From contig NZ_LHZA01000148.1 in assembly GCF_001580535.1 (NCBI RefSeq), positions 1-64,000 on the forward strand: a stretch of 64,000 nucleotides of DNA, given 5' to 3'. Source of the stretch: Acetobacter cerevisiae. GTDB taxonomy: Bacteria; Pseudomonadota; Alphaproteobacteria; Acetobacterales; Acetobacteraceae. Under the pieces are notes generated by a model, which was not told the DNA's origin, did no database searches, and was given only the letters and a program-made list of their open reading frames with translations. Made by a program: the position numbers and the translations under genes. Below, in pieces: positions 1 to 64,000 of this stretch. Each line of letters starts with the position of its first letter. Position 1 is the first letter of the stretch.

Positions 1-143
1 CCCTTCTGTGAGATTTCCGCGTCTGGGGGGTGATCATACTATGTAAACTTCACTTCTATCGCTCAGATCTTGTTTATATAGCTAGGCCATTCCCCCGCCC
101 GAAACAACCGATAGGCACAAGATGGCAGAAAATCACGGCGCGA
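1..143. other. Left-edge non-coding sequence
   Basis: No gene can be supported here. The stretch lies downstream of the minus-strand arabinofuranosidase gene, whose TAG stop is at 144-146. I see no clear hairpin followed by a T-run. Confidence 0.4.
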
Positions 144-2543
144 CTACTGAGAGCTTTTCTGCCCCGCAGCCAGCAGACGCACCCCAAAAAACGGACCATT
201 GGAGCGCGACCCACCGGGCAGGATCCGCACGGTCAGCGTCTCTTTCCCCTGTGTCCAGCCTTCGGGAATAGCGGCCTCCACGTCCACAAACCGCGCAGGC
301 ATATCCGCAGGCCAGCTCAGGCCGGAAAGAGGCTTGCCGTTGACCAGAATGCGCGTCCCCCGTGTGCGGGGAACATCCTTGCTCCACAAGGTCGTTTGCA
401 AAACAAGCGGCCCCGGTTTGGCCTTCAGGGTAAATTCCATAAACCCGCCGGACCGCAGATCCCGCCCGTTCCGACCACGATACACCAGCGGCCAGGAGCC
501 ATCCGCCCGCAGGCCGTGGTCATGCTCCTGCTGCATCTCCCCAAGATGGATGACATCAATCGTGCGAGCAGCAATATCTTTCTGGCGGCGCTGTTCCTCA
601 CGATACACACCTTCTTCCTGATGCCATTCGCTTTCTGAAAAACACCGCAGATACAGCGCACTCCGGCGTTTGTATTGGGCATAAAACGGCTTGAACTCAA
701 GCTGTGCCGGCCTGCCTGCCTGCGTAGTGCGATAAACAGCCTCCTGCCCCGCAACGGGAGCCAGATCCCGCACCACATCGGAGGTCACAAGGGCCGGGTC
801 CATGGCATCATAAGGGGCTTCGGCGCTCGCAAGGTCAGCCGCCAGCACCATCGGGCCGTGCAGGATGGAGACAAGATGAGGAGCCTCGACCGGAGCTTCT
901 GTGCGCAGTGCCAGAGGGAGCGTCAGGGCGACCGTATCCCCGGCATGCCAGCTTCGATTGAGCACCAGATAACCGCCAGAAGGGGTCGCGGAGACGCTCT
1001 GGCCATTCACGGTGAGGCTCAGATCCCCTTTGACCCAGCCCGGCACCCGGAGCGCCAGTGCGAACGTCTCAGGCGCTTTTACGTCCTCAACCTTCAGAGT
1101 GACCTGCCCGTCATACGGATAACGGGTCTCCATCCGCCAGGACACATTTTTACGCGCCCACTGCATGCGGGAGGGAATGTAGAGATTCACAAAAAGTGTC
1201 TCGGCCCCCTGCCACCAGATGGACTCTCCATGTTTGGCATGACTCTCCATCCCCGTGCCGACACAGCACCAGAAGCTGTCCGTCGGGGTAGACCATTCCC
1301 GCACGCCGGCGGTGATAGTTGGTGTCATGTAGGTGAACATGCCGGTTTGGGGGTCATGCGCAGCCAGAACATGGTTCAGATGGGCACGCTCATAATAGTC
1401 AAAAAGCGCGCTGTCCGGCTGCCATGTATAGAGCTGCCGTGTCAGTTTGAGCATGTTGTAGGTATTACAATGCTCGCAGGTCTGCTCTGTAATATGCTGA
1501 GAAATGGTATCCGGTTCCGAGAAATATTCCCGGTCCGCATTCCCGCCAATCACATAGCTGTGGTGCTGCGTGACCGCCTGCCAGAAAAAGCGCGGACCAA
1601 CCTGCCAGTATGCATCCCGGCTCACCTCTGCAATCCGCCCCAGCCCAATCAGTTTAGGGATTTGCGTATTGGCGTGCCGGTTGGCCAGATCATCATGCCG
1701 GGCCATCAAGGGGTCCAGCACAGGTCGGTCATACGTACGCTTTGCCAGACGCAGCCACTTTGCATCGCCCGTGCGGGCCGCCAGCTCCGCAAAGCTCTCG
1801 TTCAGGCCGCCATATTCACAGGTCAGAACTTTTTGCAGCTGTGCGTCTGTCAGCTTGCTGTAAAAGGCTTCAAAAAAAACGCCCAGTCTGACTGCAACAA
1901 TCAGCGCGTTGGGGTCCTGACAATAGGTTTGCGCATCAAACAAACCCGCAAAGGTTTTGTGGATATTATAGAGGGGAGACCAGGCACCGTTCAGGTCAAA
2001 CCCACCTGACCGGATATCGCCTTTTTCCATTTCGGCGAAAATTCTTTTCCCATCGGTAACCGTGCCGTTTTTTTCCTTACGGGTGAAGCCTGCCACATAC
2101 CCATCGCCCCACTTATCCTGAACAGTCGCGAGTTCCTGCACAATATAGGCCACTCTGCTGCGGCATTCGGCATCTCCTGTTTGCGCATACATCAGGGCAA
2201 GAGCGGAGAGGTAATGACCCAGCGTATGCCCCGCAATCGTGTCATTCTCCCACCCGCCATACACCTCCCCTTTGGGGGACAGGCCAGCCTGCGTGCGGAA
2301 GTTGTGAAGCAGGCGGTCTGCGCTCAGACTGAGCAGATAAGCCCGATTACTTTCAACCGCATCCAGCCAGTGAGACGGCAACAAGCGAACATCCTGAAGC
2401 GGCACGGGCGTCACACCCTCCCCTGCCGCAACACCTCCCGGCCCGCGTGCTGCAAGCGCCTGCCGTGCCCCCGGCAAAACGGACGCAGCGCCACCCAGAG
2501 CAACACTTGCCAGCAGGAAGCGCCTGTTTAGTCTGATCTCCAT
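144..2543 (-). CDS. Exported GH127/GH146-type beta-L-arabinofuranosidase (DUF1680)
   Basis: Predicted to remove beta-L-arabinofuranosyl residues from plant-type glycans outside the cytoplasm. The 799-aa protein begins with a Tat-like signal (NRRFLLASVAL near residue 6, then an Ala-rich hydrophobic stretch). The (alpha/alpha)6-barrel region carries the DUF1680 hallmarks: GGWENDTIAGHTLGHYLSA near residue 96, EQTCEHCNTYN near residue 354 and SFWCCVGTGMESH near residue 425. In characterised GH127 enzymes an equivalent Glu and three Cys bind zinc and one Cys is the nucleophile, and all of these have counterparts here. A purine-rich AAGGGAAAAG lies just before the ATG. It follows the DUF5695-like gene by 71 bp on the same strand, so both are probably one transcript acting on one substrate. 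The exact specificity is inferred. Confidence 0.85.
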   Translation of the reverse strand: MEIRLNRRFLLASVALGGAASVLPGARQALAARGPGGVAAGEGVTPVPLQDVRLLPSHWLDAVESNRAYLLSLSADRLLHNFRTQAGLSPKGEVYGGWENDTIAGHTLGHYLSALALMYAQTGDAECRSRVAYIVQELATVQDKWGDGYVAGFTRKEKNGTVTDGKRIFAEMEKGDIRSGGFDLNGAWSPLYNIHKTFAGLFDAQTYCQDPNALIVAVRLGVFFEAFYSKLTDAQLQKVLTCEYGGLNESFAELAARTGDAKWLRLAKRTYDRPVLDPLMARHDDLANRHANTQIPKLIGLGRIAEVSRDAYWQVGPRFFWQAVTQHHSYVIGGNADREYFSEPDTISQHITEQTCEHCNTYNMLKLTRQLYTWQPDSALFDYYERAHLNHVLAAHDPQTGMFTYMTPTITAGVREWSTPTDSFWCCVGTGMESHAKHGESIWWQGAETLFVNLYIPSRMQWARKNVSWRMETRYPYDGQVTLKVEDVKAPETFALALRVPGWVKGDLSLTVNGQSVSATPSGGYLVLNRSWHAGDTVALTLPLALRTEAPVEAPHLVSILHGPMVLAADLASAEAPYDAMDPALVTSDVVRDLAPVAGQEAVYRTTQAGRPAQLEFKPFYAQYKRRSALYLRCFSESEWHQEEGVYREEQRRQKDIAARTIDVIHLGEMQQEHDHGLRADGSWPLVYRGRNGRDLRSGGFMEFTLKAKPGPLVLQTTLWSKDVPRTRGTRILVNGKPLSGLSWPADMPARFVDVEAAIPEGWTQGKETLTVRILPGGSRSNGPFFGVRLLAAGQKSSQ

Positions 2544-2614
2544 CGTCTTTTCCCTTACGCCGTTTTAAAAACGCTTCCTGTTTTCTGAATAATAGTCTTC
2601 AAGCCCGATACCGA

Positions 2615-5461
2615 TCAGGGGGCTATCACCCGCAGATGCAAAGGCGTTGTGGTGGCCTGCAAAGACACTTCCCACGCATCCCGCACCTTTGGGGCCGCTG
2701 GGCTTATTACGTCATAGCTATGCGCTGGTGCACCAGCAGGATACTCGGCATGCAGTCGCGCAACTGGAGTCCATTTGTCTGCCGGAGCCAGCGTGACATC
2801 TATGTCCTGAGAGGCCGGGTTATAGTGGACACTCTCAAACTTCCCGCTTTCCAGCGTAAGGAACACGCCTGCATCCGCCACAAAAATCCGGCTTCTGGCA
2901 CTATCTTTTGGCGTAATGGTTACGCTGCCATCGCCCTCTTCATGCAGCAGACCGCCAAAAGCCTGCCAGCCAAAGTCAGGATGTTTGACAACATCCACCT
3001 GCGTGGCCAGCGCATGACCATAAAAACCCATCCCATAGTCCCCGGAATACGCATCAAACCGCATAACATCGGGTGCAGAATGGAAGGCAGCAGACCCAAA
3101 ACCTTGCTGGTCAATATTGGTTAAAGCGCCCATCAGCCCTCCATATGCCACGCGCAGCATATAAAAATCTGTGGGCTGGGCCTGAAACGCCGAGAAAAGC
3201 GGAACCGCATTTAACGCAGAGCCATAATGGTGGATTTGCCGTTCTATTCTGGCAATTTTACCGGCATAGAGAAAATCCCAGTAGCGCCGGGCATTCCCGT
3301 TATAGCCCCAGCTTGGCAACGCAGGGTCATACGCCAGAATGGCATCCCGCGTTTCTTCCGCCTGTGCCGTATCGCCAAAATAGCGGAGCCAGGCATAGAC
3401 TTCAGGCTGACCGGTAGAATCCCACGCCATTTCACTGCCATACGGGTAACGCTGGCCTTTCCAGACGGCCTCACGCTTTTTCATCAGGCTTTCGATCGTC
3501 TGAGCTTCTGCTGTCAGGTTTTCCCGTTTCAGATCCTTCAGGATTTCAACAAATACATCGCCTTCCATCAGGCCATACTGCGTGTAATAGGGAGCCTGTC
3601 GCATCATGGCGGTCATGGTGACGGCGGCATGATGCAGATACCAGTCCGCATCATGCTGCTGCACTACGCCCTTATGGTTCCGCGCCAGCCGATACAAAAC
3701 CCAATGCACAATAGCGACATGCGGATAGTTGTACGCCCGGCCGATATCCGCCGCTTTCTGGCGAGACCATGAGGCCCATGTCTTCCAGTTTTGTGCCGCA
3801 TTATAATAAGCCGGGAACTGGGCCGGATCATAATAAAACAGGCTTTTCCGCACGCCCCCTTCCGTTGGGCCGGAAGCGACCTGAAGCTGCCCGACGACAG
3901 TTTCATTCGCAAACTGCTCCAGTTTTGCGACTTCCTGCGGGTCTGGATTATCCAGCTCCTTCATGGCCGCCGCCACATAGCTGCCCGCGCCGCCCTCGTC
4001 GCTCAGGCCAGCAATCCAGACACGCGGATCCTGCGTGATGATGTGTCCGGCCTCGCGATCATACGTCATGATCGACGGGCTACGATGAAACGGATCGGAC
4101 GGGTTCTGATACCACTGCTCAGAAAACAGAAAACGGCCCATATCCGCCACAGCCGTCTGAGCTGGCTTTGTGACGAAATAGCTCAACGTCTGCACGCTGC
4201 CATCCGCATACGTGACGGAAAGCCGCGCTCGTCCCCATGTTTTTCCGTCCACACGGTACCGCTGCCAGACACCGCGCGCCCCCTCCGGGCTAACACTGAG
4301 CGCCCCTTTTGGCTCTACGGAAAACGACCGCACAGCCTGCGCTGACTGGAGATACAGCGTTGCCGGCAAATCCTCCGGCACCACATAGCCCGGCAGGCTG
4401 ACAGCAACCGGGCGCGCATGGGCAGCGAGTGTCTGCTCAATGCCGCGCACGTTCGGCGCAAACGCAAACCGCAAGCCAAAAATGCGCGTTTCACCGGGCT
4501 TTAAAGTAAATTGCGTCGGCGCATTCCATTGGCTGCCCGCTTTTTGCCATTCCTGCCCCACAAAAGCAGCGCTGGCAGGCATCCAGTCATAAAACCCTTC
4601 AAACGTCTGGCTCCGGGGCGTGGCCTCTGCCAGCACATCGGCCTTACCCGCGCCACCGGCAGACGGCTCTACCAAAGGACGATAAACCTCCAGCGGCGTG
4701 CGCCCTTCCGGCATACCCAGCAGCACCGGGCCAGCCCCACTCATGCGGGTGATCTGAATATAGCCGCCATCCCGCGCAATGGCCGGGTCTACAAACACCT
4801 CGCGCTTATGGGCGTCATCCAGTGTTTCATCGGTAAAATCGTTCCCAAAAACCAGCGGGAATCCCATACCACCGACCTGCACGGACTGCCTGCCGGGATT
4901 GGCTACGGAAAACTCTAAAACCAGATCCTGCCCCGCAAGCTTCCATACACGGCGCACACGCAAGGGAAACCCAGCCCCCAGAGAAGGCGTGATCTCATCG
5001 TGCCGCAGCACATCTCCTCCAGCTGGCAGTTCCTGCACAGGCCGCTTTGCATGCCATGAGGAAAAGTCTTTCCAGCGAGAAGCGCCTTCGGTTTTCAGCC
5101 GGAAATCAATATCCCCAAGATGCGCAAAACCATTCTCCTGCCGTCGTCCTTCCAGACGCCAGGGCAGATAGTCAGCCTCTTTATCCGAACTGGCAGCGAG
5201 AGACCGCAACGTGCCATCCACGCCCTGAAACCGCAGGATAAACGACCCTGCGGCACAAAGCTTTATACCTCCATCCGCAGTGCAGCGCCCCATAGACGGC
5301 ACCTCCGGCCCGGACACACCGTCCTGCGCAAAAGCCTCCGGCGGCAACAAAACCGCGCCTAACGCTGTCAGTGCCGAAACGCAGGAAAACCGCGCAGCAC
5401 TCTTCACCGTGCCGTCAGTTTTCCCAAAAAAACGCCGTCTCACAGTGCTGAAGCCTCTCAT
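2615..5461 (-). CDS. Large secreted DUF5695-like protein, putative polysaccharide-active enzyme
   Basis: This is a 948-aa protein with an N-terminal signal region: basic residues to about 23, then a hydrophobic stretch ending in AFAQ near residue 46. The first half is beta-rich. The second half, from about residue 450, is rich in Trp and Tyr and looks like an alpha-toroid of the kind found in several glycoside hydrolase clans (for example VWIAGLSDEGGAGSY and YPYGSEMAWDSTGQPEVYAW). Overall layout and length resemble the DUF5695 family, whose biochemistry I cannot state. Its close same-strand pairing with an arabinofuranosidase suggests a joint role in degrading an arabinose-containing glycan. 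The family call is from memory of sequence character; the catalytic role is inferred. Confidence 0.6.
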   Translation of the reverse strand: MRGFSTVRRRFFGKTDGTVKSAARFSCVSALTALGAVLLPPEAFAQDGVSGPEVPSMGRCTADGGIKLCAAGSFILRFQGVDGTLRSLAASSDKEADYLPWRLEGRRQENGFAHLGDIDFRLKTEGASRWKDFSSWHAKRPVQELPAGGDVLRHDEITPSLGAGFPLRVRRVWKLAGQDLVLEFSVANPGRQSVQVGGMGFPLVFGNDFTDETLDDAHKREVFVDPAIARDGGYIQITRMSGAGPVLLGMPEGRTPLEVYRPLVEPSAGGAGKADVLAEATPRSQTFEGFYDWMPASAAFVGQEWQKAGSQWNAPTQFTLKPGETRIFGLRFAFAPNVRGIEQTLAAHARPVAVSLPGYVVPEDLPATLYLQSAQAVRSFSVEPKGALSVSPEGARGVWQRYRVDGKTWGRARLSVTYADGSVQTLSYFVTKPAQTAVADMGRFLFSEQWYQNPSDPFHRSPSIMTYDREAGHIITQDPRVWIAGLSDEGGAGSYVAAAMKELDNPDPQEVAKLEQFANETVVGQLQVASGPTEGGVRKSLFYYDPAQFPAYYNAAQNWKTWASWSRQKAADIGRAYNYPHVAIVHWVLYRLARNHKGVVQQHDADWYLHHAAVTMTAMMRQAPYYTQYGLMEGDVFVEILKDLKRENLTAEAQTIESLMKKREAVWKGQRYPYGSEMAWDSTGQPEVYAWLRYFGDTAQAEETRDAILAYDPALPSWGYNGNARRYWDFLYAGKIARIERQIHHYGSALNAVPLFSAFQAQPTDFYMLRVAYGGLMGALTNIDQQGFGSAAFHSAPDVMRFDAYSGDYGMGFYGHALATQVDVVKHPDFGWQAFGGLLHEEGDGSVTITPKDSARSRIFVADAGVFLTLESGKFESVHYNPASQDIDVTLAPADKWTPVARLHAEYPAGAPAHSYDVISPAAPKVRDAWEVSLQATTTPLHLRVIAP

Positions 5462-5483
5462 GACAGGGAAGATCTACGCATAT

Positions 5484-5495
5484 ATCGTATACTAT
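5484..5495. promoter_or_regulatory. GTATAC-centred operator in the hydrolase promoter
   Basis: ATCGTATACTAT is centred on GTATAC at 5487-5492, about 30 bp upstream of the minus-strand hydrolase start. On the minus strand it lies between TTCAAA and TATATG, which are separated by 17 nt and could be the -35 and -10. A repressor bound here would block the hydrolase pair. The same core recurs at 5618-5623. Confidence 0.5.
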
Positions 5496-5588
5496 TTTAT
5501 ATTTGAAGGATAGATTTTATGCGGCCACCGTGAAAAGAGGCAAAAAGCCTGTTTCCGAAAATTTCAGTCATTTTTCCAGACTAATTTC

Positions 5589-5625
5589 TTGTCCGAACCG
5601 ATCTGGTCTGTATAATCGTATACGA
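5589..5625 (+). promoter_or_regulatory. POT transporter promoter overlapped by a GTATAC operator
   Basis: TTGTCC at 5589-5594 and TATAAT at 5611-5616 are separated by 16 nt and form a good sigma-70-type promoter for the transporter. A perfect 10-bp palindrome, TCGTATACGA at 5616-5625, begins inside the -10 box. GTATAC-cored palindromes are typical of some GntR-family regulators (established for UxuR-like sites), but no such regulator gene lies in this window. Confidence 0.6.
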
Positions 5626-5714
5626 AATAATAAATAGCACACCAGCCCCATTCTTCCACATGCCTCCTCCATCCTCGGCCACAAACAGGCATGTGATTGT
5701 GAAGGACCATTTCT

Positions 5715-7226
5715 GTGCAGCCTGACACACCGCCCCTTGCCGACCGGCGCTCCGCTTTTTTCACCCTGCTGGTTACAGAAGCCGCAGAACGCGCCGGGTT
5801 TTACGGCATGGAGGCCATTCTGCTGCTGTTCATGGTGCAGCAGCTTGGCATGGCCGATATGGGGGCGGACCTGCTGGTGGGGGCCTTTGCCGCCATGATT
5901 TACGCCACGCCTCTTCTGGGTGGCTGGCTGGGGGACCGGGTTTATGGCGCACGCCGCACCGTTGTGCTGGGTGCCATCCTGCTGAGCGCAGGTTACGGAC
6001 TTCTTGCGCTCTCCACGGTGTATCGCACGCTTTTTGAGCCTGCTCTGGCACTGGCCGCAACAGGCAACGGGCTCTTCAAACCTAATGCAGCTCAGCTGAT
6101 CCGCTGCCTTTATGAAGAGCATCCGCAGGAGCGGGATTCCGCTTTCACGCTTTACTATATGGCCGCCAATGTGGGGTCTGCCCTCTCCATGCTCTGCATT
6201 CCGTTGGTGCGGGATTATGCCGGCTCCTTCACGGCTTTTGGTCTTTGCGTGGCAGGACCAGCCTGCGCGCTGGGTGTCCTGCTCGCACGTACCCATGCCC
6301 TGCGGTACACCGGTTCGGCGCCAGACGAAGCCCCGCTCCTGCCGCGCCCGGCTATTGGGGGGGCCACCGCCATTTTCCTCTGCACACTTGCCGTCATGGG
6401 CGTGTTATCCAGCGCGTCCTTCGCCCGGCTGGCCGTGTTTGGGTGCCTCGCACTAGTGGCTATTCTGTGGGGCGCGCTGTACCGCAAAGCCGCCGCACGG
6501 GAACGGCTTAATCTGGTCACCATGGGGATCATGCTGCTGCAAAGTATTGCGTTCTATTGCTTCTACCAGCAGATGCAGACCTCTCTTACCCTGTTTGCCC
6601 TGACCAATGTAGACGGCACGTTCCGTATTCTGGGGCACCCCCTATTTGCCCTCTCAGCAGCCCAGTTTCAGGCGCTGGACCCGATTTTCATCATTCTTCT
6701 CAGCCCTCTTCTGGCCAAGCTCTACCATGCCCTCGCCAGCCGGAACCGGGACCTTTCCCTGCCCACAAAATTCGCCGTGGGCTTTGGCTTTGTAGCCCTG
6801 GCGTTTTTCATCTGGTGGAGCGGCACGCGCCTTGCTGGCTCCGGCCTGACCAGCACATGGCCTATGCTGGGGGGCTATTTTGCCCTTGCAACGGCTGAAC
6901 TGCTGATTGGTGGTCTGGGGCTCGCGGTTATTGCCCGTTATGCCCCCGCCCGCCTGAACGGCCTGATGGTGGGAGCCTATTACCTCACTGTGGGTGCTGG
7001 CATGTATCTGGGTAGTGAAATTGCAAGTTTTGCCACCCCTGCCGCCAATGCTGCCCCCCTGCAAAACCACCATTATGAAACGCTGTTTGGCACTCTGGGC
7101 CTATGCGGCCTCGGGCTGGTGAGCATCGCCCTGCTGCTGGCCCGTATGCTCAGCCATATGGAAAACCGCCATCAGGACGCGGCCCAGCGCTTTAGTGTGC
7201 GGGCCAACACGGATTGCTCGGCATAA
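5715..7226 (+). CDS. POT/PTR2-family proton-coupled oligopeptide transporter
   Basis: Inner-membrane symporter of the POT (PTR2) family, which imports di- and tripeptides and related molecules with protons. The 503-aa protein has about 12-14 hydrophobic segments. It carries the family's first-helix motif (EAAERAGFYGMEAILLLFM near residue 22), the loop GGWLGDRVYGARR near residue 72, and LYYMAANVGSALS near residue 148. It starts with GTG, preceded by GAAGGA. It is divergent from the exported hydrolases across two shared-looking operators, so it may import a product of their action or simply share a regulator. Its 3' end overlaps the convergent AraC-type gene by 55 bp. Confidence 0.85.
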   Translation: MQPDTPPLADRRSAFFTLLVTEAAERAGFYGMEAILLLFMVQQLGMADMGADLLVGAFAAMIYATPLLGGWLGDRVYGARRTVVLGAILLSAGYGLLALSTVYRTLFEPALALAATGNGLFKPNAAQLIRCLYEEHPQERDSAFTLYYMAANVGSALSMLCIPLVRDYAGSFTAFGLCVAGPACALGVLLARTHALRYTGSAPDEAPLLPRPAIGGATAIFLCTLAVMGVLSSASFARLAVFGCLALVAILWGALYRKAAARERLNLVTMGIMLLQSIAFYCFYQQMQTSLTLFALTNVDGTFRILGHPLFALSAAQFQALDPIFIILLSPLLAKLYHALASRNRDLSLPTKFAVGFGFVALAFFIWWSGTRLAGSGLTSTWPMLGGYFALATAELLIGGLGLAVIARYAPARLNGLMVGAYYLTVGAGMYLGSEIASFATPAANAAPLQNHHYETLFGTLGLCGLGLVSIALLLARMLSHMENRHQDAAQRFSVRANTDCSA

Positions 7227-8152
7227 CCCAGCCGATAGGAAATCTGCCCTTTGGTATGTTGCCCGGCCTGTAATAGTCGCGCTGCTTCTGTCCGACGCAC
7301 ACCATCCACAAGACTACGGAAACTCTCTCCCTCTGCCGCCAGACGTCGCTGCAAAGTCCGCACGGAAACCCCCAGAGCCGAGGCAATATGCGGCATGGTC
7401 ATGGACGGTGTGCCGAGGCGCTCCCGCACCACGCGCGCAACCTGCACGGCCATGCTGGAGAACACAGGCACTTCTGCTTCCATGCGCCGGGCCAGTTCTT
7501 CCAGATAATCGCGGCCAGGACGAGGGCTCAGCTCACGCTGACGCTCCATTTCCGTGCGATCAAACAGAATACGAAAATGCTTCTGCCCGAACCGCACCGG
7601 GCACCCCAGCACAGCTTCCGCCGCCTGCCACAGGCCGGGGCACGGCATGGTACAGGCGAACTCCACACAAAGGGGCGTAACCTCTACCCCCAGCGCTTCT
7701 TTGGGAAGACGCGCCAGATTGGTTAACGCCCACAGCTGACCTGCTGCAAGAATAGCCTTGGGCACTCTCGGGTCAGGCCGCGCCAGCGTGTAGCGGATTT
7801 CCACAGTACGCGGATGTTTGATGACCTGAATGGCAATATCCGGATGCAGCAGCAGGCTATACCGCCCCAGCATGCCATATCCATCCAGCAGGCTCTCACA
7901 CTGGCAGACCAACGCCCCCATCAGACCAAAATCCTGCGGCCGTGCGCGCAAAGCCAGCGCAATACCCAGACCATGATCCGCATTGTTCCGGGCCAGCAAA
8001 GCGCCCCAGACCGTAACCATGGTCTGCCAGATGGAGAATTTGTGCTGGTGCCGGGACACCTCAACCTGCTCCAGCATCCGGTCCTGCTCTGTGCTTGTCA
8101 GACATCCGGCCTGCACAGCAGCTCCCAGAACGGCATCAAGCGGTGTCACCAT
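7172..8152 (-). CDS. AraC-family regulator with an Arabinose_bd-type N-domain
   Basis: DNA-binding regulator of 326 aa. The N-terminal two-thirds resemble the AraC subgroup with an Arabinose_bd-type sensor domain (OruR/ArgR-like). The C-terminus carries the HTH pair, with IASALGVSVRTLQRRLAAEGESF near residue 255 and GYAEQSVLARTLKRW at the very end. The protein stops a few residues after the last helix, shorter than most relatives, and its gene end runs into the convergent transporter gene. It is divergent from an alpha/beta hydrolase, and direct repeats between them are its likely binding site. Confidence 0.8.
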   Translation of the reverse strand: MVTPLDAVLGAAVQAGCLTSTEQDRMLEQVEVSRHQHKFSIWQTMVTVWGALLARNNADHGLGIALALRARPQDFGLMGALVCQCESLLDGYGMLGRYSLLLHPDIAIQVIKHPRTVEIRYTLARPDPRVPKAILAAGQLWALTNLARLPKEALGVEVTPLCVEFACTMPCPGLWQAAEAVLGCPVRFGQKHFRILFDRTEMERQRELSPRPGRDYLEELARRMEAEVPVFSSMAVQVARVVRERLGTPSMTMPHIASALGVSVRTLQRRLAAEGESFRSLVDGVRRTEAARLLQAGQHTKGQISYRLGYAEQSVLARTLKRWAAS

Positions 8153-8173
8153 AGATCAGGCCGTCCTTTCAGT

Positions 8174-8211
8174 CTGGCGTAAAATGTCAAAAAACTGGCG
8201 TATTTTGTCAA
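8174..8211. promoter_or_regulatory. Tandem AraC-type operator (two 17-bp direct repeats, 21-bp period)
   Basis: CTGGCGTAAAATGTCAA at 8174-8190 and CTGGCGTATTTTGTCAA at 8195-8211 match at 14 of 17 positions. They start 21 bp apart, two helical turns, which is the usual layout for an AraC-family activator binding next to a promoter. They lie between the regulator (start 8152, minus) and the hydrolase (start 8273, plus). Confidence 0.8.
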
Positions 8212-8272
8212 GCCAGCCCCTCCAAGCCCCCTACCTTTCCTGACACACGCCACACAGGAAAAGTGTTTTACG

Positions 8273-9445
8273 ATGGATCAGCCTGCACAGCTTCTCACCG
8301 ATACGGGTACGTCCCATTTCTTCAAAAATCAGACCTTCCATTTCCAGACCCTCCGCGCCCTGAATGACATTGCCGCCGGGGGTGCTGACCTGAATGAAGT
8401 GCTGATGGCCATCAGTCAGGTTACCGATGGAGACAGCAATGGCTGGTATGAGGCCTATTCCGCCCTTGCCACGCGCACGGAAGACCGCATTCCCTCCTGC
8501 GCGGACCCGCTAAGCTGCGGCCAGTCCTGGCTGCGGGCGCATAATTACTGGCGCACGGCAGAATTCCTGCTGGCCCCGCAGGACCCGCGCCGCACTCTCG
8601 CATGGGACCGGCAGATTGCCGCCTTTGATAAAGGGCTGGAACGCGCCCGCATTGCGCACCAGCGCTTTACCGTGCCGTATGAAAGCGGGAAGCTCCGCTG
8701 CATTTTCTACCCCGGCCCGGAAGGCTGGCAGAAAAAGCCGCTGATCGTGCTGTGTGGCGGTTATGATTCCACACTGGAAGAACTGTATTTCGTCATCGCT
8801 AAAGCGGCGTATGATCGCGGTTATGCAGTGCTGACATACGAAGGCCCCGGTCAGGGCGGCGTGCTGCGCCAGTATGGTTTGAAATTCACACCGGAATGGG
8901 AAAAACCCACCGGGGCCGTTCTGGATTATTTTGAAACAACTTACTTCAAACCAGAAAAAACCGTGCTGATCGGCATGAGCCTCGGTGGCTATTTTGCCCC
9001 GCGTGTTGCGGCCTTCGATAAGCGTATTAGCGGCGTTGTGGCGTATGATGTCTTCTTTGATGCCGGCAGCATTGCACAACGCTACGCCACCCATGCAGGA
9101 AACCCTGAAGCTCTGAACAACCCGGACATCAAATGGGCCATCGACAACGCCCTTTGGACGCTGGGCGTCTCCTCCATGGAAGAGGCCGTTAAAACCCTTT
9201 CCACCTACTCTCTGGCTGGTGTCGCGGGGAACATCACGGCAGATGTGCTGACTCTGGTGGGTGAGCGTGATCACTTCATCCCGACCACGCAGGCGGAAGA
9301 TTTCAGCAAAGCCTGCATCCGGGCCAAATCGGTTGAAACCGTTGTCTATGATGTCCCGTCAGGCGGGGCGGAACATTGCCAGCTTGGAGCGCAAACCCTT
9401 TGGCACGCAGATGTTTTCAGCTGGATGGTTCGCAAATTTTCCTAA
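8273..9445 (+). CDS. Alpha/beta hydrolase of the FrsA/DUF1100-like type
   Basis: Cytoplasmic hydrolase of 390 aa with a helical N-terminal part (about 1-130) and an alpha/beta-hydrolase core. The nucleophile elbow is GMSLGG near residue 240, the acid is probably Asp in VGERDHFIP near residue 330, and the His is in SGGAEHCQLG near residue 365. The layout resembles 2,6-dihydropseudooxynicotine hydrolase and FrsA-like proteins, which cleave C-C or ester bonds. The substrate is unknown. The gene is divergent from an AraC-type regulator and probably its target. Confidence 0.75.
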   Translation: MDQPAQLLTDTGTSHFFKNQTFHFQTLRALNDIAAGGADLNEVLMAISQVTDGDSNGWYEAYSALATRTEDRIPSCADPLSCGQSWLRAHNYWRTAEFLLAPQDPRRTLAWDRQIAAFDKGLERARIAHQRFTVPYESGKLRCIFYPGPEGWQKKPLIVLCGGYDSTLEELYFVIAKAAYDRGYAVLTYEGPGQGGVLRQYGLKFTPEWEKPTGAVLDYFETTYFKPEKTVLIGMSLGGYFAPRVAAFDKRISGVVAYDVFFDAGSIAQRYATHAGNPEALNNPDIKWAIDNALWTLGVSSMEEAVKTLSTYSLAGVAGNITADVLTLVGERDHFIPTTQAEDFSKACIRAKSVETVVYDVPSGGAEHCQLGAQTLWHADVFSWMVRKFS

Positions 9446-9523
9446 AACGAAGGGCGGAGGGAGCAGAGTGCCCCTCCCCTTTTTCCTGTCATTGCGCCTC
9501 AAGCTCCAGCCCCACCCTGCGGT

Positions 9524-10288
9524 TTATTCCATCGGCGGCTGGCCGTTAGAGGCAGACGTTCCCCCATCCACCGGAATAGTCGCCCCCGTGACATACCCAG
9601 CCGCGTCGCTCGCCAGAAAGACAATCACACTGGCAATATCTTCCGGCTCACCAAGGCGACCAAGGGCAGTACGCTCTATGAACTTCTTCGCTTTTGCCTC
9701 ATCTTCCACCAGCCCCTTGCCCATTGCTGTACGGCTGAGGCCCGGATTGACGGAATTGACGCGAATACCGTGCTTACCAAGGTCCAGCGCCAGAGAGCGT
9801 GTGAGGTTCACAACCCCGCCCTTGGCTGCGTTATATGCCGGGAAATTCCAGTCCCCACCCATGCCGGAAATAGAGGCGACATTGATAATGTTGCCTTTGG
9901 TCTTTTTCAGATGCGGGATAGCAGCGCGTGCACAATAAAAGGTGCCGCTCAGATCAATATTGATCACGCTCGCCCATGTCTCATCACTGATGTCTTCCGG
10001 TTGCCCGGGGCGCGCAATCCCTGCGTTGTTCACCAGCACATCAATCTGACCGAAATGCTCTGCGGCGTCTTGTATGGCCCGGTTGACGGCGGCTGAGTCT
10101 GCAATATCGCACGCAACAGCCAAAGTCCGCTCTTTAGAAAACTGCCCAGCAACCTTGTTCAAATTGTCTTCGTCCGCGTCCAGCAGAACCACATTAGCCC
10201 CTTCAGCATGAAAGCTCCGCGCAGTCGCTTCCCCAAAGCCGGAAGCAGCCCCTGTCACAATGACGGTCTTGCCTGAAAAACGCTGCAT
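9524..10288 (-). CDS. Short-chain dehydrogenase/reductase (SDR)
   Basis: Classical SDR of 254 aa. It has the nucleotide-binding TGAASGFGEA near residue 12, NNAG near residue 88, a catalytic Ser in NVASISG and YNAAK near residue 153, and ends with a typical PVDGGTSAS. The Asp after the second strand (LLDADED) suggests NAD rather than NADP. The substrate cannot be told from sequence; 2,3-butanediol or sugar-alcohol oxidation would fit the likely host. AAGGAG lies 7 nt before the ATG. It is divergent from an IclR-type regulator. Confidence 0.85.
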   Translation of the reverse strand: MQRFSGKTVIVTGAASGFGEATARSFHAEGANVVLLDADEDNLNKVAGQFSKERTLAVACDIADSAAVNRAIQDAAEHFGQIDVLVNNAGIARPGQPEDISDETWASVINIDLSGTFYCARAAIPHLKKTKGNIINVASISGMGGDWNFPAYNAAKGGVVNLTRSLALDLGKHGIRVNSVNPGLSRTAMGKGLVEDEAKAKKFIERTALGRLGEPEDIASVIVFLASDAAGYVTGATIPVDGGTSASNGQPPME

Positions 10289-10396
10289 GAAGATCTCCTT
10301 ATGTCTGCCGTGCAGTCTCTCTGCACTCAGGCACTCAAACCGCCTGCTCCGGAGGTCGTTCTTTCAGGACAGGGACATTGCCCGCAAAATCTGCAA

Positions 10397-10417
10397 AAGT
10401 TCACCCATGATGAACTT
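10397..10417. promoter_or_regulatory. Palindromic operator between SDR and iclR-type genes
   Basis: AAGTTCA at 10397-10403 and TGAACTT at 10411-10417 form a perfect 7-bp inverted repeat around a 7-nt spacer. It sits in the 189-bp divergent region and is a plausible site for the IclR-type protein encoded at 10478-11206. Confidence 0.55.
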
Positions 10418-10477
10418 ACTCCAGTTCCCAAAGACGGGTTCGTCACGATAAATCCTGATCATCAGGAGACCTGTCCC

Positions 10478-11206
10478 ATGGGCAAAACCCCGAAACTTAT
10501 TCAGTCAATTGAACGTTCCGCCGCCATTCTGGAAATCATCGCTCAGGAGGGTGGGAGCGCACGCCTGCAACAAATTGCCGGCATCTCCGGTATTGGAAAA
10601 ACGACCGTCCACAATATTCTCCAGACACTCGACCATCTGGGCTATGTGCAGCGTCGCACCGGGGATATGCGCTATCATCTGGGTGGGCGCATCCTCAATC
10701 TGGCCCGGATTACGGGGGATGATAATGCTCTCCGTGCCCGCCTGCGCCCTGCCCTCAATGCCATTGCAGAAGAGAGTGGTGCGACCGTCTGGCTGGCCGT
10801 TCCCAGCGGGGATGAGGCCGCCTATCTGGATATCGTCAACCTGCCAGACCCGGACCTGATGCGCAGCATTCCAAGCCGGGAAAAGCTGGAAGGCTCCGCC
10901 GTGGGGCTGGTTTTTCTGGCCTTTGTGCCCGGCCTTGGCAAACGGGTGCTGACAACCCGCGCCAATGCTCTGAACAGTGACATCCTCGCCCAGATTGAAA
11001 CCGTGCGCATCAAGGGCTTTGCGCTGGATCTGCAAGGCTACCATGCGGGCATAAACGGCGTTGCCATTCCCTGGCGGGACAATGGTGAAGTGCGCGCCAG
11101 TGTCTGCCTGACCGGCCCTGCCAGCAAGCTCCCGCCACACCGGCTCAGCCGTCTGGCCTGGATGATGATGAAGCATGTCGAACGCACGGATATCCAGAGC
11201 TGCTGA
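10478..11206 (+). CDS. IclR-family transcriptional regulator
   Basis: Regulator of 242 aa. The N-terminal winged helix is SIERSAAILEIIAQEGG followed by LQQIAGISGIGKTTVHNIL. The C-terminal effector-binding domain includes LEGSAVGLVFLAF and ends with a shortened final helix. The ATG at 10478 was chosen because it has an AGGAG upstream and gives the usual family N-terminus; the open frame extends 59 codons further without family similarity. It is divergent from the SDR, its probable target. Confidence 0.8.
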   Translation: MGKTPKLIQSIERSAAILEIIAQEGGSARLQQIAGISGIGKTTVHNILQTLDHLGYVQRRTGDMRYHLGGRILNLARITGDDNALRARLRPALNAIAEESGATVWLAVPSGDEAAYLDIVNLPDPDLMRSIPSREKLEGSAVGLVFLAFVPGLGKRVLTTRANALNSDILAQIETVRIKGFALDLQGYHAGINGVAIPWRDNGEVRASVCLTGPASKLPPHRLSRLAWMMMKHVERTDIQSC

Positions 11207-11296
11207 ACAAATAGTCTTTCCCTTGCGTCCCTCATTCCCTTATTGAGCAGCGCAGCTACTCTGCGCCTTTTTCTCAGGAAAGCGATTTTCTCTGCC

Positions 11297-11695
11297 ATGA
11301 AGTCTTCTACCGCGACCGCCATGATCACTGCTGCTCTGGCCGAAGCAGACCGCATGAATGTTTCTGTCTGCATTTCCATTGTGGATGCCGCAGCCTGGCC
11401 CGTCGCCTTTATGCGTATGGAAGGCACCATTCTGGGCGCCATTGATATCGCCAACAAAAAAGCTCGCACCGCTGTGCTGTTCCAGATGGACAGCGCCGAC
11501 TTTGCAGAAATTGCCCACCCCAACGCCCATGCCTACACGCTGGAAAATACCAATGGTGGCCTCATCAGCTTTGGCGGCGGCCTTGTGCTGAAAGATGCCG
11601 AAGGCAGGGTTGTGGGAGCCATTGGCGTGTCCGGCGCCAGCACTGCGGATGATATTGCCATTGCCACCGTCGCCTCTCGCGTTCTGACCGCCTGA
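11297..11695 (+). CDS. GlcG/HbpS-like small protein (heme-binding uptake family)
   Basis: A 132-aa member of the GlcG/HbpS family: an N-terminal helix (ATAMITAALAEADRMNV), then VSICIVDA-like and FMRMEGTILGAIDIANKKARTA segments and a Gly-rich GGGLVLKDAEGRVVGAIGVSG. Family members bind heme or act in oxidative sensing, but many have no known role. The ATG at 11297 gives the usual N-terminus, though the purine-rich tract AGGAAAG lies rather far upstream. An MFS exporter follows after 27 bp on the same strand. Confidence 0.7.
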   Translation: MKSSTATAMITAALAEADRMNVSVCISIVDAAAWPVAFMRMEGTILGAIDIANKKARTAVLFQMDSADFAEIAHPNAHAYTLENTNGGLISFGGGLVLKDAEGRVVGAIGVSGASTADDIAIATVASRVLTA

Positions 11696-11722
11696 GCCGA
11701 CTTTTTTAAGCCGAGACCCTGC

Positions 11723-12958
11723 ATGACATCAGAAACCGTGCCGCCTGAGAGCGGTCTTACCGTGGTTCCGCCACCTCATGGCAGAACCGCCGCCCTCCTC
11801 ACTCTCACCTTCGGCACGTTTGTTGTCGGCACCGGGGAGTTTGCCATCATGGGCATGCTCCCGGAATTTGCACAGTCGCTCAATCTGTCTCTGGCCGATG
11901 CCGGTTATGCCATTACCGCTTACGCGCTCGGGGTGGTCATTGGCGCACCGCTGATCACCATTCTGGGGGCACGGCTGTCCCGGCGTGAGCTTCTGCTTGT
12001 TCTGCTGATCATGTTCTGCCTTGGCAATTTTCTAAGCATTGTCATGCCCACACCGGGGCTGGTTGAGGTCGCTCGTTTTCTGACAGGCCTGCCGCATGGC
12101 GCGCTCTTCGGAATTTCCGCCCTTGTGGCGGCTTCCATGGTGGAACGCACCCGCCGCGGCTGGGCGGTCGGGCGCGTGCTGTCCGGCATCGCCATTTCCA
12201 CCCTGATCGGCGCGCCGTTTTCCACCTTTGCGGCAGACCATTTTGGCTGGCGCATTGCCTATCTGATTATCGGCCTGTTTGGCGTTCTGACCTTTCTGGG
12301 CGTCCTGCGCTATATTCCGGCCGATAAACCCAACCGCAAGAACTCCCCGCTTAAGGAAATCACGGCGCTGGGCAACATGCAGGTTCTGCTCACCCTGCTG
12401 ACTGCTGCTGTGGGATTTGGCGGGATGTTTGGGGTCTACACCTACCTCACCAGTGTTCTGCAAAACGTGACCCACGTGCCGGAATGGCAGACCATGATCT
12501 ATATGGTGATCTGGGGTGCCGGCATGCTCGTCGGCGCAAACGCCGGAGCCTGGCTGGTGGACCGCAACATCAATCTGGCCGCCATCATCGCCCTTGCGGG
12601 CAGCGCGGTCATCATGTTCGCATTTTCCACTGTGCTGCACAGCAATCTCGCCCTGATGCTGATTGTCTTCCTGATCCCCACCTTTGTGAACGGACTTGGC
12701 CCGGCACTTCAGACACGGCTGATGGATTTTGCGGGCGATGCTCAGACGCTTGCTGCCTCCCTCAACCATTCAGCCTTCAACATTGCCAACGCATTGGGGG
12801 CCTCTCTGGGCAGTGTGCTGCTGGCGCACCAGTTCGGGTATGGCTCGCTTGGCATTGGCGGAGCACTGCTCTCCATCGGTGGCCTGCTGGTGTATCTGTT
12901 TGCCCTTCTTCTGCTCAAAAAAAGCGGCCAGCCGGAAGAACGCAGCTCCCTTACCTGA
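11723..12958 (+). CDS. MFS exporter of the DHA1 AraJ/SotB type
   Basis: Inner-membrane drug or sugar efflux transporter of 411 aa with 12 hydrophobic segments. It has the DHA1 signature near the N-terminus (GTFVVGTGEFAIMGMLPEF), LGARLSRRELLL (motif A) near residue 85 and a helix-4 Arg in VARFLTGLPHGALFG. Members export arabinose, purine nucleosides or drugs. It forms a short unit with the GlcG/HbpS-like gene and ends at a strong terminator. Confidence 0.8.
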   Translation: MTSETVPPESGLTVVPPPHGRTAALLTLTFGTFVVGTGEFAIMGMLPEFAQSLNLSLADAGYAITAYALGVVIGAPLITILGARLSRRELLLVLLIMFCLGNFLSIVMPTPGLVEVARFLTGLPHGALFGISALVAASMVERTRRGWAVGRVLSGIAISTLIGAPFSTFAADHFGWRIAYLIIGLFGVLTFLGVLRYIPADKPNRKNSPLKEITALGNMQVLLTLLTAAVGFGGMFGVYTYLTSVLQNVTHVPEWQTMIYMVIWGAGMLVGANAGAWLVDRNINLAAIIALAGSAVIMFAFSTVLHSNLALMLIVFLIPTFVNGLGPALQTRLMDFAGDAQTLAASLNHSAFNIANALGASLGSVLLAHQFGYGSLGIGGALLSIGGLLVYLFALLLLKKSGQPEERSSLT

Positions 12959-12981
12959 AGCCACGTCCTAATCCCCTGAAA

Positions 12982-13023
12982 AAAAACCCCTTCCCCGGTT
13001 TTGCGCCGCGGAAGGGGTTTTTG
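12982..13023 (+). terminator. Rho-independent terminator after the MFS gene
   Basis: An A-run and CCCCTTCC at 12987-12994 pair with GGAAGGGG and a T-run ending at 13022. It lies 24 bp after the MFS stop. The A-run on the other side would let it work in both directions. Confidence 0.85.
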
Positions 13024-13224
13024 CTTTTCCGGTGTTCTCACAAAGCCTTAGGAGGCCTCATCCTCCTAAACCGCGTTCTTTATGCAACAGATATGAGCAA
13101 AAACTGCCTAAAAATGTCACAAAAACATCACACCCCTCTGTGAAGCCTTTGCATATCTGGAGGTTCAACGGCTAAGAGACCGCTTCTCTTTGACCCGCAT
13201 CACCCTCCGGAGTGCTGACCGCAA

Positions 13225-15639
13225 GTGCGCACCAAACATCTGCTTTTGTCCTCTATTGCACTGTTTGCCATAGAACGCCCCGCTCTGGCTGCTGAAACCA
13301 CCCCGCAGCACAAGCATGCAGCCCGCCATGCGCAGCCGGTTTCCGCGCACAAGGCCGCAGCAGCACAGTCCGCTCCGAAGGCCGCAACCAAAGCGTCCGC
13401 CAGCCACCACAGCAAACCGGCAGATCTGGAATCGCACGGCACGGAAAGTGTGTCCGTCACAGGCCGTCAGCTGACCGGGCGTGATGCAGAACAGACCGTC
13501 ACAAAGGCCGTCATGCGCCAGTTCGTGCCGGGCACCAGCCCATACAAGATGCTGGACCGGATGCCGGGTGTGAGCTTCTCCTCCACAGACCCGTTCGGCA
13601 TCGACAGCTTCGGCGCCAACCTCTACGTGCGCGGGTTCTTCATGAACCAGCTTGGCGTGACGGTGGATGGCGTGCCCCTGAACGACCAGACCTATCAGTC
13701 CATCAGCGGCATGAGCCTCGCCTCCTCCATTATCCCGGATGATATCCAGTCCATGCGCATGTCGCAGGGGGCCGGATCGGTTGAGCTGCCCTCCACCAAT
13801 ACGCTGGGCGGCACCATTCAGATCGGCTCGTCCGATCCGTCCGAAAAGCGCGGCGGCAAGGTCAGCCAGTCTTTCGGCAGCTATAATTCCTACCGCACCT
13901 ACGTGCGGCTGGATTCCGGCAAGCTGAATGACACCGGTACCCGCTTTTACACTTCCTACGCCCGCACGGATGAAGGCATGTGGATGGGTAAAGGAGACCA
14001 GTTCATGCAGCAGGTCGATGCCAAGCTGGTGCAGCCCATTGGCCACCGCAGCCGCATGTCAGCCTTCTTCAACTGGTCCACTCTGGCGCAGTGGAACTAC
14101 CCGGATACGTCCATCGGCATCCTGAAAAACCTCGGCTGGCGCACGCCGCATCTCTACCCCAACTATGCGCAGGCGTACGGGATTGCCAATGGCACCCGCC
14201 CTGTGCCGCCGGGATACAATAATGTGCCGGGTATTGATGGCTCTGACATTGCCATGTACGACGGCGGTCAGTCTGAAACAAACTTTATGGGTGGCCTGCA
14301 TTTTGACCTCGCCCTGACAGACCGCCTGACGTGGAACACCACCCTCTACGGCCACAGCCAGACAGGCTATTACAGCTACACGGATTCAGAAGATCCCTCC
14401 CCCAACGGCGCGCCGTTCTCGGAAGAAGTCTGGCAGAACCGGCAGGAACGCTACGGGATTGATACCAGCCTGCGCTATAAATGGGGCCGCCACACCATTG
14501 AAGGTGGCGTCTGGTACGAAAACAACAACCAGCAGGCGGGCCTGTTCAATTATCAGGAGCCTCTGCTTGGGCAGGGCGCGCCCCTTAAGGCGGTCGGACC
14601 GTATAACGTGTATGGCCGCGCCTTTATGCAGGGCTACAACTTCCAGTGGACCACCAATGTCATGCAGTTCCATTTGCAGGACAGTGTGCAACTGACACCG
14701 GGCCTTACGCTGCATGCCGGGTTTAAATCCATGGTGGCGACGACGGCTGGCGGTGCGAACTACAACAATGCCGACTGGACGGGTGCTGATACGCTGCCCA
14801 ACGGTTCCCTGACGGCTTCTCAGGCCTTCCTGCCCCACATCAATCTGGACTGGCACCTCAACGACCACCACGAGTTCTACGTGGACGTCGCCGAGAACAT
14901 GCGGGCTTATGAAGTCTCGGCCTTTGGCGTTGGGAACTCCCTTTACTCCGTGCAGGACCAGGCCACCTTTCAGGCGCAGAAAAGGGCGGCAGAGCCGTCC
15001 AAAGCCTGGGTTTATCTGGGAGGTTATCGCTATACCTCCCGCTACCTGCAGGCGAATGCGACCATCTATCACGCCAGCCTGATCCACCCGCTGCTGGCGG
15101 CGGCTGTTGGTTCTCTGACCAACCCGGTCTCTCAGGTGATCGACTTCGGCCACATTTCCATGACGGGTGCGAACGGGGCGATTACCCTTACACCCATCCG
15201 AGGTCTGAGCTTTACGAATACCCTGAGCTACAACAAGGGCACGTATGATAGGAACGTGGACACCGTCGGCGGGTATTACGCTCTTTCAGGCAAGAACATC
15301 GTCAACTATCCGGCGTGGATGTATAAAACGTCCCTGGCCTACACATGGAAAGGTGCGACCGCGCATTTTGACGCCAACTATTTTGGCCGCCGTTACTACA
15401 GCTTTATGAACGACACATCCGTGCCGGGCTACTGGGTGGCCAATGCGGGTCTTGAATACCGCTTTGGGGACATGAGCGTTCTGAAAAACGTCACGGCCAG
15501 CTTCAATGTCTATAACCTGTTTAACAACAAATACATTTCCATGATGGGCCAGAACGATAACCCCGCCGTGGGGGATTATCAGTCCATGGAACGTGGGGCT
15601 GTGCGCGAATTTTTCGGCACCGTCAGCACGTCTTTCTAA
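13225..15639 (+). CDS. TonB-dependent outer-membrane receptor with a His/Ala-rich N-terminal tail
   Basis: Outer-membrane receptor of 804 aa: a signal peptide ending at ALAAE, then a 45-residue tail rich in His, Ala and Lys, then ESVSVTGRQL, which could serve as the TonB box. The plug (about 75-215) has the usual LYVRGFFMNQLGVTVDGVPL and a 22-strand-type barrel follows, ending in Phe (FFGTVSTSF). The GTG start follows CCGGAG. The ligand cannot be inferred; the His-rich tail hints at metal contact but is not proof. The flanking genes are convergent or unrelated. Confidence 0.85.
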   Translation: MRTKHLLLSSIALFAIERPALAAETTPQHKHAARHAQPVSAHKAAAAQSAPKAATKASASHHSKPADLESHGTESVSVTGRQLTGRDAEQTVTKAVMRQFVPGTSPYKMLDRMPGVSFSSTDPFGIDSFGANLYVRGFFMNQLGVTVDGVPLNDQTYQSISGMSLASSIIPDDIQSMRMSQGAGSVELPSTNTLGGTIQIGSSDPSEKRGGKVSQSFGSYNSYRTYVRLDSGKLNDTGTRFYTSYARTDEGMWMGKGDQFMQQVDAKLVQPIGHRSRMSAFFNWSTLAQWNYPDTSIGILKNLGWRTPHLYPNYAQAYGIANGTRPVPPGYNNVPGIDGSDIAMYDGGQSETNFMGGLHFDLALTDRLTWNTTLYGHSQTGYYSYTDSEDPSPNGAPFSEEVWQNRQERYGIDTSLRYKWGRHTIEGGVWYENNNQQAGLFNYQEPLLGQGAPLKAVGPYNVYGRAFMQGYNFQWTTNVMQFHLQDSVQLTPGLTLHAGFKSMVATTAGGANYNNADWTGADTLPNGSLTASQAFLPHINLDWHLNDHHEFYVDVAENMRAYEVSAFGVGNSLYSVQDQATFQAQKRAAEPSKAWVYLGGYRYTSRYLQANATIYHASLIHPLLAAAVGSLTNPVSQVIDFGHISMTGANGAITLTPIRGLSFTNTLSYNKGTYDRNVDTVGGYYALSGKNIVNYPAWMYKTSLAYTWKGATAHFDANYFGRRYYSFMNDTSVPGYWVANAGLEYRFGDMSVLKNVTASFNVYNLFNNKYISMMGQNDNPAVGDYQSMERGAVREFFGTVSTSF

Positions 15640-15670
15640 ACGCTCTAAGGGGAGCAAGCCTCCCCGCCGC

Positions 15671-16861
15671 TTAGAGAAATTTAAGAACGCTCATATAGAT
15701 CTCGCGCTCCTCGTCAGTCGGCTCCACGCGCACCCGCACCCGACTGCCCGGCGTGCTGATAATGGCATCATGACGCTGGTTGGCGGCCTCATCCAGCGTC
15801 ACACCGGCCCAGCTGAACGCCTGACAGACCTCGTGCCGCAGTACTGCATCATGCTCGCCGATGCCCGCGGTAAAGACCAGTCCGTCCAGACCACCCATCA
15901 CCGCCGTCAGCGAACCGATTTCCTGACGGATACGATACACAAACAGGCTTAGCGCTTCGGCAATCTGCACGCTTTGGGCAGAGCTTGCGTCCTTCGCCAG
16001 CATCTCACGCAGCACCCGCATATCGGGTGAAATACCGGATACACCCAGTAGACCGGACTCATGGTACAGCGTCTGCACCAGCGTCCGCCAGTCGGCCTTT
16101 TCTTCCTGCACCATGTAAAGCAGTACGCCCGGATCAATCGCGCCGCAGCGCGTGCCCATCATCAGGCCATCCAGCGCAGAAAAGCCCATTGTGGTTTCAA
16201 GGCTTTTACCATCCTTCAAGGCGCACAGGCTGGCCCCGCTCCCCAGATGGGCAATAATGGTCCGCCCCGTTGCAAGCTCAGGGTCAATCTGCGCAAGGCG
16301 CTGGGCAATATAGCTGTAGGAAATGCCGTGGAAGCCATAGCGCACCACGCCCCGTTCCTCATACCGGCGCGGCAACGGCAGAAGCCGCGCCACTTTGGGA
16401 ATGGTGCTGTGGAAGGTCGTATCAAAACAGGCCACCTGCAAAAGGTCTGGCCGCCGTTGCGCAATGGCTTTAGCCGGGGCCAGCGTGGCCTGCTGATGCA
16501 GCGGGTCAAACGGGGTGAGCTGGTCCAGCTTGTTCAGAATTTCCGGCGTGATTTTCACTGGTTCCAGAAAATCGGCCCCGCCATGCACAATCCGATGCCC
16601 GGCAGCAACCACCCGGCCCTTCTGCGCAAACTGCTCAAGCCAGTGGAACAGATGGTCAAAAATCGCCAGCCCGGTTTCGGGCCAGTCTTCCTGCACCAGA
16701 ACGGCGCCATCATGGTTTTTGGCATGGAAGCGCGCGCCTGTGGGGTTTTGCTCAATTTCCCCGTTGAGCAGAACTGTCGCTTGCTGACTGTCCGCCTTGT
16801 CGTAAACGGTAAATTTCAGACTGGAAGAGCCACTGTTAAAAACAATAATGACATCCTGCAT
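15671..16861 (-). CDS. ackA: Acetate kinase
   Basis: Converts acetyl phosphate plus ADP to acetate plus ATP in the cytoplasm. The 396-aa length is normal. The first strand VIIVFNSGSSSLKF is the phosphate-binding N-terminus; GYRIVHGG-like HRIVHGGADF, CFDTTFH, RYGFHGISYSYI, IAHLGSGASLCALKDGKS and TRCGAIDPG all match the ASKHA acetate kinase family. The ATG at 16861 has AAGGA upstream. It is the last gene of the five-gene pyruvate-to-acetate cluster and follows pta by 44 bp. Confidence 0.92.
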   Translation of the reverse strand: MQDVIIVFNSGSSSLKFTVYDKADSQQATVLLNGEIEQNPTGARFHAKNHDGAVLVQEDWPETGLAIFDHLFHWLEQFAQKGRVVAAGHRIVHGGADFLEPVKITPEILNKLDQLTPFDPLHQQATLAPAKAIAQRRPDLLQVACFDTTFHSTIPKVARLLPLPRRYEERGVVRYGFHGISYSYIAQRLAQIDPELATGRTIIAHLGSGASLCALKDGKSLETTMGFSALDGLMMGTRCGAIDPGVLLYMVQEEKADWRTLVQTLYHESGLLGVSGISPDMRVLREMLAKDASSAQSVQIAEALSLFVYRIRQEIGSLTAVMGGLDGLVFTAGIGEHDAVLRHEVCQAFSWAGVTLDEAANQRHDAIISTPGSRVRVRVEPTDEEREIYMSVLKFL

Positions 16862-16905
16862 TGATCCGTCCTTCTCTATGGCTCTTCTTCTGTCCTGAAC
16901 CCGCC

Positions 16906-17925
16906 TCACGCCGCAGGAGCGCTTTCCGGATGCAGGTGCCGCGCATACAGTGCGCCCACAGCAATGGACGCCAGCCGCGCCTGCACACTATCCGCCCGGC
17001 TGGTCAGCAACACCGGCACACTGGCCCCCAGCACCACTCCGGCTGAATCCGCTCCGGCCAGAAAGATCATGTTCTTGGCCAGCATGTTGCCTGCTTCCAG
17101 ATCGGGTGTCACAAGAATTTGCGCTCGCCCCGCTACGGGCGAGACAATGCCTTTGATTTTGGCGGCCTCTGCGCTCACGGCATTATCCATGGCCAGCGGG
17201 CCATCCAGAACACCGCCTTCAATCTGCCCACGCTCCGCCATTTTACACAGGGCCGCGGCATCCACCGTGCCCGGAATTTTGGGGTTCACGGTTTCCACAG
17301 CAGACAGCAGCGCCACCCGCGGCTCCCCAAGCCCAAGGCCCCGATGCAGATCAATCGCGTTCTGCACAATATCGCGCTTGATGGTAAGGTCGGGGAAGAT
17401 ATTGATAGCGGCATCCGTCACAAAAATAAGGTCATCATAAGCAGGCACTGCGAGCAGAAAGACATGGCTCACCCGCCGGGCCGTGCGCAACCCACTCTCT
17501 GGTGAGACGACGGCATGCATCAACACATCTGTGTGCAGGCTGCCTTTCATCAGGGCATGCACCTGCCCGGATTTGACCAGCGCTACAGCCTGCGCCGCAG
17601 CCTCCTGCGGGGTGGCGACATCCACAATGGTTGCGCCCCCCAGATCAATTCCGCAGCTCTGCGCCACGTCTGCAATCAGAGCGCGCAGGCCGATCAGAAC
17701 GGGTTCCAGAATATTCTGCTGCGCCGCATCCATCGCGCCTTCCAGCGCATGCTGCTCACACGGCCAGACAATACCGATATTCACCTTGCCGGGGAGCTGT
17801 CTGGCCCGCTCAATCAGATTTTCAAAAGCCTGATGGCTTTTAGGGCCGGAGGCTGCGGGCATATCAGCACTATCCTGCACATACTGCTGCGCTGGGGTTA
17901 CGGAAGCAGCAGAAGAGGACGCCAT
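16906..17925 (-). CDS. pta: Phosphate acetyl/butyryltransferase (PTA_PTB family)
   Basis: Transfers an acyl group, most likely acetyl, from CoA to phosphate. The 339-aa protein is a single PTA_PTB domain without the extra N-terminal domains of enteric Pta. Typical stretches are ALMKGSLHTDVLMHAVV, RRVSHVFLLAVP, FVTDAAINIFPDL and LEAGNMLAKNMIFLAGAD. I prefer the ATG at 17925, with AGGAAAA 8 nt upstream, to the one at 17949, which has no Shine-Dalgarno. With ackA it makes ATP from acetyl-CoA. Substrate chain length is inferred from the neighbour. Confidence 0.85.
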   Translation of the reverse strand: MASSSAASVTPAQQYVQDSADMPAASGPKSHQAFENLIERARQLPGKVNIGIVWPCEQHALEGAMDAAQQNILEPVLIGLRALIADVAQSCGIDLGGATIVDVATPQEAAAQAVALVKSGQVHALMKGSLHTDVLMHAVVSPESGLRTARRVSHVFLLAVPAYDDLIFVTDAAINIFPDLTIKRDIVQNAIDLHRGLGLGEPRVALLSAVETVNPKIPGTVDAAALCKMAERGQIEGGVLDGPLAMDNAVSAEAAKIKGIVSPVAGRAQILVTPDLEAGNMLAKNMIFLAGADSAGVVLGASVPVLLTSRADSVQARLASIAVGALYARHLHPESAPAA

Positions 17926-17955
17926 GGTCTGATTTTCCTGTTGAGACATACTACG

Positions 17956-18960
17956 TTACTGCCCGAAAGCCAGAGTGGAAGACAAAATACGCCGATACTG
18001 GTCCCGCAGGAACGTCTCGGCCGCCTGCGTGGAGCCATGGGCCGCCAGCTGCCCTTTAAAGGCCGCTACACTCTCCACAGAGCGCGCTTCCATCCACGCC
18101 TGCATCTCTGCCAGCATGGTGGAGAGGAAAACCGAGCCATGCCGCAGCAGGGCTGAGGTCACCATCGCCACATCCGCGCCGGCCAGCAGGCAGCGCACCA
18201 CGTCCTCACCGGAATTGACGCCACCGGAGACCGCAAAGCTGGCCTGAAGCCTGCGGGACAGCAGGCCGGTCCAGATCAGCGGCAGCCGTAGTTCGTAGGA
18301 CGTGCTGAGTTGCGCATCGGCTTCCGGTGCTACGGGATGCAGATCCAGCCCCGGCTCATAAAACCGGTTGAACAGCACCAGCCCGGCAGCCCCGGCTTCC
18401 ACCAGCCGTTTCGCCATATTGCCTGGCGCACTGAAAAACGGCGGTAACTTGATGCTGACAGGAATACTGACTTCGGCCTTTACAGCCTTGAGGATGGCAA
18501 TAAACCGCTCTTCCACCTCAGTTCCTGTCTCTTCCGGGTCAGCCGCGATATGCCAGAAGTTCAGCTCAATGGCTGCAGCGCCTGCCTGCTCCAGCTTGCG
18601 GGCAAAATGCACCCAGCCTGCCTGCGTGCAGCCATTCAGGCTGGCAATAACCGGCACCCCGGCCCGTTCCGCCGCACGCCGCAGGACGGACAGCCGTCCA
18701 TCCAACACAGTGGCCTGCGGCACAGCGGGAAAATACCCGCCATTAACGTCCGGATGACTATCCTCGCCCATCTCAAACAAGGCGGCGTCATGCACCTCCT
18801 GCGCGGCAATCTCCTCCTCAAAAATGGAGGCCATGACAATGGCCGCCGCCCCTGCATCCGCTACACGCAGAATGTGATCCAGATCAGCTGTCAGAGGTGA
18901 TGCGGACGCCACAATGGGGTGCCGCAGGGAAAGGCCCAGATACTGTGTTTCAAGGTTCAT
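17956..18960 (-). CDS. Dihydroorotate dehydrogenase-like FMN protein
   Basis: A 334-aa TIM-barrel protein of the PyrD-like group: LGLSLRHPIVASASPLT at the N-terminus, ELNFWHIAADPE, VSIPVSIKLPPFF, and FAVSGGVNSGEDVVRCLLAGADVAMVTSALL near residue 245 for FMN phosphate. It lacks a quinone-binding N-terminus. Its place between nifJ and pta makes pyrimidine synthesis unlikely; a redox role with the ferredoxin system is possible. The start at 18960 has GGGGAG upstream and gives the family N-terminus. Confidence 0.75.
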   Translation of the reverse strand: MNLETQYLGLSLRHPIVASASPLTADLDHILRVADAGAAAIVMASIFEEEIAAQEVHDAALFEMGEDSHPDVNGGYFPAVPQATVLDGRLSVLRRAAERAGVPVIASLNGCTQAGWVHFARKLEQAGAAAIELNFWHIAADPEETGTEVEERFIAILKAVKAEVSIPVSIKLPPFFSAPGNMAKRLVEAGAAGLVLFNRFYEPGLDLHPVAPEADAQLSTSYELRLPLIWTGLLSRRLQASFAVSGGVNSGEDVVRCLLAGADVAMVTSALLRHGSVFLSTMLAEMQAWMEARSVESVAAFKGQLAAHGSTQAAETFLRDQYRRILSSTLAFGQ

Positions 18961-18998
18961 GCTCTTTAACTCCCCGGTTCTTTGAGACCCTGCGGTTT

Positions 18999-21900
18999 TC
19001 AGTTCACATCTTCCCAATGCGGCAGGAAGCGGCTGCCATCACGGGCGGCCAGATCCTCATACAGACGATAGCGCTCATTCAACGCCGCCTGCGCCTGATG
19101 CAGCATATGCGCGGCTGCTTCCGGATGCGTGCGAGTAAGCGTTTTGTAGCGCAGTTCCTGATAGGCATAGTCTTCCAGCGGGATACGGGGCCGGGTTGAA
19201 TCCAGCCGGAACGGGTTCAGCCCGCTTTTGCGCATGGTCGGGTCAAACCGGAACAGCGGCCAGTAGCCAGAGGCAACAGCCCGGGCGGCCTGCTTCATGC
19301 CTGTCCGCATATCAATGCCGTGTGCAATACACTGGGAATAGGCGAGGATAATGGACGGCCCCTCATACGCCTCGGCTTCCCGCATGGCGATGACGGCCTG
19401 CTCCGGGTTTGAGCCCATCGCAATCTGCGCCACATAGACATTCCCGTAGGAAATAGCCTGCATGGCCAGATCCTTCCGCGGAGACCGTTTACCAGCCGCC
19501 GCAAATTTGGCGGAAGCCCCCAGCGGCGTAGCCTTGGAGGACTGACCACCCGTGTTGGAATACACTTCCGTATCCAGAACCAGCACATTCACATTCCGGC
19601 CCTGTGCCAGCACATGGTCCAGACCACCAGAGTCAATGTCATAAGCCCAGCCGTCACCACCAATAATCCAGACAGACCGGCGGATGAGGAAGTCCGCCAC
19701 GGAAAGCAGCATGATGGCATCGGGGGCATCCACGCCCTCCAGCTTCTGCTTAAGAGCCGCAACCCGTTTCCGCTGCTCTGCAAAATCCGCTTCCGTATGC
19801 ATGGAAGCGTCCAGCAGGGCTTTGGCCAAATCTTCGCCTACAAGAGCGGACTGTTTCTGTACCAACTGGCGCGCCAGAGCCGTCTGTTCATCCGCGGCAA
19901 TACGGAAACCCAGCCCGAATTCGGCATTGTCTTCAAACAGCGAGTTGGACCATGCTACCCCGCGCCCTTCAGCATTGGCTTTCCAGGCATGGGCTGGCGT
20001 ATTACCCGCAAAAATGGCGGAACAGCCCGTGGCATTCGCAATCTGAAGCCTGTCACCAAACAGCTGAGAAACCAGCTTCAGATACGGTGCCTCACCACAC
20101 CCCGCGCAGGCCCCGCTGAACTCAAACAACGGCTCAAGGAACTGCACGCCTCGGACGTTGGCTTCATTAATACTGGCCCGATCCATATCCGGCAGTTTTT
20201 CAAAAAACGCGATATTCTGGCGTTCCTGTTCCAGAATAGGCAGTTTCTCTTCCATATTAATGGCGCGTTTTTCTGTTTCCGGCACAATAGCCGGGCAGTT
20301 TTCCACGCACACACCGCAACCGGTGCAATCTTCCACATAAAACTGGAGGGTAAAGCGAGAGTCCGGATACCCCCGTGCATTGATCTCAGCCGTTTTGAAA
20401 GACGCCGGAGCCCCTTCCAGATCCTCCACATCATACATTTTCGCGCGGATGACACTATGCGGGCAGACAATGCTGCACTGGCCACATTGCAGACAGGCAT
20501 CCGGGTCCCACACCGGCACTTCCACCGCAATATTCCGTTTTTCATACTGCGTGGTGCCACCGGGGAATGTGCCATCAACCGGCATATGGCTGACCGGGAT
20601 CAGATCTCCCCGCCCGGCCATGATCTCACCCGTCACCTGTTTGACAAACAGCGGCGCAGTCTCCGGCACAACGGGCGGCATCGGCACGGTGCCATTGGCC
20701 TGTGCCGGCACCTTGACTTCATGCAGGGCCGCAAGGGCCGCATCCACAGCGCGGAAGTTCAGCTGAACAACAGCATCCCCCTTCGCCCCGTAAGATTTCT
20801 GAATGGCCTTTTTGATTTCCGCAATAGCCTCTTCCGCAGGCAGCACATTGGAGAGATGGAAAAAGCAGGTTTGCAGAATGGTATTCACACGCGGGCCAAG
20901 ACCCAGATTCAGCGCAACATCAGACGCGTTGATGACGAAAAACCGCAGCTTTTTGGAAACAATCTGATCCTGCACTTTTCTGGGGAGATGGTCCCAGACC
21001 TCCTCTGCGGAATAGGGGCTGTTCAGCAGGAAGGAGATGCCATCATTCGCTGCGCCCAGCACATCCCGCCGGAACAGGAAATCAAACTTGTGGCAGGCAA
21101 TAAAATCGGCATGACGGATCAGATACGGCGCATTGATCGGGCTTTTGCCAAACCGGACGTGCGAGGCCGTCTGACCACCAGATTTATGAGAGTCATAATC
21201 AAAGTAAGCCTGCGCAAACCAGCCGGGTTTTTCACTCAGAATTTTAACGCTGTTCTTGTTGGCCCCCACGGTGCCATCGGCCCCCAGACCATAGAACAGG
21301 CAACGCACCGTGCCTTCCGGCTCAATGTCAAAGTTTTCATCATAGGTAAGGCTGGTGTACCCCACATCATCCAGAATACCGACGGTAAAGTGGTTTTTAG
21401 GTGACGGCCTGGTCAGTTCATCAAACACCGCCCGCGCCATGGCAGGGTTGAAGTCTTTGGAAGACAGACCGTAACGCCCGCCAATCACGCGCGGCATATG
21501 CGGGAAGGCCCCTTCCCCCACACCTTCGGCCAGCACGCCCACCACGTCCGCATGCAGCGGTTCCATCGGCGCACCCGGCTCCTTCGTGCGGTCCAGCACC
21601 GCAATGGATTTGACGCTTTTCGGCAAGGCATCCAGAAAATGCTTCGCCGAGAACGGGCGGAACAGCCGGACCTGCAGGACACCAACCTTCTGCCCCTGCT
21701 GGCACAACCATTTGGCGGTCTCCCGCACCACTTCCGCGCCCGAGCCCATACACACCACAACGCGCTCGGCATCCGGTGCGCCCTCGTAGCGGAACAGCTG
21801 ATACTGGCGGCCTGTGAGCGCGGCAAAGTGATCCATCGTAGACTGCACGATATCCGGCACGCGCTCATAGAACGGGTTTACGGACTCACGGCTCTGGAAA

Positions 21901-22574
21901 TACGTGTCCGGGTTTTGCCATGTGCCCCGGATAAACGGATTTTCCGGGCTCAGCCCGCGTTTACGGTGGGCCAGCACCAGCTTGTCATCAATCATGGCGC
22001 GAATGGTCTCATCCGGAAGCAGATGCAGCCCGTTATATTCGTGCGATGTGCGAAACCCGTCCGTGAAGTGAATGAACGGAACACGCGCCGCCAGCGTAGA
22101 AGCCTGCGCAATCAACGCCAGATCATGCCCTTCCTGCACGGTGCCTGCGCCCAGAATGGCAAAACCCGTGGCACGCACAGCCATGATATCCTGATGGTCC
22201 CCAAAGATGGAAGACGCCCCGGCCGCCAGCGCACGCGCCGCGACATGAAAGACTACGGAGGTCAGTTCCCCCGCAATCTTGAACATGTTGGGGATCATCA
22301 GCATAAGACCCTGTGAGGACGTAAAAGTGGTGGTCAGCGCACCACTTTGCAGGGAACCATGCACACACCCGGCTGCCCCACCTTCGGCCTGCATTTCCTG
22401 CACCACCGGGATCGTCCCCCAGATGTTGCGGATCCCCTGATCCGACCAGGCATCAGCCAGTTCCGCCATGGTGGAGGACGGCGTGATGGGATAAATGGCA
22501 CAGACTTCGTTTACCCGATACGCAATATGGGCAACTGCGGTGTTGCCATCCATGGTCACACTTTGATCGGTCAT
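18999..22574 (-). CDS. nifJ: Pyruvate:ferredoxin/flavodoxin oxidoreductase
   Basis: Oxidatively decarboxylates pyruvate to acetyl-CoA and reduces ferredoxin or flavodoxin, using TPP and three 4Fe-4S clusters. At 1191 aa it is the full single-chain form. The N-terminal pyrimidine-binding domain has AVAHIAYRVNEVCAIYPITP. Two ferredoxin-type clusters lie near residues 693-705 (CLQCGQCSIVC) and 748-758 (CTGCGVCVENC). The C-terminal part has ACAGCGEAPYLKL, IANATGCSAIFAGN and GGDGWAYDIDSGGLDHVLA with a TPP-binding GDG. The ATG at 22574 has AGAAGGGA upstream. Oxygen tolerance in a likely aerobe is an open question. Confidence 0.92.
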   Translation of the reverse strand: MTDQSVTMDGNTAVAHIAYRVNEVCAIYPITPSSTMAELADAWSDQGIRNIWGTIPVVQEMQAEGGAAGCVHGSLQSGALTTTFTSSQGLMLMIPNMFKIAGELTSVVFHVAARALAAGASSIFGDHQDIMAVRATGFAILGAGTVQEGHDLALIAQASTLAARVPFIHFTDGFRTSHEYNGLHLLPDETIRAMIDDKLVLAHRKRGLSPENPFIRGTWQNPDTYFQSRESVNPFYERVPDIVQSTMDHFAALTGRQYQLFRYEGAPDAERVVVCMGSGAEVVRETAKWLCQQGQKVGVLQVRLFRPFSAKHFLDALPKSVKSIAVLDRTKEPGAPMEPLHADVVGVLAEGVGEGAFPHMPRVIGGRYGLSSKDFNPAMARAVFDELTRPSPKNHFTVGILDDVGYTSLTYDENFDIEPEGTVRCLFYGLGADGTVGANKNSVKILSEKPGWFAQAYFDYDSHKSGGQTASHVRFGKSPINAPYLIRHADFIACHKFDFLFRRDVLGAANDGISFLLNSPYSAEEVWDHLPRKVQDQIVSKKLRFFVINASDVALNLGLGPRVNTILQTCFFHLSNVLPAEEAIAEIKKAIQKSYGAKGDAVVQLNFRAVDAALAALHEVKVPAQANGTVPMPPVVPETAPLFVKQVTGEIMAGRGDLIPVSHMPVDGTFPGGTTQYEKRNIAVEVPVWDPDACLQCGQCSIVCPHSVIRAKMYDVEDLEGAPASFKTAEINARGYPDSRFTLQFYVEDCTGCGVCVENCPAIVPETEKRAINMEEKLPILEQERQNIAFFEKLPDMDRASINEANVRGVQFLEPLFEFSGACAGCGEAPYLKLVSQLFGDRLQIANATGCSAIFAGNTPAHAWKANAEGRGVAWSNSLFEDNAEFGLGFRIAADEQTALARQLVQKQSALVGEDLAKALLDASMHTEADFAEQRKRVAALKQKLEGVDAPDAIMLLSVADFLIRRSVWIIGGDGWAYDIDSGGLDHVLAQGRNVNVLVLDTEVYSNTGGQSSKATPLGASAKFAAAGKRSPRKDLAMQAISYGNVYVAQIAMGSNPEQAVIAMREAEAYEGPSIILAYSQCIAHGIDMRTGMKQAARAVASGYWPLFRFDPTMRKSGLNPFRLDSTRPRIPLEDYAYQELRYKTLTRTHPEAAAHMLHQAQAALNERYRLYEDLAARDGSRFLPHWEDVN

Positions 22575-22588
22575 GACGCTTTCCCTTC

Positions 22589-24292
22589 TCACGCGCGCAC
22601 TTTGAAATCGACCGGCGCAATGGGTTCGCCAAGGCTGCCGGTGGTCGCGTTTTCATCCTGTGGTTCAGGCTGCATTTCTATGGCGTGGCAGGGGCACTGG
22701 GCGGCACACAGCGCACAGCCCGTGCAGAGATCGAGAGAGACCTCATACCCCTTCCCGCGCCCCAGCCGGGTAATGGCCTGCTCCGGGCAGGCGGCAAAAC
22801 AGTTGTCGCATTCAAAGCAGTTCCCGCAGGACAGGCAGCGGCCAGCCTCATAGCGGGCCTCCCGCTCACTCAGCCCGGCAGTGACTTCTTCAAACGTGTT
22901 GCGGTCCGTCAGCGGGCGTTCCTGCTGCGTGCGGCGCGGCGCATTCCGGTAGTCCGGCAGATGCAGCATGTCGAAGCTCACCACCGGATGACTGGCCGGG
23001 TGCACGTAGGTCTCGCCGTTCAGATAGGCATGAATGGCGAGGGCGGCGCGTTTGCCGTGCCCTGTCGCCGTTGTCATGGTCCGTGCACCGCCAATGCAGT
23101 CACCGCCTGCAAAAATCCCGGCCTCACCGGTCATCAGCGTGGTGGCGTCCACCGCAACCGTGTCATTTTTCTGCACGGTGATTTTGGGCATCGTCGCCAG
23201 CAGGGACAGATCACTATGCTGCCCCACGGCCATCACGACAGAGTCCGCAGCCAGCGTGGTGATCTCGCCGGTAGGCGTGACGCTGCCATCCGCATTCATG
23301 GTCACGTTTTCAACGGTAATGCCGTCCGCGCCGAAGTGATCCACGACATTCAGCCAGCGAATTTTTACACCCTCGGCAAAGGCTTCCGCAGCCTCACCGG
23401 GCAGAGCTTCCATATGGTCTTTATCGTAACGGAAGACGATCACAACATCTTTCGCGCCAAGGCGTTCAGCCGTGCGCGCGGCATCCATGGCCACGTTGCC
23501 ACCGCCCACAACGGCCACCACACGGCCAAGCTGCGGCTTTTTCTGCTCGCTGACATCATCCAGCAGACTGACGGCGTCAACCAGACGCTTACCGTCGCCG
23601 GTTGGCACGTTCAGGTGATTGGCCAGTTGCGCGCCCACAGCCACAAAAACGGCATCAAACCCGCCCTCAGCCTTCGCGTTAGCCAGATCCTCCACTTTCA
23701 CGCCGCATGTCAGCGTCACGCCCGGCATGGCGGCAATCCGGGCAATTTCCTGCTGGAGCTCTGTGCGCGGCAGGCGATACGCCGGAATACCGTGCATCAT
23801 CATCCCGCCCGGTTCCGCTGCCGCATCCCGCACCTCTACCGCATGCCCCTGCCGCGCCAGATGATAGGCGCAGGACAAACCAGCGGGACCAGCCCCGACA
23901 ATCAGAACCTTCTTGCCGGTTGAAGGCGCAGACTCAAACGTCCAGCCATTTTTGAGTGCTTCATCCCCCAGAAACCGCTCCACCGCATGGATGGAGACTG
24001 ACTCATCCAGAGACCCGCGGTTACACCCGCTCTCACACGGATGGTAACAGGCGCGCCCATGCACGGCAGGCATGGGGTTGTTCGCCACCAGCGCACGCCA
24101 GGCCTGCTCATACTCTCCGGCCTGCGCGTGGGAAAGCCAGCCCTGAATATCCTCACCTGCCGGGCAGGCCTGATTACAGGGCGGCAGAAAATGTTCGTAA
24201 ACCGGCTGTTGCCACCGTCGGCTTCCTACACCGCGCCGCGCTGTGTCCTGCATAATCTGCGTCATATCGTGGAGCTTCATAGGCACTGTCAT
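22589..24292 (-). CDS. GltD-like NAD(P)H/FAD oxidoreductase with C-terminal 2x4Fe-4S domain
   Basis: A 567-aa flavoprotein. The N-terminal Cys-rich domain (CNQACPAGED, ACYHPCESGCNRG) is as in glutamate synthase small subunits. Two Rossmann motifs follow (VGAGPAGLSC near residue 132 and VVGGGNVAMDAARTAERLG near residue 270), then GIFAGGDCIGG. The C-terminal tail is a ferredoxin-like domain with CLSCGNCFECDNCFAACP and CTGCALCAAQCPCHAI. There is no large GltB partner nearby. Sitting first in the operon with nifJ, it could move electrons between reduced ferredoxin and NAD(P); this is inference. Confidence 0.8.
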   Translation of the reverse strand: MTVPMKLHDMTQIMQDTARRGVGSRRWQQPVYEHFLPPCNQACPAGEDIQGWLSHAQAGEYEQAWRALVANNPMPAVHGRACYHPCESGCNRGSLDESVSIHAVERFLGDEALKNGWTFESAPSTGKKVLIVGAGPAGLSCAYHLARQGHAVEVRDAAAEPGGMMMHGIPAYRLPRTELQQEIARIAAMPGVTLTCGVKVEDLANAKAEGGFDAVFVAVGAQLANHLNVPTGDGKRLVDAVSLLDDVSEQKKPQLGRVVAVVGGGNVAMDAARTAERLGAKDVVIVFRYDKDHMEALPGEAAEAFAEGVKIRWLNVVDHFGADGITVENVTMNADGSVTPTGEITTLAADSVVMAVGQHSDLSLLATMPKITVQKNDTVAVDATTLMTGEAGIFAGGDCIGGARTMTTATGHGKRAALAIHAYLNGETYVHPASHPVVSFDMLHLPDYRNAPRRTQQERPLTDRNTFEEVTAGLSEREARYEAGRCLSCGNCFECDNCFAACPEQAITRLGRGKGYEVSLDLCTGCALCAAQCPCHAIEMQPEPQDENATTGSLGEPIAPVDFKVRA

Positions 24293-24372
24293 TCCCCCGT
24301 CGCGTGCGGCACGAAATTTAAGGCACTGAGCAAAACTGCAGCAGGCACGCCCGACACGTCATTCAGGGTGCC

Positions 24373-24400
24373 ACCATATAAAACACGAACACTCTGTCAA
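24373..24400 (-). promoter_or_regulatory. Promoter of the GltD-like/nifJ/pta/ackA cluster
   Basis: On the minus strand a perfect TTGACA (24400-24395) is followed after 16 nt by TATGGT (24378-24373). It lies about 85 bp upstream of the first gene of the cluster. Confidence 0.5.
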
Positions 24401-24526
24401 CTTTGCAAATTTATGAAAAATGAAGAATTTTTATGGATTTATTGATCTAGATTATTGCACCACGGAAAAAGCTAAGTTTCCGCGTGAAACCAGCGCCAAT
24501 CCAGACTTAAACGGTTCCGTATGACG

Positions 24527-24580
24527 CTCAATCAGGTTCTGAATAATAACTTGACGTTTCCGTCATAAATTAAGCATAGT
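24527..24580 (+). promoter_or_regulatory. Efflux operon promoter with a degenerate TetR-type operator
   Basis: TTGACG at 24551-24556 and CATAGT at 24575-24580 (18-nt spacer) form a candidate promoter. The 21 bp just upstream (24527-24547, ending TGAATAAT) match 14 of 21 positions of the perfect palindrome at 30980-31000 before the tetR-type gene. A second small palindrome, TGACG-TTTC-CGTCA, spans 24552-24565 and overlaps the -35. Confidence 0.55.
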
Positions 24581-24642
24581 GCCGCCTCCATACATGACAC
24601 CTCATCATCACCCATCTGCTTTTTTGCCATACAAGGTTTGTT

Positions 24643-25626
24643 GTGAAAGCTCCTGTAAAAATCGCGATTATTGCCGCCTCCCTTCTTGTGATCGCTGGGG
24701 GAGCCTTTGCATGGCACCATCATCAGCTGGCCGAAAGCGTGCCTGAAGGTATTCTCTACGGAAACGGGCGGCTGGAATTTACCCTCGTGGATGTGGCCGT
24801 AAAATATCCAGGTCGGGTTACAAAACTTCTGGCGCATGAGGGCGATACCGTCGCGGCCAATCAGGTTCTCGCGCAGGAAGATACCGCCACCGTGCAGGCC
24901 CAGTATGATCAGGCTGCCGCCCAGCAAAGCCGCGCCAGCAGCGCGGCAGACCGCGCCACAGCGGAGCTATCAGCACATCAGGCCTCCCGGCACCTTGCGG
25001 AGGATGAACTCCGTCATGCACAAACCATGCGTAGGCAAAACCTTGTTTCTGACATGGAAGTCACACAACGGCGCACCCAATTTGAATCCGCTCAGGCTGC
25101 CGTCCGCGCCGCGACACAGGGTGTGCAGGAAGCCCTGCATGCAAAGGAAGGCGCTGCCGCACAGGTCCGGCAGATCCAGACCATACTGGATGATATGACA
25201 ATCCGTGCGCCCGTCGCAGGCCGCATTGAATATCGCATTGTGGAACCCGGCAGCGTGCTGGCACCGGGCGGGCGCGTGTATTCCATGCTGGACCCGGTTG
25301 ACCCGTATATGACTCTCTTCTTCCCCACCGCCGCCATGAGTACGCTCAAGGTGGGGGATGAAGCCCGCATCAAGTTTGACGGCGTGGCCTCTCCCGTGCT
25401 GGCCACCGTCTCCTTTATTGATAGTCAGGCCCAGTTCACGCCCAAATATGTGGAAACGGCGACAGAGCGGGAGCAGCTTGTCTATCGCGTCAAACTGCGC
25501 GTCACACCGGAAGAGCAGCAGCATCTCGGGGCACTTCTGAAGGCAGGCATGACGGGTGAAGGCTATATCAGGCAGCGCCCGGATGCAGCATGGCCCCAGG
25601 CAGCTCAGCGGAGCGGCGCTGAGTAA
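24643..25626 (+). CDS. Membrane-fusion (HlyD/YhiI-type) efflux adaptor
   Basis: Periplasmic adaptor that links the inner-membrane ABC exporter to the outer-membrane channel. The 327-aa protein has one N-terminal membrane anchor (about 6-24). A lipoyl half follows (VAVKYPGRVTKLLAHEGDTVAANQVLA), then a long Ala/Gln-rich coiled coil (about 85-185), the second lipoyl half (IRAPVAGRIEYRIVEPGSVLAPG) and a beta-barrel domain. It starts with GTG. Its stop overlaps the next start as TAATG. Confidence 0.85.
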   Translation: MKAPVKIAIIAASLLVIAGGAFAWHHHQLAESVPEGILYGNGRLEFTLVDVAVKYPGRVTKLLAHEGDTVAANQVLAQEDTATVQAQYDQAAAQQSRASSAADRATAELSAHQASRHLAEDELRHAQTMRRQNLVSDMEVTQRRTQFESAQAAVRAATQGVQEALHAKEGAAAQVRQIQTILDDMTIRAPVAGRIEYRIVEPGSVLAPGGRVYSMLDPVDPYMTLFFPTAAMSTLKVGDEARIKFDGVASPVLATVSFIDSQAQFTPKYVETATEREQLVYRVKLRVTPEEQQHLGALLKAGMTGEGYIRQRPDAAWPQAAQRSGAE

Positions 25627-28364
25627 TGAGCGCCCCTCCGTCTGAAATCCGTGTAGAGGGCGTGCGCCATGCCTATAATGGCCGCGACGTTCTGCATGAT
25701 GTTTCGCTCACCCTTCCCGCCGGGCAGACCATTGCCTTTGTCGGGCCGGATGGTGTTGGCAAATCTACCCTGCTTGGGCTGATTGCCGGCGTGCGGCGCC
25801 TGCAAAGCGGCAGCATCCACACGCTGGGCGTGGATATCAGCAACAAGGCCGAGCGTGAGGCATTTCTCAGCCGCCTCGCCTTCATGCCGCAGGGTCTGGG
25901 GAAAAACCTCTACCCAACCCTGTCCGTGCGCGAGAACATTGACTTCTTTGGTCGCCTGTTTGCGCTGGACGCCACCACCCGCGCCAATCGCATTACGCAT
26001 CTGCTGGACTCAACCGGCCTTGCGCCCTTCCCCAACCGGCCTGCCGGCCAGCTTTCAGGGGGTATGAAGCAGAAGGTCAGCCTGTGCTGCTCTCTGGTCC
26101 ATAACCCCGACCTGCTTATTCTGGATGAGCCCACCACCGGCGTGGACCCGCTCTCCCGCCGCCAGTTCTGGGCGCTGGTAGACCAGATGCGTGCCGAGCG
26201 GCCCTCCATGACCGTAATTGTCTCAACGGCCTATATGGATGAAGCCGAGCGCTTTTCCTGGCTGGTCGCCATGAATGACGGACGCATTCTGGCCTCCGCT
26301 CCCACAGCGGACGTTAAAAAACAAACCGGCACCACCACAGTGGAGGCCGCCTATACCTCCATGCTGCCGGAAGCCGACAAGAAGGAAATTTCCGACTTCA
26401 CCATCCCGCCCTATCAGGATGATGGCAGTCCCCCTGTTATTGACGCGGAAAATCTGACCCGCCAGTTCGGTTCGTTCAAAGCAGTGGATAACGTCAGCTT
26501 CCGCATCAAACGCGGCGAGATTTTCGGCTTCCTTGGCTCCAATGGCTGCGGCAAATCCACCACCATGAAGATGCTGACCGGGCTGCTGGACATTACCAGC
26601 GGCACGGCCACCCTGTTTGGCCGCAAGGTCACACCGGGGGACATGTCCACGCGCATGCGCATTGGCTACATGTCTCAGGGCTTCTCACTGTATGAAGAAC
26701 TGACCGTCCGGCAAAACCTGATGCTTCAGGCTGAACTCTTCCGCCTGCCGGTCGCCGAGGCCAAAAAGCGCGTCGCAGACATGCTCTCAAGCTTCAAGCT
26801 GGATGAGCACGCCGACAGCCGCCCGACGGGCCTGCCACTCGGCATCCGGCAGCGCCTGCAACTTGCCGCAGCCTGCATCAACTCCCCCAACATTCTTATT
26901 CTGGATGAACCCACCTCCGACGTGGACCCGGCTGCGCGAGACATGTTCTGGAAGCATCTTGTCGCCCTCTCGCGCGACCAGCATGTGACCATTTTTGTCT
27001 CCACCCACTTCATGAATGAAGCGGCACGCTGTGACCGCATTTCCCTGATGGACAAAGGGAAGGTTCTGGCCATGGGCACCCCCGATGAAATTATTCAGGA
27101 AGCCCACGCTGCCACGCTGGAAGATGCGTTCATCGCGTTCCTCGAGCATGCAGGCAACAGCGTCAACGCCGCCAGCACGCCGCAGCAACAGGCTCCCGCC
27201 AGCACCGCTCCGGCACGCAAAATCCCACCCTACATCCGCTGGTTCTCGCGCTGCTGGGCCTTTGCCCGGCGAGAGGCCGTGGAACTGACGCGCGACCGCC
27301 TGCGCCTGATGTTCGCCATCCTTGGCCCGACCATTCTGCTGCTCATTTCGGCCTATAGCGTCTCGTTTGACATCAACACCATTCGCTACACCGTGGCGGA
27401 TTATGACCATACCCACGCCAGCCGGGAACTCGTCGAGCAATTCCGTGGATCGCACTATTTCCATGAGACCGCCTATTCTCCCGACCGGGAGACTGTGGAA
27501 ACCCGTATTCGGCAGGGGCAGGTTGCCCTCGGGCTGGATATTCCCGATGGCTTCGGGCGGGATCTGGCGGCAGGCCGCAACCCGACAGTGGGCGTGGTGA
27601 TTGACGGCGCAATGCCGTTCCTCAGCGCCAACGTCCGCGCCTATGCGGACGCCGTGCTGCTGACCTACGCCGCCAGCATGCAGAAGACGCTGCCACCCTC
27701 CGCTATGGCGCATCTGACACCTGTCAACATTGTCCCGCGCTTTGTCTATAATCAGGAATTCCGCAGCATCTACGCCATGACGCCGGGCACCATCATGCTC
27801 GCTCTGATCCTCATCCCTACCATGCTGACAGCGCTTGGCGTGGTGCGCGAGAAGGAGATTGGCTCCATCATGAACCTCTATGCCTCCCCGGCCAGTTCCG
27901 GGCAGTATCTGGTGGGCAAGCAGCTCCCTTACGTGATGCTGGCCATCATCGCCTATCTGGTGCTGGTCGTGTTGTCGGTCACTGTGCTGGGCGTGCCACT
28001 CAAAGGTTCCTTCATTGGTCTGACCATCGGGGCGCTGCTCTATATTCAGGCCTGCACCGGGCTGGGGCTGCTGATTTCAACCTTCGTCAGCTCTCAGGTA
28101 GCGGCCATTTTCGGCACGGCCATCATCTGCCTGATCATGTCCGCCAACTTCTCTGGCCTGCTCTATCCCATTTCCACCCTCACCGGCGTGACCTACTACC
28201 TTGCCGAGACGTTCCCGGCCTCATGGTTCCAGCTCATCTGTCTGGGCAGCTTTACAAAGGGGCTGGGGGTTACGTCCTTCCTCTCCATGTATGCCGCTCT
28301 GGGAATGTTTGCTGCGGTTTACATGCTGGGAGCACGCCTTTTCCTCAAGAAGCAGGATTCATAA
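25626..28364 (+). CDS. RbbA/YhiH-type fused ABC exporter (two ATPase domains plus permease)
   Basis: A 912-aa inner-membrane exporter subunit with two tandem ATPase domains and a C-terminal ABC2-type permease (about 545-912). ATPase 1 has GPDGVGKST near residue 39, signature LSGGMKQK and Walker B LLILDEPTTGVDP. ATPase 2 has GSNGCGKST near residue 306 and ILILDEPTSDVDP, but its signature is LPLGIRQR, not LSGGQ. The degenerate motif suggests one ATP site works poorly. Escherichia coli RbbA has the same domain order. The next gene starts in the TAATG overlap, so they are probably translationally coupled. Confidence 0.88.
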   Translation: MSAPPSEIRVEGVRHAYNGRDVLHDVSLTLPAGQTIAFVGPDGVGKSTLLGLIAGVRRLQSGSIHTLGVDISNKAEREAFLSRLAFMPQGLGKNLYPTLSVRENIDFFGRLFALDATTRANRITHLLDSTGLAPFPNRPAGQLSGGMKQKVSLCCSLVHNPDLLILDEPTTGVDPLSRRQFWALVDQMRAERPSMTVIVSTAYMDEAERFSWLVAMNDGRILASAPTADVKKQTGTTTVEAAYTSMLPEADKKEISDFTIPPYQDDGSPPVIDAENLTRQFGSFKAVDNVSFRIKRGEIFGFLGSNGCGKSTTMKMLTGLLDITSGTATLFGRKVTPGDMSTRMRIGYMSQGFSLYEELTVRQNLMLQAELFRLPVAEAKKRVADMLSSFKLDEHADSRPTGLPLGIRQRLQLAAACINSPNILILDEPTSDVDPAARDMFWKHLVALSRDQHVTIFVSTHFMNEAARCDRISLMDKGKVLAMGTPDEIIQEAHAATLEDAFIAFLEHAGNSVNAASTPQQQAPASTAPARKIPPYIRWFSRCWAFARREAVELTRDRLRLMFAILGPTILLLISAYSVSFDINTIRYTVADYDHTHASRELVEQFRGSHYFHETAYSPDRETVETRIRQGQVALGLDIPDGFGRDLAAGRNPTVGVVIDGAMPFLSANVRAYADAVLLTYAASMQKTLPPSAMAHLTPVNIVPRFVYNQEFRSIYAMTPGTIMLALILIPTMLTALGVVREKEIGSIMNLYASPASSGQYLVGKQLPYVMLAIIAYLVLVVLSVTVLGVPLKGSFIGLTIGALLYIQACTGLGLLISTFVSSQVAAIFGTAIICLIMSANFSGLLYPISTLTGVTYYLAETFPASWFQLICLGSFTKGLGVTSFLSMYAALGMFAAVYMLGARLFLKKQDS

Positions 28365-29491
28365 TGCTGCGCTGGGTCATGAATGTCGGCCTGCTGTGCC
28401 GCAAGGAATTCTACAGCCTGATGCGGGACTTCGTCCTGATGGGGCTGATTGTTTTTTCCTTCTCCTTTGCCATTGTGCTGGTGGCGCATGGTGTGAAGAT
28501 CGACGTCTCCAACGCCACCGTGGCGTTTATTGATGAGGACCATTCAGCCCTCTCCCGCCAGCTCCGCTCCGTGGTGCTGCCGCCTTACTTCAAACCGCCA
28601 ACCCTGACGGACCGCGCCAACAGCAAGGCTGGCATGGATAACGGCACCTATAACTTTGTGATTGATATCCCCCCGCGTTTTGAGGTGGACACGCTGGCAG
28701 GCCGCACCCCGGACATACAGGAACTGATTGACGCCACCGCCATGACACAGGCCGGGCTGGGCGCTGTCTATCTGCAACAGATCTTTATGGGGGAAGTGCA
28801 GGCTCAGCTGCATTCACCGGACCTGAACAAGCTGATGCCCTTCCATGGGGAAAGTCGTATCCGCTTTAACCCCAATAGTGAATCCGCATGGTTTACCTCC
28901 GTCATGCAGGTCGTCACCAACGCGACGGTTCTCTCTATTGTTCTGGTCGGGGCTGCCGTTATCCGAGAGCGGGAACACGGCACCATTGAGCATCTGCTGG
29001 TGCTGCCCGTCTCGGCCAGTCAGATTGCTGTGGGCAAAATTCTGGCTAATGGCGCGGTCATCCTTGTTGCCAGCCTGCTCTCCCTCTGGCTGACGGTACA
29101 TCTGTGGCTTGGCGTGCCCATTGCGGGCAGCCAGTTCCTGTTTGCCGCCTGCCTCATTCTGTATCTTTTCTCCGTCACCTCTCTGGGCATGATGCTGGCC
29201 ACCATCGCCCCCAACATGCCCCAGTTCGGACTGCTGGTCGTGCCGGTGTATGCCGTGGCCTATCTGCTCTCCGGCGCGGCCACACCGGTGGAAAGCATGC
29301 CGGACCTTGTGCAGTCCCTCGTGCGCTTCTTCCCCACCACCCAGTTCGTGAAAGTCTCACAATCCATCCTGTATCGCGGTGCTGGCCTTGAGAGTATCTG
29401 GCCCTCGTTGCTGGCCATTGTGTGCTCCTCCACTCTTTTTCTTGCCATGGCGCTGCTCCGCTTCCGCTCCATGCTTGCCCGTCAGGACTGA
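28364..29491 (+). CDS. YhhJ-type ABC2 permease
   Basis: A 375-aa inner-membrane permease, the partner half-transporter of the fused exporter. It has one N-terminal membrane helix, a periplasmic domain of about 140 residues and five C-terminal helices, with the ABC2 stretch IREREHGTIEHLLVLPVSASQIAVGK (described here in part) near residue 200. The start at 28364 lies inside the stop of the preceding gene (TAATG); the open frame extends upstream but overlaps the exporter. Confidence 0.87.
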   Translation: MLRWVMNVGLLCRKEFYSLMRDFVLMGLIVFSFSFAIVLVAHGVKIDVSNATVAFIDEDHSALSRQLRSVVLPPYFKPPTLTDRANSKAGMDNGTYNFVIDIPPRFEVDTLAGRTPDIQELIDATAMTQAGLGAVYLQQIFMGEVQAQLHSPDLNKLMPFHGESRIRFNPNSESAWFTSVMQVVTNATVLSIVLVGAAVIREREHGTIEHLLVLPVSASQIAVGKILANGAVILVASLLSLWLTVHLWLGVPIAGSQFLFAACLILYLFSVTSLGMMLATIAPNMPQFGLLVVPVYAVAYLLSGAATPVESMPDLVQSLVRFFPTTQFVKVSQSILYRGAGLESIWPSLLAIVCSSTLFLAMALLRFRSMLARQD

Positions 29492-30940
29492 ATGCCGATG
29501 TCTTTTTCAGCACCTTCCGCCCGCCTGCTGCTCACCACGCTCCTGTGCTCGGGTGTGGTCGCCTGCTCCCCTTTCAAGACTAAAATGCCTGCCTCACAGG
29601 TCGCTGTGCCCACGCAATTTACGGCAGCACCAGCCTCTACGCAGGCCACCGACCTTACCGCATGGTGGACCGCCTGGCAGGACCCGCTGCTGAACCAGCT
29701 TGTGCAGCAGGCTCTGGCGGCCAACCCGGATATCCGTGTGGCGCAGGCCCGCGTGCAGGAATCCCGCGCTTATACCCAGATGGCCAAATCCGCCCTGTAT
29801 CCAACCATAGGAGCCACAGCGGGCATGATGGGCGGCGGTGTAGACTGGCGGCACCCGGTTCCACCGCTAATGAAAATGGCAGCCCCGAATATTCAGGACC
29901 CCGCAACGGATGGTCACCTTGCAGGCATCACCATGGCGTGGGAGCCGGATATCTGGGGTGGCAACCTGGCCAAAAAGCGCGGTGCAAAGCAGATGGCGCT
30001 GGCGTCAGAAGAGATGCTGCACGGCACCCACATGGCGATTGCTGCCGATGTTGCGGCCAATTACGTCACGGCGCGGGGTCTGCAACAGCGGATTGTGCTG
30101 CTGGACCAGTCTGTCAGCACGCTTCAGTCTCTTCTGCGCTACGCTTCTGCCCGCTTTGATGCCGGCCAGACCACGCAGGCTGATCTTGAAACCATTCGCG
30201 GACAGATTGCTCAGGCACAGGCTCAACGTCCCATGCTGGTCTCATCTCTGGATGCCTGCCGCCACCGGCTGGCCATTCTCTCAGGCCAGCCGCCCGAACA
30301 GGCTCCGGACCTCTCCTCTCCGGCCCAGTATCGCGTCCCTGCCCCACCGACGACCGAACTGCCCTCCACCGTTCTGGAACGCAGGCCAGATGTCCGGCTG
30401 GAAAAGCATGTTCTGGAAGCCAATCTGCAACGGTTGATCAGCACCAAGACCGACCTCCTGCCCCGCTTCGGGTTAGAGTTTTTCGGGGGTGATGGCCGCT
30501 TGCGGTTTGACGGAATTCCCGGCGTTTCCGGTTCCGGGGGCCTGATGGCGGTCAATGCCTACCTGCCCATTTTCACCGCAGGGCGGATACAGGCCAAAAT
30601 CCAGGCGTCCGACGCCCAACTGCATCAGGCTCTTGCCACGTATGATCAGACCGTCCTGACGGCTCTGGCGGAGGTGGAAGATGCGTATGAAAGCCGGAGC
30701 AGCGCAGACCAGAACATCACCAGCCTGACAGCGGAGGTCACCGCGCTCACACAGGCGACCTTTCAGGCGCGTGGATTGTATGAAGGCGGCCAGTTTACCA
30801 TGCAGGACGTGCTGACAACGCGCATCAAGAAGATTACCGCGCAGGATGATCTGGTGAGCGCGCAAACGCGGCAGGCACTCAGCACCATTCAGCTTGCCCG
30901 CGCTCTGGGTGGCGGCTGGAGCAGCCAGTCTCCCTCATAG
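29492..30940 (+). CDS. NodT-type outer-membrane efflux lipoprotein
   Basis: TolC-like outer-membrane channel of 482 aa. The N-terminus is a lipoprotein signal with lipobox SGVVAC followed by Ser. The body shows the duplicated OEP repeats, for example LVQQALAANPDIRVAQARVQE and LPSTVLERRPDVRLEKHVLEANL. The gene begins immediately after the permease stop and completes the tripartite system. Confidence 0.88.
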   Translation: MPMSFSAPSARLLLTTLLCSGVVACSPFKTKMPASQVAVPTQFTAAPASTQATDLTAWWTAWQDPLLNQLVQQALAANPDIRVAQARVQESRAYTQMAKSALYPTIGATAGMMGGGVDWRHPVPPLMKMAAPNIQDPATDGHLAGITMAWEPDIWGGNLAKKRGAKQMALASEEMLHGTHMAIAADVAANYVTARGLQQRIVLLDQSVSTLQSLLRYASARFDAGQTTQADLETIRGQIAQAQAQRPMLVSSLDACRHRLAILSGQPPEQAPDLSSPAQYRVPAPPTTELPSTVLERRPDVRLEKHVLEANLQRLISTKTDLLPRFGLEFFGGDGRLRFDGIPGVSGSGGLMAVNAYLPIFTAGRIQAKIQASDAQLHQALATYDQTVLTALAEVEDAYESRSSADQNITSLTAEVTALTQATFQARGLYEGGQFTMQDVLTTRIKKITAQDDLVSAQTRQALSTIQLARALGGGWSSQSPS

Positions 30941-30979
30941 CCGGCACGCTTGCTTTCCGTATGACATTGGAACACAAAG

Positions 30980-31000
30980 ATTATTCAAGGATTGAATAAT
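30980..31000. promoter_or_regulatory. Perfect 9-3-9 palindrome, putative TetR operator
   Basis: ATTATTCAA at 30980-30988 and TTGAATAAT at 30992-31000 are perfect inverted arms around GGA. It sits 50 bp before the TetR-type start, as expected for autoregulation. A degenerate copy lies at the efflux promoter (24527-24547). Confidence 0.75.
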
Positions 31001-31049
31001 AGCCACCCCGTCACTCAGCCTAAAAAGGCCTGAAGGAGCCTAAAAAGAA

Positions 31050-31742
31050 TTGAGCACCCAGCAGCAGCCCTCTCCCCAGGACGTTCCCGTAGAAGCGCCC
31101 GCCAAACGGAAAGCCTACCGAACCTCCAAGAAGAGAGAAATGACAAGAGCCTTCAAGGAGGAGGCTTTTGAGCGTGCGGCGTGGAATGTGTTTTCAACCA
31201 TCGGGCTGGATGCCGCAACGGTGCGGGACATTGTCTCCCTGAGCAATGTTTCCCCCGGCAGCTTCTATAATTATTACAAAACCAAAGAAAAAATCTTTGA
31301 TATCCTGCTGATCAAAGTTGCTGATCGCGTCAAGAATATTGTCCTGCAATCGCGTTGCCCCATGGATAATCTGGAAATGATGCTCACCAGGAGCCATCAG
31401 GCCGTTCTGCGCGAACTGATTAGCATTAACGGCGCACCGCGCTTTTTTGAACTCAACCAGCACCATATCCGCGCCCGCCTGTTCACCATGAAGGAAACGC
31501 GGGACATGCTGGAAGACCTCAAGCAGAACATCCTGCGCCTGATGCCTGTGAAAACCATCTCACCAGACCGGCTAAGCTTTATTGCCGCCACCCTTCTGAC
31601 AATGGGCCTTGAATCCCTTCTCTATATGGCACGCAATCCGCTGCTGGATATTGATGAAACCGCCCGCCTTTCAGGCTGTATGGCCGCAGGTAATGTCCGG
31701 GGGGCCATGGCCTTCCTCTCTGAAATGCAGTCCGGGGACTGA
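31050..31742 (+). CDS. TetR-family regulator of the efflux operon
   Basis: A 230-aa repressor. After a 35-residue basic N-terminal tail comes the HTH: AFERAAWNVFSTIGLDAATVRDIVSLSNVSPGSFYNYYKTKEKIFD (described here in part), with the TetR hallmark GSFYNYY. The rest is a helical ligand-binding domain with no clear subfamily. It appears to start with TTG after GAAGGAG. It is the fifth gene in the direction of the efflux operon, separated by 109 bp that hold the palindrome. Confidence 0.8.
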   Translation: MSTQQQPSPQDVPVEAPAKRKAYRTSKKREMTRAFKEEAFERAAWNVFSTIGLDAATVRDIVSLSNVSPGSFYNYYKTKEKIFDILLIKVADRVKNIVLQSRCPMDNLEMMLTRSHQAVLRELISINGAPRFFELNQHHIRARLFTMKETRDMLEDLKQNILRLMPVKTISPDRLSFIAATLLTMGLESLLYMARNPLLDIDETARLSGCMAAGNVRGAMAFLSEMQSGD

Positions 31743-32254
31743 ACAAACGCCCCGCTTGCTGCCGACTTGTGGACTGCGCCCTCTAGAGTGACGCACTTTA
31801 GAAATGCAGACTCATCTATATTCAAATGGATATAGAATACTGCGCAAATTTCCCGACAAATCTTCTCTAACAAGACAGAGAACATCTTTTTCACCCTGCC
31901 GATCTTGGCATTTCTGTCCCGAACAAGAGAAAAATCGACATGATCCGCCCCACTCGTTAGATAAAAAAAACGAATGAATCGATTTCTTTTTATTCTACTG
32001 CCCCACACAAAGCATCGACCAACAGTTTTCTGAATCAACTCCCCAGAAAATATATTTTCAGAAGATAATTTCAAATATCATGTAAATAAAGAAGGGTGAC
32101 CTTACAATCCATGAAAACACCAAAATTTCTAACCACTTAGACTTGTTAAAATAATGTCATTGTCATCACGAAATTATGATATTGTCCAGATCATGCCGTT
32201 ATTTCCATACTGATTCAGATTAAGTGTTATCAAAAATCCCATATTATTTATATA
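31743..32254. other. AT-rich intergenic region
   Basis: No gene is supported in these 512 bp. Base composition is clearly more AT-rich than its neighbours. The 150-codon minus-strand frame at 31622-32074 has no convincing start or family character. Small imperfect inverted repeats occur (CTATAT and ATATAG near 31816-31835). The region may hold distal control sites for the aldehyde dehydrogenase, or an unrecognised small RNA. Confidence 0.4.
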
Positions 32255-32283
32255 TTGACCATGTCTATATCCACACATATACA
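32255..32283 (+). promoter_or_regulatory. Strong promoter of the aldehyde dehydrogenase gene
   Basis: TTGACC at 32255-32260, a 17-nt spacer and TATACA at 32278-32283. Transcription from here would give a leader of about 230 nt before the ATG at 32518, long enough to carry regulatory structure. Confidence 0.55.
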
Positions 32284-32517
32284 GACAAACACCAACTGAA
32301 CGGTTTGCAGCAGCAGTGAGCGAGGCCCCCTTTTGCTCCCCCTACACAGGGTTTGCAGAAGCGCACCCCCTTTCTGCCGGAAAGTGACCGGTCTATATTT
32401 TTCTCAGGCCTAAGGGTTGGCGATGATGCAGCGTGTCTCACTCTGCTCGTCCTGATCGGATACCGCAGCGGCGGGATCGCTCTCCTTTTCCTGTTTTTGA
32501 GTTTTTATGAGGTACTA

Positions 32518-33909
32518 ATGGCTTACGCGACAACGAACCCTTATACAGAGGAAGTGGTTGCTACTTTCCCTGAGGCAACAGATCAGGAAGTTCAGACTGC
32601 GCTTTCCGAGGCCCATGCTGCCTTTGAAAAATGGCGTGACACATCTTTTGCTGAACGTGCGCGTATTATGAACGCCGCCGCCGCCATTCTGCGGCGTGAC
32701 ATTGACAAGTATGCCGGTCTGGGCACGCTTGAAATGGGCAAGACTTTTGCTGAATCCAAAGCTGAAGTCATTCTTTCAGCCGAAATTTTTGAATATTACG
32801 CAAAATATTCGGAAGAGCTTCTGAAGCCGGAAGCCCTGCCCGTAGCTGACCCTGCAACCGGCAAGGCCCAGCTGGTGCATGAACCGCTTGGTATCGTGTT
32901 CGCCGTTGAGCCGTGGAACTTCCCGTTCTATCAGGTCGTCCGCATCATCGCACCGCAGCTTTCTGCCGGTAACGCCGTGCTGCTCAAGCATGCGTCCAAC
33001 CTGCCGCAGTGTGCTGCCTCCTGTGAAGATCTGATGATCGAAGCCGGGCTGCCCAAGGGTCTGTTCCGCAACCTGTACACGGCCCGCTCTCACACGGCCA
33101 TGATCCTGGAAGACCCCCGCGTTTGCGGTGTGGCCCTGACGGGTTCTGAAGGTGCTGGCTCCATCATTGCTGGTGTTGCCGGTAAAGCCCTGAAAAAATC
33201 CATGATGGAACTGGGTGGCGCAGACGCATTCATCGTTCTCGATGATGCTGACGTTGAAAAAGCCGCCAAATGGGCTGTCATGGGTCGCCACTGGAACGCT
33301 GGCCAGGTCTGTGTGTCCGCCAAGCGTCTGATTGTGGCTGATGCGATTTATGATCGCTTCCTGGACCTGTACAAAAAAGGCGTTGCCGAGCTGAAGGCTG
33401 GCGACCCGATGGACCCGTCCACCACGCTGGCTCCGCTGTGCTCCCGCGCGGCAGTTGAAGATCTGCACCGTCAGGTTGAAGAAGCCGTCAAGCATGGCGC
33501 CAAGGTTGAAGTCATCGGTCCGGAAATTCCGGAAAAAGGCACCTTCTTCCGCCCGCTGCTGATGACCGGTCTGGACGGTGAGAACGCAGCACGCCACTGG
33601 GAATTCTTCGGCCCCGTGACGCAGCTTTACCGCGCCAAGGACGAAGCAGATGCCATCCGCATCGCTAATGACTCCCCCTATGGCCTCGGTGGCGCTGTCT
33701 TCACCAAAGACGAAGCCCGTGGTGCCCGCGTTGCAACCAAGATCCGCACCGGCATGGTCAACATCAACCACCCGCTGATCCCCAAGGCCGACCTGCCCTT
33801 CGGCGGTGTGAAGCGTTCCGGCTTTGGCCGCGAGCTGGTTGGCCTTGGCATCAAGGAATTCGTCAACCACAAGCTGATCAACATCGTCGATATCGACGCT
33901 CCGGCCTAA
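32518..33909 (+). CDS. NAD(P)-dependent aldehyde dehydrogenase (succinate-semialdehyde type)
   Basis: Oxidises an aldehyde to the acid with NAD(P). The 463-aa protein has PWNFPFYQVVR for cofactor binding, catalytic Glu231 in MMELGG and Cys265 in NAGQVCVSAKR, the usual 34-residue distance, and FFGPVTQLY near the C-terminus. It resembles succinate-semialdehyde and broad-range cytosolic aldehyde dehydrogenases; in acetic acid bacteria such enzymes oxidise acetaldehyde or sugar aldehydes. The ATG at 32518 has GAGGT upstream. Codon use is strongly biased to a few codons, suggesting high expression. The open frame extends 55 codons upstream but lacks family similarity there. Confidence 0.88.
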   Translation: MAYATTNPYTEEVVATFPEATDQEVQTALSEAHAAFEKWRDTSFAERARIMNAAAAILRRDIDKYAGLGTLEMGKTFAESKAEVILSAEIFEYYAKYSEELLKPEALPVADPATGKAQLVHEPLGIVFAVEPWNFPFYQVVRIIAPQLSAGNAVLLKHASNLPQCAASCEDLMIEAGLPKGLFRNLYTARSHTAMILEDPRVCGVALTGSEGAGSIIAGVAGKALKKSMMELGGADAFIVLDDADVEKAAKWAVMGRHWNAGQVCVSAKRLIVADAIYDRFLDLYKKGVAELKAGDPMDPSTTLAPLCSRAAVEDLHRQVEEAVKHGAKVEVIGPEIPEKGTFFRPLLMTGLDGENAARHWEFFGPVTQLYRAKDEADAIRIANDSPYGLGGAVFTKDEARGARVATKIRTGMVNINHPLIPKADLPFGGVKRSGFGRELVGLGIKEFVNHKLINIVDIDAPA

Positions 33910-33923
33910 ATAGCCATATAATC

Positions 33924-34018
33924 GGCAGATTTCTGCCACTTGTAGCCTTAAGAGCCTGCCCAATCTGGCCATTTATGGACAGAACAAGACAAGAACATTC
34001 TTTTCAAATTGGGCAGGC
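33924..34018 (+). terminator. Possible terminator region after the aldehyde dehydrogenase
   Basis: GGCAGA-TT-TCTGCC at 33924-33937 forms a short hairpin without a clear T-run. An 11-bp perfect inverted repeat follows: GCCTGCCCAAT at 33954-33964 and ATTGGGCAGGC at 34008-34018, separated by 43 nt. Either could end the transcript. The long repeat could also be a protein site. Confidence 0.4.
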
Positions 34019-34037
34019 GTTGGGCAAGAATTTCTGC

Positions 34038-34064
34038 TTGTACCCCACCCCCAACCCGTACTAT
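34038..34064 (+). promoter_or_regulatory. Candidate promoter for tRNA-fMet
   Basis: TTGTAC at 34038-34043 and TACTAT at 34059-34064 with a 15-nt C-rich spacer. The gene begins about 140 bp downstream. The spacing is shorter than ideal. Confidence 0.35.
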
Positions 34065-34205
34065 GCTCACGGGGCTGCGGCGGCGTGGATGGACACGCAA
34101 TACGGGACAGTTCGGAGCTGCGCTCCAAATCAGGCCACGGCCCCCATTGAACGGCGGGGAGTTCGTATCACGAGCCGGTATCAAGCCCGGCCCGCAGCAA
34201 CATGA

Positions 34206-34279
34206 CGTAGGGTGGAGCAGTTCGGTAGCTCGCTTGGCTCATAACCAAGAGGTCGCAGGTTCAAGTCCTGCCCCTGCAA
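34206..34279 (+). tRNA. Initiator tRNA-fMet (anticodon CAT)
   Basis: The cloverleaf can be folded by eye. The acceptor arms CGTAGGG and CCCTGCA pair with the C1 x A72 mismatch that marks initiator tRNAs. The anticodon loop is in GGCTCATAACC, and the T-arm is GCAGG-TTCAAGT-CCTGC. CCA is not encoded; the sequence continues AAG. The tRNA marks the left border of the prophage, and its 3' end is the likely attachment core. Confidence 0.93.
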
Positions 34280-34671
34280 AAGATGCGAAGTGCTTGCTGA
34301 GTGATCCCTATGGGCAATCCTCAACCAACCATGGAGCATGCCGAGGACGGAAGGCGGATGCCGTGACAGCCGGAGAGACGGCAACATAATCCGGTGCTAG
34401 GCGCAAAGGTGTGTAGGCGCTTCGATCCGCAGGATCGGCAAAAGCGCGGCGAAAGCCTGAACAGGTGTGGCGGATACACCGACCGGAGCCAGTTTCTGGT
34501 TCCAACCGTCAAGTAATCCTTGATAGCTAGCCGAGTAGACCGGGTCGCTCCCGGCAGAGGTAGGCCGTCGCGGAGCCGCCGCAGACGGTGGAAGCCCGTC
34601 AACCATTTGGTATTTCCCAAAAGTTCGATCCGCCATAAGATGACTGAGGCGCGATAACCAGCAACACTCAG
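34280..34671. other. Structured non-coding stretch between tRNA-fMet and the spanin genes
   Basis: No gene is well supported in these 392 bp. On the plus strand there are several compact hairpins: GCCG/CGGC at 34369-34382, CGATCC-GCA-GGATCG at 34423-34437, and an 8-bp stem with a three-base loop at 34486-34504. The last contains a G-U pair that fits only a plus-strand RNA. Two minus-strand frames (34321-34620, 34397-34696) overlap each other and have no clear start. It could hold attL and a small RNA. Confidence 0.45.
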
Positions 34672-34911
34672 TTATTGCGCCACCTTCTTCTGGCATGCCC
34701 TTACCTGATCACGCAGAACCACGTCCTGCCGGGCGATTTCCGGCAGCGCGACAAGCGCTGGGTTCGTGGTGATTTCTGTTGCAGCCTGCCTCTGAAAGTC
34801 AGCCGTCCAAGGTGTGATCTGGGGGCAGATTGGCTTTACCGTTTGCCCAGAACAGGCGCAGAGACAGAAGGAAAAGAAAAGCCCGTATAGGCCCATTGCG
34901 CCCTTTTTCAT
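34672..34911 (-). CDS. Putative outer-membrane spanin lipoprotein (Rz1-like)
   Basis: A 79-aa protein with a lipoprotein signal: MKKGAMGLYGLFFSFCLCAC, the last Cys followed by Ser. A short periplasmic part containing Pro and Cys (ICPQITPW; RACQKK) follows. Small lipoproteins at the end of a lysis cassette, paired with a membrane protein, are typically o-spanins that disrupt the outer membrane. The ATG overlaps the previous stop (ATGA). Confidence 0.6.
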   Translation of the reverse strand: MKKGAMGLYGLFFSFCLCACSGQTVKPICPQITPWTADFQRQAATEITTNPALVALPEIARQDVVLRDQVRACQKKVAQ

Positions 34912-35141
34912 CCGGTCCCCGCGTCCAGCCGGTCGAGCAGCTGCTCTTTACTCTGCGGCCCCTCGGCTTGAGCCTTAGCCATATTGGCCTCAACCCAGGT
35001 CACGATTTCCGCATCAGTTGCTGCGTGCTCACTGGTTGTCACGCTCTGGGCATTGCGGCCCGCTTTCGTCGCATAAGCCACAAGCCAGATGAGCACCCCA
35101 ATCGAGATGATTGCGAGTGCCCACCAGAAATATGCGCTCAT
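34908..35141 (-). CDS. Small inner-membrane protein, putative i-spanin
   Basis: A 77-aa protein with one N-terminal membrane helix (about residues 4-24: WWALAIISIGVLIWLVAYAT) and a polar tail of about 50 residues. It lies directly before the lipoprotein gene with a 4-bp ATGA overlap. Position and topology fit an i-spanin, though it is short and has only a weak coiled coil. Confidence 0.5.
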   Translation of the reverse strand: MSAYFWWALAIISIGVLIWLVAYATKAGRNAQSVTTSEHAATDAEIVTWVEANMAKAQAEGPQSKEQLLDRLDAGTG

Positions 35142-35401
35142 GCGCCGCCGGTTGCCGCCGTGGCCGTGCCGGGTTTCGTCTTGGCGGCCTTGATGGTCGC
35201 GTTGACGCCAGACAGGATCTGCGTGACGCCATCAACAACGCCTGTCACGTTGAAGTTCACGTTGCGCTCAAGCAAAGTCAGTCCGACCGTAACCAGCGAG
35301 CCAACGTCGGAGATATTTGCCTCCACAGTCCCGGAGATTGCCTTGCCGGAAACGGTGGTGAAAACGGATTCACCTGCGGTAAGAAGTGCTTGTGTATTCA
35401 T
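35138..35401 (-). CDS. Phage hypothetical protein in the lysis cassette
   Basis: An 87-aa protein of unknown function, rich in Thr, Val and Gly, with no signal or clear membrane helix and an Ala/Thr/Lys-rich tail. It is flanked by the holin-like and spanin-like genes and overlaps the latter by ATGA, so a structural or lysis-related role is possible. Confidence 0.55.
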   Translation of the reverse strand: MNTQALLTAGESVFTTVSGKAISGTVEANISDVGSLVTVGLTLLERNVNFNVTGVVDGVTQILSGVNATIKAAKTKPGTATAATGGA

Positions 35402-35413
35402 GGTGGGTTCCAG

Positions 35414-35668
35414 TCAATTTTTGGGTGTTGTTTTTGCGGCAGCATCGTCAGCATTAGCCGCGTGCTTGCCATTCAGGCCCAGCTTATTGATGGCCTGATA
35501 AAGGGGGAGCCATTTGCTGCCATCTTTAGGCCGGGGCCAGAAATACGCAGCCAATGCGCATGCGCTGACCACGAATGAGCCAATTACGCTTGCCGCAGCG
35601 GCCCACTGAGCCGGGAGCATGGGCAGAACGTAATTGAATACGGATGCCAGGATCGTTGTTGGGTCCAT
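35414..35668 (-). CDS. Holin-like membrane protein
   Basis: An 84-aa protein with hydrophobic segments near residues 7-20 and 22-44 (AAASVIGSFVVSACALAAYF) and a charged C-terminus rich in Lys, Asp and Ala. Its place just after the endolysin, with one base between the genes, fits a holin that releases or activates the endolysin. The start MDPTTIL was chosen because the upstream part of the frame overlaps the endolysin gene. Confidence 0.6.
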   Translation of the reverse strand: MDPTTILASVFNYVLPMLPAQWAAAASVIGSFVVSACALAAYFWPRPKDGSKWLPLYQAINKLGLNGKHAANADDAAAKTTPKN

Positions 35669-35669
35669 A

Positions 35670-36152
35670 TCAGGCCTCCATGGCCTCGCGGAAATACGGG
35701 ACAGCCTCGGCTGCAATCCCGGCCCCGCCTTCCGTATTGTAGTTCCGCTTCCAGAAGGCAGCCCATCCCGCAGCATCATTGACGGCGGGGAGCGCATCGG
35801 ACGAACGGTACGTGTGAACGGCGCACATGGCGGCGGCATAGATGGGCCGATCTACCAGCCGCGCCGCTTCTGGCTTGGCCCCGCTCAGGATGCCCAGAAG
35901 CGCTGCCTGCAGGTCTGGCCGGTAGCGAATGAAATTGCGCCACATGTCATCATGCGTTGCGGTTTCCATCTGCCAAAAACCCTTGGCTGTTTCTGCCGGG
36001 TTGGTCTGGACAAGATAGCGATACCCGCTCTCTTTATTGCCAATGCCCAGCACACCCTGCATGCGGGAAAGGTTATTCAGCGCAGGAGGAAGCGATGCCA
36101 GCGCGGGCCGCACCCATAAATCCCGCACGTGAGGAAGGTAGAGGCCGCTCAT
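35670..36152 (-). CDS. Endolysin, lytic-transglycosylase-like
   Basis: Predicted to cut peptidoglycan at lysis. In the 160-aa protein GIGNKESGYRYL near residue 37 has the catalytic-type Glu41-Ser pair, and AKGFWQMET near residue 57 resembles the GLMQ motif of SLT-like enzymes. It has no signal peptide, so release depends on the holin. The gene overlaps the preceding membrane-protein gene as ATGA. Confidence 0.65.
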   Translation of the reverse strand: MSGLYLPHVRDLWVRPALASLPPALNNLSRMQGVLGIGNKESGYRYLVQTNPAETAKGFWQMETATHDDMWRNFIRYRPDLQAALLGILSGAKPEAARLVDRPIYAAAMCAVHTYRSSDALPAVNDAAGWAAFWKRNYNTEGGAGIAAEAVPYFREAMEA

Positions 36153-36403
36153 TGGGTGATCCAGTGCAGGAAGTAAGCCACTCCTGCGGCAACGCCCCCA
36201 CCAAGCCCAGACCCGCCCGCAATGAACATGGCGCGGACAGACTGGCCTTTCCGTACTTCCGTCAGAATCTCTGCCAGCGTTGTTTTCTGCCCCTGCTGCT
36301 CATGCTCGACGATAGCCAGCCGCTCGTTCGTGATCTGCTGCTCACGGCGGATTTCCATACCCTCATCTCGGGTCATGTAGGCCTGAGCCGCATCAGCCGT
36401 CAT
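36149..36403 (-). CDS. Small phage membrane protein
   Basis: An 84-aa protein with a charged N-terminal half (MEIRREQQITNERLAIVEHE) likely to form a coiled coil, and one C-terminal membrane helix (AMFIAGGSGLGGGVAAGVAYFL). The ATG at 36403 lies 2 bp after the upstream stop; a GTG at 36418 in the same frame is an alternative. It could be a second holin or antiholin; I cannot decide. Confidence 0.55.
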   Translation of the reverse strand: MTADAAQAYMTRDEGMEIRREQQITNERLAIVEHEQQGQKTTLAEILTEVRKGQSVRAMFIAGGSGLGGGVAAGVAYFLHWITQ

Positions 36404-36405
36404 GA

Positions 36406-36864
36406 TCAGTACTCGCACCGGGCGTTGACGGTGACGGCTGTAGCGTTCCCGTCTGCACGTTCCACGGACAAAGCCGAGGCGTCAGTAAGGCCATAAAAAA
36501 CGTAATATGTTCCGGGGAATACGGGCTGCGCGGCACCAGAGCCCCCCTGCTGCACCTGCACAGTGGTGTCTGTGTTGTTGGCAATCGTCATCTGTTTGCA
36601 GGACTGGGCGGGGAATGGCGTGTAGCTGGCGGATGTGGAGATGCTGAGGTTTGCGCCGCCGGTGAAAGTGGGGGAGACGGGAGAAATGGTCGATGAACCA
36701 CCACTGCCCCCAGAGCCAGACCCGCCAAGTATTACAACAAGTGGGTTTTTGTCCGTTCCTGTGCGCTGCCCATACTTGAACAGCTCAACAGGAGCGGCTG
36801 CCTGCGTCTGGGCAAGGGCCGGAGTGGCAATAAAAAGGGAAGCGGCAAGCAAAAGCAATCGCAT
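36406..36864 (-). CDS. Secreted phage protein with Sec signal peptide
   Basis: A 152-aa protein that begins with a clear Sec signal (MRLLLLAASLFIATPALAQ, cleavage after ALA). The mature part has a Gly/Ser-rich linker (GGSGSGGSGGSS), then a beta-rich domain with two Cys that could form a disulfide. A signal peptide is unexpected for a virion protein. It is the first gene of the leftward lysis transcript. It could be a lysogeny-expressed surface factor or a periplasmic lysis helper. Confidence 0.6.
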   Translation of the reverse strand: MRLLLLAASLFIATPALAQTQAAAPVELFKYGQRTGTDKNPLVVILGGSGSGGSGGSSTISPVSPTFTGGANLSISTSASYTPFPAQSCKQMTIANNTDTTVQVQQGGSGAAQPVFPGTYYVFYGLTDASALSVERADGNATAVTVNARCEY

Positions 36865-36923
36865 GGGGCAACATTCGGTAGAGCGAATTGTGCCGCCAGC
36901 GCGAAGCGTGCCGTGGGGTGAGT

Positions 36924-36950
36924 CTAGTACAGGTTGTGGGTTGGGGGCAA
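36924..36950 (-). promoter_or_regulatory. Candidate promoter of the lysis transcript
   Basis: On the minus strand TTGCCC (36950-36945) is followed after 15 nt by TACTAG (36929-36924), about 60 bp before the secreted-protein gene. The C-rich spacer resembles that of the tRNA-fMet promoter candidate. Confidence 0.3.
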
Positions 36951-37017
36951 GGAGAAAGGGGTTGCCTATTTCTCAAACGGCAGGAATCAATCTTCCCTTT
37001 AAAAGGAGAAGAATCTT

Positions 37018-37281
37018 ATGCCCCAGATTACATCAGAGTGGATATTTGGAGCATTATGCGTATTAATTTACGCAGTTTATTATGCAGGAAAGAAAATAGA
37101 AAAAGCCATATTCGATGTTCAGGTTGAAATATCCTGCATGGACAAGAACATGCGAGACATTTTTTATGACAGAATGACTGGCAATGCCTTAGAAAATATA
37201 AATAGCAGTATTATGGATTTACAAAGCAAAGTTGAAAATATTAACAATAAAATTGATCCCCCTTTTAGATCTCTCCCTTGA
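37018..37281 (+). CDS. AT-rich accessory (moron) gene: membrane-anchored coiled-coil protein
   Basis: An 87-aa protein with one N-terminal membrane helix (about 7-25, WIFGALCVLIYAVYYAG) and a polar helical tail with Asn-rich heptads (ENINSSIMDLQSKVENINNK). It has a strong Shine-Dalgarno (AAAGGAGAAG) and lies opposite to the late operon. Base composition is far more AT-rich than its neighbours, which suggests recent acquisition. The function is unknown; superinfection exclusion is one option. Confidence 0.65.
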   Translation: MPQITSEWIFGALCVLIYAVYYAGKKIEKAIFDVQVEISCMDKNMRDIFYDRMTGNALENINSSIMDLQSKVENINNKIDPPFRSLP

Positions 37282-37391
37282 AACAGATTTTATTTTTTCT
37301 CCACAGATCAAGACGAACACCAGGCAATCTAAGGAAAGGGGCAGATATCTTTGACCCGCATGACAATGCTGGCATTGTTGGGGTTGTGGAG

Positions 37392-37682
37392 TCAGGTATT
37401 GCCTTCTGCCTTGTCGGCCAGCCGCTCGGCGACGGCGCGAAGGGCCAGCCGCTCACCCTCGTTCATGGCTCGCCACATGCGGACCAAGGAGCGCTCATTA
37501 TCAGTCAATTCCTCACCCTCATCTAAGGCGTGAGCGGAGAGCGAGAGATATACACTCTCTTCAAGTCTCTGAACGATTTCCGCATTCATGGAGTGTGAGC
37601 GTAAATCAGCCTGTGCCTTGAGATTATCAAGGAGGGCACGTGGCATACGCAGGGTGATCGGTACTCTTCGTTCATCGCTCAT
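37392..37682 (-). CDS. Mnt-like ribbon-helix-helix repressor
   Basis: A 96-aa DNA-binding protein. The N-terminal RHH domain VPITLRMPRALLDNLKAQAD is followed by SMNAEIVQRLEE and closely parallels P22 Mnt and Arc. A C-terminal extension of about 45 residues (DNERSLVRMWRAMNEGERLAL) may tetramerise as in Mnt. The ATG at 37682 was chosen because GGAG lies 6 nt upstream. It is divergent from an Arc-like and an antirepressor gene. It probably represses the antirepressor promoter and maintains lysogeny. Confidence 0.8.
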   Translation of the reverse strand: MSDERRVPITLRMPRALLDNLKAQADLRSHSMNAEIVQRLEESVYLSLSAHALDEGEELTDNERSLVRMWRAMNEGERLALRAVAERLADKAEGNT

Positions 37683-37718
37683 GATGACTCCATAAACCAA
37701 ATTGACTGCATTTTCCAG

Positions 37719-37769
37719 TTGACAACCAAAATGGTGTCATGCCTTATGGATGTGCAACCATTATGGTTG
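37719..37769. promoter_or_regulatory. Divergent control region with Mnt/Arc-type operators
   Basis: A plus-strand TTGACA at 37719-37724 begins inside one operator-like site (CAACCAAAATGGTG, 37723-37736). A better palindrome, CAACCAT-T-ATGGTTG, spans 37755-37769 between the promoter and the arc-like start. A -10 would fall near 37742-37748, between the two. Binding of RHH dimers here would control antirepressor expression. Confidence 0.65.
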
Positions 37770-37782
37770 GATGGAGGAAAAA

Positions 37783-37971
37783 TTGAGAACCGGGACGCAA
37801 ATGAAAATACGCCTGCCCCCCGAAGTGCATGCGCACGTTAAGGAAATGGCAAGTCGACAAGAGCGCAGCCTTAACGGGCACATCGTCTTCTTGCTTCGGC
37901 AGGAAATGGAAAAAGAAAAGGCGTCAGGCCCAGCCGTAGGAAGCAAACCTGACGCCTCTGACAGTGAATAA
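37783..37971 (+). CDS. Arc-like ribbon-helix-helix protein
   Basis: A 62-aa RHH protein: MKIRLPPEVHAHVKEMASRQ then RSLNGHIVFLLRQEME, matching the Arc fold in length and spacing. The TTG at 37783 is the likely start because GGAGG lies 5 nt upstream; ATG codons at 37750 and 37801 are alternatives. It precedes the antirepressor by 12 bp and overlaps its Shine-Dalgarno with its stop region, the same arc-ant arrangement as in P22. Confidence 0.72.
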   Translation: MRTGTQMKIRLPPEVHAHVKEMASRQERSLNGHIVFLLRQEMEKEKASGPAVGSKPDASDSE

Positions 37972-37983
37972 GGAAACACTGAT

Positions 37984-38799
37984 ATGAGTTCTATTACCAC
38001 AACATCGGCCCCAAATTCTAGCCCAATGATGTCCAGCAAGGAAATTGCTGAACTGACAGGCAAGCGGCACGATAACGTAGTGCGCGACATCAAAGACATG
38101 GTTTCGCAGATTTTAGGCCATTCCTCAGATTTGAGGAATGAACAAATTCAAGGAGTTACGGTAGAAAAAGACCATCGTGGCTTCATCAAGGTTATCCACC
38201 TCGACCACAGCCACACCATTACGCTCATCACTGGTTACGATGCCCGGCAGCGCAAGAGGGTGGTGGACCGCTGGCTTGAGCTTGAAGCTAAACCAGCCAT
38301 CGCCCCCGAAACCCCCGAAATGCTAGCCTTCCGTGCTATCACGGCTTTGCAGGGCAAGCTGGAAGTGATCGAGGAGCAGGCCAAGTTACAGGCGGCTATG
38401 CTTGAGGCGGCACAACCCAAGGCTGCCGCGCTGGACGCAATCTCAGAAGCGGAAGGCGATATCGGAGTGCGGGATGCCGGGAGGGAGTTAGGCGTCGGCG
38501 TGTCTAAGGTGGTTGCATTTCTGCTGGATCACAAATGGGCCTGCCGTGAAGGCGAGAAAAAGAAAAAGCTCCGTCCCGCACATTATGGTCTGTCGCAAAA
38601 GTATTGCCGCCTTGTGCCAAAGGCCTACCCGGACCGCCATACTGGAGAGACCTGCATCGGCCACGACTTCAAGATTACGACCCGCGGCCTCGCCCGTCTG
38701 GCCATCCTGCTCTGCGGCACCAACTCGGAACCAGCCCGGCGACTGAACGGCATGAAGGAGAAAGGTGCGCCTGTCCCTTTTGCCAAAACGCCAGCGTAA
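37984..38799 (+). CDS. Phage antirepressor (Rha-type N-domain, KilAC-type C-domain)
   Basis: A 271-aa protein. The N-terminal Rha/regulatory domain has MSSKEIAELTGKRHDNVVRDI and YDARQRKRVVDRWLELE. After a helical linker comes a KilAC/ANT-type domain with DIGVRDAGRELGVGVSKVV and HDFKITTRGLARLAILL. Such proteins inactivate the prime repressor and trigger induction. It is co-transcribed with the Arc-like gene; AAGGAAA lies before the ATG. Confidence 0.8.
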   Translation: MSSITTTSAPNSSPMMSSKEIAELTGKRHDNVVRDIKDMVSQILGHSSDLRNEQIQGVTVEKDHRGFIKVIHLDHSHTITLITGYDARQRKRVVDRWLELEAKPAIAPETPEMLAFRAITALQGKLEVIEEQAKLQAAMLEAAQPKAAALDAISEAEGDIGVRDAGRELGVGVSKVVAFLLDHKWACREGEKKKKLRPAHYGLSQKYCRLVPKAYPDRHTGETCIGHDFKITTRGLARLAILLCGTNSEPARRLNGMKEKGAPVPFAKTPA

Positions 38800-38815
38800 G
38801 TGCCGTAGTGGCCAG

Positions 38816-38833
38816 CCACCCCTTCGGGGGTGG
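38816..38833 (+). terminator. Perfect UUCG hairpin after the antirepressor gene
   Basis: CCACCCC-TTCG-GGGGTGG is a 7-bp stem with an extra-stable tetraloop, 17 bp after the antirepressor stop. There is no T-run, so it may act as an mRNA stabiliser, a weak terminator or a block before the small gene at 38850. Confidence 0.5.
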
Positions 38834-38849
38834 CAACGCTGGCGGGAAG

Positions 38850-39023
38850 ATGAATTGCTACACCCTCGCGTCAAACCTTGGCCTGACACTGCGTGTCGTG
38901 GCGGATATGGAAGAAGGGAAGCTCCCGTCGCCAATGGCGCGGGAATATCTGCAAGCTGGCGCAAGAGCCATCATGCAGATGTGGCGCGATCTGGAAGAGC
39001 AGGAGCAAAAAGCCATAGCCTAA
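38850..39023 (+). CDS. Small phage hypothetical protein
   Basis: A 57-aa helical protein (MNCYTLASNLGLTLRVVADM; MWRDLEEQEQKAIA at the end). A GTG at 38808 in the same frame is an alternative start inside the hairpin region. It follows the antirepressor on the same strand. Function unknown. Confidence 0.5.
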   Translation: MNCYTLASNLGLTLRVVADMEEGKLPSPMAREYLQAGARAIMQMWRDLEEQEQKAIA

Positions 39024-39066
39024 GAAGACCCTACCCCCGCGCCGCTACTCTGTGGTATGTGGGGGT

Positions 39067-39333
39067 ATGGTTCTGCTCTACGTCGTCGCGGCATTCGTGT
39101 TCTTTATGTGGTGGGTGCGGGGTAGTATTTGGCCTGCGCTTCCTCTTCCTATCCTTTTGGTCCTTATTGAATACGTTTCCTGCAAGGATCAGGGGCGTCC
39201 CGACCCACCTGGAGCCTTGATATTCCTTGTGGCGATAGGGGCAGCATCCTTCATCCCATATGCGGTCAAGCGCCACCGAGCCCGGCAGTTCGACCGGATG
39301 ATAAATGGCGTCACTTTTTTGGGTAAGGATTAG
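39067..39333 (+). CDS. Small phage membrane protein at the P22 sieA position
   Basis: An 88-aa protein with about three hydrophobic segments (VLLYVVAAFVFFMWW; PLPILLVLIEYV; ALIFLVAIGAASFIPY) and a basic C-terminus. It lies between the gp16-like gene and the immunity module, where P22 carries sieA for superinfection exclusion. There is no sequence proof of that role. Its end overlaps the convergent gp16-like gene by 23 bp. Confidence 0.55.
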   Translation: MVLLYVVAAFVFFMWWVRGSIWPALPLPILLVLIEYVSCKDQGRPDPPGALIFLVAIGAASFIPYAVKRHRARQFDRMINGVTFLGKD

Positions 39334-41785
39334 CCAGCATATTGTCCAAATAGTTCAGTGTCTTATCTTTTGTGATAGCGGCTCTTGCTGCCGCTCTTCT
39401 TGCGGCAGCGTCTGCCAGCGTTTTCCCGGCTGCGGCGGCCAGCAGTCCGCCATCCCAGCCTCCCGTTAAAGCCCCTCCCAAACCAACGCCAGCAGCCCCG
39501 GCTATTTTTGCAGATGCGCCCTGTGCCATATCCAGCATCTTGCTGTTGGTAAACAAATTGACGTTTGTGTCAGAACCCCTTGCTTTCCCAAGGTCCTTTC
39601 GGGCCTCAAGCCGGAAATCATCGCGCAGATCTTCGAGCGCCTGAAGTTGCTCGTCCGTAACAGCATCAGAATCCCGAACGCCGGGCTTCATCCGGTTTCG
39701 CCTGAGCGTTTTAACGTATGTGTCCAGTCTATTAAGAACCACATCCCCATTCGAGTTTGTCAGGTTCGCAGCCTGCAAATGGCGCATTGCATCAATCGGG
39801 CGGCTCAGCTCTTCGTATTGCTGTAAATAGCGGTCAAACCCCGGAGCCCCGGAATTAATAGCATCCGTGACAGTTGGCTTGAGGTCCAGCAACTGGGAAG
39901 CCGCTGCCTGCCCATCGCTGGCGGTGCCCCGTGCACGCGGAGCCACCATATCCCCCATGAATTTGCGAACGTTCCACAGTTTGCCGGGCATCGCCAGACC
40001 GTCCTTATCCGCAACGGCATTCACGGATTTCAGGACGCTTATCAAAGGCTGCTGAACCGTTTCTCGCCCTGCATTGTCGTCAATCAACCGAGCAAGGTGT
40101 TGCCTGATAGGCGTTACATCCACAGGCTGCTCATCACTGAAAGCCGCCTCACGGTGCTGCACCTCAGCCGCATTTCTGGCTGCTTCCGCCGCCTCAAGCT
40201 GTTCTGGTGTGCCGATCACCTTTTGAGCATATGCATTTCGAGCCGCCGAATTTTGCTGTTCCAGCGCCGTAAACAGGTTGGGATTGGCTGCCCGACGCTG
40301 CCGCTCAATAAGGGCAATGCCTGGGTTCCCTGTAGCCTGAGATGCCGTAAGTCGAACACCCGGAATTTTTGACTCAACAAGCTGAACTGGGCCGCCTTTT
40401 TGGGAATCTTCCAGAATAGTCTGCGCCAGCTTTTCAGCATCTTGCGGCTTACTGAAAAGCCCCAGTTTGATTGCTTCAGGGGGAACTTGTGTTGCGGTCT
40501 GCGCTTCGCCAGCCTCTCCCTCTGCGGTTTTTTCCCCAGTAATCCCGGCTGTATCCGGCGCACTGCTTGAAGCCGCCTCCGTCGCCGCAGAAGGAGCTTC
40601 TCTGCTGGCGGCAGCAAGACTGGCCGCATCTCCTTCAAGCGGCGGGGCAAGGCGGTTTACTACGGACGATGCCGCGTTTCCAAGTTTGCGGCCAGCATAC
40701 CCTAAAGCGGCCCCGGCACCCTCAAACATGGGCACTCCAAGCGCGCCGGCCCCAGCGCCCCACCAAGGGTTTTCACCCTCCATTTTTGCCAGTGCGCCAC
40801 CCTGTATCGCGCCACTTGCCATGCGGGTGCCGAGGCCGCCATTGCCTACTAAAAGATTAGTCCCGGCTTGAACGGCGCGTCCAGCAGTGCCGCCCAATGC
40901 CGCTGCCGCCTCTCCTCCTGCCGCCGCAAGAAGTGGGTTGCCGATCATGGCACCCATAACAGCAGCTTCCGTACCGGCTAACGCCTTGCCTGCGGGAACG
41001 GCATAGGGGTGCTGCGCTGCTATTTTCTTATCCTGCGCATCAGCAGCCGCACGTCTTGCGTCAAAGTCCAGACTGGTCCCTGCCAAGGCATGCTTTAGCC
41101 CCGGTATCTTGCTGGCGACAAATAGCGCCCCACGATGAAGTTCATTCTGCGCGGCCTCGTCTGCACTGCGGCCAAACTCCGCCAGATTCCCAAGCCATGT
41201 GCCTTGATGGGCATGGGCACGCATAGGGAGAGAACTATCTTCTTCATGGCCGAAGACATTATCAAATTCAGCCGTGTCAGCTTTTTTTTGCGCAGGATGG
41301 CTATGACCCTCATATGAGTCGCCGAACATTTTATCAAATTCTTCAGTGCCAGGCGGGGCGCTTTCTTTCCTATCTGGTGAAACCGAAGTCCCCGGCCCCG
41401 CAAAGGGATCATCGCCAGACTGTAGCCCAGCATACTGCGTTGCGACCTTTTGAGGATACGCCATAGTTTCAGGGTTCCCCCATTTGGTGCGGTCTGTTCC
41501 GCTATTGTAGGCACGTAAGGCATCGGGAACATCCCCGTATCGGTCCAGATTTTCTCGCAGGACTCTCGCGCCGCCATAGATAGACTGCACCGGGTCGTGT
41601 GGGTCTATGCCAAGGCTTTGTGCAGTGGCTGGCATGATCTGCATGTGGCCCACAGCCCCAGCGCGGCTTTTCACATCCGGATCTCCGCCGGGGTCTTCCA
41701 CCATATGCACGGCGCGCAGCAGAGTAGGGTCTACGCCCCAATATTTCCCAGCACGCTCGTAATGCTGGTCAAGATTATCTGCCAC
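39311..41785 (-). CDS. Ejection protein with N-terminal lytic transglycosylase (P22 gp16 position)
   Basis: An 824-aa virion protein ejected with the DNA. Residues 1-120 are an SLT domain: LLRAVHMVED with the catalytic Glu near residue 30, AVGHMQIMPATAQSLGI, and ALRAYNSG. A linker carries two EFD-MFG/EFD-VFG repeats. A long Gly/Ala-rich hydrophobic region (about 260-370) could insert into membranes. The C-terminal half is helical. P22 gp16 lacks this transglycosylase; the fusion would let it cut the wall during injection. It overlaps the next upstream gene by 11 bp. Confidence 0.75.
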   Translation of the reverse strand: MADNLDQHYERAGKYWGVDPTLLRAVHMVEDPGGDPDVKSRAGAVGHMQIMPATAQSLGIDPHDPVQSIYGGARVLRENLDRYGDVPDALRAYNSGTDRTKWGNPETMAYPQKVATQYAGLQSGDDPFAGPGTSVSPDRKESAPPGTEEFDKMFGDSYEGHSHPAQKKADTAEFDNVFGHEEDSSLPMRAHAHQGTWLGNLAEFGRSADEAAQNELHRGALFVASKIPGLKHALAGTSLDFDARRAAADAQDKKIAAQHPYAVPAGKALAGTEAAVMGAMIGNPLLAAAGGEAAAALGGTAGRAVQAGTNLLVGNGGLGTRMASGAIQGGALAKMEGENPWWGAGAGALGVPMFEGAGAALGYAGRKLGNAASSVVNRLAPPLEGDAASLAAASREAPSAATEAASSSAPDTAGITGEKTAEGEAGEAQTATQVPPEAIKLGLFSKPQDAEKLAQTILEDSQKGGPVQLVESKIPGVRLTASQATGNPGIALIERQRRAANPNLFTALEQQNSAARNAYAQKVIGTPEQLEAAEAARNAAEVQHREAAFSDEQPVDVTPIRQHLARLIDDNAGRETVQQPLISVLKSVNAVADKDGLAMPGKLWNVRKFMGDMVAPRARGTASDGQAAASQLLDLKPTVTDAINSGAPGFDRYLQQYEELSRPIDAMRHLQAANLTNSNGDVVLNRLDTYVKTLRRNRMKPGVRDSDAVTDEQLQALEDLRDDFRLEARKDLGKARGSDTNVNLFTNSKMLDMAQGASAKIAGAAGVGLGGALTGGWDGGLLAAAAGKTLADAAARRAAARAAITKDKTLNYLDNMLANPYPKK

Positions 41786-43328
41786 TCGGAACCAGCCCGG
41801 CGCGTGCCATGCTACTATATTTCACCTTAAAAGCCTCAGCTATCCCATTTTTTTTCATCGCATCCATTTCCTCCTTTCGCTCGGCGGGGGTCATTTGAAG
41901 AAACTGAAAAGCCATGGGGGTAAAGTTCTGGTTAAATTTCTGCCGCCATGCGGTAAATTGAGAAGCAGGAAGACCAGAATTCTGCCAAGCATTCATCATG
42001 GCATTTATTGCTTCCTCATTTCCTTTCATTATATGGATCAGCTTTCTATTGGTTCCCTCCTGAAATTTGCTGTTGGGGCCGGAATGTTCTGCCGCACTAA
42101 GCCGCGCGTCAGATGCGCCCAACACCTGCGCCTGAGCATTAGCGAGCTGCTGGGCAAACTTATTGAAGCCTTCCGCGTTTTCTAGGCCGCCCTCATCAAA
42201 CGGAATGGGTGAAACAACATTGGCTAGAGATGCAAGTCTTCGAATTTTTTCATAGCCGGGTCCGCTATGGAACCCCGTAAGATCATTCTCCATATTGTTG
42301 AGAATACTCATCCGATCATTTCGCTGCGATGCCGTCTGCATCAGGGCATTTGCTTCTTTCGCACTAGCTTCGGCGATTGCCCGTTGCGCCTCAATGGTTC
42401 CGGGGGCAGGCCCCTGCGTGAAGCCACCCGTCTGAGGCGATGCTCCGCCCCCAGCAAACGGGCCCGCATCACCCTGATAGCGCCCATTCCCCATAACATC
42501 GACGGGCACCGTTGGTTTGCCAGTGGTGTCTAAATATCCGCCCTGCCCATTTGCCCGCACTACGTCAGCGCGTGTTCCCAACTTTGGGGTTCCGTCCGGG
42601 GCATTATAAGGTTGCGGCGTTGTTGCTTCACTCGGGGAAAGGGTTTTTGAGATAGGTGCCCCCTGCTGCACACCGCCTTGCCCGCTGGCAGCAGAGCCAA
42701 CATTCTGCCATTCCAGATGGCCACCCACGTCCACAAGCTGCATAGTCCCGTATCCATCTTTGTAGGCGCTCTCAGGCCCGGAGGCGGCATCGTACAACCC
42801 ACGAACTTGCTGCTTGAGTGCATCACCATCTTGCGGCAGAGAGGCGTAGCTCTGGTTTGCCTGATCAATGGTCATGATACCATGAGCAATCGCGCTCCCG
42901 TATGCTGGAGCCAAATCCTGCTTGGTAAGATTCTGCCTGTTCGCGTAGGGTGCCAGCATGCCTGCTATCATGCCCATGCGATGCTGGTTGAGGTTGAGTT
43001 GTGACGTATCGTTTGTAACCCCCTGTCCCTGCTGGACAAGACCAGTAGTTACGGCTTCGGGCAGGCCATACTGTCCCGCTTCCGTTGCGCCCATGTCTTT
43101 ATAGACGCCGGGCATGTTATATTTGCCCGTTAGCTGGTTATAGTTATTGGCGTAGGCTGCTCCGGAGGCTTTTTTAGCCGCCATTGCCAATGCATTTTGA
43201 CTATAGGCCAGCGCCTGATTTTTAATCTCCTGCGCGGCTGCAATGTTTTGCAGTTGGTTAACCTGCGGCTGGACCGTTCCCTGCCCGATGCCGAGCAGAG
43301 CGTTGGCGTTCATGTCAAATCCGGCCAT
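41775..43328 (-). CDS. Putative ejection protein (P22 gp20 position)
   Basis: A 517-aa protein, Gln/Ala/Asn-rich, with an N-terminal helix region (QPQVNQLQNIAAAQEIKNQA), a low-complexity middle with Gly/Pro/Gln, and a helical C-terminus. No enzyme motif is seen. Its location between the gp7- and gp16-position genes and its composition fit an internal virion protein delivered with the DNA. Its start shares a base with the upstream stop (TAATG). Confidence 0.6.
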   Translation of the reverse strand: MAGFDMNANALLGIGQGTVQPQVNQLQNIAAAQEIKNQALAYSQNALAMAAKKASGAAYANNYNQLTGKYNMPGVYKDMGATEAGQYGLPEAVTTGLVQQGQGVTNDTSQLNLNQHRMGMIAGMLAPYANRQNLTKQDLAPAYGSAIAHGIMTIDQANQSYASLPQDGDALKQQVRGLYDAASGPESAYKDGYGTMQLVDVGGHLEWQNVGSAASGQGGVQQGAPISKTLSPSEATTPQPYNAPDGTPKLGTRADVVRANGQGGYLDTTGKPTVPVDVMGNGRYQGDAGPFAGGGASPQTGGFTQGPAPGTIEAQRAIAEASAKEANALMQTASQRNDRMSILNNMENDLTGFHSGPGYEKIRRLASLANVVSPIPFDEGGLENAEGFNKFAQQLANAQAQVLGASDARLSAAEHSGPNSKFQEGTNRKLIHIMKGNEEAINAMMNAWQNSGLPASQFTAWRQKFNQNFTPMAFQFLQMTPAERKEEMDAMKKNGIAEAFKVKYSSMARAGLVPSGR

Positions 43329-43972
43329 TAGTCCGCCTTCCCTGTCCCGCCGTTAATCAGCTTGTTGTAGGCAGCATAATTGCTGCCATAGTTCGCGGCC
43401 TGATTGCCCAGACTATTGAGGCCGTTCTGTAGGGCATTCGCCTGCGCTGTTGTGCCTGCCATTGCCGCGCCAACACCTGCCATACGCGCCTGGCCAGACA
43501 GGTTGGCGGCGTTAAGGGTGTTTGTTCCCTGCTGGTTGAGGGCGTTGTAGCCGTAATTGGCCAGCGTATTCGTATCGTTAAACTGGTTTTGATACGTGCT
43601 GTCAGCCAAACCTGAAGCAAAGGTGGAAGCGCCTTTCAGCGCGGCCCCGCTATTCGCGAGCCCCCGCGCCGCCGCGCTATTGGTGGCAGCCTGCTCGCCT
43701 TGTTGCAGGTTCCATTTATAGCCTGGAGTGTTCTGTAGATAACTCTCTGTCAGGCCATTAGACAGAGTATTGAGAGCGTTTGTCCCCGAATCTGCATATG
43801 GGTCCAGCAGCGCGTTTGCGCTTGTCCCCGCCTGCGTCAAATTTGAGGCCACTTCCTTGCCAGTCTCATTGGCCCGGTTCATGGCCTTCTGTGCCATAGC
43901 CATCTGAGCGGCTGTCGTTGCGGCTGTCGTTGCCGCCTGCGCTGCCTGCCCCACTCCGAACGTATCACTCAT
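43328..43972 (-). CDS. DNA transfer/ejection protein (P22 gp7 position)
   Basis: A 214-aa protein rich in Ala, Asn and Gly. It carries the motif seen in many phage DNA transfer proteins: PGYKWNLQQGEQAATNSAAA then RGLANSGAALKGASTFASGL and YQNQFN. These proteins are released into the cell envelope during injection. It follows the gp14-position gene with an ATGA overlap. Confidence 0.68.
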   Translation of the reverse strand: MSDTFGVGQAAQAATTAATTAAQMAMAQKAMNRANETGKEVASNLTQAGTSANALLDPYADSGTNALNTLSNGLTESYLQNTPGYKWNLQQGEQAATNSAAARGLANSGAALKGASTFASGLADSTYQNQFNDTNTLANYGYNALNQQGTNTLNAANLSGQARMAGVGAAMAGTTAQANALQNGLNSLGNQAANYGSNYAAYNKLINGGTGKAD

Positions 43973-44400
43973 TGCGGTCGTTCCATTTTATAAATTACAT
44001 GAGGGCGCGTAACCCCATCAGCGCATGGCGAATCAAATTTCTTCCATCTGGAAAACCCTAGAGCATGCATGGTAAATCGAGCCTGCCGTGCGCTATCTGG
44101 TATCGGAGCAATCATCAGGTCAGATGGCTGTGTGTCCCACCACCAGTCCCTGATCTGGCGCATGATCGAAATAGCCTCCCTGCCGCGCCTCTCTGGAACT
44201 ACAGCCTGATGGCACTCATGGACGCGAGTCTGAACCTGCCTGAACCCAACAACAATTCCCGGCAGCGCGATAACCAGCCGGTCCTGCACGTCTGCGATCC
44301 GCCCGGTATCTCCATAGATTTCAGGGTGCGTTATAACCCGATTGATCGCGCCAATATCGTTGCACGACGCGCCGGGTATTGGTGGGGCTGTGTAAATCAC
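43969..44400 (-). CDS. Phage protein at the P22 gp14 position
   Basis: A 143-aa protein, Trp-rich in the middle (IRDWWWDTQPSDLMIAPIPD), with RQARFTMHALGF resembling the acetyl-CoA-binding helix region of GNAT-fold proteins. P22 gp14 and T7 gp6.7-like neighbours include such DUF2824-type proteins. Role in virion assembly is inferred from position only. Confidence 0.5.
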   Translation of the reverse strand: MIYTAPPIPGASCNDIGAINRVITHPEIYGDTGRIADVQDRLVIALPGIVVGFRQVQTRVHECHQAVVPERRGREAISIMRQIRDWWWDTQPSDLMIAPIPDSARQARFTMHALGFSRWKKFDSPCADGVTRPHVIYKMERPQ

Positions 44401-44717
44401 GAGAGCGCATATCCGTTGAGAACGCAGACAAGCCCGGCACCCGACGCAAGCAGTTGGTCGCCACTTGTCAGGACAAGGCTCGATAGCTCAGGAAGAAGGT
44501 CGGTCCCGTTTGCCTGAATGGACCGTTCCGGGATCAGGTCGAGCGCTACGCCGCCAGATCGCTTGATCTGAAGTGTGAACGCTACGGCCTCCGTGGTCGG
44601 ATTGGACAGAACTCCGCTGGTGACGACGTATGTCCCGGAACCGGCGGTGAAGACTGATGCTTTTGACGACGTGAGTGTCGTTCCTGACTGTAAAGATTTC
44701 GCGATAACGGCCATCAA
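44397..44717 (-). CDS. Small beta-rich virion-region protein
   Basis: A 106-aa protein, rich in Ser, Thr, Val and Gly, without signal or membrane helix, probably a beta-sandwich (LTSSKASVFTAGSGTYVVTS; LVLTSGDQLLASGAGLVCVL). It is coupled to both neighbours by 4-bp overlaps. It could be a minor tail or decoration component. Confidence 0.5.
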   Translation of the reverse strand: MMAVIAKSLQSGTTLTSSKASVFTAGSGTYVVTSGVLSNPTTEAVAFTLQIKRSGGVALDLIPERSIQANGTDLLPELSSLVLTSGDQLLASGAGLVCVLNGYALS

Positions 44718-45115
44718 CGGTTCATGACCGCAAAGGTCATGCTCTCATCTTGATTCTGTGCCGCCTGAGCGTTGCCGCGTGCCGTGGCTGCAAGAATAGA
44801 TGAATCCTGCGCCGTTTCCAATGCTTTTAATGCCTGAGAGCGTATGGATTGCGCGTCGAGCAATACCTGCGTTGCCAGCTCAAGCGCGGCCTTGGCTTCA
44901 GTTAGTGCAGCATTCGCCATACTTTGCGCCTGTGCTGCCGAGAGGAGGGCAATATCAGCCTCCTGCGCTGTCCATGCGCTGTCTGTTCCGGGTGCGTAGC
45001 CAGTACGTTCCCAGAGACGACGCAGGAATGCATATCCCTGAGGTGTCAGTGTGCCGTCCTGATTGCAAATCTGTATCGGAAGAGGGCTGTTCAGAACCTT
45101 TGGTGTCGCGCTCAT
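44714..45115 (-). CDS. Coiled-coil virion protein at the tail-needle (gp26) position
   Basis: A 133-aa protein. The N-terminus (SPLPIQICNQDGTLTPQGYA) resembles the start of several phage tail proteins. Residues 55-125 are a long Ala/Gln heptad region typical of a trimeric coiled coil. In P22 the tail needle gp26 lies here, right after gp10. It is shorter than gp26, so the assignment is by position and fold only. Confidence 0.5.
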   Translation of the reverse strand: MSATPKVLNSPLPIQICNQDGTLTPQGYAFLRRLWERTGYAPGTDSAWTAQEADIALLSAAQAQSMANAALTEAKAALELATQVLLDAQSIRSQALKALETAQDSSILAATARGNAQAAQNQDESMTFAVMNR

Positions 45116-47070
45116 GATCGGACGGGCTCCAGATCAATGAACGCACCCATCAGCGCAGTCTTGCCGGGAGCCGTCCATGTCAGGCGATAAACCCGGTCAC
45201 GTGCCAGCCCCAGCCTCCAGATTGACGGCCATGCATTCCCGAACGTGCCAAGCGTGAGTGTCTGGGGCGTGCAAAACGATGCGCCTCGATCATCGGACCA
45301 GTCCACAGAAATTATCTGCCCACCACCATTCTGCATGTCGAGCATGAACTGCCGATGGATGCTACGTGTGCCATCAGTCAGCAGGTGAGGAAACGCGCGC
45401 TGCCGTTTTATGGGGCCGTCATTGTCGGTGAATGTGTCGAGATCGACCTCATAGATCGACCCATTTTCGAAATCACCAGCGAACACTTTTCCATATGCCG
45501 CCGCCCAGCATCCGGCCCGGTGCTGAATCTCATCGCCGTTTGCATCGAGGCTGCACCGTTCGTGCCATAGGCCGATTGACACATCGTAGACCCAAGACGA
45601 CTGGCCCGGTACGGACAGGACATAAAAGACGTGACCCTCCTGCTGGTAAACGCTGGCTACCGCTTTCGTCAGATCAGGCGCATCCTGAAGCGCTCCCTCC
45701 ACCGGAAACGTCGACACCGGAGCGCCTGTGGTCTGCTGGCCCATATACACGCGGGCATTGCCGGCGCGATCGTGCCCCAGCCACATAAGGCCTCCATTGG
45801 GCGTAACGGCCGTGGTTGGAATGCGAGCGATTGTGTAAGGGCTGAGGCAGCCTGTTTCCAACGTCACGCCCTGCACGCGCTGGAACGGGAAATCAGGAGC
45901 GCCACTGTCATACCAGAACTCAATCTGATTACGTCCAAACAGCCAGATATACTGGCCGAGAACTGCAAGCCCCATGATCGTCCCGAGGCTCGTCGCGTCA
46001 CTGGCCACATACAGGCTATCAAACGGCGTCTGGTTCTCATCCGCGAACTGTGCCGGGCTGGTGTACCAATTGGTTGTGTTCGGGTTCACGAACAGAAAAA
46101 ACGCATCCAGAATATCAATCGTTGGCGACCCATAGAAGGCATCGTCAGAAATTTTGGTCAACTCTCCATATGGTGAGGATGATGCTGTTTTCAGCGATAT
46201 TGAAGCTGCGGCCATAATATCTGCCGTGGTCGCCTGCGACAGGGCAAGCGTTGTATATCCGCCGCTATCATTCCAGACTGACAGAATACTCAGAACCGTG
46301 TTTGCTGGTATTTCAGAAGTGATTCCAACTGATAGTGTGATATCGGTATAATCACTGTTGCCAGCGCTTGGTGTCACTGATGCAATAGTAGTCCCGGCAG
46401 GAAGGCTGCCTCCAGATATAACGCACCCGTTTACCGCGCTTATTTTGCTCTGGACGGTTATATGAGCAGACCCTGCCGCCGCATAACCTGACGTTGTGAC
46501 GGACAGAGCCCCAGATGCGCTAATAACGGTTGTACCATCAGCAATGCCGTCGCCTGATAGGGTATAGACGTATCCGGCCTTAACAGCGAACGCGCTCTCG
46601 ACCGTCAGGCTGGTGGCCCCAGCCGGGGCACTACTGTTGACAGTATAGCCGAATGTTGTCGTGCTGGGCTGTGAACTGCCGGGCAGCAGCGGCATAGAGC
46701 AGTACCACCCATTCCCACTGGTGCCGTCGACGATAAACAGGCATGCCCCGTTGTCGCACATGCGAACAGGTAGTTCTCCAGGAGAAATATTGCCTATTTC
46801 GGTGACATCGCCACCGTTGCTGATAACCACAACCTGCGAGCCAGCTACACCAATCAGATCCCCCTGTGTGGTCTGGTACAGGCAGCGCACAACCCCAGAC
46901 AGAGATGCTATCCGCTTCAGTCCAGGTGTCAGGTAATATGCAAACCGGACCGGCTCTCCATCATCTGGCGGGACCGGCTCGGCATACAGGTTGAGACAGC
47001 GTTGCGCGGCTACAGAAACGGCCCGCGCATCATATGAGCCGCCTGACAGGTTTATGCGCTGCAAAGCCAT
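45112..47070 (-). CDS. Packaged-DNA stabilisation/tail hub protein (P22 gp10-like)
   Basis: A 652-aa protein with the gp10-type opening: INLSGGSYDARAVSVAAQRC then NLYAEPVPPDDGEP and YYLTPGLKRI, followed by beta-propeller-like repeats. An insertion of about 150 residues (about 145-290), rich in Thr, Ser and Gly, with repeats such as AVKAGYVYTLSGDGIADGTT, is not in P22 gp10 and may be a surface-exposed domain. It should close the portal after packaging. Confidence 0.75.
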   Translation of the reverse strand: MALQRINLSGGSYDARAVSVAAQRCLNLYAEPVPPDDGEPVRFAYYLTPGLKRIASLSGVVRCLYQTTQGDLIGVAGSQVVVISNGGDVTEIGNISPGELPVRMCDNGACLFIVDGTSGNGWYCSMPLLPGSSQPSTTTFGYTVNSSAPAGATSLTVESAFAVKAGYVYTLSGDGIADGTTVISASGALSVTTSGYAAAGSAHITVQSKISAVNGCVISGGSLPAGTTIASVTPSAGNSDYTDITLSVGITSEIPANTVLSILSVWNDSGGYTTLALSQATTADIMAAASISLKTASSSPYGELTKISDDAFYGSPTIDILDAFFLFVNPNTTNWYTSPAQFADENQTPFDSLYVASDATSLGTIMGLAVLGQYIWLFGRNQIEFWYDSGAPDFPFQRVQGVTLETGCLSPYTIARIPTTAVTPNGGLMWLGHDRAGNARVYMGQQTTGAPVSTFPVEGALQDAPDLTKAVASVYQQEGHVFYVLSVPGQSSWVYDVSIGLWHERCSLDANGDEIQHRAGCWAAAYGKVFAGDFENGSIYEVDLDTFTDNDGPIKRQRAFPHLLTDGTRSIHRQFMLDMQNGGGQIISVDWSDDRGASFCTPQTLTLGTFGNAWPSIWRLGLARDRVYRLTWTAPGKTALMGAFIDLEPVRS

Positions 47071-48494
47071 TACAGCGCCCCAAGCGCCACTTTTTTGAAT
47101 GCCCCGGCGCTCGTACAGACATACAGATAGCTATCGTCGTTCATGATCGTGCCCTTACTGCATGTCGTCGATGCAGTGGGTGTGTATCCCCCTGTCAGCT
47201 GGAGGCCCTTCATCACAGCATAACCATTTTTGTCGACAGAAGAGAGGGTATCTCCATTCGTATCGAATGCGCGGAAAAAGAAGCCGCTGTCAGATGGTGA
47301 CGCCTTTATCGCGACATAGTCGTCAGCATTTTCTGCGGTTGCGCTGAAGGCTATCTTCCCAGCCGTGGAGGCGAGCGTTGTTCCACTGGAAATGATGCCA
47401 GGTGTGGTCACATAACCGTTCGTATCGACGTTAAAAACCTGCGTTCCGCTGCTGTTATACCCCTGATACAGGGAGCCCTGATTATCGCTTTCCGCAAACG
47501 CCATGAACGCTTTGAGAGAATTACGCACGGATACGCCAGCCCCCCAGTTTAGCGATCCGGTTCCGCTATAGGTCCCATGCTGGATATCAAGCGCAACGGA
47601 ATTGAACGCGTTCCCCGCAATCCCGCCGCCTGTAACGAAAATCCCGCGTGAGATGCCCCCATCTGCCACGGCACCATTGACGTTCACGTCGATCTCGTAA
47701 GCGGTACCCGAGTTCGTATCGAGATTCAGAACGTCATTGTCGACCTCGGTATTGATCTGCGTTCCCGACGCGCCTCCAGACCCTGTATCCGCGCCACGAT
47801 AGACGCACGCAATCCAGTGCCGGGTTGGCGTCTGGTCGTTGCCGTTGGGACGATTTGGGCGGCACTCGATGGAAAGCGCCTGATTAGTCACTTTGTTTTT
47901 TTGCGGCAGGGCGGCCGGGTCAAACTCCATCTTCAGGTTGGTGGTCACGTTCCATGGGTTTGTGTAGGTGGAATTGAATGCACCCCCACCGGTCTCTGGC
48001 GCGCCGATGCCTGTTCCTGAAAACCTGCTGCCATTGAGGAATGAAATTCCAAGGTTCCAGTTGAGCAACTGTCCGCTGCTGTTGATCAGATTGGAGGATC
48101 CGGTCAGGGTACCGACATTATAACCCGACTGACTGAATGGAATATTGATGATTGGCACCCCGGAAGAGGAATAAGCTGCCAGCAGGCTGGTCGCGCTATC
48201 TGCTGCCCCCGGAGCAGCCCCGAAATCGAGGGGGTTGGCAATATCAAGGAAGTGGTTGGACAGCGTTCGGGTGGCCGTGCCCACATTGCCGACCGTCTGC
48301 TTGCCGTCCAGCGTGCCACCATCGATGTTTGGCGCATTCAGCGTCCCGTTATTCACGTCTGTTTTGGTCGAAAGGGCTGCGCGCATACCCTGAGGTCCAT
48401 CAAGGGGCACCGGACGCGCCAGCATGGGTATTGCTTGTGCCATGGCAGCCGAGGGGGCCGCCGCAACCAGCAGTGCTATAAAAAACTTCCTCAT
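47070..48494 (-). CDS. Tailspike-like protein with an N-terminal Sec signal peptide
   Basis: A 474-aa protein. Residues 1-20 look like a Sec signal (MRKFFIALLVAAAPSAAMAQ). A linker follows, then IANPLDFGAAPGAADSATSL, which resembles the head of beta-helix tailspikes. Then come Gly/Ser/Asn-rich strands and a C-terminal beta-rich tip (TTCSKGTIMNDDSYLYVCTS). The ATG at 48494 overlaps the gp4-like stop as ATGA; the open frame extends 63 codons upstream over that gene. A spike normally needs no export, so the signal is odd. Confidence 0.65.
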   Translation of the reverse strand: MRKFFIALLVAAAPSAAMAQAIPMLARPVPLDGPQGMRAALSTKTDVNNGTLNAPNIDGGTLDGKQTVGNVGTATRTLSNHFLDIANPLDFGAAPGAADSATSLLAAYSSSGVPIINIPFSQSGYNVGTLTGSSNLINSSGQLLNWNLGISFLNGSRFSGTGIGAPETGGGAFNSTYTNPWNVTTNLKMEFDPAALPQKNKVTNQALSIECRPNRPNGNDQTPTRHWIACVYRGADTGSGGASGTQINTEVDNDVLNLDTNSGTAYEIDVNVNGAVADGGISRGIFVTGGGIAGNAFNSVALDIQHGTYSGTGSLNWGAGVSVRNSLKAFMAFAESDNQGSLYQGYNSSGTQVFNVDTNGYVTTPGIISSGTTLASTAGKIAFSATAENADDYVAIKASPSDSGFFFRAFDTNGDTLSSVDKNGYAVMKGLQLTGGYTPTASTTCSKGTIMNDDSYLYVCTSAGAFKKVALGAL

Positions 48495-49330
48495 AGTCTT
48501 TGTATCTCCAATCCGGGCCACCAGAAGCCGCCATTGCTTGGCGTCAGGGCTGCTGGCATCCCTAGCGTCGGTATCTGTGTGTTTGCGGTGCGGATCGTAT
48601 TCATCGCGGATTTGGCGCACGCCACAACCGTGGGAGAGGCTTCCTGCCCGTAAGAGGGGGCCATACGTGCCGCCAAGCACCACATGAGTGCGTCCCAGTA
48701 TTCTGGTGGCAGGTTGATGATGCTGTCAGGCGCGAGATTGGTCAGAAGAGGCTGCTTCACCAGAATGTGCAATTCCCACATCTCTGCTGGCGGTATGGGC
48801 CAAGGCATGAAGCGGCCATATGGGTACGCCGGGTCGTAATAGGCATAGATGGGCCATGCCCTGAGCCCCTTCAGCCCAATCCCGGAATAATCCTCGTAGG
48901 ACTGGATGATAGTCAGCGGGAAATCGATCGGATTTTGCCCGTTCTCCAAGCCGTTGCTCCCCAACAGGAAATCGCGGTTGAAGTCACCATCATCGAAGTC
49001 CCCCGCGGTCGATGGCGTGCCTCCATTGAGCAAAATCCGGGCATAGGCAGACTCAATCTTGTCGGTTCGTACAGGCATATCAAATGCCTGGCCGGGTCCC
49101 ACATTGTAGTGGGAAGCGCCCGTGCTGGTGCAGAACAGATCAATCAGATTGGGAACAATCCAGCGACGTCGCTGCCATTGGGCGAGCATCATATTGAGAT
49201 GCATGATGCCATCTGCTGTGTCCGGACCGCTGGCAGTTGTGCCCATAGCGCCAACACCAATCTGACGCAGGGCCATGCCGACTAGGTCAGAGACCAGATA
49301 GCCTGTCGTTTTGTCAGGTGTTCCGTCCAT
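48491..49330 (-). CDS. Head completion/tail accessory factor (P22 gp4-like)
   Basis: A 279-aa protein. The N-terminal helices (LVGMALRQIGVGAMGTTAS then ADGIMHLNMMLAQWQRRRWI) match the gp4-type adaptor that binds the portal. It is longer than P22 gp4 (166 aa), with extra aromatic-rich sequence (YYDPAYPYGRFMPWPIPPAE) common in podovirus homologues of other hosts. It overlaps the small gene after the coat gene by 17 bp. Confidence 0.72.
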   Translation of the reverse strand: MDGTPDKTTGYLVSDLVGMALRQIGVGAMGTTASGPDTADGIMHLNMMLAQWQRRRWIVPNLIDLFCTSTGASHYNVGPGQAFDMPVRTDKIESAYARILLNGGTPSTAGDFDDGDFNRDFLLGSNGLENGQNPIDFPLTIIQSYEDYSGIGLKGLRAWPIYAYYDPAYPYGRFMPWPIPPAEMWELHILVKQPLLTNLAPDSIINLPPEYWDALMWCLAARMAPSYGQEASPTVVACAKSAMNTIRTANTQIPTLGMPAALTPSNGGFWWPGLEIQRL

Positions 49331-49499
49331 TTGGAGGGCGTCCCTTCCGCCGCATTACCTGCTGTTGTGGCGCGTTCCGGCGCTCAGGCACAGGACGGCC
49401 CATCATGCGGGCTCTCACCCGCGCTTCTTCCTCTGCGTCCCGAACAGTCACGGTCTCGTAACCGTTCGGGTGGTGCAGGCATTTTGGATACGGACGCAT
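49314..49499 (-). CDS. Small phage protein after the coat gene
   Basis: A 61-aa basic protein (MRPYPKCLHHPNGYETVTV then RDAEEEARVRARMMG, with an Arg/Pro/Gln-rich tail). The YHPNG...TV..EEEA pattern recurs in short proteins next to phage coat genes. Its ATG overlaps the coat stop (ATGA), and it overlaps the gp4-like start. Function unknown. Confidence 0.6.
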   Translation of the reverse strand: MRPYPKCLHHPNGYETVTVRDAEEEARVRARMMGRPVPERRNAPQQQVMRRKGRPPNGRNT

Positions 49500-50791
49500 C
49501 AGCCCGCTTCGATGATATCCGGCACAATGCAGATCCATTCAGGGCGCAGTACGCCAATACCGAACAGCACATCAAGGCGGGTTCCAAGCGTGTCGTCGGT
49601 GCCATTGTAGTAGGTCAACGTACGCATAGAGATGCCGTCGAGGTTTGCCATACCGCAATCCACGACGCCCTTATTGACCTCCATCAGGTCAACAGTCACC
49701 ATCGTCATGGCCTTCTTGTTGAACAGCAGGTTGCGGCGGATGGTTTCGCCCTGCTTGCCGACAAGATTGATGACAGCATCAGCCTGCGGGGCTTTGTCCA
49801 CCGTCTGATACTGTGCCTGAGAGCCATCAGTAGCCGGGCCAACCAGAGCGGGCGACACCACAACAGACGTGGCACCAGAAGCAGCGGGCTGCGTCACCAC
49901 AAACTGCATGGGAACGCCGTAAGACTGCTTGGTCACACGGTTCACCTGATTGACGCCAGCAATGGTGATCACATCACCAACATTCAGGCCGCCATTCAGC
50001 GCAGAACAGCCAATGACCGAATTCTGCGGGTATGCTGTCGGGCTGATTTGCCCAGGGATGGCGTTGCCGGTGTTGGTAATGTTGGTCACGCTGCCGGTAG
50101 CGGTCGCCTTGCCGTCGTAAGAACCCGTGGTGGTAACAAGACACGTCTGGTCGCTGATCCACTCTTTGACGCCCAGAAGCGGGGCCTGCATGGATCCGGT
50201 CGTGGTCTGGTCGCCAATCTTGGCCTGCGGATTGAACAGACCCATCAGCCCAGACACCGTATTGGCATCCGTGTCAGGGTCCAGAACGGCAAAGCGGTCC
50301 ATGGTCGGCGCATGCTGCTTGGTCAGCTTCGCCTTAGCCTTCAGCCATGTGTCAGAGGACGGAGCAATGGTGTTGCCCTTCTCGTCCGTATTGCGCACCA
50401 TGTTGGCTGCACCCAGCGCAAGCTGCATGGCAATATTGGCAACAGTGCCGGTCAGGTTGTTGACTGACGGCTCGATGTAGCGCCCGCTGAAATCATCGAT
50501 ATTCAGGGTGCGTTCCTGCGTATCAAACGCGAGAGAGACATGCTTGCGGTAAGCAATCGTCAGCGGGATGGAACGCTCGGTGATGGACTGCGGACTGACA
50601 ACCGCGCCATCGCCTACAACCGGGTCGTTCGGCAAGCGGACGTTGACGGACGCGCCAATCTTCGCCCCAGACTTGCCGAAATAGCTGTCATAGGAACGAT
50701 CAACGTTCTTGATGAAGCCGTTGGTGTCACGAAACAGCGGCAGGGCGCGTTTGGTGATGATCATGTCGTTAATAAGCTGATTAGTAGCCAC
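49499..50791 (-). CDS. Major capsid protein, P22 coat-like
   Basis: The main shell protein. At 430 aa it equals P22 coat in length. The N-terminal arm and P-domain (DRSYDSYFGKSGAKIGASVN, VGDGAVVSPQSITERSIPLT) and the segment GDVITIAGVNQVNRVTKQSY in the inserted domain fit the P22 coat family with an HK97 fold. It follows the scaffold gene by about 145 bp containing two hairpins. Gene order supports the call. Confidence 0.82.
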   Translation of the reverse strand: MATNQLINDMIITKRALPLFRDTNGFIKNVDRSYDSYFGKSGAKIGASVNVRLPNDPVVGDGAVVSPQSITERSIPLTIAYRKHVSLAFDTQERTLNIDDFSGRYIEPSVNNLTGTVANIAMQLALGAANMVRNTDEKGNTIAPSSDTWLKAKAKLTKQHAPTMDRFAVLDPDTDANTVSGLMGLFNPQAKIGDQTTTGSMQAPLLGVKEWISDQTCLVTTTGSYDGKATATGSVTNITNTGNAIPGQISPTAYPQNSVIGCSALNGGLNVGDVITIAGVNQVNRVTKQSYGVPMQFVVTQPAASGATSVVVSPALVGPATDGSQAQYQTVDKAPQADAVINLVGKQGETIRRNLLFNKKAMTMVTVDLMEVNKGVVDCGMANLDGISMRTLTYYNGTDDTLGTRLDVLFGIGVLRPEWICIVPDIIEAG

Positions 50792-50895
50792 GGGTTTCGG
50801 CTCACAATATACAGTGACGCTTTTGCGCCTATCGTGCCGCTCTCGCCAAAGGCAGAACGTGTGCCGGTTACGAGCACCGGAAACAGCCGAGTTAG

Positions 50896-50929
50896 CGCCC
50901 TCGTGGCGTTTGCGGGGTTACTGCCCCGC
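50896..50929 (-). other. Hairpin pair between scaffold and coat genes
   Basis: CGCC/GGCG at 50896-50908 and GCGGGG/CCCCGC at 50912-50929 form two adjacent stems. There is no T-run on the minus strand, so they may protect or process the coat mRNA and help make more coat than scaffold. Confidence 0.4.
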
Positions 50930-50934
50930 GCAGG

Positions 50935-51759
50935 TTAGGACCGAACGCCCGCTTTCCACAAACGGTCAAATTCAGCGGCGGAAATGTTGGGGTCATAAAT
51001 AGACCGCTTCCCACCTGATGCCGCCCCAGTTGGCGCTTTTACCGGCGGCGGGGCTTTTGAAACCTGAGGTGCTACAGGCTGGGTTTCCTGCTGTACCTGT
51101 TCTGGTTTGGCCAGTGTTCCCGCGAACCGTTCCAGCAAAGCAAATTGACGGCGCTCGGGAGCGTCGAAAATTTCACTCGCCTTATCTGGGTCGTGAGCCA
51201 GAGCGTAGTACACTGCGCCAGCATTTGGCAACTCTGAAATATCAGAAAGCAGTTGGCGATGGGATGCATTTTTGAAATCTAACCCAGCTTGCTCGCTAAG
51301 GAGTTGCGTCAATGTACTGGGGTTGGCCGTTGGGTCTGCCTGTTGCACGGCACTCGCAATGGCATTGCACCGATCATTGAACGACCGTGCCTCAGTTTCC
51401 CGCTGTGCTTTCTGCTCGTATTCGCGCTGCACCTGTTCGCGTATCTGGTCGGCCGTCAATTCCGGGGCTGGTTCTTCTTCGCCTCGGGACGCTTTCAGGG
51501 CGCGGGCATATTGCGCGGCTTCTTCCTGCGCTGCTTGTGCGCGTCGCTCAGCCTCACGACGCTCATACGTGATCTTATCAATCTTGCGCTGCATCCATGC
51601 GGGCACAGGCTTTTTATCATCCGTCTGTGCAGCAGGCTGGCTAGGCTCAGCGCCTTCCGGCTGGGAACCCTGCTCTACTCCCTCAGATGCGCTTTGAGTG
51701 ATATCGTTATTGATATCAGGTGCGGTATCTACGGCTGGGGCTTCGATTGTTTCGCTCAT
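50935..51759 (-). CDS. Scaffolding protein
   Basis: A 274-aa acidic, mostly helical protein with Glu/Gln/Ala-rich coiled coils (AERRAQAAQEEAAQYARALK; LTADQIREQVQREYEQKAQ), a Pro-rich linker and a basic/hydrophobic C-terminal helix (ISAAEFDRLWKAGVRS) that could bind coat. Its place between portal and coat is that of P22 gp8. It overlaps the portal gene by 4 bp. Confidence 0.8.
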   Translation of the reverse strand: MSETIEAPAVDTAPDINNDITQSASEGVEQGSQPEGAEPSQPAAQTDDKKPVPAWMQRKIDKITYERREAERRAQAAQEEAAQYARALKASRGEEEPAPELTADQIREQVQREYEQKAQRETEARSFNDRCNAIASAVQQADPTANPSTLTQLLSEQAGLDFKNASHRQLLSDISELPNAGAVYYALAHDPDKASEIFDAPERRQFALLERFAGTLAKPEQVQQETQPVAPQVSKAPPPVKAPTGAASGGKRSIYDPNISAAEFDRLWKAGVRS

Positions 51760-53963
51760 ACGTCAACAGCTCCTATCACTGGGTTAGCGGCATGGATTTC
51801 TCCGCCCGGCGGGTTTGAGGAAGACAGGCGCGGCAGATTTCCGGGGGGGCCGTCCTGCATGGCTGGCATAGGCCCAACTTCCTGCTGCCTTCCCCCTTGC
51901 AACGCCTCAGCCACAAGCTGGTGGACCAACACGCGCAACGCATCAGGATCAGTCGAGCCAATGGCCGCCATTCGGTCGGTCTCAGCCTTATACCGGGCAG
52001 TATCTTCCGCCATCGCATCTTTGACTTGCGTATGTTGCTGCGCGTCGGCCTTAATCTGGGTATCAGCCTGCTTGTCTTTAAGCTGCCGCTGCAACTGACC
52101 TATCTGCCCCTGCAACTGCTGGATCATCTGTTGAGCCTGCCCTAGGCGCGGATCATCAGACGCGGGCTTGAGGCGGTCGGCAATCTCATCGGCAAGTGGG
52201 AAATCAGCACTCAGGAATACGAGGTCGCCAATCTGCCCCATCAACTGTGGGTCTGCCTGCACAATCTGCGTCAGGGCGTTGAACGCATCCTGTCTCCGCG
52301 TTGCGAAAGCTGGGCCCACATCCGCTTCAACATCATACCGGCCAATCGTGGGATTGATGGCCAGAATTGCCCCCTCAATCTGCCGTTGCTTAGCTAGTGA
52401 CATGCCCTGCGGTGGTTGCTGCGGCTGCCCATCAGGCCCCGGAGGCAGCGCGACTGTGGCAGACTGCTGCAAATTCGGGTCAACGACTACGCCGGTCTGC
52501 GTACCGTCCATCCCGAGCGACTGAACGGCCCGTTGCGTGTCGTAGACTTTCGGAATGGCGCTGATGAGCAAGCGCCCAATGTAGCGCAGCGCCATGCCCT
52601 GATTGTCTGTGTAGTGGTAATTGGCTGTATCAGACTGGCGCTGCCGCTGCTGAATGGCCACACCTGACTTCTCGTTGCCCGGTGCGCCCATCTCGGCCTG
52701 ATACTGGCCGGTAACCATCTGCATCCACTGGTCGGCGGACTGCATGCCCTGCAAATGCCCTGTCGAGCCAGACGGCGGATCAATGCGCGTGGGAACGGGC
52801 AGAGTCGCGGCGGTATCATGATCAACCGCATTATATGGCAGATACGCAGCATTGCTGGTGTTCGCAGCAGCCCACTGCTGTTCGTACCCCTCAATGGCTT
52901 CGGCACAGGCCAGCCACGGTGCTTTGGTCTGGAGCGCAACGCTCTCCACAAAGGCGCTGGCCGTATAGTTGAACATGCGCTGCGGGTCGATCAGGAACCG
53001 AACAAGCCCAGCATAGTCCGCATCATTGCCGTCTGTTGCGCATGTCTCAATCCCCACAAACGGGACCAGCGGGATCAGGGAAAAGACTGTGTCGCCCTGC
53101 GCAATGACAGCGTTGCCAGCAATGATGATCTTCTCAACCGCATGAGAGGTCACAGGCCGTGACGGGGCTTTCATGCCACGGAAAAGCTCCACCATCTCCT
53201 CTGGCATCTCGCTCTGCCGCATCGGACCGTCTGGCGTCATCCAGAGCGTGTCTTTCTTTTCGCTACGCCGGTAATAGGTCGCCACCCTGACGGTGTTCTC
53301 GCTCACCCACCCGCTATTGGACTCAATGCCAGATAACGGGTCACGAGAGATATCATCGTGTCCTGGGTATTGCCGGTCAAACTCGGCGCGATCCATCTCC
53401 TCAACAATCATTGCCCAGTTTTGATCCGAGTGATCTGGTTCGCGGGCGGCTGGGTCGAAATAGACATTCAGTGGATTGGGAACGGATTTTATGAAAAAAT
53501 CCTGATCAAACGTATCAGCGTCCGGCACGTAGTCCGTGACGACATGAACCCAGCCAAGGCCTGAGCGTACTTGCCCCTGAATGGCGCAGGCATACGCGTT
53601 CTGCTGGGCGTTGGACTGATACTCGATGTGCCGCACAATGCCTTCCAGCGCATCTGCCGCCTCTGACATCGCGCCAAAACCGGTCGCATTGACCTTGACC
53701 CCCATCTGAGACTGCCGGGCTTCATTCTCAACCTGAAAGACATGCTGGGCAGTTTTGTTGATCGTCAGGCATGGACGAGGCGATCCACCGAATGTTCCAG
53801 AACGCGCTTGATAAACAGCATCATCCCACTGCGCATGATTGTAAGCATCGGCATGGAAGAAGCGTAGGTCATCACGTGCCCGACTGCGCCACTGGCTCGT
53901 ATGCGCCTGCGACTCATCGTAACGTTTCTGAACTTCAGCAATCAGATCAGCATTTTCGACCAT
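51756..53963 (-). CDS. Portal protein, P22 gp1-like
   Basis: Forms the dodecameric DNA entry ring. The 735-aa length is close to P22 portal (725). Typical parts are the N-terminal SQWRSRARDDLRFFHADAYN, PCLTINKTAQHVFQVENEAR, DPAAREPDHSDQNWAMIVEE and the long helical C-terminus (QMIQQLQGQIGQLQRQLKDK), which would make the barrel. It follows the large terminase by 56 bp. Confidence 0.87.
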   Translation of the reverse strand: MVENADLIAEVQKRYDESQAHTSQWRSRARDDLRFFHADAYNHAQWDDAVYQARSGTFGGSPRPCLTINKTAQHVFQVENEARQSQMGVKVNATGFGAMSEAADALEGIVRHIEYQSNAQQNAYACAIQGQVRSGLGWVHVVTDYVPDADTFDQDFFIKSVPNPLNVYFDPAAREPDHSDQNWAMIVEEMDRAEFDRQYPGHDDISRDPLSGIESNSGWVSENTVRVATYYRRSEKKDTLWMTPDGPMRQSEMPEEMVELFRGMKAPSRPVTSHAVEKIIIAGNAVIAQGDTVFSLIPLVPFVGIETCATDGNDADYAGLVRFLIDPQRMFNYTASAFVESVALQTKAPWLACAEAIEGYEQQWAAANTSNAAYLPYNAVDHDTAATLPVPTRIDPPSGSTGHLQGMQSADQWMQMVTGQYQAEMGAPGNEKSGVAIQQRQRQSDTANYHYTDNQGMALRYIGRLLISAIPKVYDTQRAVQSLGMDGTQTGVVVDPNLQQSATVALPPGPDGQPQQPPQGMSLAKQRQIEGAILAINPTIGRYDVEADVGPAFATRRQDAFNALTQIVQADPQLMGQIGDLVFLSADFPLADEIADRLKPASDDPRLGQAQQMIQQLQGQIGQLQRQLKDKQADTQIKADAQQHTQVKDAMAEDTARYKAETDRMAAIGSTDPDALRVLVHQLVAEALQGGRQQEVGPMPAMQDGPPGNLPRLSSSNPPGGEIHAANPVIGAVDV

Positions 53964-54019
53964 AATTCATGTAGTACCACAGCATATGGGAATCTGTACA
54001 GTAAATTAGGAAGAAATTC

Positions 54020-55366
54020 CTATGCGCTCATCCAGCCGGTTCCGGTGGTGGGGATTTGCAGGCGGGGCTTGACTGGTTGTCTCAGCATATCGCCTTCTCG
54101 GTCGCGCAGTCCGACAGCCAGATAGCGGAATGCGTCAGCATAATCTGAAGCCCAGTCATGCAGCGGCTTGTCACGGAAAACCTTATTCTTGTCATCCCAT
54201 GACTTGCGATACTGCTCGAGCGCATCAATGCCGCGCTGGCACTTTTTTTTGTCGAACCTGCAACGAGGCAACAGAGCTCGAGCTGCGCTGATACCGTCAT
54301 CAACGCCAGTCCGCGGCAATATCCTCATCGGCTTGACGCCCAAACTGCGCAAGATATCAATTCGCCGCTTGCCGGTTCCCACATCACCATTTTCCGCGTC
54401 ATGCGGTCCGATATGCTGCTTGTAGGTATAGGGCTTTTCCGAAAGCTGCTTGGCGTACCAATCAAGCCCCATGCCAGAGCCTGCAATGCAATCAATCACA
54501 GACACTTCCGGTCCGCGCTGCTGGGCAATCCAGATGACGGTGCTGTCGCCATAACCAAGATCCCACGCCGTGACGCACGGCAATGACGGATCATATGGTA
54601 CGTCGCTAATCCTCCCTGACTCATATAGCGCCTTCATGAGCTTGCCGTAGTAACTGCCCTGAATGGCCGCATCGAAGGAGCAGTCATATTCCTGCTCATA
54701 TTTCGCGTTGCCGTCGTCTTCGCCATACTGCGCCACAAGCTGTCTCTTTTCTGCCGCCAGTTGTTCGGGCGTGAAGCGCCCTGTCTTTTCAACGTTCGAG
54801 ACCTCGCAGAACCAACCTGGTTCGTCGCGCATGGCATCGAAGAACGTCTTCGCATGGTTGCGCCCACGCGGTGTGGTGATGAATATTGCCCACCCACCAT
54901 TCTCCAGAAGGATAGGAGAAAGGAACGCCCATGCTGATGGGTTAGCTAATGCCCATTCTGAAAACACCACTCCGATTGGCGTTGACCCCACAAGGCTATT
55001 GAAGTTGTCAGACCCCACGACCTGCCATGTCGATCCGTTGATAAACCGGATGAACATTTCCTGCTCTTTGGTCGTGGCGCGGATCTCTGCTGGGAAGGCC
55101 TCATCAATGCGCCGGCGTCCCGTGTGGGGGTTCACCGCGTCCCAGATCGCTTTTCGTGCTTGGCTAGCTTCTGGAAGCATGTGCCAGTAGTTGCCGACCT
55201 TCGTGAGGGCAGACACTGCGGCCCAGTTTAGAGCTACATCATCCTTGCCCCATCGGCGGTGGGCAACTTCGTAGGCGCGCCTGCCGCCATTCTCGAGATA
55301 GGTCCAGAGAGGCATTTGGCAATCACGAGGATGCCAACCATACGCAGGAATTTGGAGTTCAGCCAT
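54020..55366 (-). CDS. Terminase large subunit
   Basis: Packaging motor ATPase and nuclease of 448 aa. The ATPase has an atypical Walker A-like HRRWGKDDVALN near residue 37, Walker B region IGVVFSEWAL near residue 131 and the coupling TTPRGRNHAK. The RNase H-like nuclease has AWDLGYGDSTVIW near residue 270 and HDWASDYADAFRYLA near residue 418. It overlaps the small subunit gene by 8 bp. Confidence 0.88.
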   Translation of the reverse strand: MAELQIPAYGWHPRDCQMPLWTYLENGGRRAYEVAHRRWGKDDVALNWAAVSALTKVGNYWHMLPEASQARKAIWDAVNPHTGRRRIDEAFPAEIRATTKEQEMFIRFINGSTWQVVGSDNFNSLVGSTPIGVVFSEWALANPSAWAFLSPILLENGGWAIFITTPRGRNHAKTFFDAMRDEPGWFCEVSNVEKTGRFTPEQLAAEKRQLVAQYGEDDGNAKYEQEYDCSFDAAIQGSYYGKLMKALYESGRISDVPYDPSLPCVTAWDLGYGDSTVIWIAQQRGPEVSVIDCIAGSGMGLDWYAKQLSEKPYTYKQHIGPHDAENGDVGTGKRRIDILRSLGVKPMRILPRTGVDDGISAARALLPRCRFDKKKCQRGIDALEQYRKSWDDKNKVFRDKPLHDWASDYADAFRYLAVGLRDREGDMLRQPVKPRLQIPTTGTGWMSA

Positions 55367-55688
55367 CGCTCAGTTTGCGGATGACGATCTGGAAGGGCTT
55401 CCCACCTTCTGCATTCTCGAGCGCCACCGTGTCCTTTGGCTTTCCCCATGCGCGGTCAAGCAACGCATTGGCAGCAGAGACAACAGCACTTTCAGGAGCA
55501 GTCTGACTGCTGGCTATGCGAGCAAGAGCCTCGATAGCTGTTGTTGTGTGAGAGCGTGCAAGCTCCACCACTTCCTTGAGAGCTTTTGGCCTCCCTGTTG
55601 GATTGCCAGATTTCCCCTTCTGAAATGGTTTACCCACCGGCGGTTTTTTCCGCTGCTTGCCGCTGTTAGCAGCGGGCGCGTCACTCAC
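55359..55688 (-). CDS. Terminase small subunit-like (DUF5681-type)
   Basis: A 109-aa DNA-binding partner of the terminase. The N-terminal basic part KPFQKGKSGNPTGRPKALKE is the DUF5681-type motif found before many large terminases; the rest is helical. The GTG at 55688 was chosen because GGAGGG lies 6 nt upstream and it overlaps the preceding stop (GTGA). An ATG at 55718 in the same frame is an alternative. Confidence 0.72.
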   Translation of the reverse strand: MSDAPAANSGKQRKKPPVGKPFQKGKSGNPTGRPKALKEVVELARSHTTTAIEALARIASSQTAPESAVVSAANALLDRAWGKPKDTVALENAEGGKPFQIVIRKLSDG

Positions 55689-55903
55689 TCCAACCCTCCA
55701 ACCATAATCTGCACACACCGCCGAACAGGCCTGACTGTGTGCTTCGAAAACTCATTCCCGCCGATATGCCACCCGCCGCACTCGCGGCACGGATAGACCT
55801 CAACGGAACGCTCCCGATCCCTGCGCATAATGCGGGCACGCTGTTCAGCACGCTTCCGGCTGTCAAACCGCAGCTTGCCATCGCAGCGCAGGGAACCGGT
55901 CAT
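55685..55903 (-). CDS. Small zinc-ribbon-like phage protein
   Basis: A 72-aa basic protein: LRFDSRKRAEQRARIMRRDR then VEVYPCRECGGWHIGG. The C-x2-C...GGWH motif recurs in small phage proteins of unknown role near terminase or replication genes. GAGGAA lies before the ATG. It is coupled on both sides by ATGA/GTGA overlaps. Confidence 0.65.
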   Translation of the reverse strand: MTGSLRCDGKLRFDSRKRAEQRARIMRRDRERSVEVYPCRECGGWHIGGNEFSKHTVRPVRRCVQIMVGGLE

Positions 55904-56077
55904 TTCCTCGCCGCCTCCACCGCCACCTTCTGCGCCTCAGTCAAAGCCACCCCATGCTTGACCTGAGTGGCCGCACAAGCGACCGCCCAATTCCGAGGTG
56001 GCGCATAAACTCCAGCATTGTTGGGGTGGCGGCAATCACTGGGATTTTCAGGATTTTACATCCCAAAATAGAATCAC
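55900..56077 (-). pseudogene. Small phage ORF with an apparent single-base frameshift
   Basis: A GTG at 56077, two bases after GGGAGG, opens MILFWDVK and then meets a stop. A +1 shift in the AAAA run near 56060 gives about 50 further residues (including CRHPNNAGVYAPPRNWAVA and EAQKVAVEAARK) ending exactly in the ATGA overlap with the next gene. The second part reads like a real protein but has no start of its own. Either a one-base insertion or programmed shifting would explain it. Confidence 0.4.
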
Positions 56078-56131
56078 ACCTCCCGCAAAAAGTACAGGTC
56101 TTTCTGTACTCCCTGCTCTGTTCTGGGTGTT

Positions 56132-56308
56132 TTATTCCGGCCCTTTGAGCCAGTCGGCTTCGAGCGGCAGGATTTCCTCGTCTAGTAGGCCGGGCTCTGG
56201 CTCGTGGCTGGTCACGCCCCCTGCGACCGGCGCCAGAGGTTTAAACGGGTCCTGCCATTCGTCCCAAGGCACCTCTTCCCACTCATTAGTTCCAACTTTC
56301 TCGAACAT
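56132..56308 (-). CDS. Small acidic phage protein (58 aa)
   Basis: A short, very acidic protein (MFEKVGTNEWEEVPWDEWQD then PFKPLAPVAGG, ending DWLKGPE), with several Trp and Pro. AAGG lies just before the ATG. It falls between the helicase and the frameshifted ORF on the same strand. Small acidic early phage proteins can act as host-protein mimics, but there is no direct evidence here. Confidence 0.5.
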   Translation of the reverse strand: MFEKVGTNEWEEVPWDEWQDPFKPLAPVAGGVTSHEPEPGLLDEEILPLEADWLKGPE

Positions 56309-56404
56309 ACCCTTAAATCCCCCTACATTGCCCGCTGATGATTTCCGGCTCCCACGTATGCTCCGATTGGTTTCGGGTGGCTGTGGCGGGTGCTGTGGCT
56401 GTTT

Positions 56405-57904
56405 TCACCACGGTTCACTTCCCTCGCCCTCGGCTACATCGCGGAACCACGTGCCAGGTCCGTCAAAGAGCATCTGGATGGTGCCAGTCTCGCCCTGCCG
56501 GTTTTTGTCGATGATCCACAGAGCTTTCCCGCGCACCGCGTCCTTGTGCTTTTCCCACTGATCGACGCGGGTCATCCAGGCATCCCCGCTCTCTGTGGGC
56601 TTCTGCTTCGGCGGCCCCTCTTGGTCGAGATAGTATTCCTCGCGATAGAGCAGCATGATGACTGAAGCGTCCTGCTCCAGATTGCCACTATCCCGCAGAT
56701 CAGACTTCGACGGGCGTTTATCGTCGCGCTTTTCCACCTCGCGGTTAAGCTGCTGCAAGGCGATGACCGGCACGCCGAGCGTTTTCGCCAACGCCAGCAG
56801 GTCCGCACTGATTTCCGAGACCTCGGCATATTTGCCCTGCTTCCGAGCCTGCTGCGTCCCGCGCATGAGAGCCAGATAATCCACCACGATCATGGAGAGC
56901 CCCTCTTTGGAGCGGGCCATCCGCCGGGCAATCCCATAGAGCTTGGCCACCGTGATGGCTGGGGTGTCGTCAATCACGAGCGGTATGTCCTGCGACTGCC
57001 GGGCCGCCACGACCATGCGGTCAAACTGCTCCTGACGCAGCGGCGTGCTGGCCGAGAACTTGCCGTCCTCAAGCTGGCGTCCACGGTTCTTGCCGGAGCG
57101 AATGCAGATCACCGGGATCTTAGTTTTCGATGCGATGATGCGCTGGGAGATTGCCTCGGCGCTGACCTCGCCCGACCAGTAGAGCACCCGCTTGCCAGTC
57201 CGTTTTGCCGACCGGACCGCAATGCCAACGCCTGCCGCCGTTTTGCCCATGGCAGGACGCCCGGCGATGATCGTCAGTGTGCCCGGCTCGAAGCCGCCAA
57301 CGATGTTGTCCAGCCCCTCATAGCCAGACGATACGCCGACAATCCCGTCCCGCTTGGATGCATCTTCCGACGCCTGCAGAACGCGCTGGATGGCATCGGA
57401 GAGCGAAGACTGACGCACGTCTTGCCGCCCATGCGCCAGCGTCAGCAAACCGTTCTCGACGTAATCGACCACCTCGTCCGGTGAGTTCCCGTCTGGGGTG
57501 ACGATCATGTCCCGCATGTCAGCCGAGAGCTGGAGCAGTTCGCGCTGGACCCATGCCTGCCGGATTGCTGTGGCATCGCCCTTGACCGTCGGCATCCCGA
57601 TAAACGAATTCATCAGGATCGGCACCAGAGCCTTGAATCCGCCAACGTCTGCCAGTCTGTCCGCGCCGTCGATCAGTGGCTTCAGCGTCACCGGGTTGGC
57701 GACACCGCCGGTCTGGATCAACCCTTGGATCTGCTCGAACAGCCATCCGTTCACCGGGCTGTAAAAATGCCGGGGCTCGAGGAAGTCGCAAACGGCCTCA
57801 TAGGCCCGGTTGTTGGTCAGGATGGCCCCAAGGACGGATTGCTCGGCGGCAAGGTTGCGCGGCATTTCCGCCTGCACCGCAGCAGCATCGAAAAGCCCGC
57901 TCAT
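56405..57904 (-). CDS. Replicative DNA helicase, DnaB-type
   Basis: A 499-aa hexameric helicase. The N-terminal domain (NLAAEQSVLGAILTNNRAYE) is followed by a RecA-type core with Walker A GRPAMGKTAAG near residue 215, LYWSGEVSAEAISQRI, Walker B SMIVVDYLALM, VPVIALQQLNREVEKR and LRDSGNLEQDA. The ATG at 57904 overlaps the initiator stop (ATGA), showing translational coupling. It is loaded presumably by the upstream protein. Confidence 0.9.
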   Translation of the reverse strand: MSGLFDAAAVQAEMPRNLAAEQSVLGAILTNNRAYEAVCDFLEPRHFYSPVNGWLFEQIQGLIQTGGVANPVTLKPLIDGADRLADVGGFKALVPILMNSFIGMPTVKGDATAIRQAWVQRELLQLSADMRDMIVTPDGNSPDEVVDYVENGLLTLAHGRQDVRQSSLSDAIQRVLQASEDASKRDGIVGVSSGYEGLDNIVGGFEPGTLTIIAGRPAMGKTAAGVGIAVRSAKRTGKRVLYWSGEVSAEAISQRIIASKTKIPVICIRSGKNRGRQLEDGKFSASTPLRQEQFDRMVVAARQSQDIPLVIDDTPAITVAKLYGIARRMARSKEGLSMIVVDYLALMRGTQQARKQGKYAEVSEISADLLALAKTLGVPVIALQQLNREVEKRDDKRPSKSDLRDSGNLEQDASVIMLLYREEYYLDQEGPPKQKPTESGDAWMTRVDQWEKHKDAVRGKALWIIDKNRQGETGTIQMLFDGPGTWFRDVAEGEGSEPW

Positions 57905-58794
57905 GCCGCATGCCTTTCGCGCCACTCAGCCTCGAACAACTCGAACGGCTTGCGCTTCTCGCGGTGGTTTGAGCACCAGAGCACGTGGTCCCGGTAGGCG
58001 TCCTGAATGGCTCTGGCGTCCACTGGCTGCTCGGTTGCCGCAGTCACCACACACCCGGTTCGGATCGCTTCGGACACCGGGACGTTGAACCATGCCGGGG
58101 CTTTCCCCTTCCCACTCCCCCGGTCGCACCGCTGCTGGACAACCGACAGGATCACCTCACGGGCCGTGGCCAGCGAGTGACCGACAGAACGGGCATCGGC
58201 AAGCCACTGGCGAACGATGCCGGTGGGCGTCATGGCGTTGGCTGGGTTGTGCCCGGCGATGGCCAGCACGTCATTACCAAGTTCCATCCAGTTGGCCGAG
58301 ACCCAATCATCAGGATCATCTTTTGCAGCGCGCGCGCTTTTACTTACTGCTTCTGCTTCTGCTTCTGCTTCTGCTTTTGTCCGCGTGGGGTTTAACCCTT
58401 CGCTTAAGCCGGGGGTTAACCCCTTGTCGTCATTTTGGGTTAAGGCCGGATTGCCTCCCTTCTTGCCATTTTCGGCAGATTTCCGGGAAATTCCAGCGTC
58501 TCGAACCATGCGGCGAGAGAAGATAAACCCGTTTTCATCGCGAGAAAAAACGCCGTTGTTTTCAAGTTCTTCGACAAGTTTTTTACATTTCTTTTCAGAA
58601 ATTCTGGAAAGTTGCGCGAGTTCTTTTGAAGAAACTTTCGTTTTCCCGATCGTTAAAACGCCTTTTTCCTCTGCATCTGCCATGATGCAAAGCATATCCA
58701 TCCACAGGCCGCGGGCCTCCAGAGAGCATAAATTAAGCGCAGGATCGCGCTGCCAGTCCTGCCACCAGAACTTGGACCAATTGCGCCCGGCCAT
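57901..58794 (-). CDS. Phage replication initiator/helicase loader-like protein
   Basis: A 297-aa protein. The N-terminal half is a winged-helix DNA-binding region (WSKFWWQDWQRDPALNLC; SKELAQLSRISEKKCKKLVE; GFIFSRRMVRDAGISRKSA) like phage O/DnaD-type initiators. A low-complexity AEAEAEAEA segment then leads into a DnaT/DnaC-like C-terminal domain. The ATG at 58794 shares a base with the upstream stop (TAATG). It sits directly before dnaB. Confidence 0.72.
   Translation of the reverse strand: MAGRNWSKFWWQDWQRDPALNLCSLEARGLWMDMLCIMADAEEKGVLTIGKTKVSSKELAQLSRISEKKCKKLVEELENNGVFSRDENGFIFSRRMVRDAGISRKSAENGKKGGNPALTQNDDKGLTPGLSEGLNPTRTKAEAEAEAEAVSKSARAAKDDPDDWVSANWMELGNDVLAIAGHNPANAMTPTGIVRQWLADARSVGHSLATAREVILSVVQQRCDRGSGKGKAPAWFNVPVSEAIRTGCVVTAATEQPVDARAIQDAYRDHVLWCSNHREKRKPFELFEAEWRERHAA
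58351..58374. repeat. Hexamer microsatellite (TTCTGC x4) in the initiator gene
   Basis: Four exact tandem copies of TTCTGC, encoding an Ala-Glu dipeptide repeat between the two domains of the replication initiator. Slippage would change linker length without breaking the frame. Confidence 0.85.
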
Positions 58795-59024
58795 TAGTTT
58801 GACCCCGTCCATTCACGTGCGTTGCGGAAAAACATTGCCTCGGTCTCATAGAGTTCACCCACTTCGACCTCGGTAAAGCCATAACCGATAGCTTCATCTA
58901 AGGCCGCTATGAGCGCACGGCGCTTCTCAAGAATGCGCTGCATGCCCTGCACACGGATTGTGTTTTGAGGTGTAGAAAGCGGCTTTAAATTGGTGCATTG
59001 TGGTGCTATCGCATGAGCAGCCAT
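58794..59024 (-). CDS. Small phage protein before the initiator gene
   Basis: A 76-aa mostly helical protein (MQRILEKRRALIAALDEAIG; VEVGELYETEAMFFRNAREW). GGAG lies about 10 nt before the ATG. No domain is recognised; a role in replication control is possible from position. Confidence 0.55.
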   Translation of the reverse strand: MAAHAIAPQCTNLKPLSTPQNTIRVQGMQRILEKRRALIAALDEAIGYGFTEVEVGELYETEAMFFRNAREWTGSN

Positions 59025-59051
59025 CGTCTTGTTACTCCAAGAAGTTGGTCA

Positions 59052-59086
59052 GAAAGCCGCCCGGTGTTGACGCACCGGCGGCTTTC
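59052..59086. terminator. Long GC hairpin between early genes
   Basis: GAAAGCCGCCCGGTG at 59052-59066 pairs with CACCGGCGGCTTTC at 59073-59086, one base bulged, around a short loop. Plus-strand reading gives a T-rich tail (GTCGTTTTA). On the minus strand it lies between rusA and the small gene at 59024 and may attenuate the leftward early transcript unless antitermination occurs. Confidence 0.55.
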
Positions 59087-59147
59087 GTCGTTTTAGCAGG
59101 TTCGCGCAGGGTTGGGTACTCTGTGCTGGTGGGAAAACTGGTGTTTC

Positions 59148-59570
59148 TCACGGCAAAATCTCCGTAATCGTCACGACGGTTTTCTGAGCGCAGAGCCGAG
59201 CCGGAACATGCTTGACCTCAAGCGTGACATGCTCCGACCCATCGTCCACGACAAAGCCCATCCCGCGCTTGTTCTTGACGCGCTGGCGTGTCCCCGGCTT
59301 GCGGACGTTCAGCAGGCGCGGCGTGGTCAGGCAGTCAATCAGCCGCTTGGCGCCACCCACCAGATTGTCCGGATCAGGCGCACGGACGCCATGCCGCTCA
59401 ATCAGGATGTGAGCGCGCTGCATTGGCTCCGTGAGCGTCTGGCCTGCCGTAGCTGCCATGACCGCCCGCTGCATCGTGCGCTTGTCTTTGGTGGCTGCTC
59501 TCCAGTGCTGCCTGAGCGTTCTATTCGGGAGCGCGTAGGCAAAGGGCAGCTCGAAACGTATCGTCCTCAT
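59148..59570 (-). CDS. RusA-type Holliday junction resolvase
   Basis: A 140-aa endonuclease that resolves branched DNA before packaging. Key Asp residues lie in VRAPDPDNLVGGAKRLIDCL near residue 62 and GMGFVVDDGSEHVTLEV near residue 102, as in RusA. The segment between them is longer than usual. Its start overlaps the upstream coiled-coil gene stop (ATGA). Confidence 0.75.
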   Translation of the reverse strand: MRTIRFELPFAYALPNRTLRQHWRAATKDKRTMQRAVMAATAGQTLTEPMQRAHILIERHGVRAPDPDNLVGGAKRLIDCLTTPRLLNVRKPGTRQRVKNKRGMGFVVDDGSEHVTLEVKHVPARLCAQKTVVTITEILP

Positions 59571-59770
59571 ACGAATTTCCCCTCTGCGTCTCGGTGCCGC
59601 CCACGCTTCAGGGCATCGACCTGAAGGCGCAACCGTCTGTTCTCCTCGCGTAGGTTTTTGTTCTCGCGGTCACGCCGGGCCACTGCGCCAAGGAAGCGGG
59701 CATTCTCTGCCCGCAGCTCTGTGTTTTCGCGCCGGAGATTAGTATCGGGACGCAGGAAAGATTTCAGCAT
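59567..59770 (-). CDS. Small coiled-coil (leucine-zipper-like) phage protein
   Basis: A 67-aa, highly charged single helix with repeating Arg-Glu-Asn and Leu heptads (NLRRENTELRAENARFLGAV; NKNLREENRRLRLQVDALK). It resembles a short bZIP-like dimeriser with a basic C-terminus. Function unknown. Confidence 0.6.
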   Translation of the reverse strand: MLKSFLRPDTNLRRENTELRAENARFLGAVARRDRENKNLREENRRLRLQVDALKRGRHRDAEGKFV

Positions 59771-59772
59771 AC

Positions 59773-60060
59773 CTACAGCCCTAAAGCGCGGCGATATATG
59801 TCGAGCAGGCTTTCCTGCTCTTGCACCTCAGAAGGGTCTTGCTTGCGAATGCGGATGATCTGGCGGATGGTTTTCACGCAGAACCCGGCACTCTTGGCCT
59901 CGGTCATGATATCCTTGATATCGCCGGATAAAGCCTTCCGCTCCTCTTCGAGCCTTTCGGTTCTTTCTATGATCGACCGCAGGCGATCAGCGGCAATGCC
60001 GCCGACTGCGGCATCATCGCCACCGGAAAACTGGTTATGCTCTTTCGGGAAATCAGTCAT
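59773..60060 (-). CDS. GapR-like protein (DUF2312)
   Basis: A 95-aa member of the GapR family: AADRLRSIIERTERLEEERK then DIKDIMTEAKSAGFCVKTIR and RKQDPSEVQEQESLLDIYRR. In Caulobacter, GapR encircles overtwisted DNA and aids replication and topoisomerase action. A prophage copy may help phage replication or shape host chromatin. The ATG at 60060 overlaps the upstream stop (ATGA). Confidence 0.85.
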   Translation of the reverse strand: MTDFPKEHNQFSGGDDAAVGGIAADRLRSIIERTERLEEERKALSGDIKDIMTEAKSAGFCVKTIRQIIRIRKQDPSEVQEQESLLDIYRRALGL

Positions 60061-60278
60061 CGGTTCATGCCTTTCAGGGCCGGCACACACATGGGGCGCA
60101 CGATATATCCAAGCGCGTTGATGACGCTTTCGGGAATTGTTTCAGAAGAGCCTGATAACACTTTTGATATCACCGGCTGCGGTATGCCAATTTTGCGAGA
60201 CAGAGCGCGCTGACCTCCTTCAAGGTCAACACGATCTGCAAGGCGTTGGCGGATTTCTTCCACGGGGAATGGAGTCAC
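60057..60278 (-). CDS. Small HTH protein (Cro/CI-type fold)
   Basis: A 73-aa protein with a helix-turn-helix: GGQRALSRKIGIPQPVISKV then LSGSSETIPESVINALGYI. The GTG at 60278 was chosen because GGGAGGAG lies 8 nt upstream and it overlaps the preceding stop (GTGA). Possibly an early gene regulator. Confidence 0.65.
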   Translation of the reverse strand: MTPFPVEEIRQRLADRVDLEGGQRALSRKIGIPQPVISKVLSGSSETIPESVINALGYIVRPMCVPALKGMNR

Positions 60279-60445
60279 TTCTTCAACTCCTCCCGCGCGG
60301 CCCGCAGGGCGCGTTCCATCTTGTCGGCCCACGTTTCCCAGTCACACCATAGAAACTGGATCCACATCACATGCAGGAATGATGGCTCTCCGCGGTGGTG
60401 CTGGAGCCATACGAAGCGGCGGAACCGCAATTTGATCCACGGCAT
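60275..60445 (-). CDS. Small Trp-rich basic phage protein (56 aa)
   Basis: A 56-aa protein (MPWIKLRFRRFVWLQHHRGE, ending AREELKK) with six Trp. It has a good AAGGAGAG before the ATG and ends in the GTGA overlap with the HTH gene. It overlaps the upstream gene's 3' end by 79 bp in another frame. Function unknown. Confidence 0.55.
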   Translation of the reverse strand: MPWIKLRFRRFVWLQHHRGEPSFLHVMWIQFLWCDWETWADKMERALRAAREELKK

Positions 60446-60699
60446 TTCTCTCCTTCGCGCTCTTTCCGGCGCTGCTGCACGAGAGCGTTGACCTCGGCAG
60501 CGATAGAGTCACAGGAGGCCATCAGTTCGATCAGCGCCTCAGCGTCTGGGGCGTTGGTGCCTGACAGCCAGTTCTTAGCGGCGCGTGGCGTTTTGTTCGC
60601 TGCACGTGCCAGCATTTCCTGCGCGAAGCGGTAGGGTTTGAATTCCCTCGCTATCATCGCAAGAAGCGTTTCTTTCACCGGGCTGGAAGCGCTGCTCAT
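60367..60699 (-). CDS. Phage HTH-type regulator, CII-like position
   Basis: A 110-aa protein. The N-terminal region (SPVKETLLAMIAREFKPYRF; RAANKTPRAAKNWLSGTNAP) looks like a helix-turn-helix, followed by a helical part (EALIELMASCDSIAAEVNAL) and a low-complexity Cys/Ser/His tail. The ATG at 60699 was chosen over 60762 because it gives a compact domain start. Divergent from a small plus-strand gene. Confidence 0.55.
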   Translation of the reverse strand: MSSASSPVKETLLAMIAREFKPYRFAQEMLARAANKTPRAAKNWLSGTNAPDAEALIELMASCDSIAAEVNALVQQRRKEREGEKCRGSNCGSAASYGSSTTAESHHSCM

Positions 60700-60810
60700 C
60701 ACAGACTTACTCCGGCCCAAAATGGACCGATTTCGGCCCTCAACTGTCCGATCATTCCACATTGCTTTGCTCCATTCTCAGTTTTGCGAAACGAGAGAAC
60801 TGGAGAAGCC

Positions 60811-61062
60811 ATGAAGAAGGAGACTGAATTTGGAGCGGTGGAATACGGGGGTGAATACGTCACCAACGCATTCTCACCTCTGGATACCGCTGATACCGCG
60901 CCTGACCACCTGCACAGCAAAACCCCATATCTCGCGCAATCCCTGATACGGACTGCGAAGATCTGGCGCTGGATGCATCCGCACGCGACCATTGAGCAGC
61001 GTAGAGAACTGCTCAAGAAGATCGGCGCGGAAATGGAAGTTGAGTGCGGGGCCATTGGGTGA
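60811..61062 (+). CDS. Small plus-strand phage protein of unknown function
   Basis: An 83-aa protein (MKKETEFGAVEYGGEYVTNA; helical C-terminus with ATIEQRRELLKKIGAEMEVE). GGAGAAG lies before the ATG. It is the only plus-strand gene inside the early region and is divergent from the HTH gene at 60699, with about 110 bp between. A regulatory role is possible. Confidence 0.5.
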   Translation: MKKETEFGAVEYGGEYVTNAFSPLDTADTAPDHLHSKTPYLAQSLIRTAKIWRWMHPHATIEQRRELLKKIGAEMEVECGAIG

Positions 61063-61067
61063 GCGCG

Positions 61068-61562
61068 TCAGTCCACGCAGGGACTGAATGGGATCTCGTC
61101 ATCCAGATCCTGCGGGCCGGAATTGTACCCGCCGCCCCACGAACCGCCCGACTGCTGGCCGTCCTTCTGGCCGCGGTCGCCGCTCTGGGTGCGCTGGCCC
61201 TGCTGGCTTTGGCCGCTTTCACTCTTGGGCGTCAGGAACTGAACGCGCCCGCTGAAGCCATCCACGACAACTTCAGTGGAATACCGATCATTGCCGGACT
61301 GGTCCTGCCATTTGCGCTCCTCAAGGCGGCCCTGAACAAACACTCTGTCGCCCTTTTTGAGGTGGTCAGCTACGTTGGCGCGGTTGCCCTTAAGAACCAC
61401 CTTCGCCCAAAACGTGCGCTTCTGCTCCTGCCCGTCCTTCTGCCAGGTATCCGTGCAGCCAAGCGAGATGTTCGCGATCTTGCCGCCGTCGCCAAACGTG
61501 CGGACTTCCGGGTCACGGCCAAGATGACCGATGCCGGACCACTGGTTGAGTGTGTCAGCCAT
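61068..61562 (-). CDS. ssb: Single-stranded DNA-binding protein
   Basis: A 164-aa OB-fold protein: LNQWSGIGHLGRDPEVRTF, KRTFWAKVVLKGNRANVADH, LKKGDRVFVQGRLEERKWQD. A Gln/Gly/Ser-rich linker follows, then an acidic DLDDEIPF tip that binds partner proteins, here followed by five extra residues (SPCVD). Normal SSB tips end at the Phe, so partner binding may be changed. It is next to the early transcript's small genes. Confidence 0.9.
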   Translation of the reverse strand: MADTLNQWSGIGHLGRDPEVRTFGDGGKIANISLGCTDTWQKDGQEQKRTFWAKVVLKGNRANVADHLKKGDRVFVQGRLEERKWQDQSGNDRYSTEVVVDGFSGRVQFLTPKSESGQSQQGQRTQSGDRGQKDGQQSGGSWGGGYNSGPQDLDDEIPFSPCVD

Positions 61563-61769
61563 CTATTTAACCCTCACATAAATAACATCCCGCCCCTCGC
61601 AGTTGCCGTATTGGACCCACACGTCGGGATCGAGCGTGGCAACCCGTTCGAGGTGGATTGGGGAAAATCTCTGCATTCCAAACGCGGACCAGTCGCTCGT
61701 GCCGGTCGTGCGGGAATAAGCAATCTTGAACCCGGCGGGCGGATTGGCGGTCTTTTTGGCGAGGGTCAT
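61563..61769 (-). CDS. Small phage hypothetical protein
   Basis: A 68-aa protein (TLAKKTANPPAGFKIAYSRT; DPDVWVQYGNCEGRDVIYVR). It is tightly packed between ssb and the HTH/zinc-ribbon gene, with a 4-bp overlap to the latter. No domain is recognised. Confidence 0.5.
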   Translation of the reverse strand: MTLAKKTANPPAGFKIAYSRTTGTSDWSAFGMQRFSPIHLERVATLDPDVWVQYGNCEGRDVIYVRVK

Positions 61770-62089
61770 AGCATCGCACCCCGCGCATTACCCCGGCATG
61801 GTCCGCACATACGCAGATACGGGCTTTCGACCGATATCTTCGTGTTGCAGCACAGGCAGTGGCGGCGGAACATCCGGGGCTTTGGCTTTGGCTCAGCCCC
61901 CGGCTGCGGCCCACTCTTTCCCTTGTGGTCCTTGAGATATCTTTGGATGGTTTCTATGCAGATGCCCAACTCATCAGAGATTTGCTGCTGGGTTAATCCA
62001 TCCCGGCGCATCGCCACAGCGGACGCCATACGTGCCTCGCGCGCCTCAGTCTGGGCGGTCTTGCTGCTGGTTCTGTGGAGGCGGATCAT
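61766..62089 (-). CDS. HTH plus zinc-ribbon phage protein
   Basis: A 107-aa protein. Residues 20-55 form a resolvase-like helix-turn-helix (MRRDGLTQQQISDELGICIE then TIQRYLKDHK). The C-terminus has CLCCNTKISVESPYLRMCGPC, four Cys that could bind zinc. It may be a sequence-specific DNA-binding regulator of early genes. Confidence 0.6.
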   Translation of the reverse strand: MIRLHRTSSKTAQTEAREARMASAVAMRRDGLTQQQISDELGICIETIQRYLKDHKGKSGPQPGAEPKPKPRMFRRHCLCCNTKISVESPYLRMCGPCRGNARGAML

Positions 62090-62574
62090 TGACGAACACC
62101 CCCATCCGTACGGCCATGCGTACCCGGCTCGGTGACAGCGCCACCGCCTGGGACTACCGTTTCAGTGCGTGAGGGAGTCGGAAGCTCCTGACCGCAGTTG
62201 TTTTCTTTTCGAGAAGGTAAATCTAATGTCTCAAACTCAACCTTCCATTTCATTAAAACTTCTGTCTTTAGATCGGGAAGCTGAATCTGCTTCAAACGGT
62301 GAAGTAGAGTTAAAGATTGCTCTTGACGTATTTGGTCCAGAGTTTCCGGTGAAAGGAACTTTGACAGTTCTCGTTCCAGATCATGTGGTAAACACTCAGT
62401 TGCATAGCGGAGTGATGCAGCTACCCTCGTCAGTCGTTCGCCAAATTTACGCTGCATATTTTTCGGTACAGCAATCAGGCGTTGGTCCTGCCCTAAAGTA
62501 ATTAAATACCCGCACTCAATAGCTATGCGCCGGAAGAATTCTTTTTCTTTTGGCGTGTGGTTATTTTCGATCAC
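62086..62574 (-). CDS. Phage early protein of unknown function
   Basis: A 162-aa protein with a helical, charged body (TPKEKEFFRRIAIECGYLIT; RKFGERLTRVAASLRYATEC) and a disordered C-terminus rich in Thr, Gly and Pro. It starts with GTG after a very good AGGAGG and overlaps the cro-like stop (GTGA), so it belongs to the leftward early operon. A plausible plus-strand gene overlaps it entirely antisense. Confidence 0.6.
   Translation of the reverse strand: MIENNHTPKEKEFFRRIAIECGYLITLGQDQRLIAVPKNMQRKFGERLTRVAASLRYATECLPHDLERELSKFLSPETLDQIRQEQSLTLLHRLKQIQLPDLKTEVLMKWKVEFETLDLPSRKENNCGQELPTPSRTETVVPGGGAVTEPGTHGRTDGGVRQ
62226..62501 (+). CDS. Possible antisense-overlapping gene (91 aa)
   Basis: A 91-aa frame with AGAAGG 7-8 nt before the ATG and protein-like content (SISLKLLSLDREAESASNGE; ELKIALDVFGPEFPVKGTLT; a C-terminus with VVRQIYAAYF). 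It lies entirely within the oppositely oriented early gene. Either the minus-strand gene is the only true one, or both are used. Confidence 0.4.
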   Translation: MSQTQPSISLKLLSLDREAESASNGEVELKIALDVFGPEFPVKGTLTVLVPDHVVNTQLHSGVMQLPSSVVRQIYAAYFSVQQSGVGPALK

Positions 62575-62780
62575 GACCGCGCCTCCTGTGTGGCGGGGGT
62601 GCGCTTGAACAGGTCAGGGCGTAGTTCCTCGCGGGGGATGCCGGTGGCGGCTTCAAGCGCGACGATCCTGCGTTCTGGGACCTTGGTCCAGCGCAGAACC
62701 GATGAGTGGGATTTCAATCCCAACAGGCGGGCCACCTTTGCGGGGCCACCGACCCGATCAATTATTGTGCGTATGGTCAT
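62571..62780 (-). CDS. Cro-like regulator (YdaS-type HTH)
   Basis: A 69-aa protein with a compact HTH: IIDRVGGPAKVARLLGLKSH then SSVLRWTKVPERRIVALEAA. It is typical of small Cro/YdaS proteins, first gene of the leftward early operon and divergent from the cI-like gene. It has no clear Shine-Dalgarno. It should turn off the repressor during lytic growth. Confidence 0.75.
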   Translation of the reverse strand: MTIRTIIDRVGGPAKVARLLGLKSHSSVLRWTKVPERRIVALEAATGIPREELRPDLFKRTPATQEARS

Positions 62781-62787
62781 GCACGGA

Positions 62788-62833
62788 ATGTGACTTATGG
62801 TGACACTTCACGTCAAGTAAAAATGTCACCTAA
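62788..62833. promoter_or_regulatory. cI/cro operator-promoter region
   Basis: GGTGACA at 62799-62805 and its inverse TGTCACC at 62824-62830 sit in matching contexts (TTATGGTGACA and TGTCACCTAA). A further TGTGAC lies at 62790-62795. On the minus strand TTGACG (62816-62811) could be the cro -35. TATATA near 62847 could be the -10 for the cI-like gene. Confidence 0.55.
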
Positions 62834-62872
62834 AGAGTCCCGCTTTTATATAAAAGAAGACACTCTGAGTTT

Positions 62873-63214
62873 ATGAAGCAGACAATGGGACAGCGGCTTT
62901 CCGCTTTGAGAGAAGCCAAAGGTGTGAATCAAATAGACGTTGCTGAAGCCACCGGCTTGGGCCGCACTTTTTTGTCCATGCTTGAAAAAGACAAAAAGCA
63001 AGGAAGCATTGCCTCTCTGGCTGCTCTAGCTGATTTTTACCAGGTTTCCATAGACTATCTTTACCGTGGCGTTCTTCCGCCGGACGTCGCGCCTAACGTC
63101 CATGATGGTGCTGAGGAGGCTGCTTGGGTCGGCCTTTGGCGCGACATGAACGAGCCGCAACGACGAATGGTGCTGGCGATGATCAAAGCCGCCATCAACA
63201 GCAATGTCGCCTAA
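62873..63214 (+). CDS. CI-like prophage repressor without a peptidase domain
   Basis: A 113-aa protein. The N-terminal HTH_3 domain is MGQRLSALREAKGVNQIDVA then EATGLGRTFLSMLEKDKK and LAALADFYQVSIDYLYRG. The short C-terminal helical part (WRDMNEPQRRMVLAMIKAAI) may dimerise. No S24 autocleavage domain exists, so RecA-driven cleavage is unlikely and induction probably depends on the antirepressor. Divergent from the cro-like gene. Confidence 0.8.
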   Translation: MKQTMGQRLSALREAKGVNQIDVAEATGLGRTFLSMLEKDKKQGSIASLAALADFYQVSIDYLYRGVLPPDVAPNVHDGAEEAAWVGLWRDMNEPQRRMVLAMIKAAINSNVA

Positions 63215-63256
63215 CCCCTCCCCCTCGACTCTTACTGCCTTGTTCATGTTCTGAGT

Positions 63257-63415
63257 ATGGCAGAACAAAAGGGGAACATCAACGAGCAAGCTAGCGGCCT
63301 CCAGCCAGTAATCTACCAACCATTCTATTCTCCAGAACAATAATTTTCTGATGAGGAATTATTTAAAAAGATGTCAGAAAAACAAGCAACTCATCCAGAA
63401 GGGAAGATACTATGA
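63257..63415 (+). pseudogene. Small ORF interrupted by an in-frame TAA
   Basis: ATG at 63257 opens MAEQKGNINEQASGLQPVIY and seven more codons. A TAA at 63341-63343 follows, and the same frame continues (FSDEELFKKMSEKQATHPEG) to a TGA that overlaps the next ATG (ATGA). The continuation and the coupled end suggest one 52-codon gene with a nonsense change, or read-through. Confidence 0.4.
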
Positions 63416-63669
63416 AACTTCCAGAAAGATTTAACCGTCCGCTCAGCCCCGAAGAAATGCGAATTGCACTGGCAAAAATTGCCCTTGCTGCGGGGCAAGC
63501 CAGCGGAGCTGTTTCTATTTTAATAAAAAATGGATTTGAAGATGTAATTACTGAGCAATATGGAGGACAATACCTGTCTGATCTTTATAAATGTTCTGAT
63601 AGAATGCTTTCTTTGATTGAGGAGCTTGTTGGAAAAAATGATGAATTGAAAGAAACAAATGGCGAGTGA
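63412..63669 (+). CDS. Phage accessory protein of unknown function
   Basis: An 85-aa helical protein (MKLPERFNRPLSPEEMRIAL; DRMLSLIEELVGKNDELK). AGAAGGGA lies before the ATG. It is AT-richer than the early operon and overlaps the next gene by 11 bp. Role unknown. Confidence 0.6.
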   Translation: MKLPERFNRPLSPEEMRIALAKIALAAGQASGAVSILIKNGFEDVITEQYGGQYLSDLYKCSDRMLSLIEELVGKNDELKETNGE

Positions 63670-64000
63670 GCATGAAAGGGATGTAGCGAGAAGGCTTTCT
63701 GTTATTACGGCAAAATTTGACCGTGAAAACAGCCGCAAAAAAAGCTCTGATGAAAACCCTGTTGATTTAGATAGTTGTACTCCTCAAGATTCAACTTATG
63801 GTCGCTCCCAAAGGAGAATGGAAATGGATAGCGAGATCAGAAGGCTTGAGGACCGAATTGAGGCCGTAAACCGAGAGGGGCAACTTCGTCTTGACGCTGC
63901 AATGGCGCGCATAGATGGAAAATTCGATGCCATGATGGCGTCTATTCAGAATATGGATCACTCCATTTCCCAAACTGCAGAGCGCGTAAGTGGGATGAAG
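63659..64000 (+). CDS. Coiled-coil accessory protein, truncated by the window edge
   Basis: The first 114 codons of an open frame. After a polar N-terminus (MASEHERDVARRLSVITAKF) comes a long charged helix (MDSEIRRLEDRIEAVNREGQ; MARIDGKFDAMMASIQNMDH) continuing past the edge. A C-terminal membrane anchor, as in similar small phage coiled-coil proteins, might follow but cannot be seen. Confidence 0.6.
   Translation, partial: MASEHERDVARRLSVITAKFDRENSRKKSSDENPVDLDSCTPQDSTYGRSQRRMEMDSEIRRLEDRIEAVNREGQLRLDAAMARIDGKFDAMMASIQNMDHSISQTAERVSGMK

Follow-up and report, generated by a model that had tools for sequence, protein, structure and literature searches.

We found that the window, a stretch of 64,000 nucleotides from a draft genome of Acetobacter cerevisiae, probably carries in its P22-type prophage an immI-type second immunity cassette (the 'ant moron'), a reading to which we give a probability of about 0.7. 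The cassette is inverted relative to the late genes, has operator-like sites linked to its Mnt-like repressor, and appears to encode an exchangeable C-terminal tail on that repressor. Support for this reading comes from sequence, comparison and predicted structure, and the operators are putative. What is new is the tail, which is apparently common to the Mnt-like repressor and the HTH main repressors of related phages. The genes and sites concerned are as follows.

36406-36864, next late gene beyond orf87, fibre-like by position only
37018-37281, plus strand, orf87, with a hydrophobic start and a coiled-coil-like rest; Pfam matches weak only
37392-37682, minus strand, Mnt-like RHH repressor gene, 96 aa; Pfam Arc PF03869, E 7e-8
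37404-37499, minus strand, C-terminal tail of the Mnt-like protein, about 32 residues, NERSLVRMWRAMNEGERLALRAVAERLADKAE
37694-37708, operator-like site O1, imperfect, a weaker third copy, AAACCAAATTGACTG
37723-37737, operator-like site O2, overlapping a TTGACA hexamer at 37719-37724, CAACCAAAATGGTGT
37755-37769, operator-like site O3, a perfect 7-1-7 dyad, CAACCATTATGGTTG
37783-37971, plus strand, Arc-like RHH gene, 62 aa, TTG start behind GGAGG
37984-38799, plus strand, antirepressor gene (ant), 271 aa, Rha domain and ANT/KilAC domain
38789-38844, plus strand, nested inverted repeat over the ant stop codon, with an 8-bp outer stem, an 8-bp inner stem and a TTCG loop
38850-39023, plus strand, orf57, small protein gene behind ant; no Pfam match
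39052-39333, plus strand, membrane protein gene (by hydropathy) in the place of sieA, 93 aa, convergent to the gp16-like gene
62571-62780, minus strand, Cro-like gene divergent from the main repressor; YdaS_toxin E 4e-9, P22_Cro E 5e-6 (below its cut-off)
62873-63214, plus strand, main (C-type) repressor, HTH, with a tail at 63113-63208

Positions 37392-38799 thus hold a leftward Mnt-like RHH gene, a divergent Arc-like RHH gene and an antirepressor of Rha and KilAC domains, as the original prediction had proposed from the letters, and the matches to PF03869, Phage_pRha and ANT/KilAC bear this out. The Arc-like gene matched PF03869 and HicB near E 1e-5 (the PF03869 figure being for a longer reading of the gene), and its TTG start at 37783, with GGAGG upstream, was picked by eye as the best start. 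Note that the labels Mnt and Arc are given by position and length, because BLAST places the Mnt-like protein of the window closer to P22 Arc (42% over 36 aa) than to P22 Mnt (26%). P22 mnt itself (L242 3020-3271) bears the label 'partition protein ATPase', which is also carried by the PHROG families matched by the RHH proteins of the window; this looks like a propagated misnomer. In the antirepressor, Phage_pRha matched residues 16-101 (E 3e-11) and ANT/KilAC residues 140-243 (E 5e-14), and the whole protein matched PHROG 63, anti-repressor Ant, at E 8e-32. BLAST gave no match to P22 Ant at E<=10 and a weak one to P22 Rha (E 1e-4), and the closest matches from cultured phages were below 60% identity. 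The antirepressors of other modules start with P22_AR_N or KilA-N domains and differ in their second domains, indicating that the antirepressor slot is mosaic.

The late genes of the prophage are of P22 type and run leftward from the terminase gene (54020-55366) to the gp16-like gene (39311-41785), comprising terminase, portal, scaffold, coat, head closure, gp14-, gp7-, gp20- and gp16-like genes (gp20 by position). The order onward from gp16 is membrane gene, orf57, ant, arc, the divergent mnt, orf87 and then the gene at 36406-36864, so that the module directly follows the gp16-like gene, in the interval up to the tail-gene place, which is the site of immI in P22 (16, sieA on the minus strand, orf59a minus, mnt minus, arc-ant plus, 9). 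The predicted P22 locus was therefore confirmed by the order of the late operon and by comparison with the P22 record. Because the late operon is read leftward, from terminase to gp16, the plus-strand arc and ant genes oppose it. The region between genes 16 and 9 is described as highly variable among P22-like phages in two papers (PMC2629481, PMC8022706).

Relatives were collected with two queries: the gp10-like protein against viral contigs gave 45 loci, including an identical contig, and the portal protein against 200 genomes of the family gave 8 matches including its own. The cultured phage phiAX1 (portal 84%) was added. Thirteen relatives could be read past gp16. An RHH gene or pair with an antirepressor was present there in six of them (L186, L188, G054, G085, G174 and phiAX1), and in all six ant points along the late genes, as it does in P22; the L188 and G174 cassettes yielded one RHH gene each, that of L188 by eye. 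The site was empty in three relatives (L183, G257, G009), occupied by other genes in two (L182, L187), and without any match in G037 and G070. In L223, a distant phage of P22 type, an RHH pair and a KilA-N-type antirepressor (by eye) lie among the ejection genes, again along the late genes. The window is therefore the only inverted case in this set, and the inversion that had been proposed holds. We found no description of an inverted immI or of a shared repressor tail in a literature search that covered subscription journals thinly. Apart from this site, Rha-type antirepressor genes lie upstream of terminase in L184 (1-888) and L183 (3-563), and the phage contig G254 has a second divergent RHH pair (L164 15100-15833) in addition to the one it already has. 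A tRNA-Met gene (34206-34279), a possible attachment site, adjoins the lysis-side end of the late operon.

The small membrane protein in the place of sieA was noted in the prediction alongside the module, and its place and orientation agree with P22. However, 39052-39333 gave no BLAST match to P22 SieA at E<=10, and the gene is not tied to the cassette. Specifically, a homologue next to gp16 and convergent to it was found by BLAST in 9 of 14 relatives (the readable ones except phiAX1, plus L185 and L189), three of which (L183, G257, G009) have no cassette. The membrane gene thus appears to belong to the gp16 neighbourhood, and the gene that accompanies the cassette is apparently orf87 instead, homologues of which stand beside antirepressors in L188 (38%) and L184 (70%), the latter upstream of terminase. 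No transmembrane segment was called in orf87 at the hydropathy cut-off used. In the window orf87 is on the mnt side, and in L188 it is between gp16 and the RHH gene; the order in the window is what would be expected if the cassette had turned as a unit.

The inverted repeat at 38789-38844 has a minimum free energy of -39.4 kcal/mol (z -2.2). Repeats of about 55 nt of this kind were seen at 9 of 23 antirepressor gene ends (aligned by eye), behind at least three types of second domain, and in further contigs found by pattern; one also follows an unrelated-looking frame in L138. None of the 16 pairs covaries, and the repeat was dropped as a candidate RNA structure. It folds well but lacks covariation, so that an RNA hairpin and a joint left by recombination are both possible readings. 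Its outer stem contains the ant stop codon and ends beside the orf57 start, which suggests translational coupling of the two genes. Small proteins resembling orf57 occur behind other antirepressors, and eight were aligned; the family members are 54-70 aa long, share an A-I-M-Q-x-W motif and follow antirepressors of several types.

Palindromic operators between the two RHH genes were also predicted. The candidate sites stand, and their sequence follows Mnt, but they number three and not two, with O1-O2-O3 centres 29 and 32 bp apart. The hexamer pair TTGACA-17-CCTTAT at O2 was read by eye and is absent from the output of the promoter scan, which called no promoter on the ant side. The perfect O3 sequence occurs once in the window, and sites with up to 3 mismatches occur at 5 places against 1.1 expected. 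The best dyad of the window was borderline against mononucleotide shuffles (p=0.056). Across 19 mnt-arc intergenic regions (excluding L109, and L127 as a duplicate of L008), Fisher's combined p of the best dyads was 5e-7, with p>0.1 in 7 of the 19, near-duplicates included. A search for dyads with a common half site was given up (shuffle p<=0.05 in 3 of 18 modules, 0.09 for the window); the P22 intergenic region gave one dyad in that test, at p 0.95.

Comparison between modules connects the sites to one of the two proteins. In 17 of the 19 modules (L128 and L223 dropped), the sharing of intergenic 7-mers correlated with Mnt RHH-domain identity (partial Mantel 0.43, p=0.0005), with no such correlation for Arc (0.07, p=0.26); the near-duplicate pairs L010/L069 and L002/L111 inflate the weight here, and linkage to mnt could contribute. 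The same is seen in single pairs. The window and L007 have Mnt 88% and Arc 27% identical, with a 7-mer sharing of 0.48 and an intergenic region 90% identical over 106 columns, and the L007 copy of O1, AAACCATATTGGTTG, is a better dyad than that of the window. The window and L004, with Arc 72% and Mnt 37% identical, have a 7-mer sharing of 0.04. The palindromes thus behave as putative Mnt operators.

The tail of the Mnt-like protein matched tail profile A1 at E 4e-17, and that of the main repressor matched the tail profile at E 4e-16, both sequences being members of A1. The two tails of the window are identical at 9 of 32 residues. In L002, the Mnt-like protein ends in a tail of the type seen on the main repressor. 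Profile matches were found in 13 of 200 genomes of the family (E<=0.01) and 14 of 49 of the genus (E<=0.001), the window counted in both. Of the 91 pairs formed by 14 tails, 29 had a raw identity of the 96-bp tail DNA above the reporting threshold of 0.72, including 15 of the 49 RHH-HTH pairs; in these 15 the tail DNA was 0.73-0.88 identical and the flanks 0.55-0.62. Identical codons exceeded the expectation from codon usage in 6 of 26 RHH-HTH pairs (p<0.02; p>0.02 in the other 20), and five RHH-HTH pairs with L071 shared fewer codons than expected. The tail DNA identity above that of the flanks, together with the shared codons, indicates that the tail moved between genes of both folds, and we conclude that this transfer was probably, at least in part, recent.

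Both repressor ends could be read in eleven phages (window, G247, G254, the A. syzygii contig, G253, G248, G256, G262, G085, G054 and phiAX1). The window, G254 and the A. syzygii contig have the tail on both repressors, and in G247 the main repressor has it while the second one shows a remnant. In none of these three phages, nor in G247, did the two tails belong to one subtype, the subtypes being our own labels; a rule to that effect was dropped, as such cases are too few among eleven phages. In phiAX1 and G054, main repressors with an S24 peptidase go with a tail-less Mnt.

AlphaFold2 predicted two helices at the end of each protein, at residues 61-72 and 75-94 in the Mnt-like protein (mean pLDDT 76, pTM 0.41) and at 79-91 and 94-112 in the main repressor (mean pLDDT 77, pTM 0.53), from shallow alignments of 9 and 5 sequences and with low pTM. 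The best Foldseek match of the Mnt-like model was Arc (1par, E 0.023), with none at E<=0.001. The main-repressor model matched best SinR in the SinR/SinI complex (1b0n, E 9e-5, 108 columns, rmsd 6.1), where many equally good matches span the HTH alone; a phage phi106 repressor/AimX entry ranked 18th. The C-terminal part of P22 Mnt is a tetramerisation coil, and the C-terminal hairpin of SinR multimerises. Considering the SinR match and the P22 Mnt coil, oligomerisation is the plain reading of the tail. On these models it is most probably a SinR-like hairpin for oligomerisation that can be exchanged and that recombination has carried between RHH and HTH genes.

We next consider what the module would do. 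The original prediction held that the main repressor lacks a peptidase domain, and indeed only HTH matches were found in 62873-63214, so that some other induction route is needed; it had put forward the module as possibly the principal one. For SOS control of the module, we scanned for GTTC-N7-GTTC, which we take to be the SOS box consensus. The window contains two exact boxes (33982 and 63263) against 1.2 expected, which is chance level, and none at the module; SOS control of the module was therefore dropped. According to published work, P22 Ant is not needed for P22 induction (PMC3121763), deletion of P22 immI lowers lysogeny (PMC11016777), and phiAX1 is induced by mitomycin C (PMC8566455); the word 'repressor' is absent from the main text of an Acetobacter prophage survey (PMC9379143). 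The module is as likely to act at infection as in induction. In a lysogen, the Mnt-like protein, multimerised through its tail on the three sites, would shut the arc-ant promoter, and the Arc-like protein would keep the operon in check after its activation. Antirepressor produced while Mnt has yet to accumulate, as at infection, or on loss of Mnt would inactivate an HTH repressor and favour lysis. As a consequence of the inversion, late transcription would cross arc-ant antisense, and the ant transcript would oppose gp16.

Other explanations of the cassette were weighed against this one. It may be a regulator of late transcription into the tail genes, or a decaying moron, and not an immunity switch; PMC2629481 states that the ant moron of P22 may affect the tailspike level and that ant morons are often found degraded, and the O1 of the window is an imperfect site. 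None of the three reading frames is interrupted, however, and the operators are conserved with L007, and we consider this explanation unlikely. That the inversion is an assembly artefact seems highly improbable. It is known from one lineage only, the draft genome is in 157 contigs, and the whole stretch was found in none of the 48 other genomes of the genus (49 with its own), but an identical 30-kb IMG/VR contig, which may be of the same strain, has the same gene order, and no convincing long inverted repeats flank the cassette. The best-placed pair (36982-36997 and 38844-38859, around orf87 to ant) is 16 nt long and 81% identical; it is probably due to chance, as the stretch has 16 pairs of this sort and this one contains a ribosome-binding site. 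For want of a convincing pair, inversion via flanking repeats was likewise dropped.

With regard to the tail, a partner, either the KilAC domain of the antirepressor or orf57, might bind it and thereby inactivate both the second and the main repressor. Phages with the tail on both repressors, or in G247 with a tail and a remnant, would fit this, as would ANT within about 2 kb of the tail gene in 4 of 13 tail genomes of the family (ANT at all in 24 of 200) and the SinR/SinI pair, a generally known precedent for a releasing partner that the structure match of the main repressor brings to mind. However, of the 11 modules whose Mnt has a tail, 5 carry KilAC downstream of arc (window, L002, L012, L080, L097; not L009, L010, L069, L096, L109, L111), and of the 6 whose Mnt lacks one, 2 do so (L016, L128; not L005, L007, L008, phiAX1), a count that excludes L014 (weak tail) and L004 (split). 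This is no association, and KilAC was rejected as the partner. In addition, the two tails of one phage are of different subtypes, and orf57, despite a weak profile match (E 0.003), had an hhalign probability of only 9% against the tail profiles and was rejected as a tail homologue. We therefore do not favour release through the tail and regard it as doubtful; its broader form, in which the tail of about 32 residues is a portable release handle on unrelated folds, one antagonist opens main and second immunity, and subtypes set the pairing, is more doubtful still. It is quite improbable that the shared tail reflects convergence or an ordinary ending of short repressors. Loosely similar endings with a W-R motif were seen on many HTH repressors, and the codon tests were mostly not significant, but the RHH proteins L009 and L010 each agree with the HTH protein L011 at 31 of 32 residues, the identity of the flanking DNA drops to background, and the profile matched 1 of 385 genomes of the class, the window's own (E<=1e-4), so that convergence is already weakened.

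If the immI reading is correct, Acetobacter phages use the logic of immI with an antirepressor of another kind and in reversed orientation to the late genes, and its operators can be assigned by comparison to one of the two RHH proteins. A tail common to repressors of the RHH and HTH folds would mean that phages combine parts for DNA binding with parts for oligomerisation (or release) as independent modules. The tail is also a short peptide on which the determinants of repressor assembly and of antirepressor specificity can be tested.

Among known systems, the Gifsy prophages of Salmonella share with this phage a small repressor without a peptidase and a separate antirepressor, as described in PMC3121763; there the antirepressor is LexA-controlled, whereas the module of the window has no exact GTTC-N7-GTTC box. 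Acetobacter phage phiAX1 (LC644973), whose portal is 84% identical, also has an RHH pair and an antirepressor after gp16, but in P22 orientation, with a KilA-N antirepressor, an S24-peptidase main repressor and a Mnt without the tail. SinR/SinI of Bacillus subtilis shares with the main repressor an HTH followed by a C-terminal helical hairpin (predicted here), a structural likeness from Foldseek; in the window phage the hairpin is also predicted on RHH proteins. P22 immI is the textbook switch known from enterobacterial phages, and the window shares with it the site between gene 16 and the tail gene, the divergent RHH pair, the antirepressor behind arc, and a convergent membrane gene adjoining 16. 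It differs from P22 in that arc-ant runs against the late genes and not along them, in an antirepressor of Rha and KilAC domains without detectable similarity to P22 Ant, and in an arc-ant gap of 12 nt, which leaves no room there for sar, compared with 68 nt holding sar in P22. It also has three operator-like sites of one kind and a different Mnt tail.
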